From Dehalococcoidales bacterium (GTDB lineage: Bacteria; Chloroflexota; Dehalococcoidia; Dehalococcoidales; RBG-16-60-22), in the NCBI GenBank assembly GCA_002688435.1, contig NZCW01000008.1:4642-41804 (forward strand): 37,163 bases of DNA, in the 5' to 3' direction. A program made the position numbers and the translations under genes. Shown one piece after another: positions 1 through 37,163 of the stretch (positions within the stretch are counted from its first letter, which is position 1; every line of letters starts with the position of its first letter). The notes beneath the pieces were generated by a model, which did not search any database, was not told where the DNA came from, and saw only the letters and a list, made by a program, of their open reading frames with translations.

Positions 1-1
1 G

Positions 2-1297
2 AGCCCGTATCGAGACCGTTCCATTGAGGGAAACCTCGATTTGATCAGGCGTATGCGGGCCGGTGAATTCCCGGATGGTTCACGTGTGCTCCGCGCGAAG
101 ATTGACATGGCTTCCCGTAATTTAAATATGCGTGATCCGGTCATGTATCGTATCCTGCATGCCGAGCACCCTCGCACAGGCGATAAATGGTGCATATACC
201 CGATGTACGACTGGGCTCATGGCCTTGGGGATTCCATCGAAAGGATTACCCATTCCATCTGTACACTGGAATTTGAAGACCATCGTCCACTATATGACTG
301 GTTTCTAGACGAGCTGGGCGTTTATCATCCTCGGCAAATCGAATTTGCCCGACTGAACCTTACCTACACCGTGATGAGCAAGCGCATGCTTCTGGAACTG
401 GTACAGGGAGAGTATGTGAGTGGATGGGACGACCCACGACTGCCGACGATATCGGGTTTGCGCCGGCGCGGCTATACACCAGATTCCATTCGTAACTTTT
501 CTCGATGCATTGGCGTGGCGAAGACCGGTAGTACCATCGATATTGCTTTGCTTGAGCATAACCTACGCGAGGATTTAAACAGGCGGGTTCAACGTGTTAT
601 GGCAGTGCTGCGCCCGCTACGGGTGGTTATTGAGAACTATCCTGAAGATCAGGTGGAAGAAATGGATGCGGTGAATAATCCTGAGGATCTCGGTATGGGG
701 ACACGAAAGATACCATTTTCACGCGTGCTGTATATCGAGCGAGATGATTTTCGTGAAGAACCACCGAAAAAGTTCTTTCGTCTGGCGCTGGGTCGTGAGG
801 TGCGGCTGAGGTACGCGTACTTCATTACCTGTGTTGATGTGGTCAGGGATGAACAGAGCGGAGAAGTGATTGAGCTCCGCTGTACTTATGACCCAGCCAC
901 ACGAGGTGGTGACTCCGCGGGTGGCCGGAAGGTCAGGGCAACTTTGCACTGGGTTTCGGCCGAGCATGCCCTCGAAGCTGAAGTACGCCTGTACGAGCAT
1001 TTGTTCAGTAAGGAAGATCCAACGGCTACTGGGATTGTGGTAAACAGACTGACCCACACTGATGTTGAGAAGAAGGCTGATTTTAAGGACTATTTGAACC
1101 CCGATTCCTTGGAGATATTAACGTCGTGTCGTGTTGAACCTGGTCTTGCCGGCGCAACTCCTGGAGATTGGTATCAATTTGAGAGGCAGGGCTATTTCTG
1201 TGTTGATACGGATTCATCTACCGGGAAAATGGTATTCAATCGGTCGGTGCCGTTAAGGGACACTTGGGCAAAGATAGAGAAACAAGGGGACACGTAA
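2..1297 (+). CDS. glnS: Glutaminyl-tRNA synthetase, 3' part (5' end outside window)
   Basis: Class I aminoacyl-tRNA synthetase that charges tRNA-Gln in the cytoplasm. The frame is open from base 2 and its first residues ([12 protein letters not shown]) match the interior of GlnRS, so the TTG at 41 is not the start; the HIGH motif and N-terminus lie outside the window. Visible GlnRS signatures are the RAKIDMAS and CIYPMYD blocks, the KMSKS-equivalent VMSKR (about bases 371-385), [17 protein letters not shown], and the C-terminal anticodon-binding beta-barrels ending in a TAA stop at 1295-1297. A GlnRS rather than a GatCAB-dependent GluRS is supported by the close match to bacterial GlnRS over the whole length. 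The next gene is about 180 bases downstream on the same strand. Confidence 0.97.
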
Positions 1298-1317
1298 ATT
1301 TTACTTCCTATGCTGAG

Positions 1318-1410
1318 GTGGTTGACTTCGGGACTAAGATGAACCGTTTGTCCTGCCCTCCATGTGCCCATACGATGCAGTGCTGGTGCGCTTGGCAATT
1401 TGAGCCCTAA
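1318..1410 (+). other. Possible tiny Cys-rich reading frame after glnS
   Basis: A short frame runs from a GTG at 1318 (or an ATG at 1339) to a TAA at 1408-1410. It ends in a peptide with four cysteines (CPPC then CWC). The frame stays open back to a GTA at 1294 that overlaps the glnS stop and sits just after an AAGGGG stretch. If that GTA had been GTG, this would be a classic overlapping start. I do not recognise the peptide; chance is the simplest explanation. Confidence 0.15.
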
Positions 1411-1423
1411 ACAGTATGGCCGA

Positions 1424-1452
1424 TTGATATAGACTTAATATAAAGTTATCCA
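1424..1452 (+). promoter_or_regulatory. Candidate sigma70-type promoter for the nfeD-like gene
   Basis: TTGATA at 1424-1429 and TATCCA at 1447-1452 are separated by 17 bases in an AT-rich stretch, 24 bases upstream of the NfeD-like start. The -35 box is good and the -10 box is weak. Confidence 0.3.
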
Positions 1453-1476
1453 TTTCAGGAAGTAATTAAGACGCGT

Positions 1477-1911
1477 ATGAAAAGGACTTTTAAAGACTGG
1501 CTTATCATTCTGGTATTGTTACTGGACGAATTAGCCGCCGTAGTCCTGGTGCTAGCCATCCTGTGGTTTTTACAGATAAGAGTGCCTCTGTGGGTGGCGA
1601 TTTTCGGAGCACTGGTGCTGGGCGCTTTCGCCTTCGTCGCCCATAAGGTGGTCGTACCTAGCTTCCATATGAAAAAAGTCACCGGTCCGGAGGGAATGAT
1701 TGGCTTGGAAGGTGAGGTGGTAGAGCCGTTAACGCTGACGGGTGTTGTTCGTGTGACTGGGGAATACTGGCAGGCGAAGTCGATGGCCGGGGACATATCG
1801 GTCGGTGAGGATGTTGAGGTTTTGGGATTAAACAAGCTTGTCCTTACCGTCAGGCGCAAAGTCTGTAGTCAAGAAGGTAAAAAAACCGATGGTAGGAACT
1901 GTGGAGCCTGA
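1477..1911 (+). CDS. NfeD-like short membrane protein
   Basis: Small integral membrane protein of 144 residues. Two hydrophobic segments (about residues 8-28 and 33-55) are followed by a soluble beta-rich region of about 70 residues (GLEGEVVEPLTLTGVVRV, then WQAKSMAG and VGEDVEVLGL) that matches the OB-fold C-terminal domain of NfeD. Short NfeD proteins usually partner a stomatin/SPFH protein in membrane quality control, but no stomatin gene is visible here. The only Shine-Dalgarno-like element (AGGA near 1458) is rather far from the ATG. The last 23 bases overlap the start of the radical SAM gene, so the two may have been translationally coupled. The tail after VRRK is polar and not conserved-looking. 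Confidence 0.8.
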   Translation: MKRTFKDWLIILVLLLDELAAVVLVLAILWFLQIRVPLWVAIFGALVLGAFAFVAHKVVVPSFHMKKVTGPEGMIGLEGEVVEPLTLTGVVRVTGEYWQAKSMAGDISVGEDVEVLGLNKLVLTVRRKVCSQEGKKTDGRNCGA

Positions 1912-2899
1912 ATATGTAGCTCTGTACTGGTCAGGAGAGCTGGCGCGCCGGATAGAGCGACTGGAACGGCGTCTACGTTCGTGTGATATCTGCCCGAGGG
2001 AATGTGGCGCTAACCGGCGGGAAGGTGAGTTAGGATTTTGCCGTTGTACGCATCGGCCCATAGTCCCGGTGGCTTGTGTACATTACGGAGAGGAACCGGT
2101 CGTCTCCGGGACCAATGGGTCGGGGACGGTCTTCTTTGGTAACTGTAATCTGCGGTGTGTTTATTGCCAGAACTACCAGATAAGCCAGGACGGGAAAAGC
2201 CAACGGACTAAAGAAATTGATCCTCAGGCCATGGCGGAGCGTATGCTTTACCTCCAGAATGAACTCTGCTGTCATAACATTAATTTCGTTTCGCCTTCTC
2301 ATTTTATTCCGCAGTTGGTACGGGCATTGCTGACGGCGGTGCCGATGGGACTTCATTTGCCACTAGTCTATAATACCAACAGCTACGACTCCATTAAATC
2401 TCTACGTGAGCTTAAAGGCGTTATCGGTGTTTACCTGGCCGATTTGAGATATGCCTCCGATAAATGGGGCCAGAGATTTTCCCGGGTTTCCGATTACGTG
2501 TCATAAGCCCGCGCCGCGATTCAAGAGATGTATTGGTAGGTCGGTGACCTGGTGGTGGATGACGAAGGTATTGCCTGGAAGGGATTGATAGTGCGCCACC
2601 TTATTCTGCCCAACCGGCTGGCAGGCAGCCGGGACTCACTCAACTGGCTGGTGAGTGAGGTTTCACCTGCGGTTGCCGTCAGTATCATGTCCCAGTATTA
2701 TCCCGCTCACCGGGCTAGGCGTATTCCCCTTCTTGCCAGGCAAATCTTGTCGTCAGAGTATGCAGAAGTGATGGCATTACTGGAAGAACTGGAGATGGAA
2801 AACGGGTGGGTACAGGAAATGGGAGCCGCCGAGAGCTACTTGCCTGATTTTATCGGTAAGAGTCACCCGTTTGATACGGTAGTCGGTAGCCGAAGGTGA
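1889..2899 (+). pseudogene. Radical SAM protein (COG1313, PflA-like), interrupted by two in-frame stops
   Basis: Reading through stops, this is a full-length member of the PflA-like radical SAM family found with or like the AmmeMemoRadiSam proteins. It has an N-terminal four-cysteine motif (C32, C35, C39, C51), then the SAM-cluster motif CNLRCVYC (C86, C90, C93). TAA at 2504-2506 and TAG at 2537-2539 fall in the conserved region read as YVS-stop-ARAAIQEMYW-stop-VGDL, where the family normally has an arginine-glutamine pair before VGDL. The frame does not change, and the C-terminal part (GLIVRHLILPNRLAGS and on to 2899) is well preserved. The likely original start is the ATG at 1889, preceded by AGAAGG. 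A truncated 205-residue product could be made but would lack part of the barrel. Function is uncertain; inactivation is probable. Confidence 0.85.
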
Positions 2900-2919
2900 C
2901 GGGTATATAATTACGCGCG

Positions 2920-3033
2920 TTATTTACCTTTGCGTTTCATCCAGGCAAACTGAGGTTTATTACCGTTGGGCTTGTCTTTTTTGTTTACGTTTTTGATGAA
3001 GGTTTTAAGGTCGGTAATGGGTTTAGTATTCAC
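2920..3033 (-). CDS. Possible small basic protein (37 aa)
   Basis: A GTG start at 3033 is preceded, seven bases upstream, by AAAAGGA on the minus strand, and the frame runs to a TAA at 2920-2922. The product is lysine- and asparagine-rich (KTFIKNVNKKDKPNG, then FAWMKRKGK at the C-terminus) and has no cysteine or hydrophobic segment. I do not recognise a family. The good ribosome binding site and the protein-like composition argue for a real gene; the short length argues caution. Confidence 0.4.
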   Translation of the reverse strand: MNTKPITDLKTFIKNVNKKDKPNGNKPQFAWMKRKGK

Positions 3034-3252
3034 AGTAATGTCCTTTTACTTAAACTCAGACTAAATTATATCATATAGTGAACATAAAGCCAACTTTTAG
3101 GTAGAGAAGAGAAATAGAGAGTACCTGTGGCGGCTGAAAGAGCTGTATCGGTTAAAAGAGAAATAAGAGGAGATGGTCTTATCGCAGCTGGGGTGATAAG
3201 AGTAAACGCCGTTGATTTCAAATATTATATGGTGCTACACTATTGAATAAAT
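3034..3252. other. Intergenic segment with promoter and weak hairpin
   Basis: The gap between the small minus-strand frame and the acetyltransferase is AT-rich. It contains a 7-bp inverted repeat (TCTTATC at 3177-3183, GATAAGA at 3195-3201) and a short charged reading-frame fragment (LWRLKELYRLKEK, about 3125-3166) that I could not assign. No RNA gene was recognised. Confidence 0.4.
3212..3241 (+). promoter_or_regulatory. Candidate promoter very close to the start of the acetyltransferase gene
   Basis: TTGATT at 3212-3217 and TACACT at 3236-3241 are separated by 18 bases. The predicted transcription start would fall about five bases before the ATG at 3253, and there is no Shine-Dalgarno sequence there, so a nearly leaderless message is implied. 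Confidence 0.4.
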
Positions 3253-4236
3253 ATGAGTTGTACCGTTACGCAGGAGAGCTTTGATAGCCTCGCTTTATAT
3301 TTGACGGGCTCAAACCATCACTTGAAGTGGGGCTCAATCTTTGTGCTGCCTCCTTGGTTGGCGGTCTGGTGGCGGGAGTTTCATCCCAGGACGGAGCTTT
3401 ATCTGTCCGTAGCCCGGCAAGGAAAAGAGATTATCGGTATCGCCCCGCTTCAGATAAAGGAGAAAGAGGCTGGCTTTATCGGCAGCACTGACGTTTGCGA
3501 TTATCTGGATTTTATAGTCTCTCCGGGGAGTGAGGCTGCTTTTTTTAATGTTCTGTTCGATGATCTAGGGCGGAAGGGCATTAGCTGCTTGGATTTAAAT
3601 TCGCTGCGGCCTGATGCCACGGCGCTAACTCATCTGGGGGCTATTGCTCAAGAGCGAGGATATGAGGTTCACTGCCGCGAGGAAGCGGTTTCCCTGGAGG
3701 TAGATCTGCCGGTCACTTGGGAGGAGTACTTGGCCTTGTTGACCAAAAAGCAACGGCATGAGGTGAGGCGTAAGATGAGGCGACTGGACGAGGCGAATGA
3801 TGTCGCTTACCGCTGCGTTTCGGTTAATGAGAAAGAGGTCGGAGGCTATATGAACGAATTTTTGAGGCTTTTTACGCTGGGCCATGAGGTAAAGGCTAAC
3901 TTTATGACGGTAAGGATGAAGTCGTTTTTCCGGGCACTGGCTAAGGCTATGGCGGAAATCGGACGGCTGAGGTTCGGAATCCTGGAACTGAACACGCTAC
4001 CCGTGGCGATGACGATGAGTTTTGAAGACGACGGTGTGCTGTATCTGTATAATAGTGCCTATGAACCGAAATATAACTCATTAAGCGTGGGCGTGCTTTC
4101 TAAAGTCTTCGGTATTAAGGAGAGTATCGAGAGAGGTATAAAAAGATGGGACTTTCTGAGAGGGGCGGAAGCATATAAATACCAGCTGGGCGGCCGCGAA
4201 GTCCGGTTGTCCAGCTGTCGGATAGTTATCAAGTGA
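3253..4236 (+). CDS. BioF2/FemAB-type GNAT acyltransferase
   Basis: A 327-residue protein of the CelD/BcsL-like GNAT group (COG5653, BioF2-like domain). These are double-GNAT-fold enzymes, often placed with polysaccharide or glycoconjugate genes, that transfer acyl or aminoacyl groups. Visible features are the N-terminal fold with WLAVWWREF and ISCLDLNSL, the central basic segment KKQRHEVRRKMRRL typical of the family, and the C-terminal VLYLYNSAYEPKYNSLSVG and IKRWDFLRGAEAYK blocks. The gene is 22 bases upstream of the GT4 gene, so the two probably form an operon. The substrate cannot be read from the sequence. A promoter lies almost on top of the start codon. Confidence 0.85.
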   Translation: MSCTVTQESFDSLALYLTGSNHHLKWGSIFVLPPWLAVWWREFHPRTELYLSVARQGKEIIGIAPLQIKEKEAGFIGSTDVCDYLDFIVSPGSEAAFFNVLFDDLGRKGISCLDLNSLRPDATALTHLGAIAQERGYEVHCREEAVSLEVDLPVTWEEYLALLTKKQRHEVRRKMRRLDEANDVAYRCVSVNEKEVGGYMNEFLRLFTLGHEVKANFMTVRMKSFFRALAKAMAEIGRLRFGILELNTLPVAMTMSFEDDGVLYLYNSAYEPKYNSLSVGVLSKVFGIKESIERGIKRWDFLRGAEAYKYQLGGREVRLSSCRIVIK

Positions 4237-4258
4237 AGAGAGCTAGAGTTAAAAAAAG

Positions 4259-5494
4259 ATGAATCCGATTACTGGCGGGCAGATGAGAATCGCCATGCTG
4301 AGTGTCCATAGTTGTCCGGTGGGAAGGTTGGGAACGAAGGATACAGGTGGCATGAGCGTTTATGTCCTGGAGCTGGCCCGCGAACTTGGGAAATCAGGAC
4401 ATCTGGTGGACATTTATACTCGTGTCCACGACTCGGAAGATAGACAGATATACGAACTGGGCCGGAATGTTCGTCTGATGCATCTCAAGGCAGGAAAGGG
4501 CGGCGAGATACATAAGCTGGCCGTCTATGCCCATCTGCCCGAATTTACCCGGGAGCTGGAAAATTTCCGGCAGCGGACCCAGTTCCGGTACGACCTGGTC
4601 TACAGTCATTACTGGCTCTCAGGCCTCGTGGGAAGACAATTGTGTCAATGGTGGGATGTGCCTCACCTGATAATGTTCCATACCCTAGGCGTGGTGAAAA
4701 ATACCATCGGGATTGGTGAGATTGAGCCGGAACTTCGCATTGAGACCGAACGGGAATTAGTTAAGGATTGTCAGCGTATCATTGCCGCTACAGAGAAAGA
4801 AAAAAGTGACCTTATCGGGCACTACGGCGCTTCACCGGAGGCGGTCCACGTTATTCCTTGTGGTGTTAATCTGGAGCTGTTTCGGCCTGTAGATAGAAAG
4901 GAAGTAAGAAGACAGCTTGGCTTTGATGGTGATGGGAAGAACATTTTATACGTGGGTCGGATTGAACCGTTGAAAGGATTAGATAAACTACTGAAGGCAA
5001 TGACCTATCTGAAAAATAAACCAGGTATCCGACTGCTAGTCATCGGCGGTGATGAAAACAACCAGTGTGAAATCAACCGTCTGAAACAGCTGTCCCGGGA
5101 ACTTCAGATACAAGGGTTAGTTTTCTTCTTGGGCCTGATAAAACAGTCGGAGCTCCCCTTCTATTACGGGGCGGCCGATGTTTGTGTGGTACCCTCCTAT
5201 TACGAAAGTTTCGGGCTGGTGGCTATGGAAGCACTGGCCTGTGGAACACCAGTGGTCACCACGAAAGTGGGGTACGCCGAAAATATCATTCGCCAAGGGA
5301 GAGATGGGTATGTCGTGATGGATAACACTCCGAGCACTCTGTCGGAAAAGATAGCCCGACTTCTTTCCCGGTCAAATGGCGATGCCAAATCAGTTAACGC
5401 CCGGCGGGCTACCGTCACTAGATTTAGTTGGTCGAAGATCGCGGTGAGACTGGCTAGGGAATGCGAAACTTTACGGGCGAGTCATTTGAGATAA
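4259..5494 (+). CDS. GT4 glycosyltransferase, MshA/sucrose-synthase-like
   Basis: A 411-residue GT-B retaining glycosyltransferase. The N-terminal domain carries the MshA/sucrose-phosphate-synthase-type block (PVGRLGTKDTGGMSVYVLE) and SHYWLSGLVG; the C-terminal domain has YVGRIEPLKG and the nucleotide-sugar E-x7-E motif in ESFGLVAMEALACGTPVV. In the MshA group the acceptor is inositol 3-phosphate and the donor UDP-GlcNAc; here that is inference only. The ATG at 4259 has no clear ribosome binding site, and the ATG at 4283 (MRIAMLSVHS) is an alternative start that fits the family better. It is probably cotranscribed with the preceding acyltransferase and ends five bases from the convergent GNAT gene. 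Confidence 0.9.
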   Translation: MNPITGGQMRIAMLSVHSCPVGRLGTKDTGGMSVYVLELARELGKSGHLVDIYTRVHDSEDRQIYELGRNVRLMHLKAGKGGEIHKLAVYAHLPEFTRELENFRQRTQFRYDLVYSHYWLSGLVGRQLCQWWDVPHLIMFHTLGVVKNTIGIGEIEPELRIETERELVKDCQRIIAATEKEKSDLIGHYGASPEAVHVIPCGVNLELFRPVDRKEVRRQLGFDGDGKNILYVGRIEPLKGLDKLLKAMTYLKNKPGIRLLVIGGDENNQCEINRLKQLSRELQIQGLVFFLGLIKQSELPFYYGAADVCVVPSYYESFGLVAMEALACGTPVVTTKVGYAENIIRQGRDGYVVMDNTPSTLSEKIARLLSRSNGDAKSVNARRATVTRFSWSKIAVRLARECETLRASHLR

Positions 5495-5499
5495 GGGCA

Positions 5500-6435
5500 C
5501 TAGTCTATCGCCTTCTCGTACCACAGGCTACTCGACCATTTTTTGAAGTCAACGGATTTATAAAGAGCGCGGGCTGTTTCGTTCTCGCTGTCCACGGTTA
5601 TTTTAACGATACGTCTTCCTTTTCTTTTTAGGTAGGCTAGTCCTGACAGGAGAGCTATCCGGCCGATTCCCAGACCTCGGTAGTCCGGGTCGGTGCCAAG
5701 CATGTAGATACATCCTTTTCTCTTACCTTTGGCGGTTTCCACTTCGCGATTTACCGTTGTCCAGCAGTAGCCGACGGGTTTATCAGCAGCGCGAACTAAG
5801 ATTACGTCTTCCGGTGAGCCGTGGCTCATTTTGATATAATAGGCGATTTCTTCGGCCGTGTTGGGGTTGTATCCCCAGTAACCAGTAAAACAGCGGTTTT
5901 GAAGATGGGTAAGCGTTTCTGTTTCTCCGTGTGACAGATGACGGCAAATGAATGTGTTTTGCGTCACCTCCGGCGGACCAATATCATCTATTTGACGCCT
6001 CAGCTCCAGAAACCGGCGGACCATCCGGAATCCTAACCTAGGTAGTACCTTTCGGGCGCTGGTGTTGTCCTGCCCGATGTTTACCCGGGCTATCTTTGCT
6101 TTTAATTCTCTGGCCCGGTACAGGGCGTACTCAAGTAGTTCTCGGCTCAGGCCATGTCTACGGTAATCCGGCAGCACTAAGCAATCGAGAACGACACACC
6201 CGATTTTAAGCTCTGGAGTGATATCTATGAAACCAGCGATTTCCCTGGCGGTTTCAATAACAAACAGGTCTCGTTCTGGGGAATAATTTGGCCGTCCCAT
6301 GTTTTCTTTAATATCTTCGAGCGAGTAATCACCGCCTCCGGGATGTAGTTTCACGGCGGCGATTTTTAAATGGGCGTAATCTGTTAGATCCAGCGGGCGA
6401 TAATTCCTAATGATGTAGCGCTTGTTGTCATTCAT
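5500..6435 (-). CDS. Tandem-GNAT acetyltransferase, MshD-like
   Basis: A 311-residue protein with two GNAT domains. The first (about residues 1-150) has an acetyl-CoA loop in LPDYRRHGLSRELLEYAL; the second (about 160-311) has LGTDPDYRGLGIGRIALLSG and the C-terminal ENETARALYKSVDFKKW block. Size and two-domain order match MshD, the mycothiol synthase that acetylates the cysteinyl amine. Both acetyl-CoA loops look intact, whereas in MshD only the C-terminal domain is catalytic. The gene is transcribed towards the GT4 gene and shares an 87-base divergent promoter region with the PIG-L gene. Another amine-acetylating role cannot be excluded. Confidence 0.8.
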   Translation of the reverse strand: MNDNKRYIIRNYRPLDLTDYAHLKIAAVKLHPGGGDYSLEDIKENMGRPNYSPERDLFVIETAREIAGFIDITPELKIGCVVLDCLVLPDYRRHGLSRELLEYALYRARELKAKIARVNIGQDNTSARKVLPRLGFRMVRRFLELRRQIDDIGPPEVTQNTFICRHLSHGETETLTHLQNRCFTGYWGYNPNTAEEIAYYIKMSHGSPEDVILVRAADKPVGYCWTTVNREVETAKGKRKGCIYMLGTDPDYRGLGIGRIALLSGLAYLKRKGRRIVKITVDSENETARALYKSVDFKKWSSSLWYEKAID

Positions 6436-6457
6436 TACAATATCCGTGACATTAAGA

Positions 6458-6486
6458 TTGTAACAATTAACCTGATGTTATACAAT
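6458..6486 (+). promoter_or_regulatory. Promoter for the PIG-L deacetylase gene
   Basis: TTGTAA at 6458-6463 and TACAAT at 6481-6486 are separated by 17 bases, about 37 bases before the ATG at 6523. The region also serves as the upstream region of the divergent GNAT gene. Confidence 0.6.
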
Positions 6487-6522
6487 CGTATTAATAGTCT
6501 AGATTAGGTTAAGGAAATTCGT

Positions 6523-7221
6523 ATGGCGGTAAAAAAAGCTCACGTACTGGTGGTTACTCCGCACCCGGACGACGCCGAATTCGGCGTGGCTGGCACGGTG
6601 GTTCACTGGGTAAAGGAGGGGAAGAGGGTGATCTACGTGGTTTGCACTAACGGTGATAAAGGCACCAGCGATGTTAATATGAAGTCAGAAAGACTGGCGA
6701 AGATTCGAGAACAAGAACAACTGGCGGCGGCTAATTTGTTGGGAGTGGCCGAGGTTGTTTTTCTGAGACATGCTGACCAAGAGTTGGAAGACACACCAGA
6801 ATTTCGGAAGGAAATCGTACGCTTGATAAGGAAGTACCGTCCGGAAATAATGGTGACGGCTGACCCTTACCGACGTTATATCGGGCATCGGGATCATCGT
6901 ATTACCGGTCAGGTGGTGCTGGACGCCGTTTTCCCCTATGCCCGCGACCATCTTGCCTATCCGGATATGCTGACGGAGGGCTTACCTCCACATAAGGTTA
7001 AAGAAATTTGGCTCTGGACAATGCTGGAGAATATCAATCATCGCTCCGATATCACTGATACTTTTAATATCAAGGTGGCTGCGCTGCGTTGCCATACAAG
7101 TCAGGTAGGAGATAACCGGTTCCCGGACTTGGAAGAAAGGTTGAGGCAGTGGGCTAAGGACAGGGCAGAAGGAGAAGACTTTGAACTGGCTGAGGCTTTT
7201 CAGCGGGTGGAAATAGCCTGA
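6523..7221 (+). CDS. PIG-L/LmbE-family zinc deacetylase (MshB/BshB-like)
   Basis: A 232-residue member of the PIG-L family, which removes N-acetyl groups from GlcNAc conjugates; MshB and BshB do so in mycothiol and bacillithiol synthesis. The zinc and catalytic motif PHPDDAEFG lies near residue 12, followed by CTNGDKGTSD and the second metal/catalytic region RRYIGHRDHR. The length fits BshB-type enzymes better than the longer MshB. The ATG at 6523 follows AAGGAAA and a good promoter, so the gene has its own transcription unit. Its placement beside MshA-like and MshD-like genes suggests a sugar-linked small molecule pathway; the substrate is not known. Confidence 0.88.
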   Translation: MAVKKAHVLVVTPHPDDAEFGVAGTVVHWVKEGKRVIYVVCTNGDKGTSDVNMKSERLAKIREQEQLAAANLLGVAEVVFLRHADQELEDTPEFRKEIVRLIRKYRPEIMVTADPYRRYIGHRDHRITGQVVLDAVFPYARDHLAYPDMLTEGLPPHKVKEIWLWTMLENINHRSDITDTFNIKVAALRCHTSQVGDNRFPDLEERLRQWAKDRAEGEDFELAEAFQRVEIA

Positions 7222-7238
7222 TAAGGCTTCTCTGATAT

Positions 7239-7880
7239 TCAGGAAGAAAGCCAGAGCACGTCCCCGTAGAGATTGGAGTCATGTGGCCGTGAGGAAAAGG
7301 CGGCAAACGTCTCTTTCTCTTTTTTTACTGTAGTCGGATTACCGTGGCCGGGGTATATTTGAGTATCGCCATCTAAGGTAAAAATCTGGCCGGTGATTGA
7401 TTTGATTATCTGTGTAAAGTCGTCCGGTGTTCCCGTTTTGCCCGGACCGCCAGGGAAAATGGTGTCTCCCGATATTAAGTATTTTTCGGTTTTGAAGCAC
7501 AGGCTGCCGGGAGTGTGACCCGGTGTGTGCCGCACCTCAAGCCTGATATCTCCGAACGATACCACGTCTCCGTTCTTTAACCGGATTTCCGGTGGCGGGC
7601 TCAAGGCTCCGGTGTCGGCGTGGTGGGTGGCCAAAGGTAAACCCAGCCGGTCCCGCAGCGCTTGGAGCGCGCCAGTGTGGTCCATATGATTGTGCGTCAA
7701 TAGTATATATTTCGGGTTGGTGCTTTGTAGTCTTTCCATAATTTTATCGGCTTTGGCCGGGGCGTCTACCAGTACGCTGTCTTTAGTCTTCTGGCAGGTC
7801 AGAATATAGGCGTTAGTGCCTAAAAACCCCAGTTGAAGCTTCTCTATCCGGATAGTATCGTCTTCGACTACTATTGTCAT
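7239..7880 (-). CDS. Metallo-beta-lactamase fold hydrolase (glyoxalase II-like)
   Basis: A 213-residue soluble hydrolase with the binuclear metal motif THNHMDH, the later ligands in HTPGHTPG, SGDTIFPGGPG and YPGHG, and the N-terminal FLGTNAYIL strand. This is the glyoxalase II-like subgroup, which hydrolyses thioesters or related substrates, often of low-molecular-weight thiols. The ATG at 7880 follows GAGG at a normal distance. The gene is convergent with the PIG-L gene, with 17 bases between stop codons. Its link to a thiol pathway rests only on neighbourhood. Confidence 0.85.
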   Translation of the reverse strand: MTIVVEDDTIRIEKLQLGFLGTNAYILTCQKTKDSVLVDAPAKADKIMERLQSTNPKYILLTHNHMDHTGALQALRDRLGLPLATHHADTGALSPPPEIRLKNGDVVSFGDIRLEVRHTPGHTPGSLCFKTEKYLISGDTIFPGGPGKTGTPDDFTQIIKSITGQIFTLDGDTQIYPGHGNPTTVKKEKETFAAFSSRPHDSNLYGDVLWLSS

Positions 7881-7952
7881 TCCCTCTTACCTCGCAAAAA
7901 TATTGTCTATGCTATGTAGCTTACTGTATCGCAAAGGTAACGGTCAATAGAG

Positions 7953-7981
7953 TTGACGCCCGGTATCCCGCCGTATAAAAT
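7953..7981 (+). promoter_or_regulatory. Promoter of the HIT-family gene
   Basis: TTGACG at 7953-7958 and TAAAAT at 7976-7981 are separated by 17 bases, with the ATG 35 bases further on and AAGGAGA directly before it. Confidence 0.6.
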
Positions 7982-8015
7982 AGCACCAGAGGTCGAGACC
8001 GACAAGGAGAGCGAT

Positions 8016-8489
8016 ATGGAGCGAATCTGGGCACCATGGCGGATAGAGTATATCCGGAAGAAGAAGTCTGACGGGTGTATTCTGTGCGAAATACTCAAGC
8101 AAGACGAGGATATCTCAAATTATATCTTATATCGCGACGTCGAAAACGCCATCATTTTGAATAGCTATCCTTATAATCCCGGTCACCTGGTGATTTTCCC
8201 TTACAAACATATTGCTAACTTGAAAAATTTGACCGAGAAAGAACGTAACGAACATTTCGCACTAGTTAGCCGGAGTACTAAAGTACTTCGGCAGGCGTTC
8301 AACTCCGAGGGCTTCAATATCGGTATAAATCTGGGAAAGGTGGCCGGAGCCGGCATAGATGGTCATGTCCATACCCATATTGTGCCCCGACGGTAAGGTG
8401 ACGCTAACTTTATGCCAGTACTGGGGGAAACAAGGGTACTGCCCGAAGCTCTGGCCGAGACCTATCAAAAACTGGCCGGTAAGTTCTGA
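8016..8489 (+). pseudogene. HIT-family hydrolase/AP4A phosphorylase-like gene with a premature stop
   Basis: A histidine-triad nucleotide-binding protein. From the ATG at 8016 (preceded by AAGGAGA) it reads MERIWAPWRIEYIR, then CILCEIL (zinc cysteines), NSYPYNPGHLVIFPYKH, and the catalytic triad region GHVHTHIVPR. A TAA at 8394-8396 ends the frame at 127 residues, just after the triad. Without a frame change, the usual family tail follows ([20 protein letters not shown], then [10 protein letters not shown]) to a TGA at 8487-8489. The stop replaces the residue after the conserved tryptophan of PRWxGD, and that tryptophan is itself changed to arginine. The short product keeps the active-site histidines, so residual function is possible, but loss of the C-terminal segment makes decay more likely. 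Confidence 0.85.
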
Positions 8490-8497
8490 CGTTTTAT

Positions 8498-8806
8498 CTA
8501 TTTCGGGACGACCAGTCGGCTCCTGATAATCCCTCTACTTTCAATCTTGATCTCTATGACATCGACCACTTTAACCAGGTAGGTCCCTCTTTTTGGTGTT
8601 GAGATTTAGATTACGTCCACAGGTTGTAAGGTCCCGAAGACGCTGGTGTAACTGATAAGCTTTCCGATGTTGAAAACTATGAGGCTCGTATTGCTGGCCT
8701 GCTTCGTTTCATCATTGACTCAGCCCTTGATGGCTAGGTTTCGAAGGTTGAATTAGGTGATCAGTACCACTACCATCACTAGGGCGAAAACCATTCTTTT
8801 CTTTAT
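8498..8806 (-). pseudogene. Decayed small secreted or lipid-anchored protein gene
   Basis: On the minus strand an AAGGAGG ribosome binding site (8812-8818) is followed at the right distance by ATA at 8806-8804, then KKRMVFALVMVVVLIT, a typical signal peptide start. The frame continues for 102 codons to a TAG at 8498-8500, interrupted by TAA (8753-8755), TGA (8720-8722) and TAA (8606-8608). Between stops the sequence stays protein-like (SLIVFNIGKLISYTSVFGTL; then GTYLVKVVDVIEIKIESRGI). A lost ATG start (ATG to ATA) plus three nonsense changes with no frameshift is the simplest reading. The family is not recognised. Confidence 0.6.
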
Positions 8807-8914
8807 TTTCTCCTCCTTACTAAAATATCGGAGGTTAATAGATTGAACCGGGTAACTGGTGGTTTTTTCCGGTTTTCAGAGCTTAAGGCCAATAGAGTTT
8901 ACAGGAGGAGAAAG

Positions 8915-9493
8915 ATGAGCAAAGTTTTAATGGGTCCGGCCACACTGGTTTATCCCACACCGACCTTACTGGTCGGGGCGGATGTTGCTGGCCGGCCGAA
9001 CTTTATGACCGCGGCGTGGGGAGGTGTGGCTAATAGTGAACCCCCGATGATTTCAGTGGCGATACGGCCCGGGCGCTATACCCATAAAGGTGTCAGCCAG
9101 AACCTGACATTTTCCGTGAACATACCTTCCGTTGATCTACTGAAAGAAACGGACTACTGCGGCATTAAATCCGGCTCTAAAGTCAATAAAACAGAAGCCT
9201 GTCAATTCAAGGTGTTTTATGGGAAATTGGGTAATGCGCCTCTGATTGAGCAGTGTCCGGTCAATCTGGAGTGTCGGGTGATGTACACCTTGAGCCTAGG
9301 TAGCCATTCCCTTTTTATCGGCCGTATTGAAGAAACCTACGTTTCGGAAACCTGTCTTATTGACGGTAAGCCGGATATTGATAAAATCAAGCCGTTTCTG
9401 TACGTGGTCGAGCCGACTCGTCAGTATCGCGCTTTTGGCCAGATCATGGCCGGGGCGTTCCGCGTGGGTCTGGAAGTTGGTGATAAGGGATAA
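8915..9493 (+). CDS. Flavin reductase-like (flavoredoxin-type) FMN-binding protein
   Basis: A 192-residue protein of the flavin reductase-like domain family (flavoredoxin/FlaRed group), which binds FMN and moves electrons to or from other proteins. Typical blocks are YPTPTLLVGADVAGRPNFM, TAAWGGVANSEPPMISVAIR and KETDYCGIKSGSKVNK, with the C-terminal PFLYVVEPTRQYRAFG. The start is the ATG at 8915, directly after AGGAGGAG (8903-8910); longer upstream readings in the same frame lack this signal. It is convergent with the L-2-hydroxyglutarate oxidase gene, five bases apart. The partner protein is unknown. Confidence 0.88.
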   Translation: MSKVLMGPATLVYPTPTLLVGADVAGRPNFMTAAWGGVANSEPPMISVAIRPGRYTHKGVSQNLTFSVNIPSVDLLKETDYCGIKSGSKVNKTEACQFKVFYGKLGNAPLIEQCPVNLECRVMYTLSLGSHSLFIGRIEETYVSETCLIDGKPDIDKIKPFLYVVEPTRQYRAFGQIMAGAFRVGLEVGDKG

Positions 9494-9498
9494 GAGGA

Positions 9499-10695
9499 CT
9501 ACCCTAGGAACCGGCCCACCACGTCTTCGGCAAAGGCCATGGAGGAAGTAAAAGCCGGTGAGACGGGGTTTAAAACGTGGAGAGAATTGTGGCTCTGGAG
9601 GACGACGTAGTCCATGACGAGTTTCTTGGTGGGCCAGTGTATGAGTTGAGGGCGAATTCCCGCGTGCTCGGTCTCAGTCAGATCATTAAGGCGTAGTTCC
9701 GGAACCAGTTTTTTCGCTTCCTTCAGGACGAACCATTTCAGGTATTTCTTCGGCTCGGTCATGGCGACCTGACGGAAGGTGGGATTCCGCAACATTAGCA
9801 CCGAATCTCGGAGAAGAATGGCAATCGTCTCCAGCCCCCACCCTTCAAAGGTGTGGTAGTTTTCCCGACCGAAGGCTGGTATGGCCGTCGGACCTACCAG
9901 AATTTCATCGTCGGCCGTCCTGGTCAGATGGATTCCCAGGAAAGGTGTTCTCAGGTTCGGGACGGGATAAATGTTGCCTCGAACGAGAGAGGTTCGGTTT
10001 GCAGTTAGTTTTTTGTAAGTTCCCTTGAAAGGGAGGATTTTGTATTCCCGGCCTAAACCGAAACGGTTGGCCACTTGGTCAGCGTAGGAACCAGCGGTAT
10101 TGATGAACTTTTCAAAGCGTATCACGCCGCTGGAAGTCTGTGCTTGGTTATCACCGGATAGACCCTGGAAAACAGTTCCATAGCTAATGGTTACCTTGGA
10201 GGATTGTACCAGTTCCGCCTCTAATGCCCTGATTACTTCAATGGGTTTGATAACGGCCGTGTCCGGGGAGAAAAGAGCTTCGGTACCGGCGGCGGCGTGC
10301 GGTTCAATCTCCAGTAGCTTTTTGCGGTTAATCAGTGAGGTACAGGCACCACATAGGTCGGCGCGGCGTTTTAATTCGTACAGCGATTCTACTTCCGAGG
10401 GACTGCCCGCTAGAATTACCTTACCGGTCTCATTTAGAGTCAGTCCTTTTTCTCGGCAAAACTTCTTCATCAGGCGGTTCCCTTGGACGCAGAACTTCGC
10501 TTTTAACGTTTCTGGGGTGTAGTACATACCAGCGTGGAGGACGCCGCTGTTCCGGCCACTGGAATGTAATCCCAAGGTATAGTCCTTCTCTAGGATCAAA
10601 ATATCTTTTATTCCCTGGCTAACAGACTGGCGGGCGATGGGCAGTCCGCTGATACCGGCACCCACGATTAAAATCTGACATTGATTCTGTTTCAT
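9499..10695 (-). CDS. lhgO: L-2-hydroxyglutarate oxidase (FAD-dependent)
   Basis: A 398-residue FAD-dependent oxidoreductase that converts L-2-hydroxyglutarate to 2-oxoglutarate. It has the N-terminal dinucleotide-binding motif VGAGISGLPIA, then LGLHSSGRNSGVLHAGMYY, a block highly typical of LhgO, followed by SPDTAVIKP, NTAGSYADQVA, LPFKGTYKKL and HAGIRPQL. Length is normal for the family. The ATG at 10695 follows GAGGT. In an anaerobe the electron acceptor would be a quinone or another carrier rather than oxygen (inference). Upstream lie only remnants of an alcohol dehydrogenase, so the gene is now an orphan. Confidence 0.92.
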   Translation of the reverse strand: MKQNQCQILIVGAGISGLPIARQSVSQGIKDILILEKDYTLGLHSSGRNSGVLHAGMYYTPETLKAKFCVQGNRLMKKFCREKGLTLNETGKVILAGSPSEVESLYELKRRADLCGACTSLINRKKLLEIEPHAAAGTEALFSPDTAVIKPIEVIRALEAELVQSSKVTISYGTVFQGLSGDNQAQTSSGVIRFEKFINTAGSYADQVANRFGLGREYKILPFKGTYKKLTANRTSLVRGNIYPVPNLRTPFLGIHLTRTADDEILVGPTAIPAFGRENYHTFEGWGLETIAILLRDSVLMLRNPTFRQVAMTEPKKYLKWFVLKEAKKLVPELRLNDLTETEHAGIRPQLIHWPTKKLVMDYVVLQSHNSLHVLNPVSPAFTSSMAFAEDVVGRFLG

Positions 10696-10765
10696 AATGG
10701 TGATACCTCGATAATATTACCGAAGGCGTGTCTTAAGGCGTGATTGCCTCCCTTTTGTCCGGTTT

Positions 10766-11064
10766 CTACGGTTTCAATAGGACGCCTAGGTTTTGTCCGC
10801 TTCGTATCGAGTCAAAACCCCTTTGGGCGTCTTCCAACGGCATAATCTCGGGGATGAGCGGCTTGACATCCACCAACTTGCGGGCCATCAAGCCCAAGGA
10901 GACCGCCACCGGGTCACCTGATTTAAAACCTTTCCTTCTCGTACGCAGATGAGGACGACGTCCGGACCGGTATTGGTCAGTTTCACCGCCTCGGCCACGG
11001 CTTCATCTCCGGAGAAATAGTAATTTCCCGCCGGAAGTATGCTTTTCAGCTCGTATCGTCCCAT
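10766..11064 (-). pseudogene. Remnant of a zinc-type (MDR) alcohol/polyol dehydrogenase
   Basis: Two pieces of a medium-chain dehydrogenase lie in different frames on the minus strand. The upstream piece (about 10920-11064) resembles the Rossmann region: RYELKSILPAGNYYF, then GDEAVAEAVKLTNTGPDVV. The downstream piece (10766-10930) is the family's C-terminus: GDPVAVSLGLMARKLVDVKP, then PEIMPLEDAQRGFDSI to a TAG stop. The segment between them, normally some 50 residues or more, is missing and the frame changes near 10920. The catalytic N-terminal domain is not recognisable further upstream. Confidence 0.6.
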
Positions 11065-11321
11065 AAAAGCTTCTCCAGATATTAACCTTTGAGATTTTAT
11101 AACATAGGGATGGATTTTGCCAGTACCGGCGCGGATTTCCCCGGGCGTAAAATGTTCACTTTGTCCGGCTTTCAGAACTGCTTTGAGGTAGAAGGCGATA
11201 CAAATGCCGTATTTCTTGTACCACCCTCGATAAATTTCGACCTTGTTCATAGGAGCACGATTAGTGCTATATCTCAATACAAAGCGGGGCACAAGGTAAC
11301 CCTCCGGTCTGGCCGCCTGGT

Positions 11322-11350
11322 TTGCACTTTCGGGCGTGTTTTGCTAAAAT
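11322..11350 (+). promoter_or_regulatory. Promoter of the Hdr operon, nearly on the start codon
   Basis: TTGCAC at 11322-11327 and TAAAAT at 11345-11350 are separated by exactly 17 bases. Transcription would begin at about 11357, only a base or two before the ATG at 11359, and no Shine-Dalgarno sequence precedes that ATG. This points to a leaderless message for the first hdrC gene. Confidence 0.6.
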
Positions 11351-11358
11351 TTTAGAGA

Positions 11359-11766
11359 ATGAGAATCGAGATATCCGGGCAGACGATCCAAAGTGATTTT
11401 GTTAAAAAGGTGGCGGAAATCAGTGGAGAGAGCGTTCTTTCTTGTAACCAGTGCGGTAAGTGTTCGGCAGGCTGTCCCATGGCTTTTGCCATGGACTGGC
11501 TGCCCAACCAGATTATCCGACTGGTACAGCTGGGTGTAGAAGAGGATATCGCCAGCGCCAAAACCCCATGGATTTGCGCCTCCTGTCTTACTTGTTCCGT
11601 CCGTTGCCCGCGAGGAGTCGACTTGGGACGGCTGATGGAGGCAATAAGGCTCCTCTCCCTGAGGAAGGATATCAGCTATGTCACCGCGGCTAATATCCCG
11701 CCGGACGCGCTGGGTGCAATGCCTCAGCTAGCTCTGGTGGGCAGCTTTCGGAAGCACACTGCCTGA
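11359..11766 (+). CDS. hdrC: HdrC-like iron-sulfur subunit 1
   Basis: A 135-residue ferredoxin-like subunit with two [4Fe-4S] motifs: C29, C32, C35, C39 (CNQCGKCSAGCP) and C73, C76, C79, C83 (CASCLTCSVRCP). HdrC passes electrons between HdrA flavin/Fe-S centres and HdrB. It is shorter than the second HdrC of this operon and ends in PQLALVGSFRKHTA, a tail I associate with bacterial HdrC forms, so it is not an obvious truncation. First gene of an 11-gene co-directional run; HdrB follows eight bases later. Confidence 0.92.
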   Translation: MRIEISGQTIQSDFVKKVAEISGESVLSCNQCGKCSAGCPMAFAMDWLPNQIIRLVQLGVEEDIASAKTPWICASCLTCSVRCPRGVDLGRLMEAIRLLSLRKDISYVTAANIPPDALGAMPQLALVGSFRKHTA

Positions 11767-11774
11767 GATACGAC

Positions 11775-12653
11775 ATGGACTTAAGCTATTACCCTGGATG
11801 TACCTTGAAAACTAAGGCCAGAGGTCTAGAAGACGCGGCGGTGGCGACTATGGCTGTCTTGGGCGTTAACCTGGTGGAAATCCCGCGCTGGAACTGCTGC
11901 GGTGCAGTTTATTCACTGGCTGATGACGATCTGGTGCACCACCTGGCTCCGGTGCGTAATCTCATCCGGGCCCATGAGCAAGGGGCGGATAAAATAAGTA
12001 CCTCGTGCTCCTTCTGTTACAACACTCTGAAGAGAGCGAACCAGCTGGTACAACGGGACGAGGTTAAACGGCGGACACTTAACGATTTCATGGAAGAAGA
12101 AAAAGACTATCATGGTGAGGTGGCGGTAGTCCATCTCTTGGAGGTGCTCAGGGACGATATCGGGTGGGATAATATATCGGCCAAGGTAAAGGTTCCCTTG
12201 CATGATTTGCGGGTGGCACCATATTACGGCTGTACTCTTCTGCGGCCCCAGGAGATAGCCATAGACCGAATGGAAAGGCCAACAATACTTCATCAACTGC
12301 TGGAAGCCATCGGTGCCGAAGCGGTGGACTTTCCTTTCAGCACCGAATGCTGTGGCTCTTTTCAGATTATCAGTAATCCCGATTCGGTTACCCAACGTGC
12401 TTGGGACATACTGAGTTCTGCCCTGAGGAGGGGTGCCGAGGCCTTGGTTTTGACCTGCCCTCTATGCTATTTCAACCTGGGACAGAGACAAGAGGAGTTG
12501 AAGCAGAAGTATAGCGATTTCCCCGGACTACCTATCTTCTATTTTAGCCAACTTCTGGCCCTTGCCCTAGCGCTTGATTCCAAGGTATGTCATCTTGAAC
12601 TGAACTACGTTGATCCCCTCCCTCTCCTCGTGAGCAAGAAAATACTCGTCTGA
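11775..12653 (+). CDS. hdrB: HdrB-like CCG-domain subunit 1
   Basis: A 292-residue protein with two CCG domains. The first has C9, C41-C42-G, C78 and C81; the second C153, C192-C193-G, C228 and C231. In methanogen HdrB these cysteines hold two noncubane [4Fe-4S] clusters that reduce the CoM-CoB heterodisulfide. Bacteria lack that substrate, so the acceptor here is unknown; another disulfide, a protein partner or the fumarate reductase-like pair at the end of the operon are options. Both cysteine sets look complete, so a catalytic rather than purely structural role is plausible. The C-terminal 30 residues (after FYFSQLLALALAL) are variable. Confidence 0.92.
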   Translation: MDLSYYPGCTLKTKARGLEDAAVATMAVLGVNLVEIPRWNCCGAVYSLADDDLVHHLAPVRNLIRAHEQGADKISTSCSFCYNTLKRANQLVQRDEVKRRTLNDFMEEEKDYHGEVAVVHLLEVLRDDIGWDNISAKVKVPLHDLRVAPYYGCTLLRPQEIAIDRMERPTILHQLLEAIGAEAVDFPFSTECCGSFQIISNPDSVTQRAWDILSSALRRGAEALVLTCPLCYFNLGQRQEELKQKYSDFPGLPIFYFSQLLALALALDSKVCHLELNYVDPLPLLVSKKILV

Positions 12654-12689
12654 TTCGTAAGATAAGAAAGGGTCAAGGTAATTAAGATC

Positions 12690-15425
12690 GTGGAGAACTA
12701 CATTTCGACGCCGGTTACCCGGAAAGCTCTGGTGGTTGGCGGCGGCGTCGCCGGCATTCAGGCAGCTCTGGATATCGCTGACGCCGGGTATGAAGTGTTT
12801 CTGGTGGAGAAAAGCCCCAGCATTGGCGGACATATGATTCAATATGCGGAAGTATTTCCGACTCTAGACTGTCCGCAATGTATCCTGACCCCCAAGATGG
12901 TGGAAATCGGACAACACCCGAATATAAAGCTCCTGACCTACTCAGAAGTGGCGCAGGTTTCCGGTCAGATAGGGCGCTTTACCGTTCAGGTTAAAAGGAA
13001 AGCCTCTTATGTCGATTGGGAAAAATGTACCGGCTGTGGCGAATGTGCTAATGTCTGTCCGGTGGAAGTATATAGCGAATTCGAACGCGGTATCGTTAGA
13101 CAAAAAGCAATCTATAAACCTTTCGGCCAGGCGGTGCCCGCTGTCTTTACGGTGGATAAGAGAGGGATTGCTCCCTGCCGGGCGGCCTGTCCTCTGCAAG
13201 TCAATGCCCAAGGGTATGTTTCCTTAATCTCCCAAGGTAGATTCACTGAGGCCTTGAATCTTGTCCGGGAGAAAACCCCTTTTCCTGGAATTTGCGGGCG
13301 GATATGTACTCGTCCCTGTGAAAGCCAATGTACCAGAAGAGAGATGGATATGCCTCTGGCCATTAATGATTTGAAAAGATTCGTGTCCGATCAGGAAAAA
13401 GAGCCGGCCATTGACCTGACTATAGCCTCGGAAATAGAAGAGAAAGTTGCCATTATCGGCGCTGGTCCGGCCGGTCTTATGGCGGCCTATGAACTCAGAA
13501 AAACGGGCTACCAAGTGACCATCTTTGAGACTTTACCCGCGGCCGGAGGGATGATGTGGGTCGGTATCCCGGAATATCGTCTGCCCCGAGATACTTTGCA
13601 GAAGGAAATTAGCCTTATTCAGAAAATAGGGGTAGCCATCAAGTTTAACACCACCATTGGGGAACAAGTGCCGCTAGCGACTCTTAAAGACGAGTTCAAC
13701 GCCGTATTTATTGCCACTGGCGCCCATGTCAGTGTGAAACTGGGGGTGGAAGGGGAGAACTTGGCCGGGGTGAAATACGGTATTGATTTTCTGAGAGAAG
13801 TGAATCTGAATGGTAAGTTTGAGGTAGGGGAAAGAGTGGTGGTGGTGGGGGGTGGTAATGCTGCCATCGATGCGGCGAGGACGGCATATCGGTTAGGGGC
13901 GAAAGTAGTATCCATAGTTTATCGCCGTTCTCGGGAAGAGATACCGGCTATCCCTGGTGAGGTTATTGAGGCCGAGAGAGAAGGCATAAAAATCAGTTAC
14001 CTGACAGACCCGGTTAGAATCGTGGGTGAAAATGGTAAAGTCAGAGGCATAGAATGCCTCAAGACTAAACTGGGTCCCCCTGACGAGAATGGAAGAAGAC
14101 GTCCCATTCCGGTGGATGGTTCGGAATTCTTTCTGGAAGCCGACATGATAATTCCCGCCATCGGACAGGTCCCCGACGTAGCTTTTCTCGGTGATGAAAC
14201 TGGAATGGTATTGAAGCCCGGGAATCAACTTGAAGTCGATGAGACGACACTTCAGACCACGACCGAAGGTATCTTCGCCGGTGGGGACGTGGTGACTGGT
14301 CCCAATGCGGTAATCGATGCGCTAGCGGCCGGCCGGAGGGCCGCTATCTCCATTGACCGGTATTTGCGTGGGGAAAATCTGACGGTAAGTCGGGAAGATA
14401 CCGAACTGACGATAAGTGCATTGAAAGTGGATATGGCCGGTATTCGCCAGCAGAAAAGGACCGATATGCCGGTAATCCCGCCCACCCGGAGGGCGGGTAA
14501 TTTTCGAGAAGTGGCCCTGGGGTTAAACGAAAGGGACGCTATCAGAGAAGCTAAGAGATGCCTCGCTTGTCCCGGTTGTTCCGAATGCCGCCTCTGTGAG
14601 AAGGCTTGTGAACCAAAGGTTATCCACCACGAGATGAGGGAACGGTACGAGGAACTGGAAGTAGGCGCTATCGTACTGGCCACCGGCTTTGAACTTATCC
14701 CCAAAGAGGCAATTGCCGAGTTTGAACCGGACCCTGATATCCTAGAAGGGATTCAATTTGAAAGAATCCTCTGTCCTGGGGGTTCTACGGCCGGGGTGGT
14801 GGAAAGGCCTTCCGACCGGAAAGTACCTAAAGAAGTGGTCTTTATTTCCTGCGTGGGATCCCGCGATCCCGAACATGGTGTGCCTTATTGCTCCAGGGTC
14901 TGCTGTATGTATCTGGCCAAGATGGCCATGCTCTACAAGCATGCCGTTCCCGATGGCCAGGCGTATGTTTTCTATATGGATATCCGCAGCACCGGAAAAG
15001 GCTACGAGGAGTTTGTGCAAAGGGCGGTGGAAGAGGCCGGCGTTCTGTACCTGAGAGGAAGAGTGTCCCGCGTATTCCGTGATGGGGAAAAACTTAAAGT
15101 CAGTGGGGTGGATACTCTTTCCGGGAAGAACGTTGATATTTCCGGCGACTTAGTGGTACTGGGACTGGCGATGGTGCCTAACCCGGCGGGCCAAGAACTG
15201 GCGCAAAGGTTGGGTATCGTCACTGATGAATACGGCTTTATCACCGAAAGTCACCCTAAAATGAATCCTTTGGAGACATCAGTGCCGGGCATCTATGTTG
15301 CCGGTACGGCTCAAGGCCCCAGGGATATCCCTGACTCAGTCGCCCAGGCCAGCGGGGCGGCCAGTAAGGTTCTGGCTCTGTTCTCCGCCAGTGAACCGGT
15401 GCCAGGAAGAATGGGATCGAGATGA
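12690..15425 (+). CDS. hdrA: HdrA-like flavoprotein with a nested GltD/NfnB-like domain
   Basis: A 911-residue fusion. Residues 1-160 are the start of HdrA: FAD motif VVGGGVAGIQAA, EKSPSIGGHM, the CPQC pair (C61, C64) and a [4Fe-4S] motif at C113-C123. Residues about 163-625 are an inserted glutamate-synthase-small-subunit type module: CRAACPLQ and the Cys-rich CGRICTRPCESQC helix bundle, FAD motif IIGAGPAGLMAA (about 255), NAD(P) motif VVVGGGNAAIDAA (about 383), and TTEGIFAGGDVV. From about 626 the HdrA reading resumes (CSECRLCEKACEP, ELEVGAIVLATGFE, FISCVGSRDP, YCSRVCCM) to the end. The insert would let NAD(P)H donate to, or be made by, the HdrA flavin. Likely start is the GTG at 12690. Its last four bases overlap the next gene. 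Confidence 0.93.
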   Translation: MENYISTPVTRKALVVGGGVAGIQAALDIADAGYEVFLVEKSPSIGGHMIQYAEVFPTLDCPQCILTPKMVEIGQHPNIKLLTYSEVAQVSGQIGRFTVQVKRKASYVDWEKCTGCGECANVCPVEVYSEFERGIVRQKAIYKPFGQAVPAVFTVDKRGIAPCRAACPLQVNAQGYVSLISQGRFTEALNLVREKTPFPGICGRICTRPCESQCTRREMDMPLAINDLKRFVSDQEKEPAIDLTIASEIEEKVAIIGAGPAGLMAAYELRKTGYQVTIFETLPAAGGMMWVGIPEYRLPRDTLQKEISLIQKIGVAIKFNTTIGEQVPLATLKDEFNAVFIATGAHVSVKLGVEGENLAGVKYGIDFLREVNLNGKFEVGERVVVVGGGNAAIDAARTAYRLGAKVVSIVYRRSREEIPAIPGEVIEAEREGIKISYLTDPVRIVGENGKVRGIECLKTKLGPPDENGRRRPIPVDGSEFFLEADMIIPAIGQVPDVAFLGDETGMVLKPGNQLEVDETTLQTTTEGIFAGGDVVTGPNAVIDALAAGRRAAISIDRYLRGENLTVSREDTELTISALKVDMAGIRQQKRTDMPVIPPTRRAGNFREVALGLNERDAIREAKRCLACPGCSECRLCEKACEPKVIHHEMRERYEELEVGAIVLATGFELIPKEAIAEFEPDPDILEGIQFERILCPGGSTAGVVERPSDRKVPKEVVFISCVGSRDPEHGVPYCSRVCCMYLAKMAMLYKHAVPDGQAYVFYMDIRSTGKGYEEFVQRAVEEAGVLYLRGRVSRVFRDGEKLKVSGVDTLSGKNVDISGDLVVLGLAMVPNPAGQELAQRLGIVTDEYGFITESHPKMNPLETSVPGIYVAGTAQGPRDIPDSVAQASGAASKVLALFSASEPVPGRMGSR

Positions 15426-17383
15426 GAGGTAAAAGAATCGGGGTCTTCGTCTGTCATTGCGGGCTGAATATCGCCGGCTCGGTGGATGTGGTGAAAGTTA
15501 TCGAGCAGATAAGTAATTACCCAGGGGTGACTCATGCTGAGCATTATATCTATATGTGCTCCGATCCAGGGCAAGAGATAGTCCGGAAGGCTATCCGGGA
15601 AAAGAATCTCGATGGTGTTGTCATGAGTAACTGCTCACCCTCGTTACACGAACATACCTTCCGTAATCTGGTGACTTCCGAAGGGTTAAATCCCTATCAT
15701 TGTGAGATAGCTAACATCAGGGAACAGTGCAGTTGGCCTCATCTGGCCGATAAAGAAACAGCGACCAAAAAAGCGGTAGCCATTACCAAAACGGTTATTG
15801 AGAAAGTGCGACGTAATTTAGCCTTAACTCCTATGGTCGTTCCACTGACTAAAAAAGTCCTTATTATCGGAGCCGGAATCGCCGGTATGCAGGCGGCTAT
15901 GGATATCGCCGATGGCGGCTACGAGGTAGTCCTAGTGGAAAAAACCCCCACCATTGGCGGCCATGCTACTCAACTATCAAGGACTTTTCCTACTCTGGAA
16001 AACATTACCGACTTGGTGGTGCCTGTGATGGAAAAAGTGGCAGCGCACCCTAATATCAGGCTTCATGTTTATTCTGAGGTGGAAGAAATTTCCGGCTACG
16101 TGGGTAATTTTCAGGTGAGTCTCCGGCAGAAAACTTCTTTTGTCGATAGAGAAAAATGTAACTATTGCGGCCTTTGCTTGGGAAGCTGCCCTGTCACGGT
16201 ACCTGCTGAGTTTGAGCGAGGTCTCTTCTCGAGAGGGGCCATCTATCTTCCCTTCCTTCAAGCCGTCCCGCCACGGCCGGTAATTGACCGCCAGTCCTGT
16301 CTCCATCTTAACGGCGGCTGCTGCCGGGCCTGCCAGGATGTTTGCCCGGTTCAGGCTATTGATTTCCAGCAGTCGGATACTATAGTGGAAGAAAAAGTAG
16401 GCGCCATTATCGTAGCTACCGGCTATGAGCTGTATCCAGGGGATGGTACTGATGAATATGCCTCCGACGCGGATGTAATTGACGGACTTCAATTTGAGAG
16501 GCTGCTGGCTTCCTCCAGTTCCACCAACGGTGAAATCAATAGACCTTCCGACGGTAAAGTGCCCCGACAGGTGGTCTTTATTCAATGCGTTGGCTCTCGT
16601 GATCCCGAGCACGGCGTGGCCTATTGCTCACGGGTATGCTGTATGTCTACTGCGAAACAGGCCATGCTTTATAAAAAAGCGGTTCCTGATGGGCAGGCGT
16701 ACGTTTTCTATATGGATATTCGCTCCGATGCCAAAGGCTACGAAGAGTTTGTGCAGAGAGTAATGGACGAAGAAAAAGTGCTTTACCTCAGGGGAAAAGT
16801 GTCCCGCGTATTCCGGGACGGCGAATACCTTAAAGTCTGGGGGGTGGATACCTTGGCCGGAAAAGATGTTGAAATCTCGGCTGACTTGGTCGTCTTGGCG
16901 ACGGCCATAGTGCCTAATCCTGGCGCCAAAGACCTGGCCCGAAAACTGAACATTATCTCGGATAGTTATGGCTTTATCACCGAGGCGCATATCAAGCTCC
17001 GGCCGATGGAAACCCTGACCGCCGGGATTTACTTGGCGGGCGTCGCCCAGTGGCCAAGAGACCTTCCCGATACCATCTCGTCAGCCAGTGGCGCTGCTAG
17101 TAAAATTCTCTCACTTTTCTCTAGAAAAGAGCTACTCCATGCCCCCACAGTAGCTGTAGTTGACGCAGAGGTGTGTAATGGCTGCGGGCAATGTGTTGCC
17201 GTTTGTGCCTATAAAGCCATTGAGCTTGACGCTAGGAGTAAAGTGGCGCTGGTTAATGAGGCTGTCTGCGAAGGCTGTGGCGCTTGCGCCGTGACCTGTC
17301 CATCCAAAGCGGTGCAGCATAAAAACTGGACGCCCGGGCAGCTCTTCGAGATAATAAACGTGGCCATTGACGAATACGTGTAG
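15422..17383 (+). CDS. hdrA: HdrA-like flavoprotein, complete form
   Basis: A 653-residue HdrA with the full N-terminal domain (residues 1-140, with C11, C13, C46, C71 and C103, and MSNCSPSLHEHTFR), FAD motif IIGAGIAGMQAAMDIAD (about 148), ferredoxin motifs at C246-C256 and about C293-C308 (with an unusually long LHLNGGC spacing), and a C-terminal two-cluster ferredoxin domain (CNGCGQCVAVCAY, CEGCGACAVTCPS). The CxxC seen in the first HdrA after FPTLD is replaced by FPTLENITDLVV, so that pair is lost here. ATG overlaps the preceding stop as ATGA. In bifurcating complexes the HdrA FAD splits electron pairs; this copy is the best candidate for the central flavin. Confidence 0.94.
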   Translation: MRGKRIGVFVCHCGLNIAGSVDVVKVIEQISNYPGVTHAEHYIYMCSDPGQEIVRKAIREKNLDGVVMSNCSPSLHEHTFRNLVTSEGLNPYHCEIANIREQCSWPHLADKETATKKAVAITKTVIEKVRRNLALTPMVVPLTKKVLIIGAGIAGMQAAMDIADGGYEVVLVEKTPTIGGHATQLSRTFPTLENITDLVVPVMEKVAAHPNIRLHVYSEVEEISGYVGNFQVSLRQKTSFVDREKCNYCGLCLGSCPVTVPAEFERGLFSRGAIYLPFLQAVPPRPVIDRQSCLHLNGGCCRACQDVCPVQAIDFQQSDTIVEEKVGAIIVATGYELYPGDGTDEYASDADVIDGLQFERLLASSSSTNGEINRPSDGKVPRQVVFIQCVGSRDPEHGVAYCSRVCCMSTAKQAMLYKKAVPDGQAYVFYMDIRSDAKGYEEFVQRVMDEEKVLYLRGKVSRVFRDGEYLKVWGVDTLAGKDVEISADLVVLATAIVPNPGAKDLARKLNIISDSYGFITEAHIKLRPMETLTAGIYLAGVAQWPRDLPDTISSASGAASKILSLFSRKELLHAPTVAVVDAEVCNGCGQCVAVCAYKAIELDARSKVALVNEAVCEGCGACAVTCPSKAVQHKNWTPGQLFEIINVAIDEYV

Positions 17384-17392
17384 GTAGTGAAT

Positions 17393-20300
17393 ATGGACAA
17401 ACTGAATTCAGTTCTGGTTATCGGAGCTGGGGTAGGTGGAATGAAAGCCTCATTGGATCTGGCGGAAGCTGGATTTAAGGTCTACCTCTGTGACCGGAGC
17501 TCCGCCATCGGCGGTACTCTTATACGGGTGGACAAGTGGTTCCCGGATAACCATTGCGGGCTGTGCCAGATGCTCCCTGTTTTCTCTGCCGATAATTCGT
17601 CCCGGTTTTGCTTACGTCGCGGTCTTACCCATCCTGATATAGAGCTTATGCCGCTCACCGAAGTAAAAGAGGTGGCCGGGCAGGCAGGAGATTTCCGGAT
17701 TGGCGTAACCTCTCGGGCAGCTGGCGTAATTCCTGAGTTATGCATCAGCTGCGGACTCTGCACCGAGGTCTGTCCGGTAGAGACCGCTAGCGAATTTAAC
17801 GAAGGACTGTCACCGCGCAAAGCAATCTATACAGTCCATCCTGGCATCCTCCCCTATGTTTACACGGTTGACTGGGATAGCTGCACTAAATGCGGCGCCT
17901 GTGTGGCGAAATGCCCGACACAGGCTATCCGCCTTAGAGAAATGGAAATGATAAAACAGCTACGGGTGGGCGCGGTTATCTTGGCAACTGGCTTTGAGAA
18001 ATTTGATCCGGCATTAGCTTCTCAGTACGGCTACCAGCGCTATCCTAACGTACTAACCGGCATCGAACTGGAAAGAATAATCAGCCCGGGCGGTCCCACC
18101 GACGGAGATTTACTTCGCCCTTCCGATAACCGGACTCCCAAGTCAATCGCCTTCCTCCAGTGCGTCGGCTCTAGGGACAATCGGAAAGATTACTGCTCAT
18201 CAGTCTGCTGCATGTTTGCATTGAAGGAGGCTACCCTACTCAAGCAGGCTAACCCGGAAATTGATATCCATATCTTCTATATGGACATCCGGGCTTTTGG
18301 TAAGGACCACTACCGTTACTACCAGCGGGCTAGAGATGAATTAGGGATAAAGTTCATTCGCGGCCGTGTCCCGGTAATCCGGGAGGACTCGCCCACCAAG
18401 AATCTCGTCCTCACCACCATTGAAGAAAATGAAGCATCGATCAAACGTCAATTTGAGCTGGTGGTACTGTCTGTCGGACAAACCCCACCCCCCCGATTTC
18501 AAGAGCTATGCCAAGTATTGGGGGTAGAGCTGAACCGGTGGGGTTTCTGCCGGAGCGGGCTTTTCTCCCCAGTTAATACTACCCGAGAAGGTATCTATGT
18601 TTGCGGTAGCGCTTCGGCGCCTAAGGATATTGCCGACACTATGGTGGAGGCCGGCGCTGCTGCTGACCGAGCTTCCGGATGGCTGGAACGTCGGATGATA
18701 TCGACAACCTTATCGGAGAAAACGGTGGAGTCGGCTGCGGAAAAAGAAGAGACTCCACGGTTAAGTGTTCTCCTGTGCGATTGTGGGCAGGAGATTTCGT
18801 CGGTGCTTGACCTTGAAGAATTGGCGGAATCCAGCCGGCAGCTGCCTGATATCACCTGTGTGATGCGGATACCTTTTCTGTGTGATGATGACGTCTGGGT
18901 GAAAGTAGATCAGGAGCTACGGAAACATAAGGTTAACCGCCTGGTGATTGGCGCCTGCTCTCATTATTTTAATATACATCTGGCTAAACTTGGGTTTAAT
19001 TCATCCTCCGCCCAAATAGTTAATCTGAGGGAGCACATCGCTTGGGTACACCGGGATAACCGGCAAGCCGCCACGGATAAAGCAAAGAACCTGCTGGCTA
19101 TGGCGGTGGAATTGGTCCGTGCCCTAGAACCCGAGCCGGTCCCTCCGATGAGTATTCATCCCGTGGCGCTAGTTATCGGTGGTGGACTAGCCGGACTGAT
19201 GGCGGCATTGTCTCTTACTCACCACGGAATCGAAGTGCACTTGGTGGAGAAGTCAGCTGGGCTGGGGGGTAATCTGAAGCAAGTATACTATGCACTAGAA
19301 GGAGATGATCCTCAGGTTTTCCGAGAGGACATCATAAATCAGGTAAAGACTAATCGGCTTATCCATGTGGTCCTAGAGACAGAGTTGGTGAAGACGGAAG
19401 GCTATGCCGGGAACTTTGTGGTGAGCTTGAAGGCTAATAAGTCGTCTCTTTACTTTCTGGAGGTAGGCGCGATTATTGTGGCCAGTGGCGGGGAAGAATA
19501 CCGCCCCACCGAGTATCTTTACGGCCAAAATAAGAATATAGTAACGCAAAGAGAACTGGAAAGGAAACTGTTTTCGGCGGAGCTTGACCTGAAAAATATG
19601 GGTTCGGTGGTGATGATTCAGTGCGTAGGTTCTCGGGAAAAAGAAAGGCCATATTGCAGTCGCCTCTGTTGCTCCTGGGCCCTGAAAAACGCCTTGAGAT
19701 TAAAAGAAGGTAATCCTGAAATTGAGGTGACTGTCCTCTATCGGGACATGACCAGCTATGGTTTCCAAGAGGAGTATTATACCCAGGCCAGGGAAAAAGG
19801 GATAATCTTCGTGCGTTATGGACTTGATGGTAAGCCTGAAGTAAGGCAGGAAGAGGAAAGGTTGGTGGTTGAAGTGGCCGAGCCTGTTCTGGGCGGCCGA
19901 CTGGTACTGGAGTCCGACTTGGTGGTTTTGAGTCCAGCGATAATACCCCCAGAGAATACCCCGCTGGCCCGGGCCCTAGGTGTGGACTTGAATGAGGACG
20001 GCTTTTTTCAGGAAGCGGAGATGAAGTTCCGTCCAGTGGATTTTCTCACCGACGGGATTTATGTTTGCGGACTGGCCCACTCTCCGCGAGGAATGGGAGA
20101 GAGCATCGCTCAAGCACAGGCCGCGGCGCAGAGGGCCGTATCTTTGCTTACCAGGGGGTCGCTGGTCTCCGGGATAGCCGTGTCCGAAACTATTCAGAGG
20201 CAATGTTCCCAGTGTGAGCTTTGTATCACCGTCTGCCCTTATACCGCTAGGATGAAAGATGTGGAGAGTGGTCAGGTGGTGGTCCAAGGGGCGTTATGCC

Positions 20301-20401
20301 GAGGTTGTGGAGCCTGTGTGGTGGCCTGTCCTGGTGGCGCCGTCAAACTAATAGGATTTAAAGACCGGCAAGTTTTTTCCTTGATAGACGCTGCTTTTTA
20401 A
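17393..20401 (+). CDS. Tandem HdrA-HdrA flavoprotein (QmoB-like)
   Basis: About 1000 residues formed by two HdrA-type halves. The first half has FAD motif VIGAGVGGMKASL, a CGLC pair, ferredoxin motifs CISCGLCTEVCP (about 117) and CTKCGACVAKCP (about 163), and FLQCVGSRD. The second half begins with an HdrA-like N-terminal domain (LLCDCGQEISS, about 461; VIGACSH), then FAD motif VIGGGLAGLMAAL (about 595), MIQCVGSREK, and a terminal ferredoxin pair (CSQCELCITVCPY, CRGCGACVVACPG). QmoB of sulfate reducers is built from HdrA-like parts plus MvhD; here the MvhD-like part is the separate next gene. The ATG at 17393 is preferred over the GTG at 17387 because AGG lies eight bases before it. Confidence 0.9.
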   Translation: MDKLNSVLVIGAGVGGMKASLDLAEAGFKVYLCDRSSAIGGTLIRVDKWFPDNHCGLCQMLPVFSADNSSRFCLRRGLTHPDIELMPLTEVKEVAGQAGDFRIGVTSRAAGVIPELCISCGLCTEVCPVETASEFNEGLSPRKAIYTVHPGILPYVYTVDWDSCTKCGACVAKCPTQAIRLREMEMIKQLRVGAVILATGFEKFDPALASQYGYQRYPNVLTGIELERIISPGGPTDGDLLRPSDNRTPKSIAFLQCVGSRDNRKDYCSSVCCMFALKEATLLKQANPEIDIHIFYMDIRAFGKDHYRYYQRARDELGIKFIRGRVPVIREDSPTKNLVLTTIEENEASIKRQFELVVLSVGQTPPPRFQELCQVLGVELNRWGFCRSGLFSPVNTTREGIYVCGSASAPKDIADTMVEAGAAADRASGWLERRMISTTLSEKTVESAAEKEETPRLSVLLCDCGQEISSVLDLEELAESSRQLPDITCVMRIPFLCDDDVWVKVDQELRKHKVNRLVIGACSHYFNIHLAKLGFNSSSAQIVNLREHIAWVHRDNRQAATDKAKNLLAMAVELVRALEPEPVPPMSIHPVALVIGGGLAGLMAALSLTHHGIEVHLVEKSAGLGGNLKQVYYALEGDDPQVFREDIINQVKTNRLIHVVLETELVKTEGYAGNFVVSLKANKSSLYFLEVGAIIVASGGEEYRPTEYLYGQNKNIVTQRELERKLFSAELDLKNMGSVVMIQCVGSREKERPYCSRLCCSWALKNALRLKEGNPEIEVTVLYRDMTSYGFQEEYYTQAREKGIIFVRYGLDGKPEVRQEEERLVVEVAEPVLGGRLVLESDLVVLSPAIIPPENTPLARALGVDLNEDGFFQEAEMKFRPVDFLTDGIYVCGLAHSPRGMGESIAQAQAAAQRAVSLLTRGSLVSGIAVSETIQRQCSQCELCITVCPYTARMKDVESGQVVVQGALCRGCGACVVACPGGAVKLIGFKDRQVFSLIDAAF

Positions 20402-20419
20402 TGATAAGGAGGTTAACCG

Positions 20420-20851
20420 TTGGCTGAAGTAGGTCAATTCGAGCCCGTTATCGTGGGGTTTTTCTGCAACTGGTGCACCGCCGCCGCCGCTGATTTGGCG
20501 GGCACATCTCGGATGCAGTATCCACCTAATATCCGCCCCATACGGGTCATGTGTAGCGGTTCGGTAGATCCGGTGTACGTGTTGAGAGCCTTGCTCGGCG
20601 GTGCGGATGGTGTGATTATAGGAGGCTGTCCACCGGGCGATTGTCATTACGTCTCCGGTAACTATAAAGCCAGACGGCGTATGGCTATCCTGAAAACAAT
20701 TCTGGCCACCGTGGGATTAGAGGAAGAACGAGTCTGGGTTAGGTGGATTAGTGCGGCGGAAGGGGCCAGATTTTCCCGGACGATGAATGAACTTACCCAA
20801 GCGATTAAGAAACTGGGACCCAATCCGATGAAAAAAGACTGGTCGATTTGA
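20420..20851 (+). CDS. mvhD: MvhD-like [2Fe-2S] subunit
   Basis: A 143-residue protein of the MvhD/hydrogenase iron-sulfur subunit family. It binds a [2Fe-2S] cluster and connects an electron-input enzyme to HdrA. Cysteines lie in FFCNWC near residue 16-19, in RVMCSGSVDP, and in GGCPPGDCHY. It starts at a TTG preceded by AAGGAGG at good distance. No hydrogenase (MvhA/MvhG) gene is nearby; the next gene encodes an FrhB/FdhB-type flavoprotein, which is the likely input partner. Confidence 0.92.
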   Translation: MAEVGQFEPVIVGFFCNWCTAAAADLAGTSRMQYPPNIRPIRVMCSGSVDPVYVLRALLGGADGVIIGGCPPGDCHYVSGNYKARRRMAILKTILATVGLEEERVWVRWISAAEGARFSRTMNELTQAIKKLGPNPMKKDWSI

Positions 20852-20860
20852 GGAGCTGTA

Positions 20861-21982
20861 ATGTCGAGTAGTGCCATATTGCCAGTTGGGGATGGAGGTA
20901 TACTGGAGGCCGTTAGGGTTTTCCTGGGTAGTCTCTGGCAGAAGAAACTGATTGATGTCTTGCTGGTCCCTCTGGAACTTCCTTCCGGAGGTAACGTGGT
21001 GCCGGCTATCGTGAGTGACCCGAGCAAACTTAAGATGGCCAATCCGTTGGCACCGATAATGCCGCTTAATTCCGCTCGTCAGGTCTCCGCGATAACGAGA
21101 GCCTCTCCCAGTGCCGAAAGGTTAGGGGTGGTGCTGCGACCCTGTGAGATGAGGGCGCTCATCGAACTGGTGAAACTAAAACAGGTCTCACTGGAAAATC
21201 TGCTGCTCATCGGGATTGACTGTCTGGGGACCTACTCCGCAGGTGATTATGGCCGGTTCGCTCAGGAAGTCAAATCTCCGGCTAGCGATTTCTTACGTAA
21301 ATTCCAAGAAGGGAAGGAAGACCCACTCCTGAGAAAAGCCTGTCAGATATGTGAGTATCCCGTCCCGATGAACGCTGACCTGGTTATCGGTTTGCTGGGG
21401 ACGGACTTGAATAATAGTATTCTCCTTAAGGCTGGTACGGTCGCCGGAGAGAGGATAATCGGGGAGCTGGGACTGAAAAAAAGTGATGCCGAGAACCGAG
21501 AGGCGGCCATTACTAAAATGGTTTCCGAAAAGGCGGAGAGAAGAGAACGACTCTTTGCGCAGGTCCGGAAGGATGTCCGAGGTTTGGAGAAACTGATGGC
21601 CACCCTGGCCACCTGTGTCAACTGCCATAATTGTAAGACGGCCTGCCCACTGTGCTACTGCCAGGAATGTTTCTTTGATTCTTCGGTGTTCCAATTCGAA
21701 GCGGAAAAATACTTGGGTTGGGCGCAGCGGCGGGGAGCTCTTCGAATGCCTACCGATACTCTCCTCTTCCACCTGACCCGGTTGAATCACATGGTTATCT
21801 CCTGCGTGGGCTGTGGATTGTGTACCGAGGCTTGCCCCAATAATATACCGGTGGCGGACATCTTTCGACTGGTAGGAGATAAGGTGCAAAAAGATTTTGA
21901 GTATGTCCCTGGTAAGAGTCTGGAGGAAGAACTGCCTCTGACCACCTTCCGGGAAGAAGAGTTACCTAATATCGGGACTTAA
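20861..21982 (+). CDS. FrhB/FdhB-family iron-sulfur flavoprotein subunit
   Basis: A 373-residue member of the F420-hydrogenase/dehydrogenase beta-subunit family, which binds FAD and oxidises or reduces F420, NAD(P)H or a ferredoxin-like carrier. Recognisable blocks are VLRPCEMRALIELVKLKQ and IGIDCLGTYS. Cluster motifs are the dense CVNCHNCKTACPLCYC followed by QECFF (about residue 251-271) and CVGCGLCTEACPNNIPV (about 314-325). In methanogens and related archaea, such proteins deliver F420H2 or formate electrons to HdrA. Here no formate dehydrogenase alpha subunit is present, so the donor is open. Its ATG follows GAGGAG, nine bases after the MvhD-like gene. Confidence 0.87.
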   Translation: MSSSAILPVGDGGILEAVRVFLGSLWQKKLIDVLLVPLELPSGGNVVPAIVSDPSKLKMANPLAPIMPLNSARQVSAITRASPSAERLGVVLRPCEMRALIELVKLKQVSLENLLLIGIDCLGTYSAGDYGRFAQEVKSPASDFLRKFQEGKEDPLLRKACQICEYPVPMNADLVIGLLGTDLNNSILLKAGTVAGERIIGELGLKKSDAENREAAITKMVSEKAERRERLFAQVRKDVRGLEKLMATLATCVNCHNCKTACPLCYCQECFFDSSVFQFEAEKYLGWAQRRGALRMPTDTLLFHLTRLNHMVISCVGCGLCTEACPNNIPVADIFRLVGDKVQKDFEYVPGKSLEEELPLTTFREEELPNIGT

Positions 21983-21986
21983 TAAG

Positions 21987-22568
21987 ATGCAGTATGTGGC
22001 TAAAAACGTTTCGGTAATCGGCGACACTGGTTTCTCGCCAAAAGTAAAAGAAGCGAGTGGCACCAATATCGATCGTTGCTATCAGTGTCTCACCTGTAGC
22101 CTGGACTGCCCGGTGGCTTTTACCATGGACTATCTTCCCCATCAGGTAGTCCGGCTGGTGCAGCTGGGACTCAGGCGGAAGGTATTGACTAGCGACGCGA
22201 TATGGATCTGCGCTAACTGTGAAACATGTGCCACCCGTTGTCCTAAGGACGTGGCCATACCGAGGGTAATGGACACTTTAAGAGCCATGGCATTACAGGA
22301 GAAGGTCGTGGAGAAAGGGAAAGATATTGTCGTCTTTCACCATACCTTCCTGAGTAATATAAGGCGCTGGGGAAGACAATATGAGCTGTCCCTACTTTTG
22401 CAAATCAAGTTCAAGACAAGGGATTTTTTCAGTGATCTGGGTCTAGGTCTCCGGATACTGTGGCAAGGTAAGCTGAAATTACGGCCGCCGCGCTTGAAAG
22501 ACGTGACCGGCGTAAGAGCTATTTTCCGGAGAATTGACCAATCACTAGCGAGAGGAGAGTGGACGTGA
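21987..22568 (+). CDS. hdrC: HdrC-like iron-sulfur subunit 2
   Basis: A 193-residue HdrC with two [4Fe-4S] motifs: C31, C34, C37, C41 and C75, C78, C81, C85. After the ferredoxin part it carries the longer helical tail (VFHHTFLSNIRRWGRQYELS) typical of full-length HdrC, which the first HdrC lacks. It overlaps the following hdrB by four bases (GTGA), which suggests tight coupling of the pair. Confidence 0.92.
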   Translation: MQYVAKNVSVIGDTGFSPKVKEASGTNIDRCYQCLTCSLDCPVAFTMDYLPHQVVRLVQLGLRRKVLTSDAIWICANCETCATRCPKDVAIPRVMDTLRAMALQEKVVEKGKDIVVFHHTFLSNIRRWGRQYELSLLLQIKFKTRDFFSDLGLGLRILWQGKLKLRPPRLKDVTGVRAIFRRIDQSLARGEWT

Positions 22569-23416
22569 AATACGCTTACTACCCCGGCTGTTCTTTGGAA
22601 GCAACGGCGGGAGAGTATGACCGGTCGGTGAGGACGGTTTGCGCTCACTTGGGAATAGAGCTGCAGGAATTACCCGACTGGAGTTGTTGCGGCGCTTCCT
22701 CGGGGCACAGTACGAATCGCCAGCTAGCCCAAGCCTTAGCCGGCCGAAACCTGGCCTTGGCCGAAAGAGTCGGTCTGGACATGGCTGTGGCCTGTCCCGC
22801 CTGCTATCTCCAGATGAGAAGTACGTGTCGGGAAGTAAGGGATAATTCCCAAAACCGGGAGGAACTGGTAAGATTGATTGATATGCCCTATGAAGCAAGG
22901 TATGACACGAGGCATCTACTTGACATAATCTATAATGATATCGGTCTGGAAGAATTAAAGAAAAAAGTGGTCCGGCCACTGGAGGCGTTGCCACTGGTTA
23001 GCTACTACGGTTGCTACTTGGTTAGGCCTCCGGAAGTGGTCGGCTTTGATGACTCGGAAAATCCACAGTCAATGGATAAATTACTGGCGGCCTTGGGCGC
23101 CGAGGTTAAGGATTGGTCGGGCAAGGTGAATTGTTGTGGAGGAGGCTTGTCCTTGAACCGGAGAGAGATAGCCAGCCGACTGGTCGCCGAAATAAGCGAG
23201 ATGGCGTGTCGAGCCGGGGCCCAAGCCATGGTTACCGCCTGTCCATTGTGTCACTCTAATCTGGAAATGCGACAGGCTGATGGAAAGCAAAATAAACTAC
23301 CTGTTTTCTATTTTACCGAACTTATCGGGTTGGCCGTTGGTATAGACGAAGCTGCATCTTGGATGAGAAAGCATCTTATCTCCCCGTCTAGCCTACTGGC
23401 CTCCCATGACTTGTAA
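22565..23416 (+). CDS. hdrB: HdrB-like CCG-domain subunit 2
   Basis: A 283-residue protein with two CCG domains: C9, C41-C42-G, C77, C80 and C150, C190-C191-G, C226, C229. Start is the GTG at 22565, eight bases after AGAGGAG; a GTG six bases earlier is too close to that site. Both cluster sets look complete. Placed between HdrC and fumarate reductase-like subunits, it fills the position that the C-terminal CCG domains of TfrB hold in methanogen thiol:fumarate reductase, so it may be the split counterpart of that domain. Confidence 0.92.
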   Translation: MKYAYYPGCSLEATAGEYDRSVRTVCAHLGIELQELPDWSCCGASSGHSTNRQLAQALAGRNLALAERVGLDMAVACPACYLQMRSTCREVRDNSQNREELVRLIDMPYEARYDTRHLLDIIYNDIGLEELKKKVVRPLEALPLVSYYGCYLVRPPEVVGFDDSENPQSMDKLLAALGAEVKDWSGKVNCCGGGLSLNRREIASRLVAEISEMACRAGAQAMVTACPLCHSNLEMRQADGKQNKLPVFYFTELIGLAVGIDEAASWMRKHLISPSSLLASHDL

Positions 23417-23428
23417 GAGGAGATTGTC

Positions 23429-24202
23429 GTGAAAGCTGAGGATAATCAGGAGACCGGATTGAAGGAAAAGACCGAAACTGGTAAGTTAAAATTAATCCCG
23501 ATATATGTTATGGGTAAGAGATATCAGGTTCCTCATGCCCTGACCATTATGAAGGCACTGGAATATGCCGGCTACCGGTTCATCAGGGGCTGCGGATGCC
23601 GAGGAGGTATCTGTGGCGCGTGCGCCACCGTCTATCGTAAGCCCGGCGACTATCACCTTTACGTCGGGCTGGCCTGTCAAACGGTCGTGGAGCCGGATAT
23701 GTACCTAACCCAAATACCCTTCTATCCGGCCAACCGCGCCCACTATGACTTCGCACAGCTTACGGTAGAGCCCGAGGAGATATTTAAACTGTACCCCGAG
23801 GTGTTCCGCTGTATCGCCTGTAATAGCTGCACTAAGGCTTGTCCTATGGATATCCCGATGATGGATGTCATCTCGGCGGTAAAGCAAGGAGCTATCGCTA
23901 GGGCGGCTGGACTTTCCTTCAGCTGTATTCAGTGCGGGCTTTGCGTCAGCCGGTGCATGGGAGAGTTACCTCAATATCATATTGCCCAGCTGGCACGGAG
24001 AATCCACGGGAGTAAACTCATTCCCAGGGCACCTCACCTGACGGCAGCCATGACCGCTGCCAAGGATGAAAAATGCCAAAAGATGCTCGGGGGACTGATG
24101 AAAAGTGATATCCGGCAACTCATCACCAGTTATAACTCGCGGGAAATAGAGCCGGAAATGGCTGCTGATGACTGGACGCCAGCCAACTGTGACTATCTAT
24201 AA
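23429..24202 (+). CDS. Fumarate reductase/succinate dehydrogenase-like iron-sulfur subunit
   Basis: A 257-residue protein with an N-terminal plant-type [2Fe-2S] domain (C55, C57, C62, C65, C83 in GCGCRGGICGACATV and LACQ) and a C-terminal ferredoxin domain with CIACNSCTKACPM (C128-C138) and CIQCGLCVSRC (C166-C176). In FrdB/SdhB and TfrB this chain of clusters connects the flavoprotein with the next electron partner. Both later motifs are four-cysteine sets, suggesting two [4Fe-4S] clusters rather than the [3Fe-4S] of quinone-linked SdhB, which fits a soluble enzyme coupled to HdrC/HdrB. Start GTG at 23429 follows AGAGGAG. Confidence 0.88.
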   Translation: MKAEDNQETGLKEKTETGKLKLIPIYVMGKRYQVPHALTIMKALEYAGYRFIRGCGCRGGICGACATVYRKPGDYHLYVGLACQTVVEPDMYLTQIPFYPANRAHYDFAQLTVEPEEIFKLYPEVFRCIACNSCTKACPMDIPMMDVISAVKQGAIARAAGLSFSCIQCGLCVSRCMGELPQYHIAQLARRIHGSKLIPRAPHLTAAMTAAKDEKCQKMLGGLMKSDIRQLITSYNSREIEPEMAADDWTPANCDYL

Positions 24203-24212
24203 AGGGGGAGAA

Positions 24213-25865
24213 ATGCCGTACACCGGAGAACCCAAAAAACTGATCAGCGTGGTGGAGAAAACCCGGTCAGAGAGGCTATCCCGGAAAAGAAAAGGTGAAG
24301 AGTTCCCTCTGATGTCCCTGGAGGAACGAGCAGCGATACTGCAGAAGTTTCACCCGGATCATAAAGAAGAAGGACGACGGGAATTGAAAGTTGGCGCTAG
24401 TAAGGGCTATAGCATTGCCCACGAGTTTGCCGACTTACTGGAAGCCCGGAGTCGGGTAGCGCCGGACTTGGTTGACCTTTCGAATGTTGATATGGAGACT
24501 GATGTATTGATAGTTGGCGGTGGAGGTGCCGGGACAGCGGCGGCGCTGCTGGCCGAAGAACATGGGGCCAAGGTTATCCTGGCTACTAAATTGCGCCACG
24601 GTGATGCCAATACCATGATGGCCGAGGGAGGCATTCAATCAGCTACCAAACGGGAAAAGGACTCTATTTGCCTTCATTACTTGGATACTATCGGCGGCGG
24701 GCACTTTAAAAATGAACCCGGATTGGTGGCTAACCTGGTCACCGAAGGCCCTGGGGTACTCAGCTGGCTGGAAAATCTGGGGGTTGCGTTCTCTAAGTTT
24801 CCTGACGGAAGACTGCGTTCTCTGCACGGCGGCGGTACCAGCCGGCGGCGGCTTCATTTCTGTGGGGATATTACCGGCATCGAAATTATGCGTACCATCC
24901 GCGACGAAGCACGTAATCGGCAAAACATAAACGTGTTGGAATTTTCTCCGGCGGTGGAACTGGTCCTTAATGCGCATGGTCACTGTGCCGGCGCCTTACT
25001 TTATAATCTGGAGACCGAAGAGTATATCTTGGTTAAGGCTAAAGCTACCATCATTACTACCGGTGGTTGTGGCCGGCTGCATGTTCAAGGTTATATGACC
25101 ACCAATCATTATGGCGCTACGGCGGACGGTATCGTTCTGGGTTACCGGGCGGGACTACAGCTCAAGTTCCTGCATACCGTCCAGTATCATCCCACAGGTA
25201 TCGTGTTTCCGGAGCAGGTTGGTGGTCTCCTGGTTACCGAGAAGTTCCGAGGGGCCGGGGCCAATGTCCTGAACATTAACGGCGAGCAATTTGTCAATGA
25301 AAAGGAGCCCAGGGATGTGGAATCGGCGGCTATCATTAGGGAATGCTTGGAAAGAGGTAAAGGAGTCCCGACCGGTACAGGAAAGCTGGGGGTATGGCTG
25401 GATTCGCCTATGATAGATATATTATTAGGTGAAGGTACGGTCGAGAGAGACTTCCCGGGCAAATATATCGTGTATAAAAGGTTCGGCATTGACATCTCTA
25501 GGGAACCAATGCTGGTTTATCCTACTCTCCACTACCAGAACGGAGGGCTGGAATTCAACGACCGTAGCGAGACTACGGTTCCCGGACTTTTCTTGGCCGG
25601 CGAGGTCAGTGGCGGCGTTCATGGTGAGAACCGGCTGGTGGGTAACTCTTTGCTCGATGTCTTGGTTTTTGCCCGGATTGCCGGGAAGAACGCCGCCAAC
25701 TATGCTAGGGATAAAGCCAGAGACGGCCAGATGACACTAGAGCATGTCCGGTTTTATCATAAGGAACTAGAAGAGGCTGGCATCGCTACCGACCGGATTG
25801 CCCCCATACTCTTACCGGACTATACCGACCCTGAGGTACGGAAAAGACAACTTACCGCCCACTAG
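24213..25865 (+). CDS. Fumarate reductase/succinate dehydrogenase-like flavoprotein subunit
   Basis: A 550-residue flavoprotein of the FrdA/SdhA/TfrA/L-aspartate oxidase superfamily. The FAD motif (VLIVGGGGAGTAAALLAEE) begins near residue 98, after an N-terminal extension of about 95 residues that classical FrdA lacks. Substrate-site blocks are present: QYHPTGIVFPE, KFRGAGA, EPRDVESAA, HYQNGG and GENRLVGNSLLDV. The stretch GDANTMMAEGGIQ has no histidine where SdhA covalently binds FAD, so FAD is probably non-covalent. The ATG at 24213 follows AAGGGGGAG and is preferred over an in-frame ATG at 24168. No membrane anchor gene follows. Fumarate or succinate is the likely substrate, but another enoate is possible. 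Confidence 0.87.
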   Translation: MPYTGEPKKLISVVEKTRSERLSRKRKGEEFPLMSLEERAAILQKFHPDHKEEGRRELKVGASKGYSIAHEFADLLEARSRVAPDLVDLSNVDMETDVLIVGGGGAGTAAALLAEEHGAKVILATKLRHGDANTMMAEGGIQSATKREKDSICLHYLDTIGGGHFKNEPGLVANLVTEGPGVLSWLENLGVAFSKFPDGRLRSLHGGGTSRRRLHFCGDITGIEIMRTIRDEARNRQNINVLEFSPAVELVLNAHGHCAGALLYNLETEEYILVKAKATIITTGGCGRLHVQGYMTTNHYGATADGIVLGYRAGLQLKFLHTVQYHPTGIVFPEQVGGLLVTEKFRGAGANVLNINGEQFVNEKEPRDVESAAIIRECLERGKGVPTGTGKLGVWLDSPMIDILLGEGTVERDFPGKYIVYKRFGIDISREPMLVYPTLHYQNGGLEFNDRSETTVPGLFLAGEVSGGVHGENRLVGNSLLDVLVFARIAGKNAANYARDKARDGQMTLEHVRFYHKELEEAGIATDRIAPILLPDYTDPEVRKRQLTAH

Positions 25866-25878
25866 GTGAGACGGCTAT

Positions 25879-25907
25879 GTTCATCACCTAGTTCTACGGT
25901 GATGAAC
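25879..25907 (+). terminator. Strong hairpin at the end of the Hdr operon
   Basis: A perfect 10-bp stem (GTTCATCACC at 25879-25888, GGTGATGAAC at 25898-25907) closes a 9-base loop 13 bases after the flavoprotein stop. No long T tract follows on either strand. It lies between converging operons, so it could act for both. Confidence 0.6.
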
Positions 25908-25954
25908 TTAAATACGGACTTTCTAGGTTTGATAATCTTGGCTATCCCGGATTT

Positions 25955-26107
25955 CTAGTCTCCACCCTTCCTGTCCTCAAGCCTCTGTTTTAGTAAGTCG
26001 ATTTCCTGCTGTAATCTTCTCTGCCGATTAAGTAACAGCAGGATGTACCCGAAGACCACAGCCCAGACAATGGCGAAAGCGACGAAAACATAGCTGACAT
26101 TTTCCAT
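25955..26107 (-). CDS. ccmD: CcmD-like small membrane protein
   Basis: A 50-residue protein with one transmembrane segment (about residues 5-27: YVFVAFAIVWAVVFGYILLL) followed by a basic, coiled-coil-like tail (NRQRRLQQEIDLLKQRLED). This is the layout of CcmD, the small subunit that helps release holo-CcmE from CcmABC. It sits directly after ccmC, 13 bases away, with AAGGAGA upstream of its ATG. The last gene of the cytochrome c maturation cluster. Confidence 0.8.
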   Translation of the reverse strand: MENVSYVFVAFAIVWAVVFGYILLLLNRQRRLQQEIDLLKQRLEDRKGGD

Positions 26108-26120
26108 TTCATTCTTCTCC

Positions 26121-26789
26121 TTAATTGAACGGCTGGCTTAATTCCTTCATTCTTTTTATTTCAACTTCATTATTTTTTAGTGATATCCTCTGCATCAGGA
26201 TAAGCGCATATAAAGTAGAGAAGGTAAGTAGACTAATAATCAAGGTCAGTAGCATCGTCGGATCCAGTCCGCCTTGGAAGATTAGGGCCCCGGGGTGCAG
26301 TCCCCGCCAGAGGGTGGTCGCCAGGACGATAATGGGGATGTCGATGAAGCCGATAATACCGACGATGGCGGCAAAGGTGGCTCCACGGGACTCTTCCGTG
26401 GCGAAAGAGCGTACCATGAAATAGGTAAGGTAAATTAACCAGAGAACCAGAGTAGCGGTCAGGCGCGGTTCCCAGGTCCACCATACCCCCCAGGCGGGCT
26501 TTGCCCAGATAGAGCCCGTGACCAGTGCTAGGGTGGTGAAAATAACTCCGACCTCGGCCGAGGAGTAAGACAGAATGTCCCATCGAAGGCTCCTTTTCTT
26601 CAGATAGAGAATACTGCCAATAAAGACAACGAGGAAGGACAGTAAGGCTAGCCAGCCCATGGGTACCATGAGGTAGAAGATTTTCTGCACAATACCCATG
26701 GTCCTCTCGATGGGGGCGATAACAAAGATAAGGTACAAGGCAGTCACCATCAGTGCCAGGCTTATCCAAAGTAGGATTGTTATTTTCAT
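26121..26789 (-). CDS. ccmC: Heme-handling membrane protein CcmC
   Basis: A 222-residue polytopic protein of the heme handling protein family with about six hydrophobic segments and the periplasmic tryptophan-rich motif WGVWWTWEPRLTATLVLW, here with Glu where many CcmC proteins have Asp. It presents heme to CcmE together with CcmA, B and D. The ATG at 26789, five bases after GGAGGAG, is a better start than the GTG six bases upstream, which overlaps that site. Conserved histidine regions are seen near the start of helix 2 (ERTMGIVQKIFYLMVP has none) and at LWRGLHPG, so one of the two usual heme-ligand histidines appears to be absent or moved. Confidence 0.9.
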   Translation of the reverse strand: MKITILLWISLALMVTALYLIFVIAPIERTMGIVQKIFYLMVPMGWLALLSFLVVFIGSILYLKKRSLRWDILSYSSAEVGVIFTTLALVTGSIWAKPAWGVWWTWEPRLTATLVLWLIYLTYFMVRSFATEESRGATFAAIVGIIGFIDIPIIVLATTLWRGLHPGALIFQGGLDPTMLLTLIISLLTFSTLYALILMQRISLKNNEVEIKRMKELSQPFN

Positions 26790-26814
26790 CGTCACTCCTC
26801 CTTTTTTATCCTTT

Positions 26815-27486
26815 CTATTCTTCGATGGCGTAGGTGAAAATTAAACATGAGACCACTAAAAAAATGACATCGAAAACGCCGATTATCTGGATCCAGGAGG
26901 CTAGTTCATTCCAAGGCTTACCGGAAAGGGCCATCTTGGAAGCGTTCACGGCACTGATAATTACCGGAACCATCACGGGAAGAAAAAGGATAGGAAGCAC
27001 CATCTCCCGTGCTCTGGTATTAATCGCCAGAGCGGAAAAAAGGGTACCGACGGCGACAAAACCTATCGTGGCTAGGATGGTGATGGTCACCATCGGTAAT
27101 GTGAGGACCGGCAGGTTAAAAAGAAAAGCGAAGACCGGTAACGCTATTGCCTCGATAATCAGCATAAAGAGTAGACTAGCTAGCATCTTACCGACGTAAA
27201 TGGCCTCCCGGCTTATAGGGCAGGCCATTAGCCCTTCGAGACAGCCTTGCTCTTTTTCCGGGATGAAGGCACGATTAAGGCTCAGTACCCCAGTAAAGGT
27301 AAAGGTAACCCACAGGATACCCGGGGCGACCAGTCTCAATGTCTCCTGGTTGGCGCCAAAGGCGAAGTTGAAAATCACGATTACCAGTAGGGTAAAAACC
27401 AGGACCGAAGAGATGACCTCCCTGGTACGTATCTCGGAAAAGGTATCCTTCCAGGTGATGCTGATAACTTGATTCCAGAACTTCAT
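26815..27486 (-). CDS. ccmB: Heme exporter membrane protein CcmB
   Basis: A 223-residue ABC-type permease with six hydrophobic segments and the CcmB signatures FAFGANQETLRLVAPGILW, RAFIPEKEQGCLEGLMACP and YVGKML. CcmB forms a complex with the ATPase CcmA and with CcmC to drive release of heme-loaded CcmE. It overlaps ccmA by four bases, so the two are coupled. Length matches the family. Confidence 0.93.
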   Translation of the reverse strand: MKFWNQVISITWKDTFSEIRTREVISSVLVFTLLVIVIFNFAFGANQETLRLVAPGILWVTFTFTGVLSLNRAFIPEKEQGCLEGLMACPISREAIYVGKMLASLLFMLIIEAIALPVFAFLFNLPVLTLPMVTITILATIGFVAVGTLFSALAINTRAREMVLPILFLPVMVPVIISAVNASKMALSGKPWNELASWIQIIGVFDVIFLVVSCLIFTYAIEE

Positions 27487-28232
27487 ACTTCAATCTCGGA
27501 GTAGTGTTGGTAGATTTGCTTTAAATCAGCGAGACTAAGGGTTTGCCCTGACTCTTCATAGGCGAATTTCCCTTGGTTTAAAATTAACAGGCGGTTGCTT
27601 ATCTCAAGGACTCGCTCGAGACTATGAGTAGTCAGGAAAATGGTGCGTTTGTCTTCTCTTTCGACGTTCAGTATCTCCCAGAGTATTGAGGTGGCCTGCG
27701 GGTCAAGTCCCGTTTCTGGTTCATCCAGCAGCAGTATGGTCGGCTTATGCAGCAGGGCACGAGCGATAGCTATCCTCTGCTGCATACCCCGGGAGAGGGT
27801 ATTTACCCGGTCGTAAAGGCGCGGTGTCATCCTCACCATGTCTGCCACCTCATTGATTCGTTTCTTACGCTGGGGTATATCATACATCCGACCATAAAAT
27901 TCCAGGTTTTCATTGGCCGTGAGATTACCATAAAGAAAAGTCTGGTGAGTGATAACGCCAATCTGGCGTCGGATTTCTTCGGCGTTATCTTTGGGGTTCA
28001 GACCGGTAATCAGCACCTTACCGGAAGTGATATTTATGATGGTGGCCAACACCTTGATCAGGGTCGTTTTCCCGGCGCCATTGGGGCCGAGGATGGCGAC
28101 TTTCTCACCTTGTCTTATTTTAAGGTCTAGCCCTCTCAAGGCGAGATGGTGACCGAAAGCCTTGGTCAAACCTTGAATTTCAATTACCTGATCTTGGAAA
28201 GTAGAGCCGGTATCTCCATTATCCATGGCCAT
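27483..28232 (-). CDS. ccmA: Heme exporter ATP-binding protein CcmA
   Basis: A 249-residue ABC ATPase. Walker A is GPNGAGKTTL, the Q-loop lies in GVITHQTFLYGNLTANENL, the signature is LSRGMQQRIAIARAL, Walker B is ILLLDEPETGLD, and the switch histidine is in FLTTHS. Identity as CcmA rather than another exporter rests on its operon position next to ccmB and ccmC. A start at the second ATG (28226) is also possible. About 30 bases separate it from the decayed tail of the CcmI-like gene upstream. Confidence 0.9.
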   Translation of the reverse strand: MAMDNGDTGSTFQDQVIEIQGLTKAFGHHLALRGLDLKIRQGEKVAILGPNGAGKTTLIKVLATIINITSGKVLITGLNPKDNAEEIRRQIGVITHQTFLYGNLTANENLEFYGRMYDIPQRKKRINEVADMVRMTPRLYDRVNTLSRGMQQRIAIARALLHKPTILLLDEPETGLDPQATSILWEILNVEREDKRTIFLTTHSLERVLEISNRLLILNQGKFAYEESGQTLSLADLKQIYQHYSEIEV

Positions 28233-28262
28233 TCTTCTCTCTTTGCATTAGAGCGAGTAGTG

Positions 28263-28328
28263 CTAACTTTTTCTCGGCCCGCTGCTGTAGGAGTAAAAGC
28301 GGTCGTTTGTCTGGTGACTCGCTCCGCA
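28263..28328 (-). pseudogene. Decayed zinc-ribbon tail of the CcmI-like gene
   Basis: Directly after the stop codon of the CcmI-like gene, the same frame continues for 21 codons as CGASHQTNDRFYSYSSG and ends at TAG. Together with the last residues before the stop (EFYP), this resembles a zinc ribbon of the form FCPxCG...DRFCSxCG, with a cysteine changed to tyrosine at two positions and a TAA stop inside the first CxxC. It suggests an ancestral longer protein with a C-terminal zinc ribbon. Confidence 0.45.
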
Positions 28329-28676
28329 TTACGGATAAAATTCCCCTTCACCTCGGCGCAACTCCAGGATCTGCTTTTCGATTTCCGTCTCTATATCGGC
28401 ACTTTTCCCCAGAGAGTCAATACTTTTCAGAATAGAGATGCCTTTTCGCTTATATTTGGTTTCTAGTTCCCGGTAATCTTCCTCGGTCAGGATACCTGAC
28501 TGGAAGTCAAACTCCAGCTCCTTGAGCATAGAATAGATGGTATCCCGCTCGGAGTGTAATGCCTGCCAGTGCTCATTTCGGGCGGAATCGGTGGAGTGCC
28601 GTCTTGGCCTGACTAACGGATAGACGATGAAGGTAAAGGTCAGTACGGTCAGTATTATGGCAATGAAAATGGTCAC
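28329..28676 (-). CDS. CcmI-like cytochrome c biogenesis protein (N-terminal type)
   Basis: A 115-residue protein with an N-terminal membrane segment (IFIAIILTVLTFTFIVYPLV) followed by a helical, charged region (RDTIYSMLKELEFDFQSGIL, TEEDYRELETKYKRKG) that matches the N-terminal part of CcmI. CcmI holds apocytochrome for the CcmFH heme lyase. There is no TPR domain. The start overlaps ccmH by four bases. It ends at a TAA within what looks like a former zinc ribbon, so the present product is probably shorter than its ancestor. Confidence 0.75.
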   Translation of the reverse strand: MTIFIAIILTVLTFTFIVYPLVRPRRHSTDSARNEHWQALHSERDTIYSMLKELEFDFQSGILTEEDYRELETKYKRKGISILKSIDSLGKSADIETEIEKQILELRRGEGEFYP

Positions 28677-29158
28677 CGGAAACTCCTTTCGTTGAACTCC
28701 TTCAGTTCCTTTTCAAGCTGACGCGTGTATCTTTCATCTTCCTCAATTACGACACTGGAATGATTTTGTTTTTCGCGCCGAACCCATCTCTTTAGGGTTA
28801 CATAGACTACCCCGACCCCGAATAATAACGCGGCAAAAGGTGTTACCCAAGCGGCTAAATTAAACCCCTTCTTAGGAGGTGCTGACAGCACCTGTTCTCC
28901 GTACTGGGTAACGAAAAACTGAATTATAGCTGCCTCTGATTGGCCTTGGTTAAGTTTTTCATTTAGCAGGTTAGTTATTATCTCTCGAGAGCCACATTCA
29001 TGATGGGTACAATTACTCAATACCAGTGTACAGCCACATTGACAGATGAGTTGCCGGGATACATCGGTCATCGATTGAGCCTTAACCTTAACTGGAGAAA
29101 AAGCTAATAGAGCTATAAACAGTATGATGATACCTGGCCTTATTTTAAGACTACTCAT
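28673..29158 (-). CDS. ccmH: CcmH-like thiol-disulfide protein
   Basis: A 161-residue periplasmic/extracytoplasmic protein: signal peptide or anchor (IIILFIALLAFSPVKVKAQS), then the active-site region LICQCGCTLVLSNCTHHECG, the helical bundle ending in QYGEQVLSAPPKKGFN, a second membrane helix (LAAWVTPFAALLFGVGVVYV), and a charged tail. CcmH keeps the apocytochrome CxxCH cysteines reduced. The motif has more cysteines (CQCGC plus two later) than the LRCxxCQ of E. coli. No CcmG thioredoxin is encoded in the window. Confidence 0.88.
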   Translation of the reverse strand: MSSLKIRPGIIILFIALLAFSPVKVKAQSMTDVSRQLICQCGCTLVLSNCTHHECGSREIITNLLNEKLNQGQSEAAIIQFFVTQYGEQVLSAPPKKGFNLAAWVTPFAALLFGVGVVYVTLKRWVRREKQNHSSVVIEEDERYTRQLEKELKEFNERSFR

Positions 29159-29201
29159 ATCATGGCTTTCTTTGCTTACGTTGTTTCGGTATGGGTAACT
29201 T

Positions 29202-31133
29202 CTACCGTTCCGGCCAGCAAGCGATTAGGCCTCCAAGCAGAAAGACGCCTCCTCCAATCCATATCCAACTGACCAGTGGGTTGACCAGGACTTTAAAAGT
29301 AGCCGTGTTGTCCTCATCCCAACCCAGTAAGATGACATATAGGTCTTCACGGAGGGTAGTACGGATGGCCACTTCGGTCACCGGCTGTTTGTAGCTCCGG
29401 TGAAAGTATTTTTCTGGAACTAGTTTGCCGACCAGTTCCCCGTGGTTGTTGACGGAAAGAGTAGTCGTAACCACCGCTCTATTTTCGGTTTCGTAGATGT
29501 CCAGATTCTCGTAAGTGAGGGTATAGTTTTTAATCGTCATCATTTCGCCCGGTTTAAGGGTAACTTCTTGTTCGACGTCATAGAGGGAAGAGCCAACAAT
29601 CCCGATGGTCATGAGGAGAATCGCAATATGAACGATATAGCCGCCATAGCGTGGTCTGTTGGTGGTTATCAGGCACCAGAAAGCTTTGAAATAATTCTCT
29701 GCTCTTATCTGGTGGCGAACTTTCACCCCGCGAGACCACTCATAGAGGATAGTGGTGAGGACGAAACCGCATATGGGGAAGCCGATCAGGGCATACCATT
29801 CTCTTACTCCCAGAATGAAAATGACTATTCCCAAAATCAGTCCGGCCAGCAGAGGCCAGAGGAAATGTCGTGTCAGGTTCCTGATGGATACCCGTCGCCA
29901 GCCAGTGAGGGTACAAATCCCGGTGAGGAGAATAAGCGCTAGGAAAATAGGTCCGTTAACCTGGTTAAAGAACGGCGGCCCGACCGTGATCTTGACCCCA
30001 CGGACCATCTCGGAGATAACGGGAAAAACCGTCCCCAGGAAAATAGCGAAGGTAGACCCGATTAAAAGCAGATTATTCAGTAGAAAAGTGCTCTCTCGGG
30101 AGATAAAGGACTCCATTTCCGCTTCATCTCTTAAATCTGCACTGCGGTAATAGAGCAGACCCAATGAACCAAAGAGGGTGACCCCAATGAAGGTCAAAAA
30201 GAAAGGTCCCAAGGTAGACTCGGAGAAAGTGTGTACTGAAGAGAGGACGCCGCTACGCGTTAGAAAAGTACCGAATATCGTCAGACTGAAAGTCAGTATT
30301 ACCAGTACCATATTCCAGGCCTTGAGCATCCCCCGTCTTCTTTGCATCATGATGGAGTGCAGGAAGGCGGTAGATACCAGCCAGGGTAACAGGCCGGCGT
30401 TCTCCACTGGGTCCCAAGCCCAGTAACCTCCCCAACCCAGTTCTACGTAGGCCCACCAGGCGCCGATAATCAGGCCGACTCCAAGGCAGAGCCAGGCTAG
30501 TAGTGCCCATCTTCTTATCATGATAAGCCATTCATCGCCCAGTCTTTTGGTAAGCAAGGCGGCCATAGCGAAGGCAAAAGGTATGGTAAAGCCGACATAA
30601 CCCACCAGTAATGCTGGAGGATGCAATATCATCCCCGGATTCTCAAGCAAAGGGTTAAGTCCAGTCCCATCCACTGGGGTAAAAGAGAGTTTGTGGAAAG
30701 GGGTTGATATGAAGAGTAAAAGGACGAGGAAGAAAGCTAGGGTGACCGCGATGACCGAAGAAGCATAAGGTACTAGCTCTTGGCCAATGTTTCGTTTCTG
30801 AAGTATGACGATGGCGGCAAAGATGGAGAGGAGCCACGCCCAGAACAGCAGAGAGCCATCGTTGCCGGCCCATAGAGCACTTAAGAGGTAAGCCAGTGGC
30901 ATGTCACGACTGCTATAAGAAGCAACATATTCTAATTGGAAATTATGAGTGACTAGGGCATAGGCCAGAATGGCTATGGATATTGAGATCAGACCGGAAA
31001 CAGCCAGCAGGCTGTTTTTAGCGCTGGTGACCAGTGGCCAGTTTCTCCGCCTAGCGCCAACCGTGTAGGCGATAGCCGAGTAAACGGAAGCGGTTAGCGC
31101 CAAACATAGTGCAATGTAACCTATATCGGCCAT
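29202..31133 (-). CDS. ccmF: Cytochrome c heme lyase CcmF
   Basis: A 643-residue polytopic membrane protein of the CcmF/heme handling family. It has the tryptophan-rich WWD motif (LGWGGYWAWDPVENAGLLPW), conserved NPLLENPGMILHPPALLVGY, LTRSGVLSSVHTF, and the C-terminal periplasmic domain (QEVTLKPGEMMTIKNYTL, then YFHRSYKQPVTEVAI). It attaches heme from CcmE to apocytochrome CxxCH sites. ATG at 31133 follows AGGA at suitable distance. Presence of CcmF implies that the organism makes c-type cytochromes, although none is encoded here. Confidence 0.95.
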   Translation of the reverse strand: MADIGYIALCLALTASVYSAIAYTVGARRRNWPLVTSAKNSLLAVSGLISISIAILAYALVTHNFQLEYVASYSSRDMPLAYLLSALWAGNDGSLLFWAWLLSIFAAIVILQKRNIGQELVPYASSVIAVTLAFFLVLLLFISTPFHKLSFTPVDGTGLNPLLENPGMILHPPALLVGYVGFTIPFAFAMAALLTKRLGDEWLIMIRRWALLAWLCLGVGLIIGAWWAYVELGWGGYWAWDPVENAGLLPWLVSTAFLHSIMMQRRRGMLKAWNMVLVILTFSLTIFGTFLTRSGVLSSVHTFSESTLGPFFLTFIGVTLFGSLGLLYYRSADLRDEAEMESFISRESTFLLNNLLLIGSTFAIFLGTVFPVISEMVRGVKITVGPPFFNQVNGPIFLALILLTGICTLTGWRRVSIRNLTRHFLWPLLAGLILGIVIFILGVREWYALIGFPICGFVLTTILYEWSRGVKVRHQIRAENYFKAFWCLITTNRPRYGGYIVHIAILLMTIGIVGSSLYDVEQEVTLKPGEMMTIKNYTLTYENLDIYETENRAVVTTTLSVNNHGELVGKLVPEKYFHRSYKQPVTEVAIRTTLREDLYVILLGWDEDNTATFKVLVNPLVSWIWIGGGVFLLGGLIACWPER

Positions 31134-31155
31134 GGCTTAATTCCTAAATTGAGTT

Positions 31156-31542
31156 TTACTGCTGGGGTACATATTTAGAAGGGCATTTCGGCATTAATGT
31201 ATGTGCTTGGAAGGTTCCGGTGGAATTCAATTGACCCTCGATGACAATCTCGGTGGCCATCCCGAAGGTATCGGGGACGACTCCTTGATAGGTAACCGGC
31301 AGACTGGTTCCACCTTCGATAACGATGAATTTAAGGGTGTTACCGGTAGTTCCCTGTTCCACTGAGCCGGGAGCTACCTGTCCTTTTACCCGCACATTCT
31401 CGTCATAGATAGTGCTTCCCTGCTCCGTCAGTTCACTGACGGAGTAGTAATAGGTTGCCGAACTCTGGAAGCCGAGAAAGCCTAGATAGCCTATAGCCAA
31501 GCATACGATAAGTCCACCGATAAGAAATTTTTTCGTCCTCAT
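31156..31542 (-). CDS. ccmE: Heme chaperone CcmE, cysteine-type
   Basis: A 128-residue protein with an N-terminal membrane anchor (FLIGGLIVCLAIGYLGFLGF) and the OB-fold heme chaperone domain (YYYSVSELTEQ, NVRVKGQVAPGS, IVIEGQ). The usual heme-binding HxxxY is replaced by CPSKY near the C-terminus, so heme would be bound through cysteine, as described for CcmE of some archaea and Desulfovibrio. No good ribosome binding site precedes the ATG. It is the first ccm gene after the NIL-domain gene, 26 bases away. Confidence 0.92.
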   Translation of the reverse strand: MRTKKFLIGGLIVCLAIGYLGFLGFQSSATYYYSVSELTEQGSTIYDENVRVKGQVAPGSVEQGTTGNTLKFIVIEGGTSLPVTYQGVVPDTFGMATEIVIEGQLNSTGTFQAHTLMPKCPSKYVPQQ

Positions 31543-31568
31543 TATAATTTACTTCTGATCCATGAGCT

Positions 31569-31811
31569 TTACCCTTCCACTAAGTCGCCGCTGACCGGGT
31601 CGACTCTCACTCCTTTACCGGCCATCCAGACTAGACCTCTCTCGATGTCTTTTTCCTCCCCTTCTAATTCCAGGACCACCCAGCCTTTATTTTCCGAGAC
31701 ATCGGCACGGCGAATACTGGTGATTATATTGAACTTTTGTCCCAGGTAGTAAATTAAAGGCTCCTCGACTAATTCCGAAGGGAAAGTAAACATTACTTGT
31801 CTTGTGACCAT
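31569..31811 (-). CDS. Stand-alone NIL-domain protein
   Basis: An 80-residue protein consisting of one NIL domain: VMFTFPSELVEEPLIYYLGQ, then FNIITSIRRADV and GWVVLELEGEEKDIERGLVW. NIL domains are small ferredoxin-like folds found at the end of methionine ABC-transporter ATPases and fused to ferredoxins in proteins linked to homocysteine synthesis; they may bind small ligands. It follows threonine synthase and Met/Cys-metabolism genes, which fits a role in sulfur amino acid metabolism. GGGAGGA precedes the ATG. An AT-rich 56-base gap upstream could hold its own promoter. Confidence 0.85.
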   Translation of the reverse strand: MVTRQVMFTFPSELVEEPLIYYLGQKFNIITSIRRADVSENKGWVVLELEGEEKDIERGLVWMAGKGVRVDPVSGDLVEG

Positions 31812-31867
31812 CGTATCCTCCCTTTTCTTTCTTGGAATTATAATATAATATATTGAGAGTTCATTGG

Positions 31868-33091
31868 TTAAGCTGGCACATTGAGTACTTCCTCAAGTGA
31901 TTCTAGTGTAGGCCGGATATTGAAAGGCTGAACCGTATCGGCTACTATATCCTGCGTTTTCGGTCCCGCCCCGGTAATGAAAGCTACCGTAACCTCGTTT
32001 TTCTTAATCACTTTCGAAGCTACCAGTTTCTTTAACGCGCCTATCACCACGCCACCGACGGCTTCGGTAAAAATACCTTCGGTTTGGGAAAGTAGTTTCA
32101 TTCCGGCAATGGCTTCCTCGTCGGTTACGGCGCTGGCACCGCCGCCGGATTGCCGGGCAACTCTCAGCGCATAATAACCGTCGGCCGGGTTACCAATGGC
32201 TATCGACTGGGCAATAGTGCTCGGCTCTACTGGGTTTACGTGGAGGGAGCCGGCCTGAAAAGCACTAACAATAGGCGAGCAGCCGGTAGCCTGGCAGACA
32301 AACATGTGGGTATTAACCGGCTCTATTAACCTCATCATCGCTAGTTCATCAAGACCCTTCCAAATCCGGGTGAAGAGTAGTCCGGAAGCCGCTGGAGCTA
32401 TCACGCAATCAGGCGCCCGCCAGCCCAATTGCTCGGCCACTTCGTAGCTGAGAGTCTTGCTCCCTTCGGCATAATAGGGCCTGAGGTTGATATTAATGAA
32501 CCCCCAGTTATATTTCTCGACAAGCTGTCGGCAGAGACGGTTGACGTCGTCATAGTTACCATCAACCGTGATGAGTACTGGATTATAGATGGCTGCTCCT
32601 ATCAGTTTACCGGTCTCGACACTGGCTGGTACGAAGACGTAAGCCTTTAACTTTGCTTTGGCGGCGTGGGCGGCCACACTGGCCGCTAGGTTGCCAGTGG
32701 AAGCACAGGCCACGGTGTCAAACCCGAATTCCCGTGCTTTGGTCATCGCTACGGAGACGACCCTATCTTTGAACGAGAAAGTAGGATTGAGGCCGTCGTT
32801 TTTAATGTAGAGATGGTCCAGTCCCAGTTCGCGCCCCAGATTATCAGCCTTGACCAGAGAGGTAAATCCGGTGCCGATATCCACCGCATCGCTTTCCACA
32901 GGCAGCATATCCTTATAGCGCCACATGGTAAATGGTCCTTCTGCCAGTTTTTCCTGGCTTATCGCCTTCGTCATAGACTTATAGTCATAAATTACCTCTA
33001 ACGGACTGAGGCAGAAATTACACACATTTAGTGGCTTTAGCGGATATTCGTGGCCGCATTTTCGGCAACGTAAAGCGGTAGCGTAAGACAT
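31868..33091 (-). CDS. thrC: Threonine synthase with N-terminal zinc ribbon
   Basis: A 407-residue PLP enzyme that forms threonine from O-phosphohomoserine. The N-terminus has a zinc-ribbon-like CRKCG...CNFC. The PLP lysine is in NPTFSFKDR, and ACASTGNLAASVAAHAAKA, GNYDDVN and FITGAGPKTQD are typical of threonine synthase. It begins with ATG after AAGGAGG, ten bases downstream of the Cys/Met-metabolism gene. Other PLP fold II enzymes (cysteate synthase, for example) are close relatives, but the length and motifs fit ThrC best. Confidence 0.9.
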   Translation of the reverse strand: MSYATALRCRKCGHEYPLKPLNVCNFCLSPLEVIYDYKSMTKAISQEKLAEGPFTMWRYKDMLPVESDAVDIGTGFTSLVKADNLGRELGLDHLYIKNDGLNPTFSFKDRVVSVAMTKAREFGFDTVACASTGNLAASVAAHAAKAKLKAYVFVPASVETGKLIGAAIYNPVLITVDGNYDDVNRLCRQLVEKYNWGFININLRPYYAEGSKTLSYEVAEQLGWRAPDCVIAPAASGLLFTRIWKGLDELAMMRLIEPVNTHMFVCQATGCSPIVSAFQAGSLHVNPVEPSTIAQSIAIGNPADGYYALRVARQSGGGASAVTDEEAIAGMKLLSQTEGIFTEAVGGVVIGALKKLVASKVIKKNEVTVAFITGAGPKTQDIVADTVQPFNIRPTLESLEEVLNVPA

Positions 33092-33101
33092 ATCATCCTC
33101 C

Positions 33102-34244
33102 TTAGCTGGGTTCCAATCCTCGACGTAAATCCTTAATCAGATCATCTATATTTTCCAAGCCGGTGGACAGCCTGATGGTGGCCTTGGTAATACCCACTTT
33201 CTTTCGGTGCTCTTCTGGCATTGAGACGTGGGTCATGGTAGCTGGGTGCGCCACTAGGGAGGCCGGACCGCCCAGTGACTCTGCTAAGGCGAAGATATTC
33301 AGTCTTTTCAAAAAAGAGTTAACCTTCTCGGTACCGCCATTTATCTCGAATGACACCATACCGCCGAATCCCTTCATCTGCCGCCGGGCGATGTCATGGC
33401 CGGGGTGGGACTCAAGCCCGGGGTAAAACACTTTCTTTACTGCCGGGTGTCCTTCAAGGAAATTGGCGATGGCGAAGGCGTTCGCCTCGTGCTGTTTCAT
33501 CCGTACCGGTAGGGTCTCAATCCCCCGCAGCACCAGCCAGCAGTCGAAAGGAGAAGCGGGAGTCCCCATAGCGTTCAAGAGAAACTGGACTTTTTCGGTT
33601 AACTCGTTGGTGGTTGTAACCACCGCTCCGCCGAGAACGTCGCAGTGCCCGTTAAGGTATTTGGTGGTGGAATGGACTACCAAGTCAATCCCGTAGTCGA
33701 TAGGTCTCAGGAAGTAGGGGGTGGCGAAGGTGTTGTCAATCACCGTCATTAGGTTATGCTTCCGGGCGATGTCCACGGCCATCTCCAAGTCAATAATATT
33801 CAACAACGGGTTGGAGGGAGTCTCCAGCCATAGCATTTTGGTGTTAGGTCTTATCGCCTCTTCGATTCTCTGCCGACTGTTCATTCTTAAGTAGGTAAAC
33901 TCTAGTCCAAACTTATGCATCACATCTTGGAATAACCGAAAGGTTCCTCCGTAGATATCGTCCCCGGAAATAACATGGTCACCAGCTTTCAGCAGGTGGA
34001 TAGCGGTAGTTTCGGCCGCCATACCGGTGGCGAAAGCAAATCCTGCCTGCCCACCTTCGAGCTTGGCGATAGTATCTTCTAGGACTTTTCTCGTTGGGTT
34101 TGCCGTGCGGGAGTAATCATAGCCTTTCGTTTTGCCGACATCCTTAAAAGCAAAAGTTGATGTCTGGTAGATGGGTACCGAAACAGCGCCGAAAGCTTTA
34201 TCCGGTCTCTCCCCGGTATGAATGGCCAGTGTCTCAAATTTCAT
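33102..34244 (-). CDS. Cys/Met-metabolism PLP enzyme (cystathionine gamma-synthase/lyase type)
   Basis: A 380-residue trans-sulfuration family enzyme. Signatures are YDYSRTANPTRKVLE, the substrate/PLP block ETPSNPLLNIID, the PLP lysine in VVHSTTKYLNGH, and the C-terminal LAESLGGPASLVAHPATMTH and VGITKATIRLSTGLE. It may act as cystathionine gamma-synthase, gamma-lyase or a homoserine-ester sulfhydrylase; sequence alone does not separate them. The ATG follows AAGGAGGAGG. It lies between cysteine desulfurase and threonine synthase genes, a setting that favours methionine or homocysteine supply. Confidence 0.9.
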   Translation of the reverse strand: MKFETLAIHTGERPDKAFGAVSVPIYQTSTFAFKDVGKTKGYDYSRTANPTRKVLEDTIAKLEGGQAGFAFATGMAAETTAIHLLKAGDHVISGDDIYGGTFRLFQDVMHKFGLEFTYLRMNSRQRIEEAIRPNTKMLWLETPSNPLLNIIDLEMAVDIARKHNLMTVIDNTFATPYFLRPIDYGIDLVVHSTTKYLNGHCDVLGGAVVTTTNELTEKVQFLLNAMGTPASPFDCWLVLRGIETLPVRMKQHEANAFAIANFLEGHPAVKKVFYPGLESHPGHDIARRQMKGFGGMVSFEINGGTEKVNSFLKRLNIFALAESLGGPASLVAHPATMTHVSMPEEHRKKVGITKATIRLSTGLENIDDLIKDLRRGLEPS

Positions 34245-34374
34245 ATTCCTCCTCCTTGGATGAGTTTCAGCGGCGAGCTTCTTTTTTCAGTCTTCTGTTC
34301 ATTCCCACTGCTCAAAAGACTTTTAGTTACCTCTTTTTGTTTAACGATTTTTACGTTTACCCTCTTCCTTATAA
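34245..34374 (-). other. Gap with inverted repeat between desulfurase and trans-sulfuration genes
   Basis: This 130-base spacer carries a short inverted repeat (AGTCTT at about 34292, AAGACT at about 34316) flanked by T- and A-rich runs on the two sides. It might be a weak terminator or leader structure within the sulfur gene run; no riboswitch class was recognised. Confidence 0.3.
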
Positions 34375-35559
34375 CTAATCGCTTAACGCAGTCTCTTCCA
34401 CTGCCTTTAATATAATTCCTGAACGGGCAATTTTCTCGATGGCTTTGATAGTGACATCGATTTCCTTCGTAGTGTTAAAATATCCAGGGCTTAATCGTAC
34501 CGTACCTCGCGGGAAAGTACCGATGGTTTTATGCGCCGCTGGAGCACAGTGAAGTCCTGTCCTCACTTTAGTATCGAAAGCCTGGTCCAGAATAGCCCCT
34601 ACTTCCATCGGCTCGGCCTCCTCAATAGTAAGGGAGACCACGGGGGTTTGTCTGGTACCGTCCTTATCCCGGTAGACGGTTACTCGCAGGATGCGTGCCA
34701 AGCCCTTAATTAGCCGGTCGGTTAGAGACTGCTCGTAAGCCAGAATCCTCTCCGTTCCTTCCTTAAAGATATATTTTAGTCCGGCTCCCAGTCCGGCGAT
34801 ACCGGCGCTGTTTACCGTCCCGCATTCTAATTTAAAAGGTAACTCCGTTGGCTGCATCTCAAGTTCTGAGTGTGAGCCGGTACCACCTTCCCGTAATGAA
34901 TCGAGGTCAACGCGTTCGCCAACATACAAGGCACCGGTACCCGGCGGGCCGAGTAGTCCTTTATGTCCGGGAAAGGCGAGCAGGTCAATATTATTTGCCT
35001 GAACATCAAGAGGATATTTGCCGGCAGTCTGTGCGGCATCTACCATGAAAATTAAGTTATGCTGTCGTGCGATTGCCCCGTATTCTTTAATTGGCTGGAC
35101 AACCCCGGTCACATTAGACGCATGGGTCATTACTACTAGCTTGGTTTTCCCGGTTATTGCCTTGGCCACATCCTGTGCCGAGACAGACCCATACCGAGAA
35201 TAAGGCGAGAGTTGGGTCACCTTGACCCCTTGCTGTTCCAGTTTCCCAAGAGGGCGAACCACGGAATTATGTTCCAAACGGCTGGTAATTACGTGGTCAC
35301 CCGGTCTCAGCAGCCCTTTTAATCCCGTGTTCAACGAATCTGTACAGTTAAGGGTAAATATAATCCGGTCTTTATCCGTGGCATTGATAAGACGGGCGAG
35401 GAGAAGCCTGGTCTCTTCAATCATTCGGCTGGCGGCTACGGCTAGACTGTGCCCACCGCGCCCGGGATTACCTCCTTGGTTCCTCAGGAACTCATCCACG
35501 GTCTGGTAAACGCTTTCTGGCTTGGGCCAGGAAGTGGCTGCATTATCCAGGTAAATCAT
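34375..35559 (-). CDS. Cysteine desulfurase family protein (class V aminotransferase)
   Basis: A 394-residue PLP enzyme of the cysteine desulfurase family subgroup with MIYLDNAATSWPKPESV at the N-terminus, the PLP lysine in LLAFPGHKGLLGPPGTGALYV (last residue region), and the reactive cysteine in VRTGLHCAPAAHK. It would transfer sulfur from cysteine as a persulfide. Eleven bases separate it from the upstream E1-like gene, so the two are likely cotranscribed and may hand sulfur to a ubiquitin-like carrier. It is not linked to suf or isc scaffold genes here. Confidence 0.9.
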   Translation of the reverse strand: MIYLDNAATSWPKPESVYQTVDEFLRNQGGNPGRGGHSLAVAASRMIEETRLLLARLINATDKDRIIFTLNCTDSLNTGLKGLLRPGDHVITSRLEHNSVVRPLGKLEQQGVKVTQLSPYSRYGSVSAQDVAKAITGKTKLVVMTHASNVTGVVQPIKEYGAIARQHNLIFMVDAAQTAGKYPLDVQANNIDLLAFPGHKGLLGPPGTGALYVGERVDLDSLREGGTGSHSELEMQPTELPFKLECGTVNSAGIAGLGAGLKYIFKEGTERILAYEQSLTDRLIKGLARILRVTVYRDKDGTRQTPVVSLTIEEAEPMEVGAILDQAFDTKVRTGLHCAPAAHKTIGTFPRGTVRLSPGYFNTTKEIDVTIKAIEKIARSGIILKAVEETALSD

Positions 35560-35570
35560 GACATCACGCC

Positions 35571-36581
35571 CTACGTTCCGATATATTTGCTGTAAAGTCC
35601 TCGGGCTAACGATTCATCGATGGTATTTTTAACGATGGCTCGTCCATCAGGAAAAACGACTATTTCTCTGGAATCAACGGTGAAACGTAACATAAACTCG
35701 TTATGGCTGACTTCACCTAATGGCTTAAGCTGTCCAGCGAGCTCCTCAAGAGAAAGGCCGGTTCCCTTGGGATTCGAGACCTGTACCGCATTTTGACCGC
35801 AAAGGGTGGTAGTCCTGACACCGAACTGCCCTGACAAGAACTCATACGTGCCATGGCAGGCAGGGCAGTCCTGGCGAGAGCCGATTTTAAAGCGTTCGAA
35901 GGTTCCTTGCCAGACATCAATGAAAATAACATCCTGGTTGATCTCCTTGGCGCTAACTAACATCTTCATGGCCTCAACGGATTGCAGAGAGCCGATAATG
36001 AAAGGAGCCGGACCGATCACCCCGGCAGTGTCACAGGTAGGGACTATCCTCGGTAAGGATAATGAAGGGAAGATACACTGGAAGCAGGGAGTCTGGCCAG
36101 GGATAACGTTCATCGTTTCTCCGGAGGAAGAGATAGCCCCGCCATAAATCCACGGGATTTTATTTCTTAGGGAGACATCATTTATCAGAAGGCGGGTTTC
36201 CAAGTTATCCAATCCGTCTAAAATTAAGTCGGCGCCAGCAACGAGTCTTTCAATAGTGGCGTAATTTACATCGGCCACTACCCCTTCGACAGTAACCGAG
36301 GAATTCACCTTTTTCAGATGCCATTCCGCGGCTATCGCCTTCGGTAATTGTGCTTTTATATCCTCTTCAGTGAAGATGACCTGTCGCTGCAGGTTGTGGT
36401 ACTCAATGAAATCACGGTCAATGATTTTAACTTTACCCACGCCGGCCCGTACCAGGGAAGTGGCTATAATGGTGCCTAGTGCTCCGCAGCCAACAATTAC
36501 CACATGGCTGCTAGCCAGTTTCTTCTGCCCCTCCTTGCCGATGCCGCGAAAAAGAGTTTGCCTGGAATACCGGTCAATCAC
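35571..36581 (-). CDS. ThiF/MoeB-family E1-like adenylyltransferase
   Basis: A 336-residue E1-like enzyme that adenylates the C-terminus of a ubiquitin-like sulfur carrier (ThiS, MoaD, CysO or HcyS type). It has the ATP-binding VIVGCGALGTIIATSLVRAG motif (residues 28-47), the arginine and aspartate block RDFIEYHNLQRQVIF, DGLDNLETRLLIND, zinc cysteines (CFQC and CPACHG), and the reactive cysteine region TCDTAGVIGP. The last 80 residues form an extra domain (LSLEELAGQLKPLGEVSHNE, then VFPDGRAIVK) common in this subgroup; it has no terminal GlyGly. Start is the GTG at 36581 after AGGAG. No sulfur-carrier gene is visible nearby. Confidence 0.9.
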   Translation of the reverse strand: MIDRYSRQTLFRGIGKEGQKKLASSHVVIVGCGALGTIIATSLVRAGVGKVKIIDRDFIEYHNLQRQVIFTEEDIKAQLPKAIAAEWHLKKVNSSVTVEGVVADVNYATIERLVAGADLILDGLDNLETRLLINDVSLRNKIPWIYGGAISSSGETMNVIPGQTPCFQCIFPSLSLPRIVPTCDTAGVIGPAPFIIGSLQSVEAMKMLVSAKEINQDVIFIDVWQGTFERFKIGSRQDCPACHGTYEFLSGQFGVRTTTLCGQNAVQVSNPKGTGLSLEELAGQLKPLGEVSHNEFMLRFTVDSREIVVFPDGRAIVKNTIDESLARGLYSKYIGT

Positions 36582-36609
36582 GGATACCTTGTCTCCTGTC
36601 GCGTATACG

Positions 36610-36639
36610 ATTATAGTTCTCTCCGTAAGCTAGAGGCAA
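36610..36639 (-). promoter_or_regulatory. Promoter of the E1/desulfurase gene run
   Basis: On the minus strand TTGCCT (36639-36634) and a perfect TATAAT (36615-36610) are separated by 18 bases. The predicted message would start near 36603, about 22 bases before the GTG of the E1-like gene. Confidence 0.6.
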
Positions 36640-37163
36640 TATACATTACCTGTCCCAGCGATTCTTGTCTTTTCTGTCGTTCCGCTTTAACATAAAGGAA
36701 GCAAAGGCTACAGAAAACCAAAACTGGCAGCGGGTGGATTCGAACCTGCGACTCTAGAGAAGGTCAAGGGGAATGCGGCACTGTCTTCAGGAATGAAATG
36801 AAATACATCACTTGAATCATTCTTCACAGAAGTATTGGCACTGTCAGGTGAGTCATATTTGGCTTCTACTACTTTACCAAGTCACCTCTACCCCTCTTGC
36901 CTCGAGCTGGTGATGGCTGGTGCGGTATAAAAGGCTAACACAACGGCACCTGCCATGCGGAGACCCAAATATTTAACTATCGTTAGTTTTACTTTAGCAC
37001 TATATTACCACACATTCCTCGCAAAAACAAAATCTTTGGCAACGTTACTCCTGAGAGAGAAATACTGAAACTAATCACCGGGGGACATGCCAGTCGAGTA
37101 ATCGCTGGTATGCTCTTTATCAGTCTGGAGATCGTCCTAAGGCATCGGGCTAAAATAATGGAG
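36640..37163. other. Right-hand end without an assignable gene
   Basis: Beyond the E1 promoter there is no long reading frame. The stretch holds the tRNA-like fragment, a 9-base direct repeat (GGCACTGTC at 36777-36785 and 36837-36845), and, in the last 140 bases, frames that are open on both strands and reach the window edge. The plus frame includes ILKLITGGHASRVIAGMLF; I cannot assign it. Confidence 0.4.
36725..36755 (-). other. tRNA 3'-end-like fragment
   Basis: The minus strand reads GCAGGTTCGAATCC followed by ACCCGCTGCCA, like a T-arm and acceptor end. The T-stem cannot fully pair (GCAGG against CCACC) and no matching 5' half, anticodon arm or acceptor partner was found upstream. It is best read as a leftover piece of a tRNA gene, possibly an old integration-site copy. 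Confidence 0.45.

Follow-up and report, generated by a model that had tools for sequence, protein, structure and literature searches.

Both members of a radical SAM family found in the draft genome of a Dehalococcoidales bacterium (hereafter designated G000; 1,197,590 bases, 43 contigs, 80.67% complete) are interrupted by in-frame stop codons, and the member lying in the window, that is, the whole 37,163-nucleotide stretch of DNA analyzed here, is very probably a recently inactivated pseudogene of a PFL-activase-like radical SAM protein. As described in an earlier reading made from the letters alone (hereafter the sequence-only reading), a TAA and a TAG codon with 30 bases between them occur in the same frame, which is otherwise open from before position 1901 to the terminal TGA at 2897–2899 (Table 1). 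The N-terminal open piece retains CNLRCVYC, which we take to be the radical SAM cysteine motif, and matches PF04055 (E 4e-7; 30.8 bits against a cut-off of 29.5), so that the CxxxCxxC motif and the profile match together place the gene in the radical SAM superfamily. The frame is interrupted where those of relatives are intact, as in ordinary bacterial pseudogenes, from which the present case differs in that both members of one family are hit.

Table 1 Features of the interrupted radical SAM gene and its surroundings (window positions unless a contig or locus is named)
Feature	Position	Strand	Remark
Window	G000:C8:4642-41804
Upstream neighbour, intact, NfeD-like, 144 aa	1477..1911	+	overlaps radical SAM gene start
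N-terminal open piece (222 aa from the first start codon)	1838..2506	+	stops at TAA
Interrupted gene, PFL-activase-like radical SAM protein, 332 codons + terminal TGA	1901..2899	+	homology onset ~1889-1901
First in-frame stop, TAA	2504..2506	+	variable column: Arg/His/Ser/Gln in relatives
TGG (Trp) codon directly before TAG	2534..2536	+	Arg in 105/113 rows
Second in-frame stop, TAG	2537..2539	+	Gln in 113/113 rows; C33 paralogue has TAG at same column
C-terminal open piece, 115 aa	2552..2899	+	GTG start possible
Decayed alpha/beta hydrolase near C33 paralogue	L034:9461-10268 (G000 contig C33)	-	two frameshifts, seven stops; open in G001

Conservation was evaluated by column over 113 aligned relative rows at ≥52% identity, which include duplicate loci and of which 90 are distinct. 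Glutamine faces the TAG in every row and arginine faces the preceding Trp in most of them, as had been expected. The proposed C-to-T origin thus fits the TAG and the Trp, whereas it is not decidable for the TAA because the column of the latter varies among relatives (Arg 46, His 29, Ser 9, Gln 8, and others). Elsewhere the protein is indeed well kept: among the 128 columns with ≥90% conservation, 6 deviate, TAG and Trp included; when each of 89 nearly full relatives was left out in turn, the median was 3 such deviations, and 14 of the 89 showed 6 or more. No frameshift, insertion, or deletion was found in the window copy or in its paralogue on contig C33, and this absence, together with the conserved appearance of most of the window protein, is a point against the pseudogene reading.

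Strong matches (E 4e-63 or better, to either copy type) are present in 50 of 60 relatives, and an inspection of the same locus, as recommended in the sequence-only reading, revealed no stop within the conserved core in any of these 50; a TAA flagged in G009 falls at the C-terminal end (alignment position 326), and G010 shows no stop up to alignment position 325. The ten relatives without a strong match are mostly incomplete drafts, although one of them, G033, is 91% complete, and no window-type copy was found in the same-genus G001 (69% complete). The 80 named relatives on the list for this gene are bins from metagenomes; most are titled Dehalococcoidia, Dehalococcoidales, or Chloroflexi, and two Deltaproteobacteria. 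The stop-free orthologues of G005 and G015 share 72% and 71% amino-acid identity with the window frame over 331 residues; the NfeD neighbour reaches 58% and 74%, respectively, and the other three of the four neighbours lie at or below the radical SAM gene. Across 184 columns, lineage-only changes in the window copy numbered 15 in G000 against 5 in G005 (χ2 5.0) and against 6 in G015 (χ2 3.9). This excess is weak, and part of it may reflect a faster lineage, since two neighbours of the C33 paralogue also lean toward G000. Because constraint on the window copy appears only mildly relaxed and its identity to orthologues is no lower than that found for three of the four neighbours, its inactivation is presumably recent, in agreement with the earlier suggestion.

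The consequences of the stops were considered on an AlphaFold2 model of an intact orthologue (22 sequences; pLDDT 68.6, pTM 0.78; weak at residues 29–67 and 80–105), in which both stops fall in helix 199–214, ahead of strands 225–235 and 259–264. The first stop would end the window protein after residue 201 (numbering from position 1901), and the truncated product, according to this moderate-confidence model, would lack both strands, so that it should be inactive. The model is closest to 8fo0, 3cb8, and 3c8f (TM 0.48–0.52 by query length), that is, to the PFL-AE fold, and the PF04055 match of the N-terminal piece is a further likeness to PFL-AE; no PDB sequence match was obtained at E 0.01 or 0.1. 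In contrast to PFL activase and the AmmeMemoRadiSam enzyme, the window gene does not reach the NCBIfam equivalog cut-offs (TIGR04337, 26.1 of 220 bits; TIGR02493, 15.3 of 231.75 bits, both for the N-terminal piece), and the intact orthologue in G005 falls well short too (21.5 bits for TIGR04337). The family is presumably placed near COG1313/PflX. No papers were found for COG1313 or PflX in combination with radical SAM, and a wider literature search found none naming the window gene in the portions of text covered. Since a match to a glycyl radical enzyme is often lacking in genomes with an intact copy, such as G005, G038, and G039, the family is not an obligatory activase of such enzymes. The idea that the gene decayed because its glycyl radical partner had been lost was rejected: Gly_radical is missing from G000, yet the same holds for 20 of 30 relatives, and 19 of these 20 match the gene strongly.

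A profile search of G000 for a second intact copy, a check proposed in the sequence-only reading, detected two family members; the second copy does exist, on contig C33, but is itself broken and more decayed than the window copy. It is 42% identical to the latter and carries a TAA at its residue 104, a TAG at its residue 197, which shares its glutamine column with the window TAG, and, as its third stop, a TAG near its N terminus, where the sequence is shared by relatives although no ATG, GTG, or TTG start was found in the 40 codons before it; its C-terminal TGA falls a few codons early. In G001, the C33-type copy is open, and glutamine codons face all three stops. Over 191 columns with agreeing outgroups, 28 changes are specific to G000 and 1 to G001 (χ2 25), the corresponding ratios for four neighbouring genes being 6:6, 11:3, 8:3, and 2:1, and conserved Pro, Gly, and Arg residues have been lost. 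Judged from these changes in its sequence, the C33 paralogue is clearly decaying. A third, intact member may be missing from the assembly, as this is 81% complete. Nevertheless, because the only other copy found is also broken, an ordinary loss of an unneeded enzyme is favoured over a new reading of stop codons. Presumably, point mutations interrupted both family members in this lineage, the C33 copy decaying first and the window copy being at an early stage that has probably just begun, in an organism that would no longer need the enzyme.

The positions of the stops were compared with the mutational pattern of the lineage. In the compared stretch of the C33 paralogue, 102 of 855 sites differ from G001, and 72 of the 102 are C>T or G>A. 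The per-site rates, with G001 assumed to be the ancestor and the N-terminal TAG lying outside the stretch used for them, predict 2.04 stops at the 11 glutamine codons of the aligned stretch, where 2 are seen, and 0.19 at its single CGA codon, where none is seen. Stops at glutamine codons are thus about what the C-to-T bias predicts. A further point against the pseudogene reading is the stop that both paralogues have at one column, for which the estimated chance is about 0.15, given that 2 of ~11–12 glutamine codons are hit in the paralogue core. Over 8851 bases of the loci L034 (G000) and L036 (G001), unpolarised G001-to-G000 differences comprise G>A 448 and C>T 266 against A>G 150 and T>C 160, while the G+C contents of larger samples are similar (0.518 and 0.523) and do not show a genome-wide shift. 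Loss of uracil-DNA glycosylase as a cause of the C-to-T changes was rejected, with PF03167 being intact in G000. The decayed alpha/beta hydrolase near the C33 paralogue has six of its seven stops at glutamine codons of G001 (3.4 expected) and none at nine Trp codons (2.7 expected), an excess over Trp that we regard as a mild, post hoc oddity.

Read-through, which the sequence-only reading had left as an option, would make a full-length enzyme from both paralogues if a suppressor tRNA or local recoding inserted glutamine at the stops. It accommodates the observation that four of the five TAA and TAG codons inside the two paralogues face glutamine (the window TAG and the TAA and two TAGs of C33; the fifth is at the variable column), the single glutamine column interrupted in both, and the preference of the hydrolase stops for glutamine over Trp; it is nevertheless not supported. 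None of 24 tRNA hits in G000 has a stop anticodon, which is no proof of absence in an assembly 81% complete. RF1 (TIGR00019) is intact and over its cut-off, and a second, weaker release-factor match, probably RF2, is free of stops. A pyrrolysine route was rejected, since the TIGR02367 matches in G000 reach 29.5 and 20.5 bits where PylS requires 178.15 bits; matches below this cut-off are also the case in 12 of 14 control genomes. Moreover, 133 aligned G000 genes end near the reference end in TAA (48), TGA (45), or TAG (40), so that TAA and TAG terminate 88 of them; this survey of 191 intervals, from which stop-bearing intervals had been excluded beforehand, was used for terminators only. From terminator use and the release-factor, tRNA, and PylS results, TAA and TAG still mean stop in most genes seen, and neither a decoding tRNA nor a release-factor change, either of which would mark recoding, was detected in G000. 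Read-through would also leave unexplained the loss of conserved Pro, Gly, and Arg residues from the C33 copy. The frameshifts of the hydrolase and the small number of internal stops kept in a 495-kb sample of G000 (see below) count against it as well, and the C-to-T bias by itself predicts stops at glutamine; we consider it very improbable. A variant in which the stop at the shared conserved glutamine serves as a leaky switch, read as glutamine and holding down production of the radical SAM enzyme in this lineage, seems even less credible.

The same sample of 495 kb of G000 bears on whether the stops arise from the assembly or from general damage. An internal stop persisted in 9 of 223 matched intervals (of which 189 were not shadowed) once the filter had removed 12 stop-bearing intervals that were antisense shadows and 2 that were 5′ extensions, and genome-wide decay or damage was rejected on this basis. 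About four of the nine are convincing by eye, namely both radical SAM copies, the hydrolase, and a dehydrogenase fragment, whereas L178:13510-14202 overlies two long open frames in other frames and has a G001 counterpart without a Pfam match, the stop in L178:18820-19449 lies 8 residues from the reference end, and hits in L047, L185, and L049 sit in gapped or weak alignments. The same filter left stops in 1 interval of 203 for G005 (3 shadows and 1 extension removed), in none of 115 for G003 (nothing removed), in none of 142 for G038 (3 removed), and in 3 of 121 for G001 (5 removed), rates that are rough because the reference sets are unmatched in relatedness and C33 and G001:C106 were picked for holding the paralogue. 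A looser count gave 16 of 182 in G000; with G001 as the sole reference it gave 11 of 51, and in the reverse direction 0 of 47, the extra hits being mostly antisense frames. An assembly or sequencing artefact, with sense codons in the true sequence and a base error or strain mixture behind the stops, would find some support in the draft state of the assembly (43 contigs), but is improbable in view of the low frequency of kept stops, the breakage of the same family on two contigs, and the 28 lineage-specific changes at conserved sites of the C33 paralogue, which are not isolated errors. Gene fission, in which two separately translated pieces would form a working enzyme, could account for both paralogues being broken at the same helix and followed by an open frame with a GTG start; nonetheless, the additional stop at residue 104 and the lost residues of C33, the loss of the stretch between the two window stops, and the unbroken best matches of the 50 relatives, with one oddity in G057, make it exceedingly unlikely. 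In G057, the match ends at residue 252 (C1:1066928-1067671), and a C-terminal piece (residues 263–325) lies elsewhere in the single contig (98581-98769).

Collectively, inactivation of the window gene by ordinary loss has little meaning beyond the host organism. It does suggest that a widely kept, uncharacterised radical SAM family can be lost, and such a natural knock-out may be useful in that its metabolic correlates could hint at the role of the enzyme. It also calls for caution, in that TAA and TAG codons paired at glutamine sites are not proof of recoding when a C-to-T bias predicts a similar pattern. Pseudogenes are reported in sediment bacteria (PMC8406185, PMC13288992), and nonsynonymous change is reported to be raised in subseafloor strains (PMC8406185).

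Several minor observations were made alongside. The dehydrogenase-like fragment on contig C19 (L187:245-469) carries a TAA in frame and, in the comparison with G005, a short gap. Just upstream of the interrupted gene, window positions 2–1297 encode a class I glutamyl/glutaminyl-tRNA synthetase (PF00749, PF03950), which we read as the glutamine type. Farther downstream, at 12690–21982, large FAD and 4Fe-4S proteins (911, 653, and 1004 aa) stand in a row, followed by an FrhB/FdhB-like protein, a run that we take to resemble an electron transfer cluster of the heterodisulfide-reductase type.
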